From Promethearchaeia archaeon (lineage in GTDB: Archaea > Asgardarchaeota > Lokiarchaeia > Sigyniarchaeales > SOKP01), in assembly GCA_029856145.1 (NCBI GenBank), contig JAHQWK010000023.1:47999-111998 (forward strand): DNA of 64,000 bases, written 5' to 3'. Shown piece after piece: positions 1 to 64,000 of the stretch; within the stretch, counting starts at the first letter, position 1, and every line of letters starts with the position of its first letter. Both the position numbers and the translations under genes were made by a program. The notes below the pieces were generated by a model. It saw only the letters and a list, made by a program, of their open reading frames with translations, had not been told where the DNA came from and searched no databases.

Positions 1-2908
1 TCTTCAATTCATCTCCTCCTACAGAAATCAATACATTCCCTCCTTCGATTGGAATGTCCATTTCTGTAGCTTCTAAAGCTTTTACAAGTGCATCTTGAAA
101 ATTATCTCCGATGATTCCGATCTCGCCCGTTGATGCCATTTCGACACCAAGCAGAAAATCAGCCTTGTCTAATCTCATAAATGAGAACATAGGGGCTTTT
201 ATACCAACAAATTCTCCATAAGGGAGTTTTAGAAGCCTTTCTGGAATTTTATTACCCATAATTACCTCAGCTGCTAATCTCATTAAGTTAATTCCTCTTG
301 TTTTTGATACATAAGGCATACTACGACTTGAACGCAAATTACATTCAATTACATAAACGTCTCCATTTTTTACTAAATATTGGACATTAAATGGTCCTTG
401 TATTTTAAGTGCTAAAGCAATCTGATTTGTATATTTCTCTATTACCTCGATAACCTCTTTAGAAACCGTTTGAGGAGGAATTACCATAGTAGCATCTCCA
501 CTATGGATACCTGCATTTTCTATATGTTCAACAATAGCACCTATTAATACATTTTCTCCGTCAGAAATACCATCACATTCAATTTCTCTGGCGTTAGTGA
601 AAAATTTAGTTATAACAACAGGATATTCGCTCGAAACAGAAGCAGCAAGATCAAGCGTATCCCTAAGTGTTTTTTCATCATAAGAAACTCTCATAGCAGC
701 ACCACTTAACACGTAAGAAGGTCTAACTAATACAGGATAACCTACTTCTGTAGCGAATTGTAAGGCATCATTTTTATCCGTTAATGTCTTCCATTCTGGT
801 TGTTTTATATTTAATTGATCTAACAATGCACTAAATTTACTTCTATCTTCTGCCATATCAATTCTCGAGCCATGAGTTCCAAGAATTTTGAGATTTGTTT
901 TTCTAAAAAATTCGGAGTATTTTGAAATTTTAGCTGCTAAATTATTTGCGATTTGGCCACCCGCAGATACGACAATACCAGTTGCTTTTTCAAGTTCACA
1001 AATGTCAAGTACTCTTTCACCAGAAATTTCTTCAAAATATAATTTATCAGATATATCATAATCGGTAGACACAGTTTCAGGATTATAATTAATCATTATT
1101 GCTTGATCAATACCAAGTTTTTTTAAACCCCATAAACAGTTAACAGATCCCCAATCAAACTCAACTGAAGCTCCGATACGATAAGTTCCTGAACCTAATA
1201 CAATTACTTTACTGAGACTTGAGTCATTTTCTTTTTCGAAATCAATATCATGTTCCGAAGCACCATAAGTTAAGTATAAATAGTTAGTAATAGCAGGCCA
1301 TTCAGCAGCTAAAGTATCAATTCGTTTAACATATGGTTTAATCCCCAACCTTCTTCTCATTTGTCTTATGAATATTGTATCAACACTCATAATTTTAGCA
1401 ATTTGACCATCAGAAAATCCATATCGTTTAGCTCTTTCTAACCAGTATCGTTTTTCATCATCCCTAGTCTCTAATAAATCAAGATCTTGAAGTTGACGTT
1501 CAATGTCAATAATATTTTTCAGTTTATATAAAAACCACTTATCTACTCGTGATAAGCGATATATTTCATCAAGAGAAATACCTCTTTTTATTGCTTCAGT
1601 AATCCTAAATACTCGTAAATCTGTAGGATTTCTTAAAGCATATTTTAATTCATTTATATCTTCAATTGGATCTAAATCATTTGCTACAAAACCTTTCATA
1701 CCGATATCAAGCATTCTAATGGCTTTTTGTAAAACTTCTTCAAAAGTTCTCCCAATTGCCATTACTTCACCTACACTTTTCATCTGAGAACCTATTCTAC
1801 GATCGACTCTTTGAAATTTTGTCAAGTCCCATCTCGGAATTTTAAGTACTAAATAATCTAATGCAGGTTCGAAACAAGCGGTTGTAATTCCAGTAATCTT
1901 ATTTTTTAATTCTGGTAATGTGTATCCAATTGCTAGCTTTGCTGCTATATATGCTAATGGATACCCTGTTGCTTTAGATGCAAGTGCGGAAGATCTTGAA
2001 AGCCGAGCGTTTACTTCTATTGCTCTAAACTCTTTAGAAAAGGGATCTAGCCCGTATTGAATATTGCATTCTCCTATAATACCAAGGTTTCGAATGACTC
2101 TTATAGAAGCTGAACGGAGCATATGGTACTCCTCATTTGTGAGGGTTTGGCTAGGACTTACAACAAGCGATTCTCCTGTATGAATTCCAACCGGATCGAA
2201 GTTTTCCATATTACAATTAATAAAACAGTTATCTTCAGAGTCTCTTACGACTTCATATTCTATCTCTTTCCAACCCCATATACTTTCTTCTATTAAAATC
2301 TGATGTATTCTTGATTGAGCTAATCCTTTTTTTGCCATTCTTTCGAATTCTTTTATATTATCAACAATACCAGATCCCCTTCCACCCAATGTATACGCTA
2401 CTCGTATCATACATGGAAATCCGATTTTTTTTACTGCTTTTAGTGCTTCACTATAAGAATTTACCGCCTGACTTTTACACACTTTAACATTTGATCCTTC
2501 CATTGCTTTTACAAAAAGATCTCTATCTTCAGTAACTTCAATAGCTTCGATTGGTGTTCCAAGTACTCTTACATTATATTTCTCTAAAACTCCTGCTTCA
2601 TTTAATTCAACACCTACATTTAAAGCAGTTTGACCTCCAAATGCTAATAAAACACCATCTGGCTTTTCTTTTTTTATTACTTCCTCTACGTATTTAACAT
2701 TTATTGGCAATAGGTAAACTTTATCAGATAATTCTGGATCTGTTTGGATTGTAGCAATATTTGGGTTAATTAGAATAGTCTCAATTCCTTCTTCTTTAAG
2801 TGCTTTTAATACTTGACTTCCAGAATAATCAAATTCCCCGGCTTGACCGATACGGATTCCTCCAGATCCTAAGACCAATGCCTTTTTTATTGTTTTATCT
2901 AATGGCAT
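1..2908 (-). CDS. carB: Carbamoyl-phosphate synthase large subunit (truncated by window edge)
   Basis: My reverse-strand translation from ATG at 2908 reads MPLDKTIKKALVLGSGGIRIGQAGEFDYSGSQVLKAL...INPNIATIQTDPELSDKVYLLP, typical of CarB. Adjacent to carA. The 3' end lies outside the window. Confidence 0.95.
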   Translation of the reverse strand, partial: MPLDKTIKKALVLGSGGIRIGQAGEFDYSGSQVLKALKEEGIETILINPNIATIQTDPELSDKVYLLPINVKYVEEVIKKEKPDGVLLAFGGQTALNVGVELNEAGVLEKYNVRVLGTPIEAIEVTEDRDLFVKAMEGSNVKVCKSQAVNSYSEALKAVKKIGFPCMIRVAYTLGGRGSGIVDNIKEFERMAKKGLAQSRIHQILIEESIWGWKEIEYEVVRDSEDNCFINCNMENFDPVGIHTGESLVVSPSQTLTNEEYHMLRSASIRVIRNLGIIGECNIQYGLDPFSKEFRAIEVNARLSRSSALASKATGYPLAYIAAKLAIGYTLPELKNKITGITTACFEPALDYLVLKIPRWDLTKFQRVDRRIGSQMKSVGEVMAIGRTFEEVLQKAIRMLDIGMKGFVANDLDPIEDINELKYALRNPTDLRVFRITEAIKRGISLDEIYRLSRVDKWFLYKLKNIIDIERQLQDLDLLETRDDEKRYWLERAKRYGFSDGQIAKIMSVDTIFIRQMRRRLGIKPYVKRIDTLAAEWPAITNYLYLTYGASEHDIDFEKENDSSLSKVIVLGSGTYRIGASVEFDWGSVNCLWGLKKLGIDQAIMINYNPETVSTDYDISDKLYFEEISGERVLDICELEKATGIVVSAGGQIANNLAAKISKYSEFFRKTNLKILGTHGSRIDMAEDRSKFSALLDQLNIKQPEWKTLTDKNDALQFATEVGYPVLVRPSYVLSGAAMRVSYDEKTLRDTLDLAASVSSEYPVVITKFFTNAREIECDGISDGENVLIGAIVEHIENAGIHSGDATMVIPPQTVSKEVIEVIEKYTNQIALALKIQGPFNVQYLVKNGDVYVIECNLRSSRSMPYVSKTRGINLMRLAAEVIMGNKIPERLLKLPYGEFVGIKAPMFSFMRLDKADFLLGVEMASTGEIGIIGDNFQDALVKALEATEMDIPIEGGNVLISVGGDELK

Positions 2909-2912
2909 CAAT

Positions 2913-4046
2913 CTATAACTCCATAAATTCAACAAATTTATCAAATAGATATAAAGAATCTAAAGGTCCAGGGCAAGCCTCAGGATGGAATTGAACCGCA
3001 AAAATGGGTTTGGTTTTATGAATTAATCCTTCATTAGAATTATCATCAATATTTTTAAGGAATTCCTTAAAACCCCCCTTTTCAAAATCCTTAACACAGA
3101 ATCCATGATTCTGAGATGTGATATAACACTGATGAGTTTCTGGGTTTATAACTGTTTTATTTCCTCCCCTATGACCATATTTTAATTTATATGAAGAGCC
3201 ACCTGCTCCTAACCCAATGATTTGATTGCCTAAACAAATTCCCATAGTTGGAATATTATTTTTAATCAAATTTCTAGCAACTTCTATCGCACCTTTATAC
3301 ATTGCAGGATCTCCTGGTCCGTTAGAAATGAACACACCATCTGGATTATATTTCATGATTTGATTATAATCATAGTTAAAGGGTACAAGAATGACTTCAA
3401 TCCCTCTACCCACAAAATTTCTGAGAATATTGTTTTTAACTCCCAAATCTAACACAACAACTTTCCCTTTTGACTTTGGAGGTATAAATCTCTTAATATT
3501 ATTAGTTGACACCTCGCTTGCTAAATGTCTAAGATTTGGATCTTGAACTTTTTTGACTTCTTCTCTCAATTTATTTATATCAGGCTTTTCCCCTGGATTA
3601 TAAACAGCAAGTAACCCTACTTGAACACCCTCTTCCCTTAAAATTTTGGTTAATGCTCTAGTGTCAATCCATTCAATTCCAGGAACATCTTCTTCAAGAA
3701 GAAATTCATTCAGAGTTTTTACACTTTCATAATGGCTTGGATTTTTACAACATTCATTAACTATATACCCACTTATTTTAATTGAATCTGATTCAAAATT
3801 TTTGTGAATTCCAAATTCATCTTTTTCCCAAGCGGGAACTCCATAATTCCCAACAAGAGGGTGAGTCATAACAACAATTTGGCCATGATATGAGGGATCT
3901 GTTAAAGTTTCATTATATCCAGCACCGGTAATTGTGGTGAAAACAATTTCTCCCCCTGCTTTTTTCGTCGCTCCAAAGCCGACGCCTTCAAAATACCTTC
4001 CGTCTTGAAGCATCAAAATAGCTGGTCTTTCTTTCTTATAAAGCAT
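2913..4046 (-). CDS. carA: Carbamoyl-phosphate synthase small (glutaminase) subunit
   Basis: Class I glutaminase motif GICLGNQIIGLG and C-terminal HPEACPGPLDSLYLFDKF; directly upstream of carB. Confidence 0.96.
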   Translation of the reverse strand: MLYKKERPAILMLQDGRYFEGVGFGATKKAGGEIVFTTITGAGYNETLTDPSYHGQIVVMTHPLVGNYGVPAWEKDEFGIHKNFESDSIKISGYIVNECCKNPSHYESVKTLNEFLLEEDVPGIEWIDTRALTKILREEGVQVGLLAVYNPGEKPDINKLREEVKKVQDPNLRHLASEVSTNNIKRFIPPKSKGKVVVLDLGVKNNILRNFVGRGIEVILVPFNYDYNQIMKYNPDGVFISNGPGDPAMYKGAIEVARNLIKNNIPTMGICLGNQIIGLGAGGSSYKLKYGHRGGNKTVINPETHQCYITSQNHGFCVKDFEKGGFKEFLKNIDDNSNEGLIHKTKPIFAVQFHPEACPGPLDSLYLFDKFVEFMEL

Positions 4047-4143
4047 TGACTCTTTTGTAATGTTCTTCTTTTAAATCCTTAAAATAAAGATAGCTAATCC
4101 TTTTTTTTAAGATTATTTATTAACTAGTTAAATAAAGTATAGT

Positions 4144-5235
4144 TTAAATAGAGCTACTTGGTGGTGGTGAGTAAGAAGAATATAATTCTTTTTTAATACT
4201 CTCCCCCTTTGCTTTAAGAAATTCTTGTATAGTGGTTTTTATTGATTGAATTATTGATTCCAGATTAATTTCCTCATAAGTATTAAACCATGAATAGTTT
4301 TGAGTTTTGAACTTTTCTAAATCTTTGGATTCTTGTAAAATTATTATATTCTGGTCAATTAAAAATGATGGATCTAATATATTCTCCTCTCCATCCTCTA
4401 GTTTTTTCACATTTAGGAGCATACACTCAAGTAAATCATCATAGAAAAGAAGTGGAATGTACTTTAACAATTTTGGTTTTATATTATCTAAAGATGAGTC
4501 TAGTTTTTCTAAGTTATCTGGTAAGCCAATTTCAGAAAGATCAAACACATCAAGATTTATGAGTTCTGGATGAAATTGTACCTGTTCTATTTTTTTCATT
4601 TTTTTACGGTATGTTGCTATTTTTTTAGTATACAATTTAACATGGATCTGCAAATGTGTTGTTTCAATTAATATTGAGTTTTCTTCTATTCTCTTTTCGC
4701 AAAGATGTTGAATATTTTTGCAATAGTTTGTTGCCGCAGTTATTAGATCTTCATCATTAAGTTTTGCTTTCAATAAATTATCAACATATGACTTTAAAAA
4801 TGCTGAGAAATCATTCTCAAGGTCTAATAATTTAGCATACAGAAATTTTGTAGAATCCCACCATTTTTGTGCTTTTTTGGATGTAAGAGAAAGAGCAAAT
4901 GTATCAAAAGCACGAATTTCTGTGAAATTAATCAACTGTTCCACCCCATATTGAAGAAACATAGTAGGATTGATTATAGCATTGAGATCATCCATAAGTG
5001 AAAAAGAAAGGGGTTCTCTGGGACGAATTAAAAGAGATTGTTCACCATTAAATACACGATCCACTCTCATGGGGAGAGGCATAATTGGATTAGTAATGAT
5101 CTTCTTTAATAGTGCCACATCGCGTTCCGATTCAAAACCTGTGAGATCAGGAGGAAAAACTTCTAAATAAAAGAAAAAAGGGGCAGCGTCATATTTGAAC
5201 GTTTTAAATTTATTAATTGGTTTAAAAGAGATCAC
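4144..5235 (-). CDS. Hypothetical protein, 363 aa, downstream of a TetR-like regulator
   Basis: Long ORF 5 nt from the TetR-like gene on the same strand; family not recognised. Confidence 0.7.
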   Translation of the reverse strand: MISFKPINKFKTFKYDAAPFFFYLEVFPPDLTGFESERDVALLKKIITNPIMPLPMRVDRVFNGEQSLLIRPREPLSFSLMDDLNAIINPTMFLQYGVEQLINFTEIRAFDTFALSLTSKKAQKWWDSTKFLYAKLLDLENDFSAFLKSYVDNLLKAKLNDEDLITAATNYCKNIQHLCEKRIEENSILIETTHLQIHVKLYTKKIATYRKKMKKIEQVQFHPELINLDVFDLSEIGLPDNLEKLDSSLDNIKPKLLKYIPLLFYDDLLECMLLNVKKLEDGEENILDPSFLIDQNIIILQESKDLEKFKTQNYSWFNTYEEINLESIIQSIKTTIQEFLKAKGESIKKELYSSYSPPPSSSI

Positions 5236-5240
5236 CTACG

Positions 5241-5963
5241 TTATTTGGTGCTTAAATCTTTTTGAGCTAAAGATGAATCTGTTAATGATTTTTCCAATTT
5301 ACTTAAAACAAAATTTTGAAAATCTTTTCTAGAAAAGTCTGCTTGATCAAACTGGATTATTTCACTTGCAAGATTACCATTAAAGTTTTCACTTTGCTCG
5401 ATTATTCTCATATGTCTATCTACAATAGCAGCACCCAAAATTAGACTATAAGTATAGAAAGATAGCATTCCTGCATTAGACTCTTTAATTTCGTTATCAT
5501 TAATTCCATTCTGTATAACTTTTGCTGTACCCTTTAAAAAATTGAATTTTCGATATTCCTTTTCAAAAGGACCCATTTTATCAGAAGAAGGAGCCTCAAT
5601 AAAATGCATCATACTAAAAGCTCCAAAATCTTTATCAGCAAACTGTAAAAAGTTTTCAAAAATCTTCATTAAAAGATCGATTGTTGATGTTTTATGATTT
5701 TTAATAATTTCGATATTTTCATCTCTATATTGATTAAAAAATTTATTCCGGATCGCAATCCACAATTCTCTCTTACTTTCTACATAATTATATAAATTAT
5801 TCTGGTTCATTCCGAGGTTTTTTGCTAATCCTCGTAGACTGAAGCCATCTCTTCCCTTTTCTAAAAATAAGTCCTTTCCTGCTTTCAAAATCCGTTCAAA
5901 TTGAGCTGCTTTTTTCTCAGGTGAACGACTTCGAGATTTTTTTTTTTTAGTCTTTACGCTCAT
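5241..5963 (-). CDS. TetR-family transcriptional regulator
   Basis: N-terminal HTH: FERILKAGKDLFLEKGRDGFSLRGLAKNLGMNQNNLYNYVESKRELWIAI. Confidence 0.9.
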   Translation of the reverse strand: MSVKTKKKKSRSRSPEKKAAQFERILKAGKDLFLEKGRDGFSLRGLAKNLGMNQNNLYNYVESKRELWIAIRNKFFNQYRDENIEIIKNHKTSTIDLLMKIFENFLQFADKDFGAFSMMHFIEAPSSDKMGPFEKEYRKFNFLKGTAKVIQNGINDNEIKESNAGMLSFYTYSLILGAAIVDRHMRIIEQSENFNGNLASEIIQFDQADFSRKDFQNFVLSKLEKSLTDSSLAQKDLSTK

Positions 5964-6144
5964 CTTAAACTTCCATAAATTTCATTTAGAAAGATTCAAT
6001 TAATAAAATAATCGAAAATTAGTTTAAATTACATTTTTAATTAATTCATAACAAATTATTAAGATTAGCACATTGAAAAGAATATTTTCAGTATTAAATC
6101 ATCAGAAAAAAAATATTATTTATCAAGATTAAAAATTGTTATTA

Positions 6145-6217
6145 AGAGAGAAAAGTGAGAAGGGAATCATGAAACAGATAAAAATTAAAAGGTGATCATC
6201 TTCTCTTTTTTCTCTCT
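6145..6217. promoter_or_regulatory. Long imperfect inverted repeat between the divergent TetR and molybdopterin oxidoreductase genes
   Basis: agagagaaaagtgagaag (6145-6162) pairs with cttctcttttttctctct (6200-6217), 16/18 positions. A TGATCA palindrome lies near 6193 and another near 6236. Confidence 0.4.
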
Positions 6218-6306
6218 ACTGAATAGATAAAATAGTGATCAATAAGAAATTTCATAAAAAATATTTAAACTTCGCAGATTTTTTCTAATTAAAATTTAAT
6301 TTAAAA

Positions 6307-8607
6307 ATAAAAAAGAGTAGTGGATTAAAAATAGAAATAAAACAAAATGATGTCAAAATAATTAAAACTGGTTGTTGTCATGATTGCGGTGGGCGATGTG
6401 TTTTAAAAGCACATGTAAAAGATGGAAAAATTTTAAGATTTGAAACAGATAATGAGGAACTACCGCAATTAAGAGCCTGTTTGCGAGGAAGGGCATATAG
6501 ACAACGGGTCTACTCAGACGATAGACTTAGATCTCCGTTACGTCGAGTGGGTAATCGAGGTGAAGGTATATTTGAAAGAATATCTTGGGATGAAGCATTA
6601 AATGAAGTGGCTAATAAGATTAAAGAGATAAAGCAAAAACATGGTAATTCTGCAATTTTACTTGTCCCTGGTGGAGGTAATCAAGGAATGCTACATGGCA
6701 TTATCCCTCATGCCTTAATGCTTCATCAAATCGGTGGGTATACTCGAATGTGGGGTGCTCCTTCTTACGAAGGGGCTCTTTTTGCTTCTATGGCAACCTA
6801 TGGAACAATGATGACAGGGAATGCACGTGAAGATTTACTTAATTCTAAACTAATCATAATGTGGGGTTGGAATCCAGCAAATACTATTTGGGATCCTGGA
6901 ACCAGCTTATGGTTGGCTAAAGCCCGAGAACAAGGAATTAAAATTGTGTCAATTGATCCAATTTTTACAGATTCAGCAGCAGTTTTAGCTGATGAATGGA
7001 TTCCTATTCGCCCCGGTACCGATACTGCTGCTCTTATTGCTATATCTTATGTTATAATAAGTGAAAACCTTCATGATATGGATTTTATAAAAAATTATAC
7101 TATTGGTTTTGAAAAATTTAGGGATTATGTACTTGGATTGGAAGATGATCAACCCAAAACACCTGAATGGGCAGAAGAAATAACTATGATTTCTGCAGAA
7201 ACTATTAGAAATTTGGCACGAGAGTATGCCATAAACAAACCAGCAGCGCTTATTGCAGGCTGGGGACCTGCTCGGACTGCTTTTGGAGAACAATATTCTC
7301 GAGCAGCAAATGTGTTATGTACAATAACGGGTAATATTGGAATTAATGGAGGATATGCCGCTGGTTTTATGAGATCGTATTATAGCCGTGAGAGAATTTT
7401 AACGGGAAGTAAAAAAAAATCTGGCCCTTTCAAGCCTGATGATGAAACTCCTAAAAGACCAAGACTTCAAGATAATCCTGTTGATTTTGGAGCAGCTCCC
7501 CGCGAAGAAAGTTTATATAAATTAAAAGGTGGAACCAATCCCGCAAATACTCGTATTCACTATAATGATTATTATAATGCAATATTAAAAGGTTGTAAAG
7601 GGGGTTATCCTACTGATATTAAAATGGCTTATATTGCAGGAACTAATCGATTAAACCAGTTTCCCAATGTAAATAAAGGAGTCAAAGCGTTAAAATCTCT
7701 TGATTTTATTGTAATTTATGAACAATTTATGACTCCAACAGCTCAATTAGCAGATATTGTTTTACCTGTAAACACTTTCATGGAACGCAATGATGTAGCA
7801 GTTCCTTGGCTAGGAGCACCCTATTATATCTATTTAAATAAAGCTATTGATTCTTTATATGAATCAAAATCTGATTTGGAAATATGTAAGGAATTATCTA
7901 AGAAATTAGATATTGAACAAAGTCTATTAGATTTACCTGAAGAACAAATCTTAAAGCTTTTTACAGCTCCTCGTAAAGATATAAAAAGTTATAATAAAAT
8001 GAAAAGAGACGGATATTTTAAAGTTAAAGTAGATGAGCCTTTTATTGCTTTTAAGGATCAAATTGAAGACTTTGAAAAAAATCCTTTTCCTACTCTATCA
8101 GGTAAGATTGAGATTTATTGTGAACATATAGCTGAGAAAAATAATCCATTAATGCCTCCAATTCCTAAATATTTAACCCATGATGAGCATTATGACTCTC
8201 CCATAGCAAAGAAGTATTCATTACAATTACTCACACCCCATAATAAAAGGAGAACTCATTCTAGTTTACATAATATCCCTTGGTTAGAAGAAATTGAGCC
8301 TCATGCTGTTTGGATTAATCCAGTTGATGCATCGAAACGAAATATAAATAATGGGGATTTGGTAGATATTTTCAACGATCGAGGTAGAATGAGAATTCCC
8401 GCTAAGGTTACTGAACGTATAATACCGGGAGCAGTTTGTGTGTATCAAGGAGCATGGTATAATCCTGATAAGGACGGTGTGGATCTCGGAGGATGTGCTA
8501 ATATCTTAACAAAGGATGTCTATTCTCCGGGAGGAGCCTTTCCTTTGAATAGTTCTTTAGTGGAAATAGAATTGTCTCCGAATAATAAATTGGAGGAGAT
8601 GCAATGA
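6307..8607 (+). CDS. Molybdopterin (Mo-bisMGD) oxidoreductase, DMSO reductase family; true start uncertain
   Basis: ORF track starts at TTG 6481, but the same frame upstream encodes the cluster motif GCCHDCGGRCVLKAHVKDGKILRFETDNEELPQLRAC-LRG (C-x2-C-x3-C-x26-C). The family-typical body follows. 6307 is a guessed boundary (ATA codon). Confidence 0.88.
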   Translation: MKKSSGLKIEIKQNDVKIIKTGCCHDCGGRCVLKAHVKDGKILRFETDNEELPQLRACLRGRAYRQRVYSDDRLRSPLRRVGNRGEGIFERISWDEALNEVANKIKEIKQKHGNSAILLVPGGGNQGMLHGIIPHALMLHQIGGYTRMWGAPSYEGALFASMATYGTMMTGNAREDLLNSKLIIMWGWNPANTIWDPGTSLWLAKAREQGIKIVSIDPIFTDSAAVLADEWIPIRPGTDTAALIAISYVIISENLHDMDFIKNYTIGFEKFRDYVLGLEDDQPKTPEWAEEITMISAETIRNLAREYAINKPAALIAGWGPARTAFGEQYSRAANVLCTITGNIGINGGYAAGFMRSYYSRERILTGSKKKSGPFKPDDETPKRPRLQDNPVDFGAAPREESLYKLKGGTNPANTRIHYNDYYNAILKGCKGGYPTDIKMAYIAGTNRLNQFPNVNKGVKALKSLDFIVIYEQFMTPTAQLADIVLPVNTFMERNDVAVPWLGAPYYIYLNKAIDSLYESKSDLEICKELSKKLDIEQSLLDLPEEQILKLFTAPRKDIKSYNKMKRDGYFKVKVDEPFIAFKDQIEDFEKNPFPTLSGKIEIYCEHIAEKNNPLMPPIPKYLTHDEHYDSPIAKKYSLQLLTPHNKRRTHSSLHNIPWLEEIEPHAVWINPVDASKRNINNGDLVDIFNDRGRMRIPAKVTERIIPGAVCVYQGAWYNPDKDGVDLGGCANILTKDVYSPGGAFPLNSSLVEIELSPNNKLEEMQ

Positions 8608-9170
8608 ATCAGATGGGATTTTATTTCGATCAAACACGTTGTATAGGTTGTTATACATGTTCTGTTGCGTGTAAAGACTGGCACAATATTCCAGAGAAAG
8701 TAAATTGGAGACAAATCAAAGTTTTAGAAGATGGAAAATTTCCTAATTTATATCTAGCTTATCTTTCTTCTTCTTGTTATCATTGTAAAGAACCACCTTG
8801 TATTAAAGTTTGTCCCGTGGGCGCAATAAAGAAGAGAGAAAAAGATGGTATTGTCATTGTTGAATCTAGTAAATGTTTAGGTAATGAAGAATGTGATTCG
8901 AAATGTCTAAAGGCTTGTCCTTATGATATTCCGCAGTTTGGTCCTGAAAGAGGAGGAAAAATGCAAAAATGTGATTTTTGTTTAGAACGTTTAGAAAAAG
9001 GACAACAAACTATTTGTGTTGAGGCTTGTCCCATGTTTGCTCTTGATGCGGGCCCTTTAGATGAGTTAAAGGATAAATATGGAGATGTAGTTGAAGCAGA
9101 AGGTTTTAAGTATTTTGAGAAATTTAAACCATCTATATTACATAAACCTAAATTAAAAAACTTAGATTAA
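8604..9170 (+). CDS. 4Fe-4S ferredoxin subunit, DmsB/NrfC-like
   Basis: Four Cys clusters: CIGCYTCSVAC, CYHCKEPPCIKVCP, CLGNEECDSKCLKACP, CDFCLERLEKGQQTICVEACP. Overlaps the preceding stop codon. Confidence 0.93.
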   Translation: MNQMGFYFDQTRCIGCYTCSVACKDWHNIPEKVNWRQIKVLEDGKFPNLYLAYLSSSCYHCKEPPCIKVCPVGAIKKREKDGIVIVESSKCLGNEECDSKCLKACPYDIPQFGPERGGKMQKCDFCLERLEKGQQTICVEACPMFALDAGPLDELKDKYGDVVEAEGFKYFEKFKPSILHKPKLKNLD

Positions 9171-9263
9171 TAAATTATTCAAATTTTTAAATAAAATATC
9201 TTAATTTTTTATTTTATTAGATAATTTCATTATATTATAGAATTTTAAAGAAGTGAAAATGAA

Positions 9264-10559
9264 TTGGAACTAAAGGAAGTATGGTTAATTGATTATGCCC
9301 GGACCGCATTTTCTCGTTCTAGGCCAAATCAACCTGAAAGAGATGTGTTTGGTGAAATTCGTGGAGACGAATTACTTGCTAGACTCATTATGAAATTTTT
9401 TGATAGAAAGTTAGCTGATAAAGGAATAACAAAGAAAGATATTGAGGAAGTCTCTGTAGGAGTTGCTTCAGGGGTTCTTGAAAACTGGACTTACGGGGCG
9501 AAAATTCCTCTTTACTTATCGGGATTTCCAAATGAAGTTTCTTCCTTCTTTATAGATAAACAATGTGCTTCAGCAGGTGCCGGAATGCATATGTTAACAA
9601 TGGAAATCATGACAGGGAATACTAAGTGTGCATTAGCAACTGGTTTTGAACATATGACCCGTATTAGAAGAATTGGTATAGACCCCGCAATAGAGAGATA
9701 TGAAGATGAGAATAGCATCTTTTATCATCCAGAATATGATATGGTTAATTCAACTAACATGCTACAAACAGCACAAAGATTATATGAAGAAGAAGTACCT
9801 AAATTTACAAAAGAAGATATGGATAAATTTGGAGTGAGATCGCATAATTTAACTATTAAAAGCCAAGAAGAAAAATGGTTCACATCTGGTGTGAATGGTG
9901 GGGAAATTATTCCAATTGAAGCTCACTTAGAAGGGAATGTTGAAGAGTCAATAATGGTAGATAGGGATATGGCAGCTAGAAAATCTACTTTGGAAGGAGT
10001 TGCTGGATTACGTAGAATATCTGTTCCTTTTTATTTGGAGAAAAATGGAGGTAAAAAGGGTTATATTAAAAGAGAAGGCACTGAGGAAGGGGTGATAACA
10101 GCCGGAAATTCTTCTCCCTTGAATGCAGGAGCTACAGCTGCAGTCCTTATGGAAGCAGAAGAAGCGAAAAAGAGAGACCTTGAACCCTTGGCCCGCATAG
10201 TTTCAATTGGTTGGGCAGGAGTGGATCCAAGAGTTATGGGACGGGGTCCTGTTCCTGCTACCCGCAAAGCCTTAGAATATGCTAATTTAAGTGCTGAAGA
10301 TATCGATTATTGGGAAATTAACGAAGCTTTTTGTATCGTTGCCTTAAATTGTATGGAAAAATTCAATATTCCAGAAGAAAAAGTTAATATTATGGGAGGA
10401 TCAACTGCAATTGGCCATCCATTAGGAGCTACAATGCTTCGCCTTACAGGAACATTAGCAAGAATTTTAAGAGATAAGAAAGCAAAATACGGAGTGGCTA
10501 ACGCTTGTTGTGGCGGCGGACAGGGAGTTGCGACTATTATAGAGAATTTTAATATATAA
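9264..10559 (+). CDS. Thiolase (acetyl-CoA C-acyltransferase)
   Basis: [14 protein letters not shown] active-site Cys, [29 protein letters not shown]-terminal [16 protein letters not shown]. Confidence 0.94.
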
Positions 10560-10749
10560 AATTAACTATTATCTTAAGATCTATCATTAAGATAATTTTA
10601 AATTAATATTAGAGCTAATTTTTCCTTTTTCTTAAACATAAATTTAAATTGATCTTCTAGGTTATTTAATTATCTGACTGAATTAATGAATTAAATTTAA
10701 CTAAATATTAAATTTCTAACATTTTATTTAATTTAAATATGATTTAATT

Positions 10750-13608
10750 ATGGAAGTTTTTTTGAAAAGGGCTGAACGTTCTTTTAAGAGTAAGATTGGA
10801 GAAGATAAAACAAATACTATTTTAAATAATATAAAAAAAGCTACTAATGAAATTCCTGCTAAATTCAGGAGAACAATTGGTTCAGAAATACCGAAATTCT
10901 TATTTAATTACTCACAAGAGATTGAAGATGTGTCTCCTGCGATTACTGAGGGTGTTTTGAATTATATTTTCATATTTGCAGAGTCATTGAAAGATCTCGT
11001 AAATAAGGATAGAAATCAAGTAAATCAAATGTTAATAAATAGAAGTAATAGTGAAATGCGAAATCTTTCAGATTTATTAAATGCATTTGTTGAAAAAGCA
11101 AAAAAAGGTGAAGCAATAGAAAATCTCGAAACTTTTGAAGATTTATTGATATATATGGTTGGTGGAAAAGCAGAAGTCACCCAGATGAACGATGTTGAAT
11201 TATTTTTTAAGCGAGCTGATAAGAATTTTTCTGAAAGATTAGGAGAAGTAAAATTTCAATTTTATTCAGAAGAACTTAAGAAATCATTCAAACAAATCGA
11301 TGAATTACATCGAGATCAAATGAGCTCCGAAATTTCAAAATATTTATTCAAGTTCTCCCAAAATATTGATAACTTTTCTACAGAAACATTAGACAGTATA
11401 TTGGCACAAATTTTGTTATTTTCTAATTCAATAACTGATTTAGATGGAAAAACATGGGATCAAATTAATCAAGAAATAAGAAGAAGAAGTAACAATAAAT
11501 TGCATTCTTTAGTTGATTTATTCAAAGCGTTTTTAGAAGAAGCTAAAGAAGGAAATTTATTAGAAAATAACAATGAACTTGAAGATATATTAACTCATTT
11601 ATTTGGAGAAGAAGAAGAGCGAGTTCAATTTACAGATATAGAAGCTTTTTTAAAAAGAGCAGAAAAAAAATATGCATTAATTCTCGGACAAGATATGATT
11701 CAAATGCTTATGGAAGAACTATTAGATGCAATTGATCAAATTCCCGAGCAACATAGAGAGTACCTCGGATCGGATCTTGCAAAATATTTATTTAAATATT
11801 CAGAAACCGCTTCAATTCACGATCCAGAGAATTTAGAATTAATATTTAATGGAGCAATTATGTTCGCTAATTCATTGGTCGATATTGGGGATTCAAATAA
11901 GGCAGAAGTTAATCAATTCATTATAAATAGATCGAATCATAAAGTCCGTGGATTATTCGATTTATATCTAGCATTTCTTGAAAAAAATAAAGTTCGTATG
12001 CCTTTTTCTCTAGAACCAAATTTTGATGAAATCCTTGTTCATACACTGGGGAGATATAGTGGTCCGAAAGTTCTAGAGCAAGGAGGATTAATTCATGACT
12101 TATTGTTAGATCATCATGAAGAAATTCCATCAGCAATCGAGCATTCAAGTTGGGCGAAAGCTTTAATTGAAATAATCCCTCGCTATTTAGATATTCTACC
12201 AAAAGCTGAAGGAGATCGAATTTTAGACTTTTTATGGGAAAACAAATTACCAGAGGATGAAATTATTGAGAAATATAGAACTAAAATTTTGGAATTTCCT
12301 AGAGAAAAAGAAAAAACATTCATGTTCAGATTAATGAATATGCTAACAAATCAGATTTTAGTTGATGAAGTGAAAGACAAAGTATTAGCAGGATCTTTAG
12401 CTCTTAGAATCCTTGGAGGCATTTTTGTGGAAATTTTTGGTGGACGAAATGCCCAAATACGAGCAATTCGGCTTAATCAATTATTAAAAGATAGAAAAGT
12501 TTCAAATTTAGAAAATAAAAAGAAAATTGATGAGCACATTAACAAAATACTGGAAGAAGATTTGAAAGCTATTCAAAAAAGAACTATGACAATAAACACT
12601 ATTATTCCAATATTGACTAAGAAAAGATATTTCATTAAAACTTACGATATAGTTACAAAAGACTTTCCAGAATTTATTGTCAAAATGATCACTGTGAGAG
12701 AGGAGGAGCGATTGAAGGATATTGGTGAAGAATATAAGAAGCCAGGCATTTCAGGAGAGTTAATACAACTAGTTAATGATTTTTTGATTGAGCTTGAATT
12801 AGCAAGAAGATTCTATAAAAAATATTTTGAAGAAATGTATTCAATAGCTATGGATGCTCAAAAAAATATGTTAACTATTAGAAAATTCTTTAAATCTTTG
12901 GTGGAACTTAGTGACAATATAGAAGCTATTGAGTTTTTTGAGAGACCTATTGCAAATACAGAACACACGATTTACATTTCGTTATTAAAATATTTGTATG
13001 AGTGTTTACCAGAAGTGTTTGAGATAACTCGAACCATTCTTGATGAACAAGAATATCAAAAGAAGATAATGAAATTAGATACTTATCTAAGTAATTGGAA
13101 ACTAGAACAACTAAATTTAGAAATCAGAGAAACTGAAAACAAAATTAATGAATATGAAGAGATGGAAGAATGGGACGCTACAGATAAGATAAGGAATTTA
13201 ACTAAATTTCTTAATAGGGACAAAAATGAGCTTAAATTCTATGATATAATGTTTAAACTCCTCAAAGAAACAGAAAAAGCTGGTGAAATTATAAATAAAA
13301 GATTAGATTTCTCAAAAAATCTTTTAAAATTTTCAGACTCTATAAAAAAGGTACATCCCAACCTCCCAGCAGCTTTAAATGATTACTTGGAAAATTTATA
13401 TGACTTCACTCAAGAAATAGATAAAATCATAGAAGAATTAAAAAAGAAAAGTTCTTCTGGTATTATATCTCCTTTTGATTTTAGAGAAAGGAATGATGCA
13501 GCAGAAATATCAAAAAAAGAATTAAAATCTCTCTGTTCAAATGAAGATTTTATGAATCATATTAAATCTATGTTAGAAATCTCAAAAACAAATAAGTTAC
13601 AATATTAA
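10750..13608 (+). CDS. Large hypothetical protein, 952 aa, with three N-terminal repeats of ~145 aa
   Basis: Repeats start at EVFLKRAERSF, DVELFFKRADKNF and DIEAFLKRAEKKY, with shared P/SxxxKFLFxYSQ and N(R)RSNxxxxxLxDLxxAFLE blocks. Confidence 0.85.
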   Translation: MEVFLKRAERSFKSKIGEDKTNTILNNIKKATNEIPAKFRRTIGSEIPKFLFNYSQEIEDVSPAITEGVLNYIFIFAESLKDLVNKDRNQVNQMLINRSNSEMRNLSDLLNAFVEKAKKGEAIENLETFEDLLIYMVGGKAEVTQMNDVELFFKRADKNFSERLGEVKFQFYSEELKKSFKQIDELHRDQMSSEISKYLFKFSQNIDNFSTETLDSILAQILLFSNSITDLDGKTWDQINQEIRRRSNNKLHSLVDLFKAFLEEAKEGNLLENNNELEDILTHLFGEEEERVQFTDIEAFLKRAEKKYALILGQDMIQMLMEELLDAIDQIPEQHREYLGSDLAKYLFKYSETASIHDPENLELIFNGAIMFANSLVDIGDSNKAEVNQFIINRSNHKVRGLFDLYLAFLEKNKVRMPFSLEPNFDEILVHTLGRYSGPKVLEQGGLIHDLLLDHHEEIPSAIEHSSWAKALIEIIPRYLDILPKAEGDRILDFLWENKLPEDEIIEKYRTKILEFPREKEKTFMFRLMNMLTNQILVDEVKDKVLAGSLALRILGGIFVEIFGGRNAQIRAIRLNQLLKDRKVSNLENKKKIDEHINKILEEDLKAIQKRTMTINTIIPILTKKRYFIKTYDIVTKDFPEFIVKMITVREEERLKDIGEEYKKPGISGELIQLVNDFLIELELARRFYKKYFEEMYSIAMDAQKNMLTIRKFFKSLVELSDNIEAIEFFERPIANTEHTIYISLLKYLYECLPEVFEITRTILDEQEYQKKIMKLDTYLSNWKLEQLNLEIRETENKINEYEEMEEWDATDKIRNLTKFLNRDKNELKFYDIMFKLLKETEKAGEIINKRLDFSKNLLKFSDSIKKVHPNLPAALNDYLENLYDFTQEIDKIIEELKKKSSSGIISPFDFRERNDAAEISKKELKSLCSNEDFMNHIKSMLEISKTNKLQY

Positions 13609-13622
13609 GAAAAGAATTTTAT

Positions 13623-15068
13623 TCAATCAATCTCAAGAATCCTTTTTACTAATTTTTTCTTTTCTGCTAAATTAGCTTGACGAGATATCATAATTCTTTG
13701 TGCTTGAGGAGACCCCGCTCCATGCATAGACTCTGTTTTATAACTGACAGAAGCTACACCCATAGTTAGGTTCTCTATAAAACGTAAAACTTTATATCTA
13801 TCTTCAGCACAAATTCCTTCACATGTAGTCAAGTACTTTTCAATTAAAGGCCCTATTTCTTCCGATTTAAGATCTGCCTCAGAAGGCATTGTACAAATCA
13901 TACCTCCTGCAATATCTTCAGCAAGTCTTCCAATTTCATAGGGAAAGCGTGTAACATTTTGTTTACATACATTAGCTAATAACATATCCATTTCATAGTT
14001 TCCTGCTTCTCTTTGAAAACCTAATGAACTACATGCAATCCCACAACTATATAAAGTTTCATTTAAATGTGTCATTTCAACAAGTTTATCTCTAATATGT
14101 GATGCTTTTTCAGTACCATTATATTCTGAGATTAGAGCTGTCGCTCCTATTAACACGTCTCCAACACCCACTTTACATCCACCATAAGATTGTCGGTGAA
14201 ATCCTGCAAATCGATTAACTAATTCTCCCGAAAATTCAACTTCACCCTTCATAAAAATATTTTCTTTAGGAATAAAGACATCATCGAAGATTACAAAAAT
14301 TTCTTGACCTCCATACTTGAAATTACCGATATCTAATTTACCATCTTCTATCTTCCGTGTATCGCACGATTGTCTCCCATATACTAATGTTATTCCCTTT
14401 TCATTTGTATCTATTCCAAAACTTACAGCATATTCCTCTTCACCTAGTCTTAATGAAAGAGTAGGCATAATGATTGCCCGATGTGAGTTAAGAAATCCTG
14501 TTTGATGTACTTTAGCCCCTCTAACTATGAGCCCATCATCATTCTCATTAACTATATGTAGATAAGCATCAGGATCTGGTTGATCTTTGGGTCTTTTACT
14601 TCGATCTCCCTTAGTATCTGTCATTGCCCCATCAACCATTAGATCTTGTATTTGAACTTCAGTCCAATATTTTATAAATCGTTTATGATAGTTTGTATTA
14701 TTTTTTTTATCCATTTCATAAGTAATACTGTATAAAGCATTCGCAGTGTCAAAACCTACACATCTTTGAAAACAACAGACTGTATATTGCCCCAATAATC
14801 TTTGCATTTTAACTTTTTTTACTAAATCCTCTGTAGATTGGTGAATATGAGTGAATCGATTTATGATTTCTCCAGTAAGATGTGATTTTGTCGTCATTAT
14901 ATCTTTATATTCTTCCATTTGGGCTAATTCATAAATCTTCATTACAGTATTAATTGAAGGTTTGATAATCGGATGATTCCAAAATTCCTTTACTTTTTCA
15001 CCAAACAAATATAAATTTACTGGACGTTTAATACTTTCTAAATACTCTTCAGGTGTTTTTAATGGCAT
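13623..15068 (-). CDS. 4-hydroxybutyryl-CoA dehydratase / 4-hydroxyphenylacetate 3-hydroxylase family protein, paralogue 1
   Basis: Family-typical ITRFTHIHQS-like and HRQSYGGCK regions. CxxxC (CFQRC) and H-x6-C (HRQSYGGC) match the AbfD 4Fe-4S ligand pattern. Confidence 0.87.
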   Translation of the reverse strand: MPLKTPEEYLESIKRPVNLYLFGEKVKEFWNHPIIKPSINTVMKIYELAQMEEYKDIMTTKSHLTGEIINRFTHIHQSTEDLVKKVKMQRLLGQYTVCCFQRCVGFDTANALYSITYEMDKKNNTNYHKRFIKYWTEVQIQDLMVDGAMTDTKGDRSKRPKDQPDPDAYLHIVNENDDGLIVRGAKVHQTGFLNSHRAIIMPTLSLRLGEEEYAVSFGIDTNEKGITLVYGRQSCDTRKIEDGKLDIGNFKYGGQEIFVIFDDVFIPKENIFMKGEVEFSGELVNRFAGFHRQSYGGCKVGVGDVLIGATALISEYNGTEKASHIRDKLVEMTHLNETLYSCGIACSSLGFQREAGNYEMDMLLANVCKQNVTRFPYEIGRLAEDIAGGMICTMPSEADLKSEEIGPLIEKYLTTCEGICAEDRYKVLRFIENLTMGVASVSYKTESMHGAGSPQAQRIMISRQANLAEKKKLVKRILEID

Positions 15069-15168
15069 GATCTAGTTAATTCTTATAATTTTGTATTAGT
15101 TAATTAGAAGAAAATTGAATTTTTATAGATACCTAAATTAAATAATGAGAGAAATTAAGCTTTTAATT

Positions 15169-16872
15169 CTATTTTTTTCTATTTACACACGCTTTGATAA
15201 AGTCTAAGTAAAGGGGGGATGGATTATACGGACGTGATTTAAATTCGGGATGGAATTGAGTACCAACCATCCAATGATCTTTTCTATCTAATTCTATACT
15301 ATTAATTATTTTTCCAGTTTCATCTCGGCTAGATACTCGCAAACCTTTTTCTTTGGCTTCAATATTTATAAATTTCTCTTGAATGTGAAATCTATGTCGA
15401 TACCGTTCAAATATTTCCTCTTGTTTATATGCTTCATAAAGCCGTGTACCTTTCTCAACAACTATTTTTTGAGCACCTAATCTCATAGTGCCACCAATTT
15501 CAGTTACTCCTTTCTGACTTTCTAAAATATCTACAACGGGATATGGAGTATTAGGATCAATTTCAGTTGAATTTGCTTTTTTTAAACCCAGATATTTTCT
15601 ACAGAAAGCTACAAAAAATAATTGAGCTCCGAAGCATATTCCAAGAAAGGGAATTTTTTCTTCCATAGCATATTCTGCTGATTTTATCATCCCTTCTACT
15701 GCTCTTTCCCCAAATCCAGGAGTAAGTAAAATACCATCACAATCTTTCAGCTGTTCCATAATATTTGTATTTCCTTCTATATTAACCATTTTCAATTCTG
15801 TTTTATACCCTAAATGAGCAGCAGCGTCTTCTAAAGCAACATTAATAGAAATATAAGAATCTGAAATGTTAAAATATTTTCCTGGCATTCCGATTTTAAC
15901 GGTTTTTTTAGCTTTTTTAAATAGTTCAACCATCTTTACCCATTCAGAGTAATTTGTTACCTCACTATAGGCAACCAATTTTGCCTTCAAATCAATAAGT
16001 TCGCAAATAAGATCTCCTAATCCCTGTTCCTCGAACAATAGAGGTAATTCATAAACGATTTCTAAATCTGGGTTAGAAATTACAGCATTTTCGGGGACGT
16101 TAGAATATAGGGATATTTTTCTTTTAATGTCATTATCTAAAGGTTTTTCGCTTCTGCCTATTATTAAATCGGGTTGTAATCCTAGACTTTGGAGCATCTT
16201 CACACTATGCTGCGTCGGCTTTGATTTCTGTTGCCCTACAGCTCTAGAATAAGGAATAAGAGTAACATGAACAAAAGCAGTTCGCTTTGGATATGCTAAT
16301 TTTAATTGTCGAAATGCTTCTAGAAATATGCTTGATTCTAAATCTCCTACTGTACCTCCACATTCAATTAATAACACATCTAAATCTTCTTTTTCAGCAA
16401 TTTCCATTAATCGTTCCTTTATTATATCTGTTACATGCGGTATTATTTGAACAGTTTTCCCCAAAAATCTTCCCTTTCTTTCACTAAGGATTGTAGAAAG
16501 ATAAATTTGGCCTGATGTTATATTATGGGATGGGTGCATCTCAATTCCTAGTATTCTAGAATAAGTGCCAAAATCCTGATCAATTTCAGAAATTCTATAT
16601 GATCTTTCATCAGATCCAGGGACTGGTCTAAAATTCCATACATCTTCGGTAATAAAACATTCTCCATGCTCAATTGGGTTCAGAGTCCCGGGATCTACAT
16701 TTAAATATGGATCTATTTTAACTACTGATACTTTAAAACCACGAAATTGAAGTACCTTACCAATACTGGCAGTTGCGACGCCCTTGCCATAGCCTATTAT
16801 AATGAAATATTATAATATTATGCCAGACATCACACCGCCCGTTACAAATACAAATTTACTACTCGAATTCAT
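15169..16872 (-). CDS. pyrG: CTP synthase, interrupted in the P-loop by a ~30-nt hairpin insertion containing a stop
   Basis: Track ORF (15169-16539) lacks the N terminus. Upstream in the same frame: MNSSSKFVFVTGGVMSG-[IILstopYFIII]-GYGKGVATASIGKVLQFRGFKVSVVKIDPYLNVDPGTLNPIEHGECFITED...GIEMHPSH. Confidence 0.92.
16789..16818 (-). other. 30-nt hairpin insertion within the pyrG P-loop
   Basis: Minus strand: TCTGGCATA-ATATTATAATATTTCATTATAATAGGCTAT-GGCAAGGGC. TATTATAAT/ATTATAATA 9-bp stem, 5-nt loop, in-frame TAA. Boundaries can shift by a few nt. Confidence 0.85.
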
Positions 16873-17161
16873 AATTTATACTACTATTTTAAAAACCAAT
16901 TTAATTTTTAATCAAACTATTTAAACAAAATTATAAAAAGAAAGCAATTTTTAAAAGAATTTCTAAATCATTACATAAGTTACTTCATGATACTTTCAGT
17001 TATTTTCCTTTAAAAATTCGATCGCTTTTTGTAATTAATGATTTTATCGCTGTTATAGAATAAAATCTTCAATATTAAGTTTATTCTTATTTTATGATGC
17101 CCGCATGAAAAAATATATAAAATAAAAAGAACATTAAAGTGAACTAAGATTATTTAAAAAC

Positions 17162-18373
17162 TTATTCAAATTCAAAGACTACCTTAAGTGAGTCATGTTC
17201 ACTCTTGTTTGAAGCCACTTCCAATGCCTCTTTATATTTTTCCAAGGAAAACTTATGAGTTATAAAATCGCTCACCTTGACTTGTCCAGATGATATTAAA
17301 GCTAAAGCAATTTGCAAAGTTCGTTTTTTCTCACCATTAATAATTTCAGTACCAAAGGTATTTGAGGCAATAACAGTTATTTCTTTAACAAATAATGGTG
17401 TCCAATCGAGTTCCAAATTAGCAGGTTGTCCTATTAATATGAGAGTCCCTTTTGGTTTTACTAATCTAAGGCTAGTAGTTAAAGATGATGGAATTCCTAC
17501 ACAATCAAAAATAATGTCCGCACCACCCCCGACAAGTAATGGATCTTGTAATGGTGGTGACACTGTCCTTACTCCTAATTTTCTTGCGATTTTTCTTATA
17601 AATGTACTCTTACTTGCTAAAAAAACCTCATCTGCACCCATTTTCGTCGCTAAATCAATTTGAGACTGTCTTGTATCAATAGCTATGATTTTACAATTTG
17701 AGAATGCTTTCAAGGCTAATATCGAACATAATCCCATTACCCCACATCCAACAATTATTACTTTTTCATTTTCTTTTGGAATCTTTTTCAATACTCCATG
17801 AATTGAACCTGCTAAGGGTTCGGAAATCAAAGCATCTTCAAAAGAAATTGAATCTGAAATCTTTAAAACCTGATTTTTATGCGCAATAACATATTCTCCC
17901 CACCCTCCACCAGTATCTTTACAAAAACCCATCATAAATCCTGGAGAAATATCACCTTTATCGACATTATAACATAAAATAAAATCTCCTTCTTTGCAAG
18001 CATCACATAATTCAAGGCCCCTTACTTCACAACTTAGGACTTCATCAATTAATACTCTATCTCCAACAGATAAATTCTTCACATTTGCTCCTACTTCAGT
18101 AATAGTCCCTACAATTTCATGACCTGGAACTGCAGGAGTAGATATAAAATTAAGTTGATAAGTAGATTGCTTAATCTCTAATATATGGATATCTGTTCCA
18201 CAAATACCTCCTAATTTTACCTTTATTTTAACCCAATTATCATTGATTAATTCTGGTTCAGGAACATCATCATATGTTACTAATTCATGGATTTTAGATG
18301 TAAAATTAGGATCTGATCTCTTTTTATTTAATAATTCGAGAAATTTTTCAGCGGTTATTCTTAAAGCTTTCAT
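17162..18373 (-). CDS. Zinc-dependent medium-chain alcohol/polyol dehydrogenase
   Basis: GGICGTDIHILE, PAVPGHEIVGTITEVG, VIIVGCGVMGLCSILALKA Rossmann motif. Confidence 0.93.
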   Translation of the reverse strand: MKALRITAEKFLELLNKKRSDPNFTSKIHELVTYDDVPEPELINDNWVKIKVKLGGICGTDIHILEIKQSTYQLNFISTPAVPGHEIVGTITEVGANVKNLSVGDRVLIDEVLSCEVRGLELCDACKEGDFILCYNVDKGDISPGFMMGFCKDTGGGWGEYVIAHKNQVLKISDSISFEDALISEPLAGSIHGVLKKIPKENEKVIIVGCGVMGLCSILALKAFSNCKIIAIDTRQSQIDLATKMGADEVFLASKSTFIRKIARKLGVRTVSPPLQDPLLVGGGADIIFDCVGIPSSLTTSLRLVKPKGTLILIGQPANLELDWTPLFVKEITVIASNTFGTEIINGEKKRTLQIALALISSGQVKVSDFITHKFSLEKYKEALEVASNKSEHDSLKVVFEFE

Positions 18374-18447
18374 ATTACAAATTTTATTTTAATTCCAATT
18401 ATATTTTTACAATTATTTCATAAATAAAAGAATAAGAAAGTAGAAAT

Positions 18448-20169
18448 TTATAAAATTCCCATACTACCCATAAGTTTTGTTGTGTCTGGTGTTTCAAACC
18501 CAATCTTCACATCTAAGACTGCAGGTTTTCCAGAATTTTTAGCTCTTTCGAATGCAGGTTTTATCTCATTAGGATCAGTTATAACTTCCCCGTAACAACC
18601 AAAACTTTCTGCACATTTTGCATAATCAAATTCTGGCAAGTCTACATCAATATAACGTTTCCCTTTAAAAAGTTTCTGTCCAGATTTAATCATACCCCAT
18701 GAACTATTATTAGCTATAACATATACTAGATTTTTTAAATTTAATCTCACAGCGGTTTCTAAATCTTGCACATTAATCATAAATGCCCCATCACCTGCTA
18801 TTGCCACTACCTGTTTATCAGGTTTTGCTAATTTAGCACCAATTCCATAAGGTACAGCAGTACCTAATTGGCCCATACCTGTAGCGGCTAGAGTTGAGAG
18901 TGGTTTTCGTATATTGTAATCATAAATTTGTTCTGCTGCAGAAACAGAAATATCTCCCCCATCAAGTATTAAAATAGCATCTTCATCCATTTCTTCAAAG
19001 ATATCTTTAAGGAGTCTTTTTGGCATTATAGGGATTTTATCTTTGGATAATTTCTTATTTAATTTTTCAATATTATTCTGTCGAGTTTGAATAAGTTCTT
19101 CTAACCATTCTCTACTATCTACTCTATCTATTTTTTTTACTTTTTCAAGGATTTGGGTCAAAAATTGCTTACAATCACCAATAATACCCAATGTTATTGG
19201 TTTCGCACGGCCAATTATTGAAGGATCAATATCTACCTGGATTAAAGTTTGAGAATCTTTCCAAAAAGGCTCATCGCCATGCGCCAGAGTCCATGAAAAT
19301 TTACATCCTAGAGCAATAATCACGTCTGCTTCTGGTATTATTTTTAATCCCATACCAGCAACACCTGCTCCAAATAAATATTGTGATTTTTCTGGTATAG
19401 TACCTATTCCAGAACTAGTCGTTATTACAGGTAGTTGTAAATAATCAACAAATTCTTCTAATTCATTCCAAGCTTCTGCTCGTGAAACCCCTCCTCCTGA
19501 TACTATTAATGGTTTTTCTGCATTTAATAATAGTTCTAAAGCTTCTTCTATTAATTCATCCTTAATAGCCGGCTTTTCAATAGCACGATATTTTTCAATA
19601 TTTAAAATTTCTAGTTGATCCTCTTCAATCTCCTCAAGAAAAGCATCCTCAAATATTTCTAATAAAACAGGTTGAGATCGACCACCTAATGCTTCTCTAA
19701 ATGCTTTATGAACCGCATCTGGGATTTCTTTGAGTTTGCGAATACTTTTCTGATATTTTGTTATTGGTTTATACATTGTAATTTGATCAAGACTGCCTTG
19801 TAAAGTAAAAGAGTCCTGAAACTCAGAATTTACTTGAGGTACAATTGCAATAATAGGAATATTATCAGCCCAAGCGGCACCAACTCCGGATATTAGATTT
19901 ATGGCTCCAGGACCAGCTGTTCCAAAACAGATACCTGGAGTGTTTGTTACTCTCGTCCACGCATCAGCTGCATGACCTGCTGATGCTTCATGTCTGAATA
20001 AAACAGTATCTATTCCTTGTTCTCTCCCCCATTTGTATATTGCATCGTACATGTTTAAAAATTGTCCACCAGGGACACCGAATAAATATTTAATATTTTC
20101 CTTTAGAAGACATTTTACTAATACGTCTCCACCATTTATCATTTTCTTTTCTTCCGCCATAATATTCAC
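18448..20169 (-). CDS. Thiamine-pyrophosphate enzyme (acetolactate synthase-like)
   Basis: YLFGVPGGQFLNMYDAI, FRHEASAGHAADAWTRVT, GPGAINLISG, GDGAFMINVQDLETAVRLNLKNLVYVIANNSSWGM. Substrate not assignable. Confidence 0.92.
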   Translation of the reverse strand: MNIMAEEKKMINGGDVLVKCLLKENIKYLFGVPGGQFLNMYDAIYKWGREQGIDTVLFRHEASAGHAADAWTRVTNTPGICFGTAGPGAINLISGVGAAWADNIPIIAIVPQVNSEFQDSFTLQGSLDQITMYKPITKYQKSIRKLKEIPDAVHKAFREALGGRSQPVLLEIFEDAFLEEIEEDQLEILNIEKYRAIEKPAIKDELIEEALELLLNAEKPLIVSGGGVSRAEAWNELEEFVDYLQLPVITTSSGIGTIPEKSQYLFGAGVAGMGLKIIPEADVIIALGCKFSWTLAHGDEPFWKDSQTLIQVDIDPSIIGRAKPITLGIIGDCKQFLTQILEKVKKIDRVDSREWLEELIQTRQNNIEKLNKKLSKDKIPIMPKRLLKDIFEEMDEDAILILDGGDISVSAAEQIYDYNIRKPLSTLAATGMGQLGTAVPYGIGAKLAKPDKQVVAIAGDGAFMINVQDLETAVRLNLKNLVYVIANNSSWGMIKSGQKLFKGKRYIDVDLPEFDYAKCAESFGCYGEVITDPNEIKPAFERAKNSGKPAVLDVKIGFETPDTTKLMGSMGIL

Positions 20170-20227
20170 TTAATTTAAAACATTTCATAAAGATTGATTT
20201 AAACTTTATATTTTTTAGTTTAAATAA

Positions 20228-21202
20228 TTATCTAATTACTTTAATATCATAAGATAAAGGTTCAGGAATGCTTTGGACAATATTGTGCTTGATGTTAAGC
20301 TTTTCTAATGCATTGAGTGAAGTAATAAATTGCGGAATTTCCTTTAATTGATTGTAGCTTAAATCTAATTCTTTAAGTTGTGTTAATTTTTTTAGAGAGA
20401 AAGGTAATTTTTTTAATCCAATTCTTCGGAGGGTTAACTTTTTTAAATAAATTAAGGATCCTATTGATTCTGGAATTGATGATATTACAACGTCATTATG
20501 GGTATATTTTCTTAATGAACATAAGTACACATCAAGATCTTGTAGTTTAGAAAGAGAATTGACGATATCTGTGTTATTTTTAATAAATTTCCAATTAAAA
20601 TAATTAAAATTTAAAATTTCGACATGTCTATCTTTGATAGCTAACCAAGGTTCACCATTTTTAATATCGCTTAAAGTTTCAAAATGCTTATAACTAAAAG
20701 GATCTATCACATAATTTCTTTTACCCTTAGCAAACAGCACTTCCAAATCTAAAAAAAATTTTGATTCTTGAGGAACTACTCCAATTTTGGTAGAGAATTG
20801 ATCATTCCAGTTGATTAAATCCTTTTTCATCAACTTTAATTGAGGAGAATCAAATTTCTCCATGGAATTAAAAAATAGATTTAAAACTAATGGGGATCTT
20901 TCATGATGAATGGCCCATCTTAAAGCAGAAAGACCATATTCTAGATAATTATGAATTATATATTTTGCTACTGAAGCTCTCACAATCGCGTTTTCATCAG
21001 ATATCAAGTAATTCTCTAGGATTTTAAATATCTTTTCACTCTGAACATTTAAATTTTCCAAGGTTTTAATGCTCTCTACACGAATCTCTATGTTATCACT
21101 ACCCTCAATTAATGAAATTAACAGTTCTACTGCATTTTCTCTTACTAAATCTCCAGTTGATAGGTCCTTTTGGATTTTTTCTGGTGTTAGAGATTCTTTC
21201 AT
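20228..21202 (-). CDS. HEAT-like / leucine-rich repeat protein
   Basis: N-terminal alpha-helical repeats, then LRRs: LTQLKELDLSYNQLKEIPQFITSLNALEKLNIKHN. Confidence 0.85.
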   Translation of the reverse strand: MKESLTPEKIQKDLSTGDLVRENAVELLISLIEGSDNIEIRVESIKTLENLNVQSEKIFKILENYLISDENAIVRASVAKYIIHNYLEYGLSALRWAIHHERSPLVLNLFFNSMEKFDSPQLKLMKKDLINWNDQFSTKIGVVPQESKFFLDLEVLFAKGKRNYVIDPFSYKHFETLSDIKNGEPWLAIKDRHVEILNFNYFNWKFIKNNTDIVNSLSKLQDLDVYLCSLRKYTHNDVVISSIPESIGSLIYLKKLTLRRIGLKKLPFSLKKLTQLKELDLSYNQLKEIPQFITSLNALEKLNIKHNIVQSIPEPLSYDIKVIR

Positions 21203-21341
21203 TTACCTATTTAAGATTAATATTTCTTAAAAACCAAATATATATCAAATCTTATTAAGATTAATATTTCATAAAAACTGAATATTTATCAGCTAACAAT
21301 TAATATATACTCGAAGATTTTATGAAAGTACGATTTTTGGT

Positions 21342-21704
21342 GTGGTTGTTGTGATTGATGAGAGGAGAATTGTTTGGAAGAAGTGCAAAAATTGTGGTTT
21401 TTTGCAGCATAAGACACATTTAAGGTGTTTAGAATGTAAGAAGGGAGATTTTGAAACGGTTGAAGTATCTGGATCATGCAAGTTATTATCTTATACAATT
21501 TTAACAGCACCTCCAGCAGAATTTCGAGATAAAATATCTTATGCAATTGGTATTGTAGAATTTGAAAATGGAATTAAAGGGCTTGGACAAATCACAACTC
21601 AAGATAATTTACATATTGGAATGAAATTAAAACCTATATACAAAAAGATTTGTGAAAATTTAGATGGAAAGGAAATTCATGCTTATGTTTTTGAACCAAT
21701 ATAA
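21342..21704 (+). CDS. DUF35-type Zn-ribbon/OB-fold protein
   Basis: CKNCGFLQHKTHLRCLECKKGDFETVEVSGSCKLLSYTIL; OB-fold C terminus. GTG start. Confidence 0.87.
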   Translation: MVVVIDERRIVWKKCKNCGFLQHKTHLRCLECKKGDFETVEVSGSCKLLSYTILTAPPAEFRDKISYAIGIVEFENGIKGLGQITTQDNLHIGMKLKPIYKKICENLDGKEIHAYVFEPI

Positions 21705-21729
21705 TATTTAAAAAAGTGGTTAAAATACT

Positions 21730-23406
21730 ATGTTATCAAAAGAAGAAATTGAGAAAATTGAAGTTAAAAAGAAGGAATGGGAAGAAAAATTCTTATCTAA
21801 ATTTGTTGAGAAGGGAGAAACGAAGGAGAAATTTGAAACTCCTTCAGGTATTCCCTTAAAACATGTTTATAGTCCAGATGATATTAAAAGTATAAATTAC
21901 ATAGAAGATCTTGGATTTCCTGGAGCACCTCCATTCACAAGGGGAGTATATCCAAATATGTATCGTGGAAGAATTTGGACTATGCGACAATATGGAGGGT
22001 TTGCTGACGCAGCGAAAACAAACGAGAGATTTAAATATCTAATATCACAAGGACAAAAGGGATTATCTATAGCATTTGATCTTCCTACTCAGATGGGATA
22101 TAACTCTGATGATAAGATTTGTATAGGTGAGGTTGGACGGATTGGGGTAACTGTAAATTCCTTAAAAGATTTTGAAAAAATATTTGAAGGAATCTCCTTA
22201 GATGATGTCTCAACAAGTATGACCATAAATGCACCAACAGCGGTAATTTTAGCCATGTATATTGCTGTTGGAGAAAATCAAGGAGTGAAACTAGAACAGT
22301 TAACTGGTACTGTTCAAAATGATATTTTAAAAGAATATGTTGCAAGAGGTACCTATATATTCCCCCCAAAACCCTCTTTAAGACTTACTGCTGATGTAGT
22401 TGAATATTGTTCAAAATATCTTCCAAGATTTAATTCTATTAGTATTAGTGGCTACCATATGCGTGAAGCAGGATGTAATGCTTTCCAAGAGATTGCATTT
22501 ACATTAGCTGATGGTATCGCATATGTTGAAGAGGTCATTAAGCGAGGAATTGATATAGATGATTTTGCTTCTAGATTATCATTTTTTTTCACTACTCACA
22601 ACAATTTTTTTGAAGAAATTGCCAAATTAAGAGCTGCTAGAAGATTATGGTCGAAACTTATGAAAGAACGTTTCAAAGCAAAAAATCCTGAATCATTAAG
22701 ATTAAGATTTCACACTCAGACTGCAGGAGTTACTTTAACAGCTCAACAACCGCAAGTAAATATAATTAGAGTAGCTGTTCAAGCTTTAGCTGCAATTCTA
22801 GGCGGTACACAGTCATTACATACCTGTGGTGCTGATGAAGCATTAGCAATTCCAACTGAAGAATCAGTTAAATTATCTTTAAGAACCCAACAAGTTCTTG
22901 CTTATGAGACAGGGGTTACTGATGTTGTAGATCCTTTAGGTGGCTCATATTACATTGAATATTTAACAAATAAATTAGCAGAAAAAGCGTTAGAATATAT
23001 TGAAAAAATAGATCATATGGGGGGTATAACAGAAGCTATTGAAAAGGCATTTATTCAGCAAGAAATTCAAAATAACGCTTATAGAGAACAGTTAAAAATA
23101 GAAGAAGGAGAAAATAAAGTAATTGGTGTAAACATATTCTGTACAAATGAAGAGTGTAAAATAGATACATTTAAGTATGATCAGCATGCCGAAAGGAGAA
23201 TCATAAATTCTTTGAATGAATTAAAAGCAGTACGAAATGAAAATTTAGTAAAAGAAAATTTAAATAAGTTGAAAAAAATTGCTCAATCTTCAGAAAATAT
23301 AATGCCAATAATGATAAAGACAGTGAAAACATATGCTACAATTCAAGAAATATGTGATATTTTGAGAGAAGTATTCGGAGAATACGAAAGTCCTCAAATT
23401 TTTTAA
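21730..23406 (+). CDS. Methylmalonyl-CoA mutase, catalytic (alpha) subunit without B12-binding domain
   Basis: GFPGAPPFTRGVYPNMYRGRIWTMRQYGGFADA, SISGYHMREAGCNAFQEIAFTLADG, QTAGVTLTAQQPQVNIIRVAVQALAA. Confidence 0.96.
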   Translation: MLSKEEIEKIEVKKKEWEEKFLSKFVEKGETKEKFETPSGIPLKHVYSPDDIKSINYIEDLGFPGAPPFTRGVYPNMYRGRIWTMRQYGGFADAAKTNERFKYLISQGQKGLSIAFDLPTQMGYNSDDKICIGEVGRIGVTVNSLKDFEKIFEGISLDDVSTSMTINAPTAVILAMYIAVGENQGVKLEQLTGTVQNDILKEYVARGTYIFPPKPSLRLTADVVEYCSKYLPRFNSISISGYHMREAGCNAFQEIAFTLADGIAYVEEVIKRGIDIDDFASRLSFFFTTHNNFFEEIAKLRAARRLWSKLMKERFKAKNPESLRLRFHTQTAGVTLTAQQPQVNIIRVAVQALAAILGGTQSLHTCGADEALAIPTEESVKLSLRTQQVLAYETGVTDVVDPLGGSYYIEYLTNKLAEKALEYIEKIDHMGGITEAIEKAFIQQEIQNNAYREQLKIEEGENKVIGVNIFCTNEECKIDTFKYDQHAERRIINSLNELKAVRNENLVKENLNKLKKIAQSSENIMPIMIKTVKTYATIQEICDILREVFGEYESPQIF

Positions 23407-23450
23407 ATTTCTCAACTAGTTTAAATATAAATGGGGTATTTTAAAAAAAC

Positions 23451-23951
23451 ATGTCCAATCTTGATGAAGAAACAAAAAAACGCTCAGAAAAGATGATAAA
23501 CCTATTTAATACTTTTAAAAAACAAGAATTAAAAAACCTACCAGTTCCTCCTTTTACAAAATGGGCTAATGGGAAAATAATAAAAGCAGAGTTTGGTTTA
23601 ATGGAATTAGAATTTGAAGTAAGACCTGAAATGGCTAATCCAACGAACTTACTACATGGTGGAATACAATGTGCGTTAATGGATGATGTGATAGGGATTA
23701 CTACCGCCACTTTGGGATATAAAGGGTTTCCAATTAGCATAGACTTCCATGTGGATTACTTAGGAAAAGTGCAAGTTGGTGAAAAAATAAGAGTGATTGG
23801 TGTAATTATTCGGGAGGGAAGAAATATTATCCATGCAAATGCAGAAATTCGTGATATGAAAAATAATCTAATTTCAACTGGTAATTCAAATCTACTGAAG
23901 ACTCAGTTTATACCAGATTATGTAAAAACTGCTGATAAACTAGAAAATTAA
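23451..23951 (+). CDS. Hotdog-fold acyl-CoA thioesterase (PaaI-like)
   Basis: MANPTNLLHGGIQCALMDDVIGITTATLG...SIDFHVDYLGKVQVGEKIRV. Confidence 0.87.
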   Translation: MSNLDEETKKRSEKMINLFNTFKKQELKNLPVPPFTKWANGKIIKAEFGLMELEFEVRPEMANPTNLLHGGIQCALMDDVIGITTATLGYKGFPISIDFHVDYLGKVQVGEKIRVIGVIIREGRNIIHANAEIRDMKNNLISTGNSNLLKTQFIPDYVKTADKLEN

Positions 23952-25385
23952 TCAAGAATGTTCCAATCTTTTTTTATAATTTGTAATCTTTGAGAGTAAT
24001 GGAATAACTTCAAGTGGATCTCCAAAAACTGGAACTCTTCTCTCAATTAACTTTTTTGAAATTCTATCTCTTTCTTCTGGGCGATTCAAGCGTTGAATTA
24101 TAGGAATTAATGGTTTATTGTGTTTATGACCTAAACTTAAGCTTTCTATCATATTAGATTCAAAAGACTGATTATCCATTGATTTAAAGACTGTAGTTAA
24201 ATAAAAACTAGGTAAATCTAATATTAAACCATCTATTTTTTTGTCAGTTAAAGCAAGATCAATTGTTTCATATACAGCATTTTCAAAGAAAAACTGTGCT
24301 GCTAAATCTAAAGGATTTTTTGAACTTGTTCCAGGTAACAATAATTTTAAATTTAATTTCTCTTGAATTTTTGGAGTAAAAGGAGGAACTTTCATTCCTT
24401 CTTTTTCAAGTAGATCAACTAAAAGAACACCATAACCTCCACTGATACTAAAAACTGCCAGGTTATTTAATTCGAAAATTCCATAACAATCAATTAAACG
24501 AGCAGCATATAATAATTGTTCTAAAGTATTAACTTGAATAATATTATACTGTTTAAGAAAGGCTTCCCAGAGTCGCTTGTCTCCTGAGATTGAAGCCGTA
24601 TGGGTTTTAGCTGCAATTGATCCAGTTTCAGATTGCCCTCCTTTCAAGACGATAATAGGTTTTTTATTTTGATTGAGAACTTTTTTTAAGTCTTCAATTC
24701 TGCCTTCTTTAATACCCTCTAAATAACATAAAATAATAGTGGTTTCTGGATCATTACTTAAAAAATATATTAAATCAACAAAATCCAAATCAGCACCATT
24801 TCCAAATGAAAATACTTTCGAAAAATTAATCCCGATGGCATTCGCACCATAAATAGCAATATTACATATCCCCCCAGACTGTGCAATAAATCCTATGTTT
24901 CCTGGTGTTGTTGGAAATTGTGGGCGCCAAGCTATCCCTAATTTAGGATAAAATAATCCCATCCCGTTTGGTCCTAATACCCTTACCTTATTTTGTGCTT
25001 GCTTCAATATTTCCTTTTCTAATTGAATGCCTTCTTCCGTACCTGAATCAGAAAATTCAGAAGTAAAAATAGTTACTAATTTTACCTTTTTTTTTACACA
25101 AGCTTTCATTGTACTTAATATTTGAGATGGAGGAACTGCTATGAATGCAAAATCGACTTCTCCAGGGATTTCTTCTAATGATGAATAAATATTTTCCTTG
25201 TTGAAATTGTGTATTTTATCAACAGTTGGGTGTACAGCATAAATAGGACCTTCAAAATAATCTGCATGATTTTTTAAAAAAAAATATTCTCGTTTTTTGG
25301 AGGGGCCAATCACAGCTATAGATTTAATACTATTAATAAAAGAAATATCCTTAATGCTAAACTCTTGAGAATTTATCTTAGGCAT
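23952..25385 (-). CDS. ADP-forming acyl-CoA synthetase, CoA-binding/ligase (alpha-type) protein
   Basis: SIAVIGPSKKRE, VLGPNGMGLFYPKLGIAWRPQFPTTPGNIGFIAQSGG, KTHTASISGDKRLWEAFLKQ. Confidence 0.88.
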   Translation of the reverse strand: MPKINSQEFSIKDISFINSIKSIAVIGPSKKREYFFLKNHADYFEGPIYAVHPTVDKIHNFNKENIYSSLEEIPGEVDFAFIAVPPSQILSTMKACVKKKVKLVTIFTSEFSDSGTEEGIQLEKEILKQAQNKVRVLGPNGMGLFYPKLGIAWRPQFPTTPGNIGFIAQSGGICNIAIYGANAIGINFSKVFSFGNGADLDFVDLIYFLSNDPETTIILCYLEGIKEGRIEDLKKVLNQNKKPIIVLKGGQSETGSIAAKTHTASISGDKRLWEAFLKQYNIIQVNTLEQLLYAARLIDCYGIFELNNLAVFSISGGYGVLLVDLLEKEGMKVPPFTPKIQEKLNLKLLLPGTSSKNPLDLAAQFFFENAVYETIDLALTDKKIDGLILDLPSFYLTTVFKSMDNQSFESNMIESLSLGHKHNKPLIPIIQRLNRPEERDRISKKLIERRVPVFGDPLEVIPLLSKITNYKKRLEHS

Positions 25386-25575
25386 TAATATTTTAAATAT
25401 AATGTGTAATAAATTTTTTAAGATTTGTTAATTGTTCTTAAATCTGTTATTTTAGAGTAATAAAAGAATTTTAATATCCTATACGTGTTTCTTGTTAGGG
25501 AATTGGTAATTAATTATAAATAATTATTAAGTTGTACTTATAAATAATAAGTTTATAAAAGAGTTTTATTTCTCA

Positions 25576-25799
25576 TTTTCAATTTTGTCAAATGAAAAAA
25601 AAAAATTTATATATTAAATGGCATAATAAAGAATCACTGAAAATGTCTAGAATTTCGTAGGGTGTAAATCACTTGCAGAAATTTTTCGACTTTTTGGCTT
25701 TGTTCGTAGTATCTTAAAAGTTATTGGATTTTAGATATTAAACAGCAAAAATGGAAAAGAAATTTCCAACAAATTTAAAAAAAAAAAATGAGATGAAAA
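25576..25799 (+). promoter_or_regulatory. Conserved ~220-nt leader upstream of metalloprotease gene, copy 1
   Basis: Shares ttttcaattttgtcaaatgaaaaa, aatttcgtagggt..aaatcacttgcagaaattt and aagaaatttccaacaaatttaaaaaaa..atgagatga with 28288-28508. Confidence 0.75.
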
Positions 25800-25803
25800 A
25801 GTA

Positions 25804-28026
25804 ATGAGAAAAAAATTTGTTACAATTCTAGTAGTCCTCGCCTTTTTAAGTGTTGCTGGTTTTACAGCAATTTTTAATGTAAGAGGAGATATCGCGGCTG
25901 AATATGATGGGTTTGATATCGAAAGAATCGATGGTTGCAAACATGCTGATGAATTATCACTTGAGGGTGTAGAATTTACTAATCCTAATAGTCCATGGGA
26001 ATATCCTGTCATTGACGATTATAAGGGCACTTTAGACTGGATATTTTTTGATAATATATTCAATGGAACTTACGGAAATATCTGGGTAAGTATAGATCCT
26101 GTTTATGACGAATATTTTGATCTTGGTCCCGAAGGTTATAGTCCTGAGGATATCTGGGCTTTTGGTTATCCTTGGACTCCTACTGGTTACCCTGATCCTA
26201 GTTATCCAGGTGGCTATTATTTACCTCCTGGGTATAGAGACACTATAACTGGACAAGATCTATTAGAGGTGTTATACGAATTCGATAATAACATACATGA
26301 TAAAGATGTAGAACATTTTGGTCAATATGCTGATCGAGCAGGACCATATGGTGACTATAAGACCCAAATAATGATATTCAATGTTCGTGATGAATGGTTC
26401 TACGATCCTGTAAACGCTGCAGGGTTCATCGAAGGATATTTCTGGAGTTCTATCGCCAATTGGGGTGCAAACGCATTCCACATGGATTCATATCAATGGT
26501 GGAGGAGACAAGGTGAAACTCCACCTATGGTAGATCCTTTAACTGGATTTGATTATTATTATCTGAGCGTTAAAGCATGGGAATATGAAGGAACATTTGC
26601 TCATGAATTCCAACATCTTATTCATTATGATCAGGACCCTGATGAAGAATCCTGGGTAGATGAAGGTTGTGCAACTTTAGCTGAATGGCTTTGCGGATAT
26701 GGCTTTTCACCAGGGCATATTTCAGAGTATTTACTCTGGCACTGGGACACTCCATTGACAATCTGGGAACAATATTTAGCTGATTATGGTGCATCATTCT
26801 TATGGACCTTCTATATGTATGAACATTATGGTGGAGCTGATTTCTTATGGGATCTCGTTCAAGACCAAGCTAACGGAATAGCTGGATATGAAAATGTATT
26901 AGCTGCTCATGGTATAGATAGGACATTTGATCAAATCTTTCAAGATTGGTGTATCGCAAATTATCTTGATGATACTTCATTCGCTAAAGGAAGATATGGT
27001 TATTATGAATTAGATCTACCTTCTGAAAACTCAGATGGGATGAGTATACAGTTATCAATGGATTTGTGGGCTGATTGGTATGCAGGTACCGGCTTGTTCG
27101 ATTGGTTTGTGGATGAATATCCATATAATGGTGCTTATATAGCGGCTGGTCGTGGTTTGCAATACACTGCAAATTATGTCAAATTCACAGACATGCCACT
27201 CTTATTTGAAGTAGGATTTGACGGTGATGATTTCTGTGGCGCTGCACCAACTAGTGGTACACATAATTGGTATTCTAATGGTGGAGCATGGTCATGGTTT
27301 TCACTTGGTCAGACTTTTGATGTCCCTGCTACAGGAGCAACCTTACACTTCTCTAACTATTACTCAATCGAACCAGATTGGGACTATGGTTATATTGAAG
27401 TTCATGACCTTACTACTGATGAGTGGACAACGCTTCCAGGTCTTACAACAACGACTTATCTAGGGCATGCTCAAGATAATGAACACACTCCCCTTCATAG
27501 AGAACCAACCACCTATAATGAAACAGGAACATGGAACTGTTTTACAGGAGAAAGTTATGGATTATATACGGAAGAAATGGATCTTACACCTTTTGCTGGA
27601 CATACTATAGAACTATACTTCACTTATTGGACTGATGGATTCACAGTTGCTTCAGGATGGTATCTTGACGATATTGAAATCCCTGAAATTGGGTTCTATG
27701 ATGATTGTGAGACTGAAGGTGCCTGGGTATTCAATGGATGGAGCTTAAATGACGAGATCATCTATAATAACTTTGAATTAAGTTTCATCAAAACATCCAC
27801 CTTAACGAAGAGGAATGGTGACGTATGGAACACATGGAACAGGATTTATGGTATGCACCTCGATGATGATACCGAAGAAGGACTTAAGTGGTTGCTTACG
27901 CTTAACAACAAACGTATTTCAACTGAAGTTATAATGGTGGTTGCAAACCAACCAGGTTATGAACATACATTTGGAACCAGCTACTCTTACACTGCAGATT
28001 CATGGAATTGGCGTTGCCGCTGGTAG
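25804..28026 (+). CDS. Secreted M6-like (immune inhibitor A-like) metalloprotease
   Basis: Signal peptide MRKKFVTILVVLAFLSVAGFTAIF; zinc motif AHEFQHLIHYDQDPDEESWVDEGCATLAEW; beta-rich C-terminal domain. Confidence 0.88.
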   Translation: MRKKFVTILVVLAFLSVAGFTAIFNVRGDIAAEYDGFDIERIDGCKHADELSLEGVEFTNPNSPWEYPVIDDYKGTLDWIFFDNIFNGTYGNIWVSIDPVYDEYFDLGPEGYSPEDIWAFGYPWTPTGYPDPSYPGGYYLPPGYRDTITGQDLLEVLYEFDNNIHDKDVEHFGQYADRAGPYGDYKTQIMIFNVRDEWFYDPVNAAGFIEGYFWSSIANWGANAFHMDSYQWWRRQGETPPMVDPLTGFDYYYLSVKAWEYEGTFAHEFQHLIHYDQDPDEESWVDEGCATLAEWLCGYGFSPGHISEYLLWHWDTPLTIWEQYLADYGASFLWTFYMYEHYGGADFLWDLVQDQANGIAGYENVLAAHGIDRTFDQIFQDWCIANYLDDTSFAKGRYGYYELDLPSENSDGMSIQLSMDLWADWYAGTGLFDWFVDEYPYNGAYIAAGRGLQYTANYVKFTDMPLLFEVGFDGDDFCGAAPTSGTHNWYSNGGAWSWFSLGQTFDVPATGATLHFSNYYSIEPDWDYGYIEVHDLTTDEWTTLPGLTTTTYLGHAQDNEHTPLHREPTTYNETGTWNCFTGESYGLYTEEMDLTPFAGHTIELYFTYWTDGFTVASGWYLDDIEIPEIGFYDDCETEGAWVFNGWSLNDEIIYNNFELSFIKTSTLTKRNGDVWNTWNRIYGMHLDDDTEEGLKWLLTLNNKRISTEVIMVVANQPGYEHTFGTSYSYTADSWNWRCRW

Positions 28027-28287
28027 AATAAAAATTAACAATATATTTCCAGTAAAAAAACTAAATAAACTTTTTTTTATTTTTTTGAATTGATTTATTC
28101 AATATCTATTTATTCGATTTTTTAAATAAATAGTTATCAATATTCTGTAACTATACAAAAATTAAGTTATTTGAAGCATGCACAAGAGATGGTTATAAAC
28201 CAAAATTGGTACTTTTGACTTAAAATATATGATAATGTGGAAAGAAAGATGGAGATTTACTTATAATCTAATAAAAAATAATTTTTG

Positions 28288-28508
28288 TTTTTCAATTTTG
28301 TCAAATGAAAAAAAGATTTATAATTAATCGATATAATACAAATCTCAATAAATTTGTCAATAATTTCGTAGGGTAGAAATCACTTGCAGAAATTTAATGA
28401 CATTTTGGTTATGTTCATATTATCTTTAAAAATTGCATAGATTTGGGATATATGAACTGCAATAATGAAAAAGAAATTTCCAACAAATTTAAAAAAAAAA
28501 TGAGATGA
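28288..28508 (+). repeat. Conserved leader, copy 2, downstream of metalloprotease gene
   Basis: Direct repeat of 25576-25799 (see that entry), readable by eye over several blocks. Confidence 0.75.
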
Positions 28509-28519
28509 TATAAAAATCG

Positions 28520-28580
28520 AATAGATCTCTATATTCTTTGTTATAATAGTCTTCACACATTTAAATGTTAGCTTGTATAT
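28520..28580 (+). pseudogene. Decayed remnant of a metalloprotease 5' end (signal-peptide region) after leader copy 2
   Basis: ttgttataatagtcttcacacatttaaatgttagcttgt resembles ttgttacaattctagtagtcctcgcctttttaagtgttgctggt of 25818-25862, with indels and no ORF. Confidence 0.45.
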
Positions 28581-28802
28581 TTTCATTTTTTAATTAAAAT
28601 TCTGAATGTCAAAATATGGAGATAAGTTTTTGGGATTTAAAGTTATTAAAGACAAAAGATAAAGATCTACTTCTTTGGATTACTTTAACAATCTATAGAA
28701 TATGGAAAAAAAATTTTAATTGCTTGTATTTTTAAAGAATGGTTAATTAAATGAAGTTAAATTGGCAGAAATGGTTTGAATATCTAAAGAAGGCAAATCA
28801 AT

Positions 28803-29744
28803 TTGGGTAGTAAAGATTTTAAGATTTCAAAACTGCTATCTGAATTAAGAAAAAATAGCTTATCTGGGGCAAGTGAATTAATCTTTAAGGCTTTAGATAT
28901 AATAAGGTTTCAATTAAAACTAGTTGAAGACCCAAATAAAAATATCGAAGGGAAAATGGTCGATTTAATAGTAAAAATTATTAATTCACGTCCAAGTATG
29001 GCATCTCTTATTAACACAATGGGATATATTATCCAATGTTCAGAAACTCTGAATAAAAGATCAATAGAAGAAAGAATAAATCAGTTTGAAAAAGAGAGAA
29101 TTAGGAGGAATATAGCTTTAGAAAAAAACTTCAAGGAATTTTTAAGTATAAAGGCAAAGCTTCATCGTAAAATATTGCTTATTTCATATAGTTCTACAAT
29201 TGTAAATCTTCTATTGAAATACAATAATTATGATATGGAAATATACGTTCTCGAATCCAGACCATTATTGGAAGGACAAAAAACTGCCGAAATTTTATCT
29301 CAATATTTTAAAACACACCTTATAATTGATGCTGCGATTGGAAAGTTTATTGATCAAATTGATTTAGTGCTAATTGGTGTTGATAGTATCTTAAAAGATG
29401 GATCAATTATCAATAAAATTGGTACATATCCTTTAGCACTGTTAGCAAAGATAAGCAAAAAAAGTGTTTATGCAGTATGTGATTCTTTTAAATATAACTT
29501 AAGAAGCCATTTTGGTGAAAAAATCTTAATTGAACAAAAACCTTCAAATGAGATTTATAATAAAGAGAGAAAATATGAAAACTTAGAAGTACATAATTAT
29601 TATTTTGATACAACACCTTCTAAATACATAACAGGAATTATTTCTGACTATGGAATCTTAAGAATTCACGATTTTCTGGAAAAAGTGCGACAAGATTTAC
29701 CAATCGAGTGGTTTAAATATTTTATACATAACAAAAAGATATGA
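28803..29744 (+). CDS. eIF2B alpha/beta/delta-like protein (IF-2B family)
   Basis: LLISYSSTIVNLL, IYVLESRPLLEGQKTAEIL, DLVLIGVDSILKDGSIINKIGTYPLALLAK, VYAVCDSFKYN. Confidence 0.88.
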   Translation: MGSKDFKISKLLSELRKNSLSGASELIFKALDIIRFQLKLVEDPNKNIEGKMVDLIVKIINSRPSMASLINTMGYIIQCSETLNKRSIEERINQFEKERIRRNIALEKNFKEFLSIKAKLHRKILLISYSSTIVNLLLKYNNYDMEIYVLESRPLLEGQKTAEILSQYFKTHLIIDAAIGKFIDQIDLVLIGVDSILKDGSIINKIGTYPLALLAKISKKSVYAVCDSFKYNLRSHFGEKILIEQKPSNEIYNKERKYENLEVHNYYFDTTPSKYITGIISDYGILRIHDFLEKVRQDLPIEWFKYFIHNKKI

Positions 29745-30991
29745 TTTTAAAATCAAAAATGAATGTTCAAGAATTAAATACAAAAATAAGAGATGAAGGA
29801 TTTTCTGATAAGAAACCTAATGAAGATATTGCTTATCAAATAACAGAAAAACTTGCTTTCCCCCGGTTAGTTGGTTCAAAAGGGGAGAAGAAAGCTATCC
29901 AAATCATTCTTGATGAATTTAAAAAAGTGGAATATAATACTATCCATCGAGAAAGTTTTAAGACGTCATTCTATAATTGGATTTTCTTAAGATATGCGTT
30001 TATACCAATTGGAATTGGTTTAATTCTATTAGCTGTTTCATTTTTCATAAATTCGTGGCTTACTCTCGGTTTTATTGCTTTAAATATCTTTATGGCTTCA
30101 AAAATTCTTGGATTAGCAACTACGGATAAAATTCATTTATTAAAAGATAGAGAAAAGAATTATGATACAGAAAATATATATGTTGATTTAAAAAGTAAGA
30201 ATGCAAAAGCAACGATTATTTTTATGGGTCATTGGGATTCAAAGTCACAAACCTTTCCCTCATCCATAAGAATTATCATAAGTTTAATTACACTATTAAG
30301 TTTTTTCATAATGCTCCTTATATATCTTATTTTTGCCATAATTGAATTAATATTCTCCTTTAATAATTCTATAGCGGATTTTGTTTTACTTTATTCTAGC
30401 ATTACTTTTGCTATTATCGCTAATCTGAATTATTTCAATAAAACGGGGAATAATTCTCCTGGAGCATACGATAACGCAGCAGCAGTAGGAGTTATTATTG
30501 AGCTTGCTAGATATTTTAAAGAAAATCCACTTGAAAATATAGATCTTATTTGCCTTTGTACAAGTAGTGAAGAACTGAATCTAGGGGGAGCTAAGGATTT
30601 TATTAAAAACCATAAGCATGATTTTGATAAAAAATCGACTTACTTCATTAATTTTGATCTTATAGGTGGTAAAGAATTAATAAAAGTAGTAACTTCATAT
30701 GGAATTCCTCGAAAAGAATCATCGAAAAAGCTTAATGATTTATTTTTAACTAGTGCTAAAGAATTGAACATTAAAGCGAATAAAACATATTTAATTACTG
30801 GTGCATGGTCTGATTATATGCCTATTGTTCAAGAAGGTTTTGAGGCTTGTTGGATTGGTTCTCAACCTGGATTAAAATATGTGCATACGAAGAAAGACGA
30901 TATGAATTTAGTTTCGAAACAAGGAATAAGAAACATCCTTCTATTATGTGTAGACGTAGTAAATAAAATAAATGATGAATTAAATTTGTAA
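29741..30991 (+). CDS. Membrane-associated M28-family peptidase
   Basis: IIFMGHWDSKSQTFP, SPGAYDNAAAVGVIIELARYF, LCTSSEELNLGGAKDF, YVHTKKDDMNLV, with hydrophobic TM segments. Confidence 0.87.
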   Translation: MILKSKMNVQELNTKIRDEGFSDKKPNEDIAYQITEKLAFPRLVGSKGEKKAIQIILDEFKKVEYNTIHRESFKTSFYNWIFLRYAFIPIGIGLILLAVSFFINSWLTLGFIALNIFMASKILGLATTDKIHLLKDREKNYDTENIYVDLKSKNAKATIIFMGHWDSKSQTFPSSIRIIISLITLLSFFIMLLIYLIFAIIELIFSFNNSIADFVLLYSSITFAIIANLNYFNKTGNNSPGAYDNAAAVGVIIELARYFKENPLENIDLICLCTSSEELNLGGAKDFIKNHKHDFDKKSTYFINFDLIGGKELIKVVTSYGIPRKESSKKLNDLFLTSAKELNIKANKTYLITGAWSDYMPIVQEGFEACWIGSQPGLKYVHTKKDDMNLVSKQGIRNILLLCVDVVNKINDELNL

Positions 30992-31133
30992 TTCAATATT
31001 TTATATTAACTCCCCTATTTTTGATAATGAGACTATAAGAAAGTTTTAAGAAAGATTAAGCATAACTTAATTTTTATCCTAAAATTTATTTAATAAAAAT
31101 TGATTTTTTAAAAAATTTAAGAGTTATTTTAAT

Positions 31134-32123
31134 ATGTTAACTCCAGAACAGATGAAAGAAATTTTAAAAGAAAATGTAATTAATCTTAGGTTTCACGCTC
31201 GTGGTGGACAAGGAGGAGTTACTGCTTCTAACCTATGTGTTGAAGCATTTTATGGTTATGGTGTATGTCAACCCTTATTTGGGGCAGAACGTATGGGATC
31301 TCCTACTGAAAGTTATGTCAGGCTTAGCGGAAATGAAGATTTGGTAAGAACTAATGAGCAAGTTTATGCTCCACACGCAGTTTCTGTATTGGATCCCTCT
31401 CTTTTAGGAGAAGTTGATGTAATAGCGGGGATCGCTCCTGGAGGGTGGCTTATTGTTAATACTACTATGGATCAGGTCTCTATTCAAGAAATTATTGGTC
31501 GAAAAGATATCAATATTGCAACAATAGATGCACTAAACATTGCAATGGAAATTTTTGGTAGAAACATTACAAACACTATCATTTTAGGAGCCTTATTAAG
31601 AGTGGTTCCTATATTTTCCATTGATGCATTAGCAGATGCAATAATGCGTCGATTTAAAGGTGAAATTGCGGGGAAAAATGTTGTTGCTATAAAACAGGCT
31701 TATGAAGAAACTTGTATATATGAAACTCCAGATGCTCCTGCTATTGATTTTACGATTGATACAAAAGTTCCTTGGCAACAAGTATATCCTGGATTGCCTG
31801 GATTTAAAGAACTGGATGATGCGGGAGTATGGTACTGTGATGAAGATGTTATAGAAATTGGGAGTAAGCAAGTAAATACGGGTTCTTGGGGTGAATGGGA
31901 TATGATTTGGGACGAAGAAAAATGTACTGACTGTGCTCAATGCTGGTATATTTGTCCTGATTTCACAATTATTAGAGAAAAAGGAGAAGATGGGCTATGG
32001 CATATGAAGGGTATTGACCAAGCTCATTGTAAATCTTGTCAAAATTGTCTAGAGATCTGTCCTGTTCAAGCTATTACTAAAAAATTAAAACAAGGTCCGG
32101 CTTCATGTGCCGTGCCTGAATGA
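31134..32123 (+). CDS. 2-oxoacid (pyruvate):ferredoxin oxidoreductase, fused gamma-delta subunits
   Basis: Gamma: RFHARGGQGGVTASNLCVEAF...GAERMGSPTESYVR. Delta: CTDCAQCWYICPD and CKSCQNCLEICPVQAI. Confidence 0.94.
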   Translation: MLTPEQMKEILKENVINLRFHARGGQGGVTASNLCVEAFYGYGVCQPLFGAERMGSPTESYVRLSGNEDLVRTNEQVYAPHAVSVLDPSLLGEVDVIAGIAPGGWLIVNTTMDQVSIQEIIGRKDINIATIDALNIAMEIFGRNITNTIILGALLRVVPIFSIDALADAIMRRFKGEIAGKNVVAIKQAYEETCIYETPDAPAIDFTIDTKVPWQQVYPGLPGFKELDDAGVWYCDEDVIEIGSKQVNTGSWGEWDMIWDEEKCTDCAQCWYICPDFTIIREKGEDGLWHMKGIDQAHCKSCQNCLEICPVQAITKKLKQGPASCAVPE

Positions 32124-33367
32124 AGGAGGGAAATATTATGAGTATAGAACCGATGAGAATATTTTTTAAAGAAATTAAAGAACCTATCGAAACAACAATG
32201 ATAGGAAATTATGCTGTCGCGGGTGGAGTGACTCAAACAGATCCTGATGTTATTTGTGCTTTTCCTATTACTCCTCAAACTCAATCTGTTGAAGGTTTAT
32301 CTGATGTTGTTCATCACGGAAGATTAAAAGCAGCTTTTGTAAATGTTGAATCAGAATTAGCTGCGATAAGTTATTCAACTGCTGCTTGTGCAGCAGGAGC
32401 AAGATCTTTTACGGCAACAGCAAGTCAAGGTTATTTACTAATGACTGAAGGACTTCCAATGGCTGTAGGATGGAGACTGCCTTTAACAATGATGATTTCT
32501 GCTAGAGCTTTTAATTCACCTAATTTATCTATTTGGAATTCTTGGGAATATACACAAGTTAATTCTGAACTTGGTTGGAATATAATTGTTTCTGAAAATG
32601 TTCAAGAAACTTATGACGCAGCAATCCTTTCAGTCATGATTTCAGAGGAATCATTATTTCCAACTATATTTGTACATGATGGTTTTATAATATCTCATTC
32701 AGTCCAGAAATTAACATTAATCCCAGATGAAACCGTTACAAGAATGACGCCTAAAAAACCAAGAAATACTATTGATCCATCAAGACCAGGAACCTGGGGA
32801 GGTATTGTTACTCCTTCCTATTTTATGGAAGGACGAGCTAAACTAGAAGAAGCTAAACAACCAGTTTTAAGCCAAATGACTGATGTATTCAAAAAATTCA
32901 AAACAGAAACTGGAAGAGAATATAATCTGATTGAAACTTATAATTTGAATAACTCATCTAAAACTGCTTTTTGTACTATGGGTTCATTAAGTGGGAATAT
33001 TATTAGTTGGTTGACAAAAAACAAGGATATTGGTTTAATTAAAATCAGAGCATATCGACCATTTCCATATAAAGAATTACGTAAAATAGTAGAAGAATAT
33101 AATTTAGAAAAATTAATTCTTTTAGAAAAAAGCGATTCACTAAATGGGATGTTACCACCATTTTCAATGTCAATTGCTTCTGCTCTATATCCATTGGGTA
33201 CACTTTTTAGAAGCTTTATTGTTGGTTTAGGCGGAAGAGATGTTACACGAGATGAGTTTGATATAGCAAAAAAGAAAATGGAATCTGTAACAGATATGAA
33301 GGGACAATTATATCAATATCTAGGAGTCAGAGAAACAAAACAAAAAATTTCAGGGGTGAATCAATAA
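32120..33367 (+). CDS. porA: Pyruvate:ferredoxin oxidoreductase alpha subunit
   Basis: GNYAVAGGVTQTDPDVICAFPITPQTQSVEGLSD, VESELAAISYSTAACAAGARSFTATASQGYLLMTEGLP. Confidence 0.94.
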   Translation: MKEGNIMSIEPMRIFFKEIKEPIETTMIGNYAVAGGVTQTDPDVICAFPITPQTQSVEGLSDVVHHGRLKAAFVNVESELAAISYSTAACAAGARSFTATASQGYLLMTEGLPMAVGWRLPLTMMISARAFNSPNLSIWNSWEYTQVNSELGWNIIVSENVQETYDAAILSVMISEESLFPTIFVHDGFIISHSVQKLTLIPDETVTRMTPKKPRNTIDPSRPGTWGGIVTPSYFMEGRAKLEEAKQPVLSQMTDVFKKFKTETGREYNLIETYNLNNSSKTAFCTMGSLSGNIISWLTKNKDIGLIKIRAYRPFPYKELRKIVEEYNLEKLILLEKSDSLNGMLPPFSMSIASALYPLGTLFRSFIVGLGGRDVTRDEFDIAKKKMESVTDMKGQLYQYLGVRETKQKISGVNQ

Positions 33368-34456
33368 ATGTCAAAACCAGAGAGGAATATTATAAATTTT
33401 GATGATATCTTAGCCAGAAGTGAAAAATCCAATGTTTTATTTTTCAATTATGATAATGAAGCTTTTATGAATACGGGAATCCAAGAAAGTGGAGGAACAC
33501 CACCCTATGCTTCTACAACAACGGGTCCTGCGGGAGAGAAAATTCCAGGGAAAATAGGTGTAAAACAGGATTTAGTGACTCCATTTGCTTTCTACGGAAC
33601 TAAAAAACTCTTCTTAGCCACAGTAAATCCCGCATATCCAAATGACTTTATGGGAAAAGTAGCCGACGCACTTAAATCAAATGGTTCTGCTTTCATCCAA
33701 GCATATTCTGATTGTATGAGAGGATGGAGACATGCTGCTGCTGATGCCTTAAGTATCTCCAAACTAGCAACTGATTGTGGATATTGGCCTCTTTACACAG
33801 TGAGAGTGGAAGATGGTATACCCATTTTTACTTATTATCGTGGATTAGATATTGATAAAGATAAATTTGTAGAATATCTTAAATCAATGGGTAAGTTCAA
33901 GCATTTATTTAAACCTAAATTTATGGAAAAAGAAATTGATGAGATTATCTATTTAACAGAACAACGAAATAATAAATTGAAAGGATTAATCGATCAATTT
34001 GGTGCTGAAAAACCTATAGATGTCTATAGAGTTAATCGAAAGAAACTCCAACCTCAAATCCATTTACAGCCAGGTCATGGTTTATGTCCTGGATGTGGAG
34101 CTGGGATGGTTTTAAATCAAATGGCAACTGCAGCAACCGCTGTTGCTGATACAAACATAATTTATGTTAATAATACAAGTTGTTCAGAAGTTTCAACTTC
34201 AAAAGATAACGTAACTTCCTGGAATGTTCCTTGGGTTCACCATTTATTTGAATCTGGTGCTACTGTTGCTGAAGCTATCTCAACCGCAAAAAAAATTATG
34301 AAAGCTAAAGATCTTTATAGTCAAGAAATTCCTTGGATCATTCACATAGCAGGAGATGGCTCTACGTATGATATTGGTTTTCAATTCCTTAAAGCTGCAC
34401 TTATAAGAACGAGTAGTTTTGTGGAAATGAATGAGTATTTGAAAAATCAAAAATAA
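33368..34456 (+). CDS. porB: Pyruvate:ferredoxin oxidoreductase beta subunit, circularly permuted
   Basis: N-terminal part NVLFFNYDNEAFMNTGIQESGGTPPYASTTTGPAGEKIPGK...YSDCMRGWR...GYWPLY is normally C-terminal. C-terminal part GHGLCPGCGAG...NNTSCSEVSTS...VPWVHHLFE...AGDGSTYDIGFQFLKAALIRT is normally N-terminal. Confidence 0.93.
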   Translation: MSKPERNIINFDDILARSEKSNVLFFNYDNEAFMNTGIQESGGTPPYASTTTGPAGEKIPGKIGVKQDLVTPFAFYGTKKLFLATVNPAYPNDFMGKVADALKSNGSAFIQAYSDCMRGWRHAAADALSISKLATDCGYWPLYTVRVEDGIPIFTYYRGLDIDKDKFVEYLKSMGKFKHLFKPKFMEKEIDEIIYLTEQRNNKLKGLIDQFGAEKPIDVYRVNRKKLQPQIHLQPGHGLCPGCGAGMVLNQMATAATAVADTNIIYVNNTSCSEVSTSKDNVTSWNVPWVHHLFESGATVAEAISTAKKIMKAKDLYSQEIPWIIHIAGDGSTYDIGFQFLKAALIRTSSFVEMNEYLKNQK

Positions 34457-34495
34457 ATTTTATTAATTAATCCTTTTTTTCTTTCTGTTTTTATT

Positions 34496-35410
34496 TTAAC
34501 TTTCTTCTAATTTCACGTATAATTTTCTTTTAAATTGAGCGTGATATAATTCACAACGAATGGAGTTTCTGATTATATAACCACTTATTTGAAAAATCGA
34601 ATCTTCTAGAATATAGTCGTGATACATTGATGCTCTACAAGGATATGAATAATGAGCTTTATTTATTTCCTCAATTAAGCTAAATTCATCTTGATTTTCT
34701 TTATTAAAACATTTCAATTTCAATTTTTGAATAATATAGTTAGTTGATCCACATGGAGCGCTCTGTAATATACATGCATCCTCTATTGATCTACCATCAT
34801 TACTCATTAAGATAGATATAATTGGTACTCCTATCCGAAAATGATCTATGAACTCATCAATATAATTCCGTTGTTTTGTTATATGAAATCCTACTTTATT
34901 ATATTGGTCTTCTTCTTTACTTAGTGAACAGAAAGGTTTTGGAAATGCAGCTTGAATATTATATTGTTCAAATTCAAATAAAATCTTAACTTGAAGTTCT
35001 GGAGAAACCCACTTAGGATTTTCAATTGGAACAATTACGGCTTTAACTCCTTTATCTTTCAAATATTCAGGTAATTTGACAAGTAAATTTTTATGGATGC
35101 CAATCACTAATAAAAAGTCAATAGGGGGAATTTCTTCTGGTAAAAAATTGATATTCTCTTCTTCAGCCCTATTAAAATCTCCTCCAACTTTAATATAGAA
35201 ATAAATTTTACTAGCATGACCTTTTAGATATTTACGACATTGAATACAATCTATTTTATTTTCTGATATTTGACAAGCATTGCAAAATTTTAAGTCATTT
35301 ATTAAATGCCCAATGAATTTATTCGCTAATTCTTTGGTTTCAGGTTCTTTACCATAAAAAATTCCTAATTTATAGTCTTTTTTACTTAACATAGATTTAA
35401 CTTTCAACAT
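34496..35410 (-). CDS. DUF166-like protein
   Basis: QSAPCGSTNYIIQKLK...YPCRASMYHD with a conserved Cys pattern. Confidence 0.7.
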   Translation of the reverse strand: MLKVKSMLSKKDYKLGIFYGKEPETKELANKFIGHLINDLKFCNACQISENKIDCIQCRKYLKGHASKIYFYIKVGGDFNRAEEENINFLPEEIPPIDFLLVIGIHKNLLVKLPEYLKDKGVKAVIVPIENPKWVSPELQVKILFEFEQYNIQAAFPKPFCSLSKEEDQYNKVGFHITKQRNYIDEFIDHFRIGVPIISILMSNDGRSIEDACILQSAPCGSTNYIIQKLKLKCFNKENQDEFSLIEEINKAHYSYPCRASMYHDYILEDSIFQISGYIIRNSIRCELYHAQFKRKLYVKLEES

Positions 35411-35720
35411 ATTTTATTGTATTTTTCATATTAAGGTGTTCTTTAATTAAAAAATTAAATTAAAAAAAAAAATCACAAAAGCATTTTTTAAAATCCTTTA
35501 AGAAAGAATTATTGGTTTTCTCAAATTTAGTATGGTCAAACCATTTAAAATATCTTTGATAAAAGTTTGAATTATCACTATTACTAAAATAATTAGTAAG
35601 AGAATTTTCATAATCGTATAATTTCAAGCTGTTTATTTCTGCGATATTAGTTTTTTGAAAAATTGATAGAATTACGGAATCAGACATTTTTTAAGTCCCC
35701 TGTTATTTTTGATCATTATC

Positions 35721-36755
35721 TCAATTTACCATGCAATATGCACTCTTTAGACATTTCTCAGCACTACCCACAATTGAATTAATAATATCTGAGACACTCT
35801 CAATTTCCTCAACCAGTCCACAACTCTGTCCTAAGAGAATAATACCATTCTCAACATCTCCCTTATATGCTTTCTCTAAATTTATTACGCCATCTCTTAT
35901 TACTGACATAGAAGTTTCTCCAGCTCTTTTTTCTGTTTTATTTAAAACAGTAGTGGCATTTCTTGCATAATTATTCTTCAACACACGGGCAGGCCCAAAA
36001 ACTCCTGTAACTAATTTTGTATCAGAAATTGATGAATTTTTAACTTCATTTTTGTAATTTTCATGAAAATCACATTCCATTGACGCAATGAGTCTTGTTC
36101 CCATAGCAATTGCCCCTGCACCCATAGCTAAAGCGGAAGCTAATCCTTCTCCAGTACCATAGCCTCCACAAGCAATCATAGGAATTTCTGGGAATTTTTG
36201 TCTAATTTGTTGTAATAGAATTAATGTGCTTGTATTTTCATAAGATTGATGACCTCCACCTTCATGTCCGGTTGCGACTATCCCATCAACACCATTCTTT
36301 ATCACCTTTTTAGCTAACTCTAAAGAAGGTATTACATGAAAATGCTTAATATTTGATGTTTCTTTTAGAGCCTTAAAATACTTGTTATATAATATTTTTG
36401 GAGATCCTGCGCTTGTAATTAAATAGGTGCATTGGTCTTTGATTTTAGGATTGTCCATTATAAATCTTGGAATTTGCCTACATAATTTTATCGCATCAGG
36501 TTGCAGTGCTGCGGTTCTAATATTCAACCCAAAAGGCTTATCAGTATACTCAACTACTGTTTTCATGCTTTCTTTAATTTGATTTAAAGTAATTCCTTCA
36601 CTTAATGTTACATGGCTTAAAACACCTAAGCCCCCTGCCTCTGAGACCGCAATTGTTAATTTTGTCGTGTAAAAGGGCCCCATGGGTGCTGCAACTATTG
36701 GATGTTTAATACCTAACATTTCAGTTATGTTTGTTTTTATAACCATTTTTTCCAA
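35721..36755 (-). CDS. Nitronate monooxygenase-like FMN enzyme
   Basis: HPIVAAPMGPFYTTKLTIAVSEAGGLGVLSH, GVDGIVATGHEGGGHQ, IPMIACGGYGTGEGLASALAMGAGAIAMGTRLIAS. Confidence 0.92.
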   Translation of the reverse strand: MEKMVIKTNITEMLGIKHPIVAAPMGPFYTTKLTIAVSEAGGLGVLSHVTLSEGITLNQIKESMKTVVEYTDKPFGLNIRTAALQPDAIKLCRQIPRFIMDNPKIKDQCTYLITSAGSPKILYNKYFKALKETSNIKHFHVIPSLELAKKVIKNGVDGIVATGHEGGGHQSYENTSTLILLQQIRQKFPEIPMIACGGYGTGEGLASALAMGAGAIAMGTRLIASMECDFHENYKNEVKNSSISDTKLVTGVFGPARVLKNNYARNATTVLNKTEKRAGETSMSVIRDGVINLEKAYKGDVENGIILLGQSCGLVEEIESVSDIINSIVGSAEKCLKSAYCMVN

Positions 36756-37107
36756 CCTTTTTTTATTAAATTTTTCTTTATTTTTTATTAAATGAATATC
36801 TATTCAGTGTAATATTTATTTGATTTAATAGATATTAAGTTGAATAATCAGCATCATATATAAGTTTAACCAATTCGCCAATATTAGTATAATGTGTATA
36901 TTAAATATGATTTCTATGGGGGATCTTTAAGGAATAAAGGAATTTATCAAATAAATTAAAAATTTTGAATGAACAGTCATTCAATATCAAAGTAGGAGTA
37001 GTATTTGATTTAATCCGTGTTATTAAAAAAAGTAATCCAAATTAATAAATCAATTATCATAAATAAATTCATTAAATTTTTTATTTCTAAAAATTTATGT
37101 TTTTCCA

Positions 37108-37874
37108 TGGTAGTTCTTATAGAAATAGATTATCCTGTTTATACAATTATTATAAATAACCCCGAAGTTAAAAATGCTGTTGATGGCCCTACTGCTAAAG
37201 AGCTTGCTGAGGCTTTTCGAAAATTTGAAAGTGATGACAAAGCTGAAGTTGCAGTGTTATGGGGTGCTAATGGAACATTTTGTTCTGGCGCTAACTTAAA
37301 AGCTATAGCTAAGGGTAATGGAAATCGAATTGAAAAAGATGGAAATGGTCCAATGGGACCTACAAGGATGAGAATATCTAAACCAGTAATTGCGGCAGTA
37401 GCAGGACATGCTGTTGCGGGAGGTCTTGAATTAGCATTATGGTGTGATTTACGAGTTGTAGAGAAAAGTGCGATATTTGGTGTGTTCTGTCGCAGGTTTG
37501 GTGTGCCCTTAATTGATGGCGGAACAGTTCGTTTACCTCGGCTTATTGGTTTAAGTAGAGCACTGGATATGATCCTTACGGGGCGTCCTGTAACTGCTGA
37601 TGAAGCATATTCATGGGGCCTTGCTAATCGAATTGTTGAGGATGGTCAATCAAGACAAGAGGCAGAAAAGTTAGGGAGAGAAATAGCTAAATTTCCAAAA
37701 ATCTGCATGAGAAATGATCGGTTATCCACCTATGATCAATTTGGTTTAAATATAGGTGGTGCTATGGCAAAAGAATTTGAATATGGTTTGAAGACTTTAG
37801 AAAAAGGGGAGTATTTAAGGGGGAGTGAAGCTTTTAGTAAAGGGAAGGGTAAACACGGAACTTTTAATGATTAA
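37108..37874 (+). CDS. Enoyl-CoA hydratase/isomerase family protein
   Basis: GANGTFCSGANLKAIAKG, KPVIAAVAGHAVAGGLELALWCDLRVVEKSAIFGVFCRRFGVPLIDGGTVRLPRLIG. ORF is open from 37017, but ATG 37108 fits the family start. Confidence 0.93.
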
Positions 37875-37918
37875 GAAATAATTTTAAATATCTCAAAATT
37901 ATTTAATTTGGTGATATT

Positions 37919-38335
37919 ATGATTATTTTTGATGAATTTAGGGTAAAAACACCAGAAAGACAAGTATTAATTGATGTAACACATGAAATTGATCAAAGGG
38001 TTAGAGCATATAATGTGAAAGAAGGAGTGTGTCGAGTATACATACCACATACTACTGCGGGCATAACTATTAATGAAAATGCAGATCCTTCTGTTATTAA
38101 AGATATCAGTAATTATTTGAGTAAATTAATCCCAAAAGGGGGTGGATTAGGTTATTCATTTAAACATGGTGAAGGAAATTCTGATGCTCATATTAAATGT
38201 TCATTAACTGGGCATTCGATTGATGTTTTGATTCATGAAAATAGATTGATGCTAGGTACTTGGCAAGGAATATTGCTTACGGAGTATGATGGCCCTAGAA
38301 ACAGGAGAGTTTATATACAAATTCAAGGTGAATAA
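37919..38335 (+). CDS. YjbQ/UPF0047-family protein
   Basis: VYIPHTTAGITINENADPSVIKDI...HGEGNSDAHIKCSLTGHS...GTWQGILLTEYDGPRNRRVYIQ. Confidence 0.95.
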   Translation: MIIFDEFRVKTPERQVLIDVTHEIDQRVRAYNVKEGVCRVYIPHTTAGITINENADPSVIKDISNYLSKLIPKGGGLGYSFKHGEGNSDAHIKCSLTGHSIDVLIHENRLMLGTWQGILLTEYDGPRNRRVYIQIQGE

Positions 38336-38396
38336 TACTATTAAATAAACATCTACTTAAAGAGTTATATAAAGAAATAAAAAAACAGGTAAAATT

Positions 38397-39854
38397 TTAG
38401 ACTTTATGAAAATAGTAGCGATCAAATGTCAAATCTACTTTATTAGTTGCATCATCTATAAAGAATTGAACTTTTATTTCTTGGTTTGGATAAGCAACTG
38501 GAACATAGAATTTCAATTCATCAAAGTTTTCAAGGGTTAGTGGTAAAGTTATTGGCTTAGGTTCAATTGGGTCTTCAAGTTTTAAAAATAAAATACCATT
38601 AGTAAGCGTGATTTCCATTGTTTGAATCTCTTTATATGTCTTATATTTCCCAGTCAGTAATTTCAATTTTTTATGAACATTCAAAAATGGAGCAGCTTCA
38701 TTGATATCTTTATTTAAGAGAATTCCAAGGACCTTACGAGCAATAGCACCAATTACTCCCGATGCATCACAATTTGCCCCTACAATAACCCCCATTTTCT
38801 GTTCGGGAATAATTGCTAAAAAGGCTGTTGAAGTTGCTATATTTCCGCCATGTTGTACTAGTCTATGGCTAAGAAAGTCTTTTTCAGTTATCCAACCAAA
38901 ACAATACCAAGCATCTTTAGCACCATAAGGTGTCTTTATATAAGGCTTCCACATTTCTTCTATTGACGATTTTTGCAGAATCTCTGAATCATTAAATTTT
39001 CCACCATTAATCAGCATAATAATGTAATTTTGCATTTCTTTAACTGAGCTTAATAAACCTCCAGGTGCATAGACAAACTTATCAAATGGATGATTTGAGG
39101 GTTTAAAAGGATTTTTTTCTTCAGAAGGAAGATACCCCGTTAAGACATCTTCATCTTTCTCAAATTCTTTCTTTAAATATATGGATCTATTCATCTTAAG
39201 AGGTTTTAAGATATTTTTCCCAATGTATTCATTAAATTCCATACCTGTTAGTTTTTCAATGATTAAACCTGCACATGTAAACATATCATTATTATAGAAA
39301 AAGTTTTTATCAGGTTTGTCAAATACTTCTGAAATTGCACTATTCATATGAAGTAGAAAGTCGTTCACACTACTCATAGGAATAATAGTATCAATTGAAC
39401 CTAACTGTCTCGCTATTGCTATAACATTTCCATCTAATTCAGGAATGCCTGAGGAATGAGATAACATATGACAAATTTTTATTGGATTTGAGTCATCTCC
39501 TAATTTTAAGTTTAAATATTTATTTACTGGGTCTTGAAGATTGATTTTTCCCTGCTCGACTAGCTGCATTATAGCAATTGTGGTAAATGATTTTGATATT
39601 GACCCAACCCCAAATAATGTGTCCTCTGTGAATGGAAGATTTTTTTCTAGATTTCTTGCTCCAAATCCTTTAGCATAAAATGGTTTTTCATCTTTGACAA
39701 TTCCAATCGCGAATCCCGGAATTTTAAATTCCCTCATTAATTCTATTATTTCTTTCTCAAGCATTTCAATTTGGGTTTCGTTCATTATTCTCACTTTTAG
39801 AAAAAAAACACATGATATTAAGACTATAAAAACATATTTAACATTTTCCTTCAA
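38397..39854 (-). CDS. Serine hydrolase, beta-lactamase (class C / PBP) family
   Basis: GVGSISKSFTTIAIMQLVEQGKINLQDPVNKYL (SxxK), YNNDMFTCAGLIIEKLTG (YxN), HGGNIATSTAF. Confidence 0.93.
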   Translation of the reverse strand: MKENVKYVFIVLISCVFFLKVRIMNETQIEMLEKEIIELMREFKIPGFAIGIVKDEKPFYAKGFGARNLEKNLPFTEDTLFGVGSISKSFTTIAIMQLVEQGKINLQDPVNKYLNLKLGDDSNPIKICHMLSHSSGIPELDGNVIAIARQLGSIDTIIPMSSVNDFLLHMNSAISEVFDKPDKNFFYNNDMFTCAGLIIEKLTGMEFNEYIGKNILKPLKMNRSIYLKKEFEKDEDVLTGYLPSEEKNPFKPSNHPFDKFVYAPGGLLSSVKEMQNYIIMLINGGKFNDSEILQKSSIEEMWKPYIKTPYGAKDAWYCFGWITEKDFLSHRLVQHGGNIATSTAFLAIIPEQKMGVIVGANCDASGVIGAIARKVLGILLNKDINEAAPFLNVHKKLKLLTGKYKTYKEIQTMEITLTNGILFLKLEDPIEPKPITLPLTLENFDELKFYVPVAYPNQEIKVQFFIDDATNKVDLTFDRYYFHKV

Positions 39855-39911
39855 TAGGGAAAAAAAAATTTATTAAAACAAAAGCTTCAATTATTAATAT
39901 CTTATTTAATA

Positions 39912-40610
39912 TTATTCCAAAGCTTTTTTAATTGCTGCTCTTGCTAGTATTCTAGTAGAATCTAAAGTAGGTAAAGGACAATCATTTGGGTCAACAAGTA
40001 GAGGTAGCTCTGTGCATCCAAGAACAACAGCGTCGCATTTATTCTTAGCTAGTTTTTGAATAATTTTATTAAATTCTTTTCTAGATTCTTCTGTAAAAAC
40101 CCCATTCACTAATTCTTCAAAAATAACCTTATCAACTTTTTCTTGATCAGAAGCAATTGGAATCTCACACGTTATTCCAAATTTCTTAAGAGCATCAGGA
40201 TAAACGGGAGAATTCATAAGATATTTTGTGCCCAATATTCCTAAATATTTATATTTTTTTTGTTTCGCCTCCCCGCCTACAACTTCAGCAATATGAAGCC
40301 ATGGAATAGGTGATTTAGATATCATCAAATTATAGGCTTGGTGTATTGTATTATCTGGACAAATTGCAAATTCTGCTCCTGCTTTTGCTACAATTTGTGC
40401 TGATTTAAGCATTAATTCCGCTACTCCTTCCCAATTTCCATTCCATATATGCTGCATATAATCAGAAAGAGGTGGTGTGTGCATTGTTATTTCAGGATGC
40501 CTATATTTAAATAGTTTTTCCTGGGCTTCTATACAAATTGTTTTATAACAAAGAGCAGCTCCTTCTGCACTGCAACCAACAATTCCAATATGTTTTACCA
40601 AATTAAACAC
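39912..40610 (-). CDS. Aspartate/glutamate racemase family protein
   Basis: IGIVGCSAEGAALCYKTI, FAICPDNTIHQAY, DAVVLGCTELPLLV. Confidence 0.92.
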   Translation of the reverse strand: MFNLVKHIGIVGCSAEGAALCYKTICIEAQEKLFKYRHPEITMHTPPLSDYMQHIWNGNWEGVAELMLKSAQIVAKAGAEFAICPDNTIHQAYNLMISKSPIPWLHIAEVVGGEAKQKKYKYLGILGTKYLMNSPVYPDALKKFGITCEIPIASDQEKVDKVIFEELVNGVFTEESRKEFNKIIQKLAKNKCDAVVLGCTELPLLVDPNDCPLPTLDSTRILARAAIKKALE

Positions 40611-40767
40611 CTTTTTAATTTAACTATTAGATTTCTACTAAATTTAATTTTAATATATTTTAATGATATTTTGAAATATTTAAGTTTTTTATTTGAATTT
40701 ATAATTTAAATTAAAAAAAGAACTTAAAGACTTTTTGTAATTTTCACAGTATATAAGAATTCTAATT

Positions 40768-41955
40768 CTATACGTATTCTATTGTAGCGGGAGGTTTAGG
40801 TGTAACATCATAATAAATAAACCTAGTTCCAGGGATTTGAAGTAATTTTTTAGATAATTCATTTAGTAAATTTATCGGTAAGTTAGTAACAGTCGCGGTT
40901 CTTGCGTCCTTACTATTAACTGATCTAATTACAATATCATATTGACCTTCTTCTTTACCCTTCAATTCATATAATAATCTTGCGTATCCTTTTATTTGAG
41001 AAGCTTTTTTAGTAAGTATTTCATAATCCCATTCTCCTTTTTCACATAAAGGCATTTCATATATTCTCTTCCCTTCCACTAACCCAGTAACTTTTTTATC
41101 AAGGATATTTTCACTTATAGCAGCAAATATTTGAAATGGTTCTTGTTCTCCATCATTATTTATAATCATAGTTTTTCCATATTTTTCTTTATAATAATCT
41201 TCAACAGAAGATTCAATGAAGTCATGGACATTCTTTTCAAAAACAAGGTTTTCTTCAGTGACCGGTCCGATAATTCTAGCTGAAAGCGCAGGACCTGGAA
41301 ACGCTTTTCTATAAATAAGATCGTGTGGCATATTGAAATATTCAAGGATTTGACGTACTTCATGTTTTGTAAGGCTGGCAACTGGTTGAATTGTTGCCTC
41401 AACATCGTATTCAATTTCAACATTATGTTGGCTTTTTACGAATCCTTCAATGTGGTTCTCCATTAGCACTTTTTCCTCCTCAAGGCTCATAGTTTCCTTC
41501 AAGTCAGTGATCTTAACTCCAAAGCTTTCCTCAATATCAGGAAGTATAGTTCCATCTGCGAGTAAATCGCAATTTTCTTCCCGAATTACTTTACTTATAA
41601 TTTCTGAATAAGCTGCTTTAAAGAGTTTTCTTTTTTCTTCAGCGTTCCCTTCACCATAGATTTTTGGAAGAAACTCATTCCTAATATCTATTACTCTCAG
41701 ATCAGGAAAGAATTTTTTTATATAATCTCGTTCTTCCACTCCCTTGATAATCCTCATGAGGCCATGGTCAATAAACACAGGAATCGTATTGATTTTCGCT
41801 TCTTTTAGTAAAAGATATGTGGTAGAACTATCAATACCTCCAGATAGAGCACAAAAAACCTTCTTACCCCTTGCATGTTTTAGCAAGAATTGGATTGCTG
41901 CTTTAGCAAACTTTTTAGGTTCTTTAGGTGGGTTTATTAATCTATGATTTAACAT
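40768..41955 (-). CDS. guaAB: GMP synthase ATP-pyrophosphatase subunit (no glutaminase domain)
   Basis: KKVFCALSGGIDSSTTYLLL PP-loop, FIDHGLMR, HDLIYRKAFPGPALSARIIG, C-terminal PPATIEYV. Confidence 0.93.
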   Translation of the reverse strand: MLNHRLINPPKEPKKFAKAAIQFLLKHARGKKVFCALSGGIDSSTTYLLLKEAKINTIPVFIDHGLMRIIKGVEERDYIKKFFPDLRVIDIRNEFLPKIYGEGNAEEKRKLFKAAYSEIISKVIREENCDLLADGTILPDIEESFGVKITDLKETMSLEEEKVLMENHIEGFVKSQHNVEIEYDVEATIQPVASLTKHEVRQILEYFNMPHDLIYRKAFPGPALSARIIGPVTEENLVFEKNVHDFIESSVEDYYKEKYGKTMIINNDGEQEPFQIFAAISENILDKKVTGLVEGKRIYEMPLCEKGEWDYEILTKKASQIKGYARLLYELKGKEEGQYDIVIRSVNSKDARTATVTNLPINLLNELSKKLLQIPGTRFIYYDVTPKPPATIEYV

Positions 41956-42078
41956 AGAATAGGTAAATTCAATTCCTAAATTAAGTGTAGTTATTAAGTG
42001 GTTATGATTTATGATTTATTCACATATTTCTAAATGAATTTACTTTTTATAAGGCAAAGAAATAATTGCATGATTTGA

Positions 42079-42951
42079 GTGTTAAATGGTATGGACAAAA
42101 TTAGAAAAATTAAAGTAACATTAAATAGTAGACCTACATTTGAAGGGGCTGGGGTACGATTAAAACGAGCCTTTGGATATTCCGATTCATCCTTAGATCC
42201 ATTTTTACTTCTTGATGATTTTCATTCAGGTGATCCTAGAGATTACATGGCAGGATTTCCCTGGCATCCTCACCGTGGTATAGAAACGATTACATATATG
42301 CTACATGGTAAAGTTAAACACGGTGATAGTTTAGGTAATGGTGGAGTTATTGAAGCTGGTGATGTCCAGTGGATGACTGCTGGATCTGGTATTATTCATC
42401 AAGAAATGCCTAAAAGAGATAAAAATGATACATTACTCTGGGGATTCCAACTTTGGGCAAATCTTCCTGCTTCACATAAAATGATGGATCCGAGATATCG
42501 AGATATAAAAAAGTCTCAAATTCCAGAAGTGTATTTGAACGATGATAAAGTTAGAATTAAGATAATTTCTGGTGAATTAAATGAGGTTAAAGGCCCTGTG
42601 CAAGACATTATCACTGACCCTGAATATTTAGATATCATAATAGGTCCACAATCGGAATTAGTTCATCCTATAAGAGAAGGGTATAATGTTATTGCGTACA
42701 CAATTGAAGGTGAGGGATATTTCGATGATGATAAAAGAGAACTAGTAAAAAAAGAAACATTAGTAATCTACCGAGAGGGAGATGAAATAAAAGTTACTAC
42801 AGAAAAAGAAAAAGTTCGCTTCTTATTAGTATCTGGGAAACCATTAAAAGAATCTGTTGCTTGGCGTGGACCGATTGTAATGAACACAGATGAAGAATTG
42901 AGAATAGCTTTCGAAGAATTTCAAAACGGTACATTCATTAAGCATCAATAA
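42079..42951 (+). CDS. Pirin-family cupin protein
   Basis: DPFLLLDDFHSGDPRDYMAGFPWHPHRGIETITYMLHGKVKHGDSLGNGGVIEAGDVQWMTAGSGIIHQEMP. Confidence 0.95.
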   Translation: MLNGMDKIRKIKVTLNSRPTFEGAGVRLKRAFGYSDSSLDPFLLLDDFHSGDPRDYMAGFPWHPHRGIETITYMLHGKVKHGDSLGNGGVIEAGDVQWMTAGSGIIHQEMPKRDKNDTLLWGFQLWANLPASHKMMDPRYRDIKKSQIPEVYLNDDKVRIKIISGELNEVKGPVQDIITDPEYLDIIIGPQSELVHPIREGYNVIAYTIEGEGYFDDDKRELVKKETLVIYREGDEIKVTTEKEKVRFLLVSGKPLKESVAWRGPIVMNTDEELRIAFEEFQNGTFIKHQ

Positions 42952-43050
42952 GAACCAAAAAATAGAATAAATTGACTACTTTTATTATTTGCATAATTTT
43001 AAATGATTGGATTATTATCAATTATTTAAAATTACTTACGTGAAAAACTT

Positions 43051-43320
43051 TTGGAAGAAGAAATCTCTTCAGAACTTAGAGAAAAAATTCATAAGAATGT
43101 GGATAAAATATTTGATAAATGGTTTGATAAAGCTTCGAAAGGTGAATCTATAGAAGGAATAGTTAAAAGTCTCATGGTTGAAAAGGTAATGAACGTTCTC
43201 GGAGCAATGATAAAGAGAACTGTTGTAAAAAAAGTAGCCAAAAAAGCGGTAAAGAAAGCAGTTGATAAATATTGGGAGAAAAATCGAGATAGTATTTTGG
43301 AAAAAATTAAAAATTTATAA
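43051..43320 (+). CDS. Small hypothetical protein (89 aa, charged, TTG start)
   Basis: ORF with a Lys-rich amphipathic C terminus, between annotated genes. Confidence 0.5.
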   Translation: MEEEISSELREKIHKNVDKIFDKWFDKASKGESIEGIVKSLMVEKVMNVLGAMIKRTVVKKVAKKAVKKAVDKYWEKNRDSILEKIKNL

Positions 43321-43400
43321 GTTTTTTATTCTTTTTTTAAGAGAATCTCTCTATTATATTGATTTATAATTCAAAATTTAATTAATTTAATAGGTTTATT

Positions 43401-44261
43401 ATGATCTCTAGAAATAATTTTAAGATTTTTGATGCACATCTTCATACTTATGGAATCTTTCTTAGTCCTCATGAAGATATAATAAGTTATATGGATCATC
43501 ACAATGTAGAAAAAGCGATAATAACAACGATAAATAGAGCTAAATTTCACAATAAGCAAAAAGAATATGCTTCTAATATGGATGATCGAGATGATCTTAG
43601 CAAATATTTAGATGATTTTAAGAATATAATACCAAAAGGACAATTGTCTCATAAAGATGTAATAGATATCACAAATAAAGCACCAGACAGGTTTTATAAG
43701 TTTTTCTGGTTCAACCCAAAATTAAATCCTGAAGAAGAGGAAAATAATTATAAAATATTGGAAGATCACTTTAAAAAAAGCTTTATAGGAGTTAAAATAC
43801 ATGGTAGTTTTAATTTTTTTAAATTTCCTAAAGACATTTTAAAGTTAGCTGCATTTATGCAAGATTTTGATAAGAAAATCATACTTTTCATCCATTCACA
43901 TCCAAAAACTAAATTCTATGATGGTTCTGAGCCACAAGATATTGCAAAGTTAGCAAGAAAATTCCCAGATTTAAGAATTATTGTTGGACATGCAGCATAT
44001 TGTATGGAATATGCTGTGGGTGTAGGATTATTATTGAAGAAGTTTGATAATATATACTTTGAAACAAGTTGTTCTGTTTCTTTAGGTATATATAATCTTA
44101 TTAAAACATTAGGTCATAAAAGATTATTATTTGGCTCTGACTCACCAACAACTTCAACTTTACCAATTGAAATTGAAAAAATAATATCACTTCCAAGAAC
44201 CTCAAATGAAGTAAAACAGGATATTTTTTATAATAATGTATCAAACCTACTGAAGTCATAA
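43401..44261 (+). CDS. Amidohydrolase-2 family metal-dependent hydrolase
   Basis: FDAHLHTYG, GVKIHGSF, LFIHSHPK, RIIVGHAAYCMEY, LLFGSDSPT. Confidence 0.88.
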   Translation: MISRNNFKIFDAHLHTYGIFLSPHEDIISYMDHHNVEKAIITTINRAKFHNKQKEYASNMDDRDDLSKYLDDFKNIIPKGQLSHKDVIDITNKAPDRFYKFFWFNPKLNPEEEENNYKILEDHFKKSFIGVKIHGSFNFFKFPKDILKLAAFMQDFDKKIILFIHSHPKTKFYDGSEPQDIAKLARKFPDLRIIVGHAAYCMEYAVGVGLLLKKFDNIYFETSCSVSLGIYNLIKTLGHKRLLFGSDSPTTSTLPIEIEKIISLPRTSNEVKQDIFYNNVSNLLKS

Positions 44262-44537
44262 ACTCATTATTGATAAAGCACTAATTAAACATTAAGATTT
44301 AGTTTTACAAGAATTTTTAATTTCTTAAAAATTCCTTAAATTTTGACAGAGCTTATAAGTTTATCATTTTTGTAAATCTTGAATTTATTAATGTGATAAT
44401 TTGTTATTTGCTTATTATTAAATTGTGAGATATTTAATCATATTTCCTTTTTTTATTTTCAATTTAATAATAAATCAATTAAAAGACAAATCCTATCTTT
44501 TTTTAATTATAAATTATAAAAATATAAAGATGATTAA

Positions 44538-45110
44538 GTGAGTTATTTAAGGGACAATAAAGTCTGGGAGGAAGAAGATAATATAAATTGGGATGTTGTA
44601 AAAATTTCGAAAGTTGACGACAAAATTATTCAAAGATTAATAATGAATCTAACTTTAGATACGTCTGATTTATCACAGAACTTTTTTATATCTTTTGAAA
44701 GCCTTTTGAAACTAGGAAAGAAGATAGAACCAGTTCTCGATTCTTTTATTCAAGAAACATCTGAAATTCATAATTTTAAAGTTGATATTTTCAACTTTAT
44801 TTTCGATTTTATAAAAAATAACACTCTCAAGTATGTCTTGGTACCTCAATTATATCATCCTGATTTTATTACAAGAGCTAGAACGATATTAAGACTTGAA
44901 TTAGCAGGTGATATGAATTATCTTAACTTTATACTACCCCTATTAAATGATCCTGACGATTCTGTTCGTTGGGCAGTAATCCGATTTTTAAACACACATT
45001 TACATCTCATAAATAATCCTTTAGTTTATAAGGAATTAAAGAGTCATATTGAGAAAGAATTAAATCCTGTAATTAAAGAGAAAATGATAGAATTATTAAA
45101 AAAAAAGTGA
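44538..45110 (+). CDS. HEAT-like repeat hypothetical protein
   Basis: Helical repeat DPDDSVRWAVIRFLNTHL near the C terminus. Confidence 0.6.
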   Translation: MSYLRDNKVWEEEDNINWDVVKISKVDDKIIQRLIMNLTLDTSDLSQNFFISFESLLKLGKKIEPVLDSFIQETSEIHNFKVDIFNFIFDFIKNNTLKYVLVPQLYHPDFITRARTILRLELAGDMNYLNFILPLLNDPDDSVRWAVIRFLNTHLHLINNPLVYKELKSHIEKELNPVIKEKMIELLKKK

Positions 45111-45526
45111 AAAGGACTTTTCCTTTAATTCTATATTTTCAATCATGCAAGTTGTTTATAGATTTAATAATAAACCTCGTCAGCATAGAAAAGACTTAAA
45201 ATTATATCTTGGTCCTTCATTTAATTTTTTCATAGAGGTGATGCTTTATTCTAATCCCAATAAAAAAAATACTATAGAGTTTTAAGTTTTAGTTTTTCGA
45301 AAAAAAAGGTTTGACATATTTAAAAGTAAAAATCACTTCAGTTTTTGAGTTTCATATAATGTATGTGCTTAAAACTAAAACAAAAAAATTTCAAATTATA
45401 TTTAAAAAGGTTGGAATTCATTAAAGTAATAATATAAGAGGTATAATAATATAAATACTAAAATTGATTTATTTACCTAATTACTCAAGGTTTAATTAAT
45501 AATTAAAGAAAAAGCGTGTTAAGACT

Positions 45527-46060
45527 ATGTGTGCGAATTATCATTATACATATAAGATTTTGCTTTTAGGTGATGCTAGTGTCGGAAAAACATCATTTAC
45601 AAAAAGATATTGTTATAATATATTTAATCCAAGCGAGAGATTAACTATCGGTGTTGATTTTCACGTTAAAACAATCGAATTAAATGAAAAGCGAATTAAA
45701 TTACAATTATGGGATGTTGGAGGAGAAGAACGTTTTCGGTTTTTATTACCCACATACTGTTTAGGCGCAAATGCAGCATTTTTACTTTATGATATTACTA
45801 GACCCTCTACTTTAGATAATATTTCAGAATGGATCACGATTGTTAGGCAAAAAGGTGGACAAATTCCAATTATGCTCGTTGGGTCAAAATTAGACCTTGA
45901 AAAATCTCAACGACAGGTTCAAAGAGAATATGGAATACAAATTGCTGAAAAAAATGATATGGCCAGTTTTGCCGAAATTTCAGCTAAAGAGAATGCCAAC
46001 GTGGATGATGCTTTTAAAGTTCTTACTGAACTCACATTAGAAAAAACAGGTAATAGGTGA
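45527..46060 (+). CDS. Ras/Rab-like small GTPase A
   Basis: G1 LLGDASVGKTSF, G3 LWDVGGEERF, G4 VGSKLD, G5 EISAK. Confidence 0.95.
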   Translation: MCANYHYTYKILLLGDASVGKTSFTKRYCYNIFNPSERLTIGVDFHVKTIELNEKRIKLQLWDVGGEERFRFLLPTYCLGANAAFLLYDITRPSTLDNISEWITIVRQKGGQIPIMLVGSKLDLEKSQRQVQREYGIQIAEKNDMASFAEISAKENANVDDAFKVLTELTLEKTGNR

Positions 46061-46064
46061 TGTA

Positions 46065-47027
46065 ATGGAAGAAACCGAATTTTTACCCCTTAGCCAATTA
46101 TTCGATTCAATTGGCATCATAGAAAAAGGTATTGAAAGAATATACCATTACCTCCTATTGAACAAAAGAATAGATAATTTAAAAGAGGTGTGTGATCAAT
46201 TTAATCTCTCATTAAAAAGAGGTTATAAAATCTGTTCAGTATTAAGTGATCTAGGTCTTGTACAGATTTATGATAGACCTATGAAAATCCACATTGCTAA
46301 TCCAATAATGACATTATGGCAAAATATCATACATAAACGAATCGAAGATCTTCAAAATGAATTCCAAGAGAAAAGAGATAAGTGTGAATCTGCTCTTGAT
46401 GGTTTTATTAAAAAATTTAGAATGGATGAAGAAGTAATTCAAGAACCTGTTGAATTTATTAACTATAATGTCAAAAATTTTGATGAATCATATCATTCCT
46501 TCTTGGCTCAAAGTGAAAGTAAAATTGCGATAGGCATTAGATATGAGAATCCTTTGATTGATTTGATACATAAATATGGTTATAATAAGGTTCCGAGTGA
46601 AATAAGCGAATCTATAAAAACAGGAATGAATAGAATTAAAGAGAATCTGAAAAATATCACTATTCAAGTTATTTTTCATTCCGATGTTGTTAAAGACCTT
46701 ATAAATAGACGGGAATTTGAACTACTCACAAATCATATTGAACATTTCAATTTGGAGTTTAAAAATATATTAATTCATGTAACAGATGAAAACTTTAGTA
46801 ACTTTAGTCTAACTGATAATGAGCTAATTCAACCTAGCTTTGATCCTGCATTTGAGCTTATAGGAGTATATATCTCAAGAAACAGAAGTATATATCAAAT
46901 CTTCGATGAAAAATTTATTCAAATTTTTAAAAATGGTATCCCAATTAAGCAATTTTTAAAAGATAAAGAAGAAATCAAAATAGATTCTCTTTCAGAGACT
47001 CAACAATTTGTTTTATGTATACTGTGA
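46065..47027 (+). CDS. TrmB-like wHTH regulator adjacent to GTPase A
   Basis: N-terminal HTH (LLNKRIDNLKEVCDQFNLSLKRGYKICSVLSDLGLVQIYDRPMKIHIANP), coiled coil, sensor-like C-terminal domain. Gap to the GTPase is 4 nt. Confidence 0.65.
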   Translation: MEETEFLPLSQLFDSIGIIEKGIERIYHYLLLNKRIDNLKEVCDQFNLSLKRGYKICSVLSDLGLVQIYDRPMKIHIANPIMTLWQNIIHKRIEDLQNEFQEKRDKCESALDGFIKKFRMDEEVIQEPVEFINYNVKNFDESYHSFLAQSESKIAIGIRYENPLIDLIHKYGYNKVPSEISESIKTGMNRIKENLKNITIQVIFHSDVVKDLINRREFELLTNHIEHFNLEFKNILIHVTDENFSNFSLTDNELIQPSFDPAFELIGVYISRNRSIYQIFDEKFIQIFKNGIPIKQFLKDKEEIKIDSLSETQQFVLCIL

Positions 47028-47058
47028 TTCACAAGAAATAAAAAATTAAAAATTATAA

Positions 47059-48549
47059 TTATTGTTTTTTCTTTTTTTGCATTGCTTTTCCAAACTTTTC
47101 AAGCATTTTTCGAGGAGTAACTGTTGGCCTTTCATATCTTTTTAATTTTGATTTTATCCCAAAAAGGTACTTGGCAATGTTTTTTAGCTTTTCAGTATCA
47201 TAACGCATCATCATAGTAATTGTCTCCATGGCGGGTGACCCACCACCATGCAAACCAGCAACCTGCATTAGACCAGCTAGATCGGAAACTAACAAAGCTT
47301 CTATCCCCCGAAAACAACGATACATATATTCAGGTTTAACTCTAGGATTTCTTTTTAAATATTTCATAGCAAGATCTCCTACCTCTTCAGAAAAGAATGA
47401 ACCTTCATATGGTAAAGTCGCAACTATACCTCCAGATAAATCCGCGAGAATTTTGTATTCTTCATATATATTTTCTCCTGCTAATCTTCTACCTGCATTT
47501 GTAAGGATTTCATCTGGAATCTGGGTGCCTGAAGGAGATTTTTCTGAATGTTTTGCACTTGACTCTCCAGCAGCAAAAACTAGTTCAGCAATACCAATAA
47601 TATGTGATAATTTATCTTGCACATGAGACGCTTTTTCAATACCGTTATATTCTGCAACTAGGGCAGCGGATGAAGCTAAAATTTCCGAAACTGCCGGTTT
47701 ACACCCAGTATAGGAGTGTCTATGATAATGAGCAAACATTAAAGCTAAAAATCCAGCATATGAGGTTTGACGTGGATCACCATGACCATTCAGAAAAACC
47801 CGTTCATTTGGGATGAAAACGTCATCAAAAATAATGAATGTCTCTGCATCACCCATATTTAATCCTGGAGCATCAGCGTATTTACTTTTTCGGTAATACG
47901 CAGGTCTTGTAAGTAGCTTCACACCATCCCAATCTCCAGGTAAAGCAAATGCAACTGCATAGTCCTTATCTTCTGGCCCCATATATCTACATGGAACTGC
48001 TATTAATTCATCGGCGTAAGGTGTGTTAGTAATATTAATTTTACATCCTCTAACAACGATACCATCTTCTCTTGTCTCTATTACTCTTAAATATTGATCT
48101 GGGTCTTCTTGTTGGTGTGGTCGTTTTAAACGATCTCCTTTAGCATCTGTCTGGGCGCAACTAGCTACTATATCCCGATCTTGAAAATATTCCAAATATT
48201 TCATAAATCTTTTATAATGGTCTGTCCCGAGAGCTTGATCCATCTCATAAGTAATAACTGATAATGCATTCATCGCATCAATACCCATACATCGCTGAAT
48301 ACATCCTCCAACACGATAACATAAAAGACGAGTCATTTTCTGTTTTTTTAATAGATCTTCTTCACTTTGGTGTATATGGCAAAACCGATTTATCTTTTTA
48401 CCAGTTAAATGCGAGGTTGATGTGCATAAATCTTCGTATTCTGGGTCATAAGCACGATCAAAAGTTTCTCTAATAATGTTCATACCACCTTGGATACGAG
48501 GGTCATCTCGGCTAACTCTTTCCTCACCAATATAAATATTTGGTTTCAT
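47059..48549 (-). CDS. 4-hydroxybutyryl-CoA dehydratase-like protein, paralogue 2
   Basis: CIQRC and HRHSYTGC ligand motifs; DALSVITYEMD-like region; GGIVATLPYE; AGLHGGGSPAMETITMM. Confidence 0.87.
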   Translation of the reverse strand: MKPNIYIGEERVSRDDPRIQGGMNIIRETFDRAYDPEYEDLCTSTSHLTGKKINRFCHIHQSEEDLLKKQKMTRLLCYRVGGCIQRCMGIDAMNALSVITYEMDQALGTDHYKRFMKYLEYFQDRDIVASCAQTDAKGDRLKRPHQQEDPDQYLRVIETREDGIVVRGCKINITNTPYADELIAVPCRYMGPEDKDYAVAFALPGDWDGVKLLTRPAYYRKSKYADAPGLNMGDAETFIIFDDVFIPNERVFLNGHGDPRQTSYAGFLALMFAHYHRHSYTGCKPAVSEILASSAALVAEYNGIEKASHVQDKLSHIIGIAELVFAAGESSAKHSEKSPSGTQIPDEILTNAGRRLAGENIYEEYKILADLSGGIVATLPYEGSFFSEEVGDLAMKYLKRNPRVKPEYMYRCFRGIEALLVSDLAGLMQVAGLHGGGSPAMETITMMMRYDTEKLKNIAKYLFGIKSKLKRYERPTVTPRKMLEKFGKAMQKKKKQ

Positions 48550-48735
48550 TTTCTTTAAATCTTCAACATATTGATCGAATGTACGAATTTTAATCCTCTC
48601 TTGATTAAATTATTAAAATTAGAATCAAATTATTATAAATAATTGAAAATAGATTATAAATTAAACGCCTAAGATAAAAAACTTTAGAGTTTAGAAAGTA
48701 AAATAAAAAAAAAATTGTAGAATTTGATTATAATT

Positions 48736-48990
48736 CTAGAAAATTGCACGGTTCCTAACGTGTATCCTATTCTTCACATCTTCTATTCTTTTTACCTCTT
48801 TAAGATAATTATTGTTATATTTAGCTTTACTAAATAGTCTCAATAAAGCTTTTTTTCTTGGTTTCTCCCGTTCAATAACTTTAGATTCCTCAATTTGCTC
48901 CTCTTCCATGGGGAGTTCTTCTATAATAATAATATCTTCCAAAACAATGCTATATTTATGTTCTTTATCTTTATCTAATACTTGTACCAT
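48736..48990 (-). CDS. Small hypothetical protein
   Basis: 84-aa ORF, charged; no family recognised. Confidence 0.35.
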   Translation of the reverse strand: MVQVLDKDKEHKYSIVLEDIIIIEELPMEEEQIEESKVIEREKPRKKALLRLFSKAKYNNNYLKEVKRIEDVKNRIHVRNRAIF

Positions 48991-49011
48991 TTTTCATTCA
49001 CCCCTATTTTG

Positions 49012-49296
49012 TTATTTTAAATCTTTTATTCCAAACCTAAATTTCTCAGGATAAAAACAATAAAAACTACAGGATTGTTTCCATCTCTTTATTGCTCTCT
49101 TCTTTTCTATTGAATCTACCTCATTATTGGTAGAAACATTTTTTCTACTTAAAGTGTCAATTCCCGTAAACGGAATGTCTGAACTCATTTCTTTCGGTTC
49201 TTCCTTGACTTCTTCTTTATAAAATACGTAGAAGAATTCTTTAAAATCGGGAACTATCTTTTGCTCACTTTCAGTCAGATTTCGCCACCTCCTCAA
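49012..49296 (-). CDS. Small hypothetical protein
   Basis: 94-aa ORF on the same strand as its neighbours; no family recognised. Confidence 0.35.
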   Translation of the reverse strand: MRRWRNLTESEQKIVPDFKEFFYVFYKEEVKEEPKEMSSDIPFTGIDTLSRKNVSTNNEVDSIEKKRAIKRWKQSCSFYCFYPEKFRFGIKDLK

Positions 49297-49519
49297 CTAT
49301 ATTTTTTCTTACTTTGGACTACATATATAATTAAATTAGCATTATATTTTTAGTTTACTGTACTGAACTTTGATTGGAATCTTAGACAAATATTGGATAA
49401 ACCTAAAAAAATAATTTGACCCAATAAAAATTTCATTGGAAAAGCCTAAAAATCAAGAGTTTTCAGGAAATTTTATATCCACTTTATAAAAAAAGTAATT
49501 TTCAAAAGAGTTTTTTTCC

Positions 49520-50092
49520 TTATGAATCAAATAACTCCATATCAGAGGATAATGCTTTATATTTTTCATATAATTCATTAATGATTGCATTAAATGATTC
49601 AATGACTCCTTGACCTGTTTTTGCTGAGGTTACATAATATCCTAAAAATTTACGCTTTTTAACTATTTTTTGAATCTTTGATTTGTCTAAATCATTTTCA
49701 TTAATTAAATCAACTTTATTAGCAAATAAAACTACAGGAATTTCACCGCAAAATTGAATAATATCCTCATGCCAGTTTGAAATATGATTGAAACTTTCTT
49801 CACCAAGATCATTATCTTCAAGACTATACACTATTATAGCAGCTCTACTATTTTTAAAAAAGGATGGGCGTAAAAAATTGAAATCATCTTGACCTGCAAT
49901 ATCCCAGAATAATAATTTAATATTGTCTTCATTTATTTCTTTGAGGAATACAGAAAATTGAGCACCAATTGTCTTGATATAATCCTCTTGAAATCCCCCT
50001 TGAGTAAAGTTCTTAATAAGAGATGTTTTTCCGACTCTTCCATCTCCAACTACAGTTATTTTAAAATTAAATTTTGCCCCTGAATCGCTCAT
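49520..50092 (-). CDS. Ras/Rab-like small GTPase B
   Basis: VVGDGRVGKTSLIKNF, LFWDIAGQDDF, FANKVDLI, TSAKTGQG. Confidence 0.95.
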   Translation of the reverse strand: MSDSGAKFNFKITVVGDGRVGKTSLIKNFTQGGFQEDYIKTIGAQFSVFLKEINEDNIKLLFWDIAGQDDFNFLRPSFFKNSRAAIIVYSLEDNDLGEESFNHISNWHEDIIQFCGEIPVVLFANKVDLINENDLDKSKIQKIVKKRKFLGYYVTSAKTGQGVIESFNAIINELYEKYKALSSDMELFDS

Positions 50093-50477
50093 AAGAATGC
50101 CATATACAAATAGTACTTGAGAATATTATTTAATGTAAGATTAGATTTATAAAAATATAAAACTTTGTTTTATTATTTTAATAATCCACTCAAAGTGATA
50201 GACAAAATTGGTAGAAATAAGAAGAAAATGATCAAATTTAAAAAAATAATGATATTCAAATTTACCAAACTAGAAAAGTGTTTGTATAGAGAAAGAACAT
50301 TTTTCGAGTTAATTTTATTCTTTGTTCTTTTCAATCTGTGGTTTTTTTTAATGAAAATGGGATTTATAGAACATGGCATCTGTAACGATTTTAATTTATT
50401 TAATTCATTAATGGTGGGATTTTGGACAGCAAACCGCCCAAATAGGGTAGAATATTTTATATTCTATCTTTAAGAAT

Positions 50478-50619
50478 CAGCGGTTTTTTCTTTCTTGGAT
50501 TCTTTAAGAAAAAGAGAGCTCAAAATGTTGTTTGTTCAACAAACAACTGAGCTCTCTGCCATACCTACAGCCCTTCTCTCCCTCAATTAGCTGCCCATCT
50601 CTCCCATTTTTTACCGCTG
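50478..50619. ncRNA. Candidate structured RNA (strand uncertain)
   Basis: CAGCGGT (50478-50484) pairs with ACCGCTG (50613-50619). Internal AGAGAGCTCA-AAAT-GTTGTTTGTT-C-AACAAACAAC-TGAGCTCTCT hairpin (50513-50557). Locally GC-richer, no credible ORF. Confidence 0.5.
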
Positions 50620-50640
50620 CCACTGGTAAGAAAGCTTTAC

Positions 50641-50680
50641 AAAGTTCTAAAAAGGTCAATTTAGAACTTTTATTTTTTTC
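50641..50680 (+). terminator. Terminator-like hairpin followed by T-rich tract
   Basis: AAAGTTCTA-N12-TAGAACTTT then TATTTTTTTC. Confidence 0.45.
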
Positions 50681-50737
50681 CTTCAACTTTAGTTCGATCG
50701 GGAGTGTTTATATAGTTTTTTGTATTAAATTCCAGAT

Positions 50738-50763
50738 GGATTCCTATAAGAGTTTAGGAATCC
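50738..50763. promoter_or_regulatory. Perfect inverted repeat upstream of wHTH-TPR gene 1
   Basis: GGATTCCTA-taagagtt-TAGGAATCC, ~70 nt before the gene start; possible operator. Confidence 0.4.
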
Positions 50764-50831
50764 AAACATTTTTATAGAATTCACTCCTATCTAATCTTGT
50801 AATAAGAAAAAAAACATATTTATGCATTATC

Positions 50832-52775
50832 TTGGTAAATACAAACATAATCAATTATCCTCCTAAAGAAATTTTAGAACCTCCTTCCAAAATTAGTAAG
50901 CCTAATTTTGAACTAATTATACTTTGGATGTTAAATAATAATGAATACTGTTCTGGTTCAAATTTTCTAGAAATTAAAAATTTGGAAACTGATACCGTGT
51001 TTTCTAAATCAACGTTATATAATTATTTGAAAAATCTTATTGAAGATGGTTATATCAATAAAAGTGCTTACAATAAATATCAAATTACTTCTAACGGTAG
51101 AGATCGATTTTATGAATTATCTCAAGCAAAGAATAAGAAAAGGAAATTAAACTATCCTCCAGAAGCAATACTTAGAAGGCGAAATTATAATCATTGGATT
51201 CTCTGGATGCTTTTTAATAACAATTTTTGTAAATGGGCGGATTTTCTTAATGACCCACTTAAAATAAATCAATCTTCATTATCAAAGAATATGAATTTGG
51301 TAATGGAGCAAGAGTTTGTGAGAAAAGAAGATAAAGAATATAGGATTACACGATTAGGGAAATTAGAATATTCAAATATGTTAAGATTGTATGATTTAGA
51401 CAGACAATCGATTCTAGAGGAAGAGGGCAAGCGAATTAAGGAAATTACTAAAATAACAATTAATTTCTTCAAGAAATATAAAATAAAAGATGATGATATT
51501 AAATTTCGATTCCTAAATAATATGTTAAAATTGCCATATGAAAAAGTAGAATCCTCTTTAGACTCTGAAGAAGATTTTCATAAAATTTTATTATTTCTAT
51601 CTATAAATCATCCAGATCAATCTCCTTTTTATATTTCTTCAGAGAATTTTTCTAAAAATTATAATTTAAGCCATGTTAAACTCAATTTTATTATACTCCG
51701 AAACGTTGAAGAAGATATTTTTCCAATAAAATTTTTTAAATTGGAGCAAAATAAAAATGAGATATATTATTTTCAAGAGAATGAAAAGTTAGAAAGGATG
51801 CTTAATGCTATCGTAGAGGATCATATTACTAAATTCTCATATTTAAATAATTTGTATGAAGCGACTCCTTATGAAATATCTCCATTAACAATGGAAAGAA
51901 CAGTTGGAGCTATTGTGGAGGAAATTTGTGATAATATTTTCGATAATGGGTTAAGAGAGTCTTTACGTAAATTTCTACCAGAATATATAAATTATTTAGC
52001 ATATAAAATTGAGAAAGAAAAAAAATTAGTCGATACTTATGATAAATTAGAAGGTTTAATTTGGCAACCTATCCAGGCTTATAATTTTGATTATAATTCG
52101 GAGAAAAATGAAATTTATGAAGCTATTGATGAGATTGATAAAGCTATTAAATTAGATCCTAAAAATATTGATCTATATTTCTCTAAAAGTAAGATTTTAT
52201 ATGAGAATGGGGAATATAAGCAAGTGTTAGATTTCCTAGATAAAATGGTTCTAGAATTTCCACAAGAAGAAAAAAATATAAAGGTGAAAATAGCGTACGT
52301 TCTTAAAGAAATGAAAAATGCCAAAGCAGGATTAGATATTATCAATGAACTGCTTGAGAAATACCCTGAAGACAATGACCTTCTTAATTATAAAGCTTTT
52401 TGGTTGCAATTTTTAAATAGAAAAGAAGAATCTATAGAAATTATTCAAAAACTTATAGCACGAGTTCCTGACAATGCAACATATCATGATACTTATGGTG
52501 AAATTCTAATGTTCTTTAAGGAGTATGAAAAAGCTATTGAGGAATTCTTAAAAACAATAAAAATTGGTAGAGATAATTGGTATGTTTATCAGACGAATAT
52601 AAAATTAGGGATTTGTTATAAAGAACTAGAAAATTATCAACAAGCAGTTGAGTATCTTCAGAAAGGTAAAGAATTAACAGACAAAGCTTTAAGTGATCTT
52701 GATGAAAGAGCAAAATGGATTACGATTGCGAATCTATTCCTAGCTGAGATTGAACAACTAAAAGCTGATTTTTAA
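50832..52775 (+). CDS. Double winged-helix + TPR protein, paralogue 1
   Basis: Two tandem wHTH units (INYPPKEI...FELIILWMLNNNEYC / LNYPPEAILRRRNYNHWILWMLFNNNFC) and C-terminal TPRs. Confidence 0.85.
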   Translation: MVNTNIINYPPKEILEPPSKISKPNFELIILWMLNNNEYCSGSNFLEIKNLETDTVFSKSTLYNYLKNLIEDGYINKSAYNKYQITSNGRDRFYELSQAKNKKRKLNYPPEAILRRRNYNHWILWMLFNNNFCKWADFLNDPLKINQSSLSKNMNLVMEQEFVRKEDKEYRITRLGKLEYSNMLRLYDLDRQSILEEEGKRIKEITKITINFFKKYKIKDDDIKFRFLNNMLKLPYEKVESSLDSEEDFHKILLFLSINHPDQSPFYISSENFSKNYNLSHVKLNFIILRNVEEDIFPIKFFKLEQNKNEIYYFQENEKLERMLNAIVEDHITKFSYLNNLYEATPYEISPLTMERTVGAIVEEICDNIFDNGLRESLRKFLPEYINYLAYKIEKEKKLVDTYDKLEGLIWQPIQAYNFDYNSEKNEIYEAIDEIDKAIKLDPKNIDLYFSKSKILYENGEYKQVLDFLDKMVLEFPQEEKNIKVKIAYVLKEMKNAKAGLDIINELLEKYPEDNDLLNYKAFWLQFLNRKEESIEIIQKLIARVPDNATYHDTYGEILMFFKEYEKAIEEFLKTIKIGRDNWYVYQTNIKLGICYKELENYQQAVEYLQKGKELTDKALSDLDERAKWITIANLFLAEIEQLKADF

Positions 52776-52786
52776 AAAAAAAAAAA

Positions 52787-54577
52787 TTAATTATTTTTTA
52801 CTAAAATTTCTAACTCATCTATTTTGTCAGATAAGTATTTAATTCCTTTTTCCCAGAAAGAAGGATCATTTAAGTTAATACCAATTTCAGATAGCATTTC
52901 CTCAGGAGAAAGTGAACTCCCCACTGAAAGTAATTTTAAGTACCTTGGTACAAATTCCTCTTTTTGATCAAGATATAATTGATATATTGAAATCACTAGA
53001 AGGTTAGACATATTATATGCGTAGACATAGAAAGGAACATGAAGAAAATGTGGAATTACAAAACAATAGTTCGCATATTCCTCTTTTATATTGGTTATTG
53101 AATTCCCAAACATCAATTCCATTTCTTTTACAAAAGCTTCTTTATATTCTTCTGTTGTTGGTAGCTTTTTTTCAATTAAATCATGAATAACTTTTTCAAA
53201 ACTATAGAAAGCATTTTGCCTATGTGAAGTTCCAAACTTAGATTCAATAAAATTACTGAGCAATGATATTTTTTCTTCCTTTGATAGATCTGTATTCATT
53301 AAATAATCAAAAGTTAAGATTTCATTGAACACAGAAGCTATTTCTGCGGCAACGAGGGAGATATCTATATTTATAAAATTTTGAGTGCTTTGAATATAAA
53401 AAGCATGGAACGCATGGCCAAGTTCATGAGCTAATGCACGTACCGAATCAACTGTATCTGTGAAGTTAACAAAGACAAATGGATAATGCTTCTGTTTTCC
53501 ATGTGCACAAAAGGCACCTCTATTTTTTCCTTTTCTTGGTGTAACATCTATATGGTTTAATTCAACCATTTTTTCTACAATATTTTTAAATTCAGGATGA
53601 AATTTTACAACTGAATCTTTAATTAATTGTAATGCTTCTTGGTAGGAATACTTTCTTGTTATTTGGCCGATTGGGGCATACATGTCCGACATATGTAATT
53701 CTGAAAGGTTCAAGAGTTTTCTCTTTAAATTATAATATTTTTCAACAATATGGTAACTCTCCGTTGTAACTTTTCCAAGTATTTCAACACTTTCATCACT
53801 AACTTCATTTTCTAAGTTCCTTCTAGATATAGATTTTACGAAATTCTTTCTTTTGCTTTCTAAATCCCAATTCTTTAAAATATTATTGTAAATATGCGTA
53901 AAAATCATTTCATTCTTTTTGTATTCTCTCATCATTGTTTGTAAAGCCTTGTATCGAAGATCCTTATCTTCTTGATACATATAAGAGAAAAGTTCTGCTT
54001 CTGTTAATTTCTTCAGTTCTCCATCTACTTCAAAATCAAATAGGAAACTGCTTTTCAATTCACTATAAAGCTTTATGAATCCAGTAACACCCGAAATGTC
54101 TTTCATTAAAATAATTTGTTCTTCTTTTTCAGAGAGTTGATGTGGCTTTTTCAATCTATTAAATTTAAGAGCATGTGTGTAATTTTTTAAATCTGGAGAT
54201 TCTATAAATTCTTCAAATTTGGCATCTGAAATCTTATTCAGTTCTAAATCAAAAAACAACAATTTTTCTTGAATTTTAACTTTAAACTCATCTATTTTAG
54301 CAAAGAAAGATTTAACATCATCATCTAAACTATTAACTCTGTATAGTAATGTAGAATAAGTATCGAAGTAAAAAACTTTCTCTATAATTGCTTCATACTT
54401 TTCATACAATTCTAGAAGTTGTTTTGGAGTAAGTGAAGGATCCTCTAACTTACCCTTGACGTTTTGATAAAAATTTTCAACTGATTTTTCTAATTCTTGG
54501 ATATCTTTCTCAATTAATGGATCAAAGATATCTATATAGAAATCACTTAAATCCCATTTGATGATTTCTTGTGTCAT
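52787..54577 (-). CDS. Oligoendopeptidase F-like M3 metallopeptidase
   Basis: RALAHELGHAFHAFY zinc motif with M3 context (GRKNRGAFCAHGKQKHYPFVFVNFT-like region). Confidence 0.94.
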   Translation of the reverse strand: MTQEIIKWDLSDFYIDIFDPLIEKDIQELEKSVENFYQNVKGKLEDPSLTPKQLLELYEKYEAIIEKVFYFDTYSTLLYRVNSLDDDVKSFFAKIDEFKVKIQEKLLFFDLELNKISDAKFEEFIESPDLKNYTHALKFNRLKKPHQLSEKEEQIILMKDISGVTGFIKLYSELKSSFLFDFEVDGELKKLTEAELFSYMYQEDKDLRYKALQTMMREYKKNEMIFTHIYNNILKNWDLESKRKNFVKSISRRNLENEVSDESVEILGKVTTESYHIVEKYYNLKRKLLNLSELHMSDMYAPIGQITRKYSYQEALQLIKDSVVKFHPEFKNIVEKMVELNHIDVTPRKGKNRGAFCAHGKQKHYPFVFVNFTDTVDSVRALAHELGHAFHAFYIQSTQNFINIDISLVAAEIASVFNEILTFDYLMNTDLSKEEKISLLSNFIESKFGTSHRQNAFYSFEKVIHDLIEKKLPTTEEYKEAFVKEMELMFGNSITNIKEEYANYCFVIPHFLHVPFYVYAYNMSNLLVISIYQLYLDQKEEFVPRYLKLLSVGSSLSPEEMLSEIGINLNDPSFWEKGIKYLSDKIDELEILVKNN

Positions 54578-55004
54578 AAAAGAGAAAGTAAGTAAATATT
54601 ATTTGAATTTTTCTATGAATTCTTAAATTTGCAGAGATAATTATAGAAGTTATTGGTAAACAAATGATTCCTAAGTTAAATTGGAGACGGAAATAAGAAA
54701 AATTAAATGAATAAATTAATAAAAAATTAGTTTAAGAAAAAAAAGAATAAAAAAAATATTTATTTATTAAGTAGAACATAAGTATTCCAATAACCAGTTG
54801 CGAGTAAGGGCTTTTTTTGATTTTTTCTCATTTTTTTAACCTCTTTTTTTAGGTTTTTTTTATTAATTTTAATATAGATAAGCTTCGATATATAGTTTTT
54901 ATTATGAAACTTTTTGTGAAGTTCGAACTTAAAGAAAACAATTTAAATAGTAAAAAAACCTATCTATCAATAATTAAAGAATTTAAATAGGGAATTCATA
55001 AGTT

Positions 55005-56906
55005 ATGAGTGTAATTAATTATCCTCCTGAGGAGATATATAAAACTCCTAAATTTGGGAAAAAAAATTTTGAACATATTATACTCTGGATGTTATATAAT
55101 AATGAAGAATGTCAGTGGTCAGATTTTACTGAAAAACCACTCGAGCTTCGTTTATCTACCTTATCAAAATATCTTTCTCTGTTAAAAGGAAGAGGATATG
55201 TTGATAATTATTCCCGAGGGCATTATAGAATAACTTCAGAAGGTCAAAAGAGATTTAATGAAGTCTCTAGTATTCTTACGAAGAAGAGGAAATTGAATTA
55301 CCCCCCGGATGTTATTAAAAGAAGAAGAAACTATGATCATTGGATTCTATGGATGGTGTATAATAATAGTTATTTAAAATGGTCTAATTTTCTTGAAGAA
55401 CCACTCTCTATTAATCAATCCTCCTTATCCAAAAATATGAATTTGTTAATAGATAAAGGATTTGCATTGAAAGAAAATAAAAGGTATCGAATTACGCAAT
55501 CAGGGAAGTTAGAATACTCGAGAATGTTACAAAACTACGATTTAGATAGACAATCAATTCTAGATGAAGAAAGTAAACGGATTGAAGAGATTACTAAAAA
55601 AACGATAAGTTTCTTTGATAATTACAACATTAACGATGAAGACATTCAATTTAGATTCCTCAATAAAGAATTAAGATTAGATTATACAAGGGTTAAATCT
55701 ATGTTAACAGAAGAGGAGGATTTTGATAAGATACTACTTTTTCTCTCGATTAATCACCCCGATCAATATCCTGATTATATTTCAAAGGAAGATTTTTCAA
55801 ACACTTATGGAATAAATGAGTCAAAGCTTGAATATTATATTGATGAAATCATTGAGAATCAAATATACCCAATTAAATTTTTCAACTTAATAGTGCCACC
55901 AGATAAGCATTATTACTTTCAGGAACACGAGAGATTAGAGATAATGCTTCGAGCCATCACAGAAGACCATATCACAAAATTTACTTATTTAAATAAGTTA
56001 TTTTCAAGATCATTGGATATACGCGCTACTATAAATGACGTTATAACAGATATTTGCAAAATTCTATTTAATAAAAAATTAAAAGAACCATTAAGAGAAT
56101 TTTTGCCAGAATATATTAATTATCTAGCCTATAAAATTGAAGCAAAAGTTGAATTAAAAGAAACATATGATAAATTGGAGGGAATTATTTGGCAAGATAT
56201 GATAGATATATTTCATTCTAAAAGCACTGAACCTATAGAAGAACAATATGAAGAAAAAATCAGAGAGATTGATAAAGAAATTGAGAATGATCCAGAAAAT
56301 CTTGATTTATATAATTCTAAGATAAGAATTTTGATTTATTATGAAAAGCTCAATGATGTAATAAACCTATTAGATGAAATGTTAGAAATATTTCCTGACA
56401 ATGAAATGGATATTAAAATGAAAACGGCGTCAGTTCTTAGAAGGATGCGAGAAGTTAAGGCAGGTTTAGATATAATTAATGATCTAATCAACAAATATCC
56501 TAAAAATACTGATCTTCTTAATTATAAGGCTTATTGGTTGCATTATTTGGATAAAAGAGAAGAAGCAATAAACATTATTCAAGATCTCACAAACCAAGTA
56601 CCTGATAATGGAACTTATCATGATACATACGGAGAAATTTTAATGTATTATGAAGAGTATGAAGAAGCGATTAAGAAATTCCAAAAAGCAATAGAAGTAG
56701 CTACTGATGAGTGGTATATTAATCAAACATATATTAAACTAGGAATTTGTTATAAGGAACTTGAAAATTTCGACTTAGCGGTTGAAAATCTTAAAAAAGG
56801 TAAAAACTTGACAAAGAAAAGTACATCTGACGCTGAAACTAAGAAAAAATGGTTCACAATTGCAGATCTTTTTCTTGCAGAGATTATGCAGATTGAAGAA
56901 GAATAA
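55005..56906 (+). CDS. Double winged-helix + TPR protein, paralogue 2
   Basis: Collinear homology to 50832-52775 (NYPPEEI...FEHIILWMLYNNEECQWSDF...RRRNYDHWILWMVYNN...TYHDTYGEILMYYEEYEEAIKKF). Confidence 0.86.
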   Translation: MSVINYPPEEIYKTPKFGKKNFEHIILWMLYNNEECQWSDFTEKPLELRLSTLSKYLSLLKGRGYVDNYSRGHYRITSEGQKRFNEVSSILTKKRKLNYPPDVIKRRRNYDHWILWMVYNNSYLKWSNFLEEPLSINQSSLSKNMNLLIDKGFALKENKRYRITQSGKLEYSRMLQNYDLDRQSILDEESKRIEEITKKTISFFDNYNINDEDIQFRFLNKELRLDYTRVKSMLTEEEDFDKILLFLSINHPDQYPDYISKEDFSNTYGINESKLEYYIDEIIENQIYPIKFFNLIVPPDKHYYFQEHERLEIMLRAITEDHITKFTYLNKLFSRSLDIRATINDVITDICKILFNKKLKEPLREFLPEYINYLAYKIEAKVELKETYDKLEGIIWQDMIDIFHSKSTEPIEEQYEEKIREIDKEIENDPENLDLYNSKIRILIYYEKLNDVINLLDEMLEIFPDNEMDIKMKTASVLRRMREVKAGLDIINDLINKYPKNTDLLNYKAYWLHYLDKREEAINIIQDLTNQVPDNGTYHDTYGEILMYYEEYEEAIKKFQKAIEVATDEWYINQTYIKLGICYKELENFDLAVENLKKGKNLTKKSTSDAETKKKWFTIADLFLAEIMQIEEE

Positions 56907-56908
56907 AA

Positions 56909-57466
56909 TTAAGTTATACTTGAAGATAATTTTTTATTCTTATAATATAATTTTTCAATAAGTGCGTTAAATGCTTCTATTACTCCCCGTCCTGTTTTCG
57001 CAGAAGTTATATAGTATCCAAGGAAATTATATTCTTTGACTAATTTTTGAATTTCAAGTTCATTTAAATTATTTTCATTCACCAAATCAACTTTATTGGC
57101 AAACAAAACTACAGGAATATCGCCACAATACTTTTTTAATTCATTATCCCAATTTTTTATATGTAATAAGCTGTCTTTTCCTAAATTATTTGCTTCAAGG
57201 CTATATACAATAATGCCCGCTCTACTCTCTTTATAAAATAAAGGGTGTAGAAAATTAAAATCATCTTGACCTGCTATATCCCAAAATATTAAATTAATTA
57301 CATCGCCATTAATTTCTTTATCATATCTTGAAAATTGGGCACCTATAGTCTTAATATAATCTCTTTCAAAAGTTCCTTTTGTAAATTTTTTTATTAGAGA
57401 TGTTTTACCGACTCCTCCATCACCTATGACAGTTATTTTAAATCCAAATTCCTTAGAATCAGTCAT
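56909..57466 (-). CDS. Ras/Rab-like small GTPase C (close paralogue of B)
   Basis: VIGDGGVGKTSLIKKFTKGTFERDYIKTIGAQFS, IFWDIAGQDDFNFL, VVLFANKVDLV, YITSAKTGRGVIEAFNALI. Confidence 0.95.
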   Translation of the reverse strand: MTDSKEFGFKITVIGDGGVGKTSLIKKFTKGTFERDYIKTIGAQFSRYDKEINGDVINLIFWDIAGQDDFNFLHPLFYKESRAGIIVYSLEANNLGKDSLLHIKNWDNELKKYCGDIPVVLFANKVDLVNENNLNELEIQKLVKEYNFLGYYITSAKTGRGVIEAFNALIEKLYYKNKKLSSSIT

Positions 57467-57583
57467 TAATAGAATTGGTATTTCGTAAATTTTACTATAC
57501 TTTTAAGTAAAATTAGATATTGTGTAATATAAAATTTTAGCAAAAAAAATTGATGTATTAATAAAGGTTTTTTATTTTTAAAG

Positions 57584-59548
57584 CTATATATCACTCAATA
57601 CTATACTTTTAGAGATAAAAATTTCTGTTATTAATGATTCAAGTACAGGAATATCATTTAACTTGATAGATTGATTTATTTGAAAAGATTTAAGTATCTT
57701 TTGCCAAATATCCTCTTTTCTTTGGATTTGTTCTATAAAACAGTCAAGTTTTTGAAGTGCAGAATAAGAATTACCTTTAAATATATAAGAAATAAAGAAA
57801 GGTGGACTCGATTTCATAAGTAAAGTATACTCGCCAAAGATTGCGCGATCTAATCCTTCCGAAAACAATTCCCTAATAAAATAATCAATAGAGGTTAGAA
57901 AACCTCCAAAAAGATGTGACTCAAATGATTTATCCTCTATAAACGAGTGAGAGAATAAAGCTCTACCTCCCTCCGATACGATTAAAAGTAGAATAGGTTC
58001 CTCATCTGATTGCTCCTGAATTTCAATCGATTGTCTTTTTACCATTTTTTGCATTTGCTCATTTAATCCAGCGAGCTTCCAACGTTCGGTTAAAGGCGCT
58101 CCTGATTCTTTTAACTTCTCCCATAAGTTTAATTGTTTTAGTAATTCATCATGTTCAAAGGAAATTTTCATTGCTAAGCGTTTCATACTATAGGATTCTG
58201 CTATCTTTTGTGCTTGGGTCAAAAACAGTCGAGCCGATTTTATATCAAAATTTAATAAAGCTAATTTAGCCTGAAGTATGAAGGTTTCACAAAAAACAAA
58301 ATACGAATGTTGTTTCTCCGCGATAGTTAATAATTTGGCGATGTAATAATTTAATTCGGTAAGGATTTCACTATCATTATCTATACGATATTCCGTGAGA
58401 AGTATGTCACAAAGATGGATATGAGCTTTTATAATAACATCAAAAAATATAGTTTCAGTTTCTATAAGTTCTTTGAATAATTCTTCTGCTTCTGCTTTAT
58501 CTCGGATTCGAGAACTTGTTTTTAAAATTAGGGCTTTAGCGAATTTGTAACCAAATTCAATTCTTTCATTTTTTTTCTGTTTATATATATTTTCCAAGCG
58601 GTGAAAGTATTTTTGAGCACGTTCGGTATCTTCATGTTCAACGGCTAAGGTTATTAAACTTTCAATAATCCCTTCAATAGATAAAAAACCTTGAGGAATC
58701 TGCTCTAAAAGATTTATACTCTCCTCTAAATGTTCCACAGCAAGTTCATATTCACCCATTTCACCATATAAATTCCCCATATTATTTAATAGAATTGCAA
58801 TATTAAAACTACTCTTTATCTTTTTAAATAATTCTAAACCCTTTATGTTATATTTCAAGCTCTTATCCATTTCGCCAATAGATATATAATATACTCCAAA
58901 ATAGATATAACACGTAGCAATCCAGTGGTGATTAAATTGAATTTCCTTTGCAAGAGATAATGCTTTTTTGATGTGCTCCCTACAAAGATCAGACTTACTT
59001 TTTACTCGCAATAAATAACTCGCCATTATAAGATTAGCCCAGACGATTTCGAATGATTTTTCGAATTTTTCTTGTGAATCTAAGATCCAATCTAAAGACT
59101 TCTCAACCAAATCTACTTTACCACCATGCAATCCAACAAAGGCTTTTGCTACACTTAGACGAACTTTTCTTTGAGGTATAATTTCTTTAGATACGTTCGA
59201 AATATGCTTTAATGCTGACTCAGCTTTTTCAAAAAGTTTGAATGCTTCCTCAAATTTACCCGCTATAGCTAATCCAGTGATAATAAACCATAACCCATCA
59301 AAAGATTGGAGCTTATTATTATGTTTTTGACCTTCTTCATATATTTCCTCACCTAAATTAATGAGTTCTTCACCTTGATTAAGATAAAAGAGAATTAATC
59401 CCTTAAGAAACTGAAAATAGCTTTTTTGCTGAAGATTAAGCCCCTCATATTGACTTTGATCGTTTAATATTTCAAGAGCTTCATCAAACTTAACCTCATC
59501 GAAAAGTTGCTCTGCTTTTTTTAATTGATTTAACTCTGGATGGGACAT
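57584..59548 (-). CDS. TPR protein with small C-terminal domain (possible longin/roadblock-like), paralogue 1
   Basis: TPR array, then EEPILLLIVSEGGRALFSHSFIEDKSFESHLFGGFLTSIDYFIRELFSEGLDRAIFGEYTLLMKSSPPFFISYIFKGNSYSALQKLDCFIEQ. Confidence 0.85.
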   Translation of the reverse strand: MSHPELNQLKKAEQLFDEVKFDEALEILNDQSQYEGLNLQQKSYFQFLKGLILFYLNQGEELINLGEEIYEEGQKHNNKLQSFDGLWFIITGLAIAGKFEEAFKLFEKAESALKHISNVSKEIIPQRKVRLSVAKAFVGLHGGKVDLVEKSLDWILDSQEKFEKSFEIVWANLIMASYLLRVKSKSDLCREHIKKALSLAKEIQFNHHWIATCYIYFGVYYISIGEMDKSLKYNIKGLELFKKIKSSFNIAILLNNMGNLYGEMGEYELAVEHLEESINLLEQIPQGFLSIEGIIESLITLAVEHEDTERAQKYFHRLENIYKQKKNERIEFGYKFAKALILKTSSRIRDKAEAEELFKELIETETIFFDVIIKAHIHLCDILLTEYRIDNDSEILTELNYYIAKLLTIAEKQHSYFVFCETFILQAKLALLNFDIKSARLFLTQAQKIAESYSMKRLAMKISFEHDELLKQLNLWEKLKESGAPLTERWKLAGLNEQMQKMVKRQSIEIQEQSDEEPILLLIVSEGGRALFSHSFIEDKSFESHLFGGFLTSIDYFIRELFSEGLDRAIFGEYTLLMKSSPPFFISYIFKGNSYSALQKLDCFIEQIQRKEDIWQKILKSFQINQSIKLNDIPVLESLITEIFISKSIVLSDI

Positions 59549-59623
59549 ATTTTAAATCGATTTGGATTAAAACCTTATGAATATAGTAAGTTAATTATTG
59601 TTTTAAATTTAAGGTAGAATGAT

Positions 59624-61567
59624 TTATCTCTTCATGAAAATCTCTTTTATGAGAGATTCTAAGTAGGGAATATCATCTATGTGAATTTTCTGGTTCATTT
59701 GATAAAATTTTTTAAAAGTGTCCCACAGTTCTTCTTTTTTTTCTAATTCATTAATAAAAGATTTTATTTTAATCTGAGCTGAATAAGATTGCCCCTTATA
59801 TATGTAACACATTAAAAATGGTGAAATAGAATTCATGAGGAGTGTGTAATTTCCGAAGGAAGCACGATCTAGCCCTTCAGAGAACATTTCATTAATAAAA
59901 GAATTGATTGTTGTGAAGAATCCCCCAAAAAGATGCTCTTCAAAATATTTTTCCTCTACAAATGATTGAGAGAAAAAAGGCATTCCACCCTCTGAAACAA
60001 TTAAAAGTAAAACAGGTTCCTCATCTGAAAGCTCTGGTATCTCAATAGCTCGTCTTCTCACCATTTTCTCCATTTGATCACTGAGCCCAGTGAACTTCCA
60101 ACGTTCAGATAAAGATGCTCCTGATTCTTTTAAGTTCTCCCATAAGTCTAATTGTTTAAGTAATTCATCATGTTCAAAGGATATTTTCATTGCTAAGCGT
60201 TTCATGCTATAGGACTCTGCTATCTTCTGTGCTTGAGTCAAAAACAGTCGAGCCGATTTTATATCAAAATTTAATAAAGCTAATTTAGCTTGAAGTATAA
60301 AGGTTTCACAAAAAACAAGATACGAATGTTGTTTCTCCGCAATAGTTAATAAGTTAGCAATGTAACGATTTAATTCAGCCAAAATCTCACTATCATTATC
60401 AATACGATATTCCATGAGAAGTATGTCACAAAGATGGATATGAGCTTTTATAATAATATCAAAAGCTATAGTATCAGTTTCTATAAGTTCCTTGAATAAT
60501 TCTTCTGCTTTTGCTTTATCTCTGATTCGAGAACTTGTTTTTAGAATTAGGGCTTTAATAAATTTGTAACCAAATTCCTTTCTTTCATTTTTTTTTTGTT
60601 TATATATATTTTCCAAGCGTTGAAAGTATTTTTGAGTACGTTCGTTATCTACATGTTCAACGGCTAAGGTTATTAAACTTTCAATAGCGCCTTCAATAGA
60701 AAAAAAACCTTGAGGAATCTGCTCTAAAAGATTTATACTCTCCTCTAAATGTTCCACAGCACGTTCATATTCACCCATTTCACCATATAAATCCCCAATA
60801 TTATTTAATAGAATTGCAATATTAAAAATACTCTTTATCTTTTTAAACAATTCTAAACCCTTTATGTTATATTTCAAGCTTTTATCCATTTCGCCAATAG
60901 ATAAATAATATCCTCCAAAATAGAGTTGACACAGAGCAATCCAGTAGTGATTAAATTTAATTTCCTTTGCAAGAGATAATGCTTTTTTGATGTGCTCCCT
61001 ACAAAGATCAAAATTAGATTTTACTCGAAGTAAATAACTCGCCATTATAAGATTAGCCCAGACGATTTCGAATGATTTATCGAATTTTTCTTGCGAATCT
61101 AAGATCCACTCTAAAGACTTCTCAACCAAATCTACTTTACCACCATGCAATCCAACAAAGGCTTTTACTACACTTAGACGATATTTTCTTTGAGTTAAAA
61201 TGTCTTTAGATACGTTTGAAATATGCTTTAATATTGACTCAGCTTTTTCAAAAAGTTTGAAGACTTCCTCAAATTTACCAGCTATAGCTAATCCAGTAAT
61301 AATAAAAAATAATCCATCAAAAGATTGGAGATTATCATTATATTTTTGACCTTCTTTATAAATTGTCTCGCCTAAACTAATGAGATCTTCCCCTTTATTA
61401 AGATATAAGAGAATTAATCCCTTAAGAAACTGAAAATAACTTTTTTGCTGAAGATTAAGCCCCTTATATTGACTTGGATCGTTTAATATTTCAAGAGCAT
61501 CATTTAACTTACCCTCATCAAATAACTCCTCCGCTCTTGTTAATTTCTTTTGTTCTGGTTGGTACAT
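59624..61567 (-). CDS. TPR protein with small C-terminal domain (possible longin/roadblock-like), paralogue 2
   Basis: Tandem duplicate of 57584-59548, near-identical in the TPR region and more divergent in the C-terminal domain. Confidence 0.85.
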   Translation of the reverse strand: MYQPEQKKLTRAEELFDEGKLNDALEILNDPSQYKGLNLQQKSYFQFLKGLILLYLNKGEDLISLGETIYKEGQKYNDNLQSFDGLFFIITGLAIAGKFEEVFKLFEKAESILKHISNVSKDILTQRKYRLSVVKAFVGLHGGKVDLVEKSLEWILDSQEKFDKSFEIVWANLIMASYLLRVKSNFDLCREHIKKALSLAKEIKFNHYWIALCQLYFGGYYLSIGEMDKSLKYNIKGLELFKKIKSIFNIAILLNNIGDLYGEMGEYERAVEHLEESINLLEQIPQGFFSIEGAIESLITLAVEHVDNERTQKYFQRLENIYKQKKNERKEFGYKFIKALILKTSSRIRDKAKAEELFKELIETDTIAFDIIIKAHIHLCDILLMEYRIDNDSEILAELNRYIANLLTIAEKQHSYLVFCETFILQAKLALLNFDIKSARLFLTQAQKIAESYSMKRLAMKISFEHDELLKQLDLWENLKESGASLSERWKFTGLSDQMEKMVRRRAIEIPELSDEEPVLLLIVSEGGMPFFSQSFVEEKYFEEHLFGGFFTTINSFINEMFSEGLDRASFGNYTLLMNSISPFLMCYIYKGQSYSAQIKIKSFINELEKKEELWDTFKKFYQMNQKIHIDDIPYLESLIKEIFMKR

Positions 61568-61699
61568 GAAACCATCTGATTTGGACTCTAAGCTTATGAA
61601 AAAAGTAAGCTAATCATCATTTTAAATATAGTGTTTATTTCCATAAAAAGACATTTTCATTGAAATAATTATTAAGGTTTATATAGAAAAAAAAAGAAG

Positions 61700-61778
61700 T
61701 ATAGAATGGAGGAATATTGGTTTAGTAGTAGCTTCGTCTGGAAGTAGTTTATCTAACCCAACTCCTCCTTTTTCTATA
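61700..61778. ncRNA. Candidate long hairpin RNA or complex terminator
   Basis: TATAGAA.GGAGGA...TTGGTTTAG...CTTC-gtct-GGAAG...CTAACCCAA.TCCTCC..TTCTATA nested pairing; minus strand continues into a T-rich tract. Confidence 0.4.
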
Positions 61779-61952
61779 TTTAGATTTAAAATTAATTTTT
61801 TTATGGAAATTATATGAGGTATAGACAAATTATCTACCCTGAAAAAATCTGAATTATCTAAATAACTGTAGATTAGGAACTAGTTTTAAAAAAAAAAAAA
61901 AGATTTTGAAAAATATTTTTTATCTGATCTGATTGACGCTGTGTGTTAGGAC

Positions 61953-62612
61953 CTATATTCCCCAGGATCTTGTCAAATAGGCTGCAGGACCAATCGGTAA
62001 TTCCACTGAACCCATTGGCGTTTCAACTATAATACCGCATAATACCCCAACAAGAGCCCATGGAGGATCAGTAAAAACTTCAGGATTTGTGCTGGGATGT
62101 TCTATACAATATTCACCTGTAGTGCTCAGCATCATTATCATCGGTGTTGATACGTATTTACCCTCAGTATTTGGCATAGTTATTGGAAACGTTCTTCGAT
62201 ATAATAGATCCAAATCGGTGTCAGTAGTTTTATACATTCCCTCACCCATGACGAACCAAACGTTAATAAACCAGACCTGAAAGATAGGGCAGAAAAAATA
62301 ATAATCGGTTTGTACAAGTATTCCCTCTGTAAGCATTCCGTTCATCGCATACACTTTTTTACCTGATTCATCATAGATTCTTTGATGGAACACTGCTTTC
62401 GCTGATGGGGGCTCACCGTTTTCACCGTATTTAATCTTCCCTATGATAAGATCAGTGGCATTAATATCCATATCATCACCTATTGCCATGAATAAGACGC
62501 GATCAGAGCCACAAGCGTTCACTGTTGTAACAAGTGCGAAGATAGATATTAAAAATGTTGCTGCGATCAGTGTTTTAGACACTTTTGATTTCTTTTTCAT
62601 CACTATTTTCAC
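61953..62612 (-). CDS. Secreted hypothetical protein
   Basis: Signal peptide KKSKVSKTLIAATFLISIFALVTTVNA; ORF of 219 aa. Confidence 0.7.
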   Translation of the reverse strand: MKIVMKKKSKVSKTLIAATFLISIFALVTTVNACGSDRVLFMAIGDDMDINATDLIIGKIKYGENGEPPSAKAVFHQRIYDESGKKVYAMNGMLTEGILVQTDYYFFCPIFQVWFINVWFVMGEGMYKTTDTDLDLLYRRTFPITMPNTEGKYVSTPMIMMLSTTGEYCIEHPSTNPEVFTDPPWALVGVLCGIIVETPMGSVELPIGPAAYLTRSWGI

Positions 62613-62843
62613 CTTAAATGTATTTATTTATTCAACTCTTTTTTTTTAATTTTAAGATTATCATCCTTAAGATGATTAATTAAAGGTTGAGATATAGTTG
62701 CATTTATAATTGAGCTTCCGATAGTTCCATGATAGTTTCGGTTTTTTATGGAAGTTCTGTGAAATAGATATAAATAGAAAAGAGCTCTTCTTCTAACATT
62801 TAGATTATCAAATAATTTTTTACTAAAAATAAAAAAAAAATGG

Positions 62844-63944
62844 TTAGAAAACTTCAGCATAAAAATAGACCATGATTATAATAGCACCAAAACCACCAAC
62901 AAGAAAAGCCCATAAACCTTGAGTGAATAAGCATTCCCAGTAACCAATATTTAATATTGAATTGGAACTCATTACACCCCAAAACGCCAAATTAATAGCC
63001 AAGGCTAAGAGAAAGGTGATTACCGCCCAGATAGTAAAAATTATTAATCCCTTTTGAGCTCCTTCATTCACGCTATAGCTTTTATAAGATTTTGATAAAC
63101 GACGCATCTTTTTCTTCAACCGCTTAAGCTCCTGTTTTGGAAACCATTTTTTTGGTCCGAAGTGGATTATTTTGTAAGTAGCTTTAGTGTAAATGGTGAA
63201 TTTTTCAATTGGATTTTTCGCAATGTTAATGTGTTTCAACGTATTAGGCAAATCTAAGGTATAAAATTCCTTTAATTGGTTATTATCAAGAGTAAGCTTC
63301 TTTAATTTTTGAAAATTTTTAATTTTTTCAATTTTTTGGATCTTATTATCACTCAGCTTTAGTATCCTTAAATTCGGGAGATTCTCAATTCCCTTCATGC
63401 TTACGATTTGATTGTGAGAAAGATCCAGCTTTCTTAAACGCCAAATTTTATCAAGACCTTGAATATCAGTGATTTTATTTATGAGTTTATTACGTAATTT
63501 CAAGGATTTAAATCGTACGCGATATCGTACACCTTCAAATATTACATATTTTGCATGTGGCTCATCCTCAATTTGTTCAGAAGATAAATAGGTGGATGTT
63601 GAGGAACTTTGTTGTATATTAGACGGAATTGAATCAGGTACATTCAATGTGTTCATAAGCGTATGATATTTTTCCTCATCATGCGAAGCCTGCTTTGTAT
63701 TATCTATAAGTTGCAGCGAAAATGAGTTGCTTGAATTCAACACTGGTTTGACATCAAGTTTTTTATTCTCAGATTTTTTTAAGCATATAGAAGTAATTCC
63801 AACTACGATTACTGAGAGTGCCATAAGTACAAACGTTATTACACCAATAAGAGTTGCAGTCCAAACTAAAATAAATAGAATTAGGGTTTCCACATACCAA
63901 ATTCTTTTTGACCATGTTTCATTATTTTTTTTCATCTCTAGCAC
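62844..63944 (-). CDS. Membrane leucine-rich-repeat protein
   Basis: N-terminal TM helices, SDS22-like LRRs (LRKLDLSHNQIVSMKGIENLPNLRILKLSDNKIQKIEKI), C-terminal TM helices. Confidence 0.87.
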   Translation of the reverse strand: MLEMKKNNETWSKRIWYVETLILFILVWTATLIGVITFVLMALSVIVVGITSICLKKSENKKLDVKPVLNSSNSFSLQLIDNTKQASHDEEKYHTLMNTLNVPDSIPSNIQQSSSTSTYLSSEQIEDEPHAKYVIFEGVRYRVRFKSLKLRNKLINKITDIQGLDKIWRLRKLDLSHNQIVSMKGIENLPNLRILKLSDNKIQKIEKIKNFQKLKKLTLDNNQLKEFYTLDLPNTLKHINIAKNPIEKFTIYTKATYKIIHFGPKKWFPKQELKRLKKKMRRLSKSYKSYSVNEGAQKGLIIFTIWAVITFLLALAINLAFWGVMSSNSILNIGYWECLFTQGLWAFLVGGFGAIIIMVYFYAEVF

Positions 63945-64000
63945 CTATCTACGTCTTTATGCTTCTCCTCCTTAAAATTATTACTGTAATAGTAATTACG

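Follow-up and report, generated by a model that had tools for sequence, protein, structure and literature searches.

A circularly permuted OFOR β subunit in the porGD-porA-porB operon of Lokiarchaeia

Results

The halves of PorB are in swapped order

The window, as the whole 64,000-nucleotide stretch of Promethearchaeia DNA analyzed here is called, contains a porGD-porA-porB operon in which porB, as judged by homology, is a genuine circularly permuted OFOR β subunit with its two halves swapped. The best overall explanation, to which a probability of about 0.9 is assigned, is that the operon encodes a genuine permuted OFOR β subunit, most likely that of a pyruvate synthase/PFOR. The porB open reading frame occupies positions 33368-34456 of the forward strand, extends from an ATG start to a TAA stop and encodes 362 residues. 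Its first base is the next base after the porA stop codon.

A phmmer search against solved structures aligned residues 3-115 of the β subunit of Methanosarcina acetivorans PFOR (9bt4_C) with PorB residues 226-347 (i-E 6.3e-16), and residues 119-282 of the same chain with PorB residues 23-193 (i-E 8.3e-26). The β subunit of oxalate oxidoreductase (5c4i_C) gave the same swapped pattern. Profile-profile alignment with hhalign, in which 26 canonical PorBs from other Asgard genomes were compared with an alignment of 31 permuted proteins, matched residues 130-321 (of 329) of canonical Asgard PorB to permuted residues 18-209 (E 1.7e-54) and canonical residues 5-138 to permuted residues 218-354 (E 1.1e-36), values that exclude a chance match. 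An earlier, sequence-only reading had proposed that the PorB halves are swapped, and the alignments to 9bt4_C, 5c4i_C and the canonical Asgard profile agree on this: both halves are homologous to PorB and their order is reversed. The PorB motifs quoted in that reading are all present in the ORF.

Pfam recognized a partial TPP_enzyme_C domain alone, residues 18-111 of the protein corresponding to positions 70-150 of the 151-position profile. The NCBIfam pyruvate synthase PorB model (PRK11865) matched two separate stretches and scored 199.7 bits, below its cut-off of 405; two canonical Asgard PorBs fell short of this value as well (352 and 385). The contiguous TPP motif and the canonical order of the halves are absent from the window PorB, and since the order is swapped, the protein is termed a permuted variant rather than an ordinary member of the PorB family.

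Anatomy of the permuted chain

The chain begins with a new N-terminal extension (residues 1-17; 33368..33418, forward strand, as for all segments of the gene), which lies ahead of the first residue matched by hhalign, residue 18, and forms a short strand and a helix (6-15) in the AF2 model. The residues after this extension correspond to the last part of the post-GDG helix of canonical PorB. They open the canonical C-terminal half (residues 18-209; 33419..33994), equivalent to canonical 130-321, which contains the DNE half of the TPP/Mg motif, the SDC cluster cysteine C116 and the native C-terminal tail. The native C-terminal tail runs to residue 209 and the native N-terminal tail starts at residue 218; the junction of the old C- and N-termini is the gap of about 8 residues (210-217; 33995..34018) between the two hhalign matches. 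The canonical N-terminal half follows (residues 218-354; 34019..34429), equivalent to canonical 5-138, with CPGC, SCSEVSTS, PWVHHLFE and, from the TPP/Mg motif, the GDG half together with its following helix. A new C-terminal extension (residues 355-362; 34430..34453) forms the end of the long terminal helix.

The sequence-only reading had given the bounds of the ORF correctly. The linker that it quoted, however, consists mostly of the native tails, and only about 8 residues are new sequence. Its placement of the cut inside the TPP/Mg motif, between the GDG and DNE halves, was upheld by hhalign, according to which the new chain ends lie there. More precisely, the cut is past the helix that follows GDG and ahead of the DNE-carrying strand.

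Active site and predicted fold

The cluster cysteines C116, C240, C243 and C272 are invariant among 31 diverse permuted members and align with the canonical cysteines; all four expected cluster ligands are thus kept, as had been supposed. The TPP/Mg residues G329-D330-G331 and N27-S41, including DN(E)...NTG within N27-G37, are invariant in the same 31 proteins, and so is the NYDNEAFMNTGIQES block.

The AF2 model of PorB (pLDDT 73.9, pTM 0.82) has a strand at residues 23-29, just before DNE and near the N-terminus, and a strand (323-328) and a helix (337-358) that flank GDG at the C-terminus. Its confidence is low around the TPP loop (residues 32-74, pLDDT <50). The best Foldseek matches of the model were PFOR and OOR β chains. 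The sequential alignment covered about half of the chain (TMq 0.39), and sequential Foldseek was rejected as proof of the fold, being unsuitable for a permutation. The chain would be expected to take the normal PorB fold, in which the GDG-bearing C-terminal helix would pack beside the DNE-bearing N-terminal strand, and the Mg-TPP site would be assembled from both ends of the chain and not from a single unbroken motif. From homology, we infer that the two ends meet and in this way rebuild the TPP site.

Operon context

The partner genes have the normal order within the operon, as had been noted and as their Pfam and NCBIfam domain matches confirm. The α subunit gene porA (32120..33367, forward strand) is canonical in order, with the Pfam domains POR_N and PFOR_II, PorA_Arch as its best NCBIfam match and a match to 9bt4_B (E 3.4e-55). 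The fused γ and δ subunits, also in canonical order, are encoded by porGD (31134..32123, forward strand), which has PF01558 plus 4Fe-4S domains. In nearly all loci that reach that far, porGD-porA lies directly upstream of the permuted porB. The exceptions are L082, where porB stands without porA, L062, with about 2.4 kb between porGD and porA, and L094 and L096, where porA was found and a match to porGD was not. Four genomes of the same genus (G004, G005, G006 and G008) and a fifth genome, G030, have neither the permuted porB nor its partner porA, indicating that α and permuted β tend to be retained or lost together.

Distribution and authenticity

A related-locus search in GTDB genomes recovered 62 further loci, mostly 51-94% identical, from genomes nearly all of which are titled Lokiarchaeota, Helarchaeota or Sigynarchaeota, which bears out the Asgard affiliation supposed in the sequence-only reading. 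When related Asgard genomes were checked for the permuted order, it was present in 70 assemblies, as counted from the match table for the 232 phylum genomes that were scanned; all 70 belong to the class Lokiarchaeia (families f1-f5 and f7). No permuted copy was found in the 22 other families scanned (f8-f29), which gave separate canonical-type partial matches only. A non-exhaustive scan of genome contigs beyond the phylum with short query peptides returned Asgard-type loci only.

A chimeric assembly or a mis-joined contig could also place two porB fragments in swapped order. The source genomes are mostly metagenome assemblies, and contigs end inside porB in some of them (G158, G167 and G141). 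However, the same junction recurs in 70 genomes, with homologues down to 51% identity, and four of the assemblies with permuted porB are single contigs (G003, G042, G049 and G052). Furthermore, to judge by contig names such as k127, NODE, CSMAG and Zod, different projects and assemblers produced the named records, and the dN/dS of the permuted porB, about 0.05, argues against a chimera. The independent assemblies with the same order rule this explanation out for practical purposes, and it is given almost no weight. A split gene, or two separate ORFs, was ruled out as well, as the junction is crossed in one open frame in 70/70 permuted genomes.

Two records stood apart by their labels or content. 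L087 is titled Bathyarchaeota, and its PorB, PorA and porGD are of the Lokiarchaeia type, the PorB grouping with Sigynarchaeota; it is probably a mislabelled MAG. Of the class members examined, G047 alone has a pyruvate-type PorB in canonical order (L100) and lacks a permuted copy. Its PorB groups with those of other families and the assembly shows 9% contamination, which suggests possible mis-binning or replacement.

Phylogeny, selection and origin

In the full-length tree, for which the sequences were rotated to canonical order, the permuted proteins fall into a single clade (SH-aLRT 100); the N-half and the C-half tree both recover this clade (SH-aLRT 100 in each). Because one clade is recovered in the full-length and both half-trees, the permutation, on the sequence evidence, arose once, no later than the base of the sampled class. 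The stems are long, at 2.29 changes per column for PorA and 1.5-2.0 for permuted PorB. As the PorA stem is as long as that of PorB, the whole complex has diverged and not the permuted chain alone.

The permuted porB is under strong purifying selection. Compared with the nearest relative in the alignment, the window gene has a dN of 0.029 and a dS of 0.54, which corresponds to a dN/dS of about 0.05, and the junction region (residues 199-225) is also constrained (dN 0.065, dS 0.37). It was considered whether porB is a decaying or non-functional relic, given that the operon is absent from some genomes and that porB is cut after about 12 codons in G026. The strong purifying selection and the invariance of the catalytic residues across the class both argue against a relic, which is very improbable.

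The route to the permuted gene would have started with a tandem duplication of porB. An in-frame fusion of the copies would have come next, with the native tails linked through a short junction, and copy 1 would have lost its first half and copy 2 its second. The alignments with hhalign matched canonical positions 130-138 (about 9 residues), which cover the last part of the post-GDG helix and the beginning of the DNE strand, at both ends of the permuted chain. Two tandem copies, fused and then trimmed from the outside, would leave such a segment at both ends, and the proposed route is based on this. The 9-residue overlap is short, and as a sign of duplication, fusion and trimming it is suggestive.

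Two different β paralogues might instead have been fused, with the C-half of one placed ahead of the N-half of another. The stem of the permuted proteins is placed differently in the C-half and N-half trees, but without support and where long branches meet. Against such a fusion, each half is best matched by the same pyruvate-type PorB profile, PRK11865, and each half forms one clade with full support. Moreover, the boundary sequence that hhalign finds at both ends and the retention of both native tails are as the duplication of one gene predicts. A fusion of different paralogues is therefore disfavoured and rated unlikely. Standalone N-half copies in G158, G001 and G167 were considered as relics of the original duplication and rejected; they look recent or local, not ancestral, and the one in G158 looks like a contig break.

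Interrupted and partial copies of porB

In four genomes, porB is interrupted by hairpin insertions of about 30-31 nt (L094, 5111-5147; L078, 5111-5142; L074, 3030-3060; L081, 5108-5138). They bring in stops or a frame change and lie inside DNEAFMNTG-IQES of the TPP motif. The minimum-energy fold of the L094 insertion combines three paired parts, an outer helix (CACCGGA/UCUGGUG), a 4-bp central helix (UCCA/UGGA) and a 9-bp inner hairpin, with two bulges, one of 3 nt (AGG) and one of 4 nt (AAAA) opposite a single unpaired A. This fold has a z of -3.9, and none of 200 shuffles was equally stable. If each bulge is cut behind its second nucleotide, exactly 31 nt are lost and IQESGG is restored, in line with the cleavage rule for archaeal bulge-helix-bulge motifs. 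The insertions in L074, L078 and L081 have related but relaxed folds (z -0.8 to -1.9) that are unexceptional relative to shuffles, and a scan for the strict canonical motif, allowing no extra unpaired base, missed the insertion candidates. As a lead, the insertions are candidate bulge-helix-bulge introns, possibly pre-mRNA introns of a Lokiarchaeal metabolic gene. Among archaeal protein-coding genes, cbf5 of Crenarchaeota is known to contain introns (PMC2738675).

One MAG, E44_bin85, contains two incomplete loci, L098 (5001-5108) and L082 (5001-6086). The first has porGD-porA and, behind it, no more of PorB than residues 1-36, the break coinciding with the site of the hairpin insertions; the second, on a different contig, has a full porB without porA. 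In G026, unrelated sequence interrupts porB after the initial codons (L136, from 2728) and by eye resembles a small toxin-antitoxin pair of the nucleotidyltransferase type. The 3' part of permuted porB is present a second time, as partial copies, in G001 (L099, 4050-4400), near a small toxin-antitoxin-like pair, and in G167 (L108, 1213-1626), where a small PIN-type gene lies between copies that are near-identical in the stretch compared. It is as if small elements insert at porB, carrying or duplicating its end. In addition, G001 has a PorB of canonical order that carries a fused 2Fe-2S/4Fe-4S module at its N-terminus (L105, 1-4120). This PorB has PorA-like, NuoE-like and NuoF-like genes as neighbours and lies directly upstream of permuted-type porGD-porA. 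This gene set is a probable NAD-linked 2-oxoacid oxidoreductase.

Function and substrate

The permuted PorB would work with the normal PorA and PorGD in CoA-dependent oxidative decarboxylation, electrons passing from TPP through the proximal cluster to ferredoxin. By homology, a pyruvate-type OFOR is the most likely assignment. Pyruvate synthase models are best for both PorA (PorA_Arch, 291.9 bits) and PorB (PRK11865, with the score given above), the closest solved structure for both subunits is Methanosarcina PFOR, and the PorA 'ARA' motif has an aligned Arg, the residue that binds pyruvate in PFOR.

A permuted OFOR acting on 2-oxobutyrate or another small 2-oxoacid in place of pyruvate is the less probable assignment against these matches. 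The long stems of PorA and PorB suggest that substrate specificity may have shifted, and neither subunit reaches its NCBIfam equivalog cut-off. Furthermore, the same genome has two other OFOR sets in canonical order (C7 and C18), one of which could be the pyruvate enzyme; the best model for their β subunits is 3-methyl-2-oxobutanoate dehydrogenase, with pyruvate synthase close behind. The PorB-type β subunit of the sequence-only reading was borne out. Its specification of pyruvate went beyond the evidence, the substrate being deduced for a complex whose stem, that of PorA included, is long. The Asgard isolate MK-D1 is reported to be able to oxidise 2-oxoacids via 2-oxoacid:ferredoxin oxidoreductases (PMC7015854).

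Discussion

Fixed circular permutations are rare in core multi-subunit redox enzymes, and a cut within a cofactor motif offers a natural experiment on how far catalysis and assembly depend on contiguity of the motif. The permutation is a rare, hard-to-reverse change that sets Lokiarchaeia, including the genomes labelled Helarchaeota and Sigynarchaeota, apart from the other Asgard families scanned, so that phylogenies near the root of eukaryotes can use it as a marker. In addition, model-based annotation under-calls this porB, as a partial Pfam domain and two NCBIfam pieces below the cut-off, so that metabolic reconstructions could wrongly score Lokiarchaeia as lacking PorB.

It is conceivable, if rather doubtful, that the cut in the TPP motif is adaptive, that it allows Mg-TPP binding or release, or assembly with PorA, to be controlled differently, and that it came with a change of substrate or regulation. 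Such control could, for example, act through cofactor-coupled folding of the terminal helix onto the N-terminal strand, and the long stems of PorA and PorB alike would be accounted for if the whole complex had changed in substrate or regulation.

A full-text literature search (titles and abstracts; most subscription journals and all preprints lay outside it) returned no description of a permuted PorB or OFOR β subunit. The statement in the sequence-only reading that none had been described agrees with what the searchable literature holds, and as far as that literature could be searched, the permuted OFOR β subunit has not been previously reported.

The canonical M. acetivorans PorB (9bt4_C) and the window PorB have in common the homologous halves, the CxxC, C and C ligands and the GDG and DNE residues, and the partner of the former, 9bt4_B, is of the same PorA type as that of the window. 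They differ in that the window protein has its halves swapped, its termini between GDG and DNE and its native tails joined by about 8 residues. The oxalate oxidoreductase β subunit of Moorella thermoacetica (5c4i/5exd) is the second-best homologue of both halves and has the same overall fold; its order, however, is canonical, and the α partner in the window resembles PFOR far more than OOR. TPP enzymes carry their PP and Pyr domains in varied order or on separate chains, as in one-chain PFOR versus PorABGD. These rearrangements are modular too, but they involve whole domains or chains, whereas the cut in the window PorB is inside the PP domain and within the TPP motif. Natural circular permutation through tandem duplication occurs, for example, in swaposin and in DNA methyltransferases, and the duplication, fusion and trimming by which the window PorB would have arisen is the same route.
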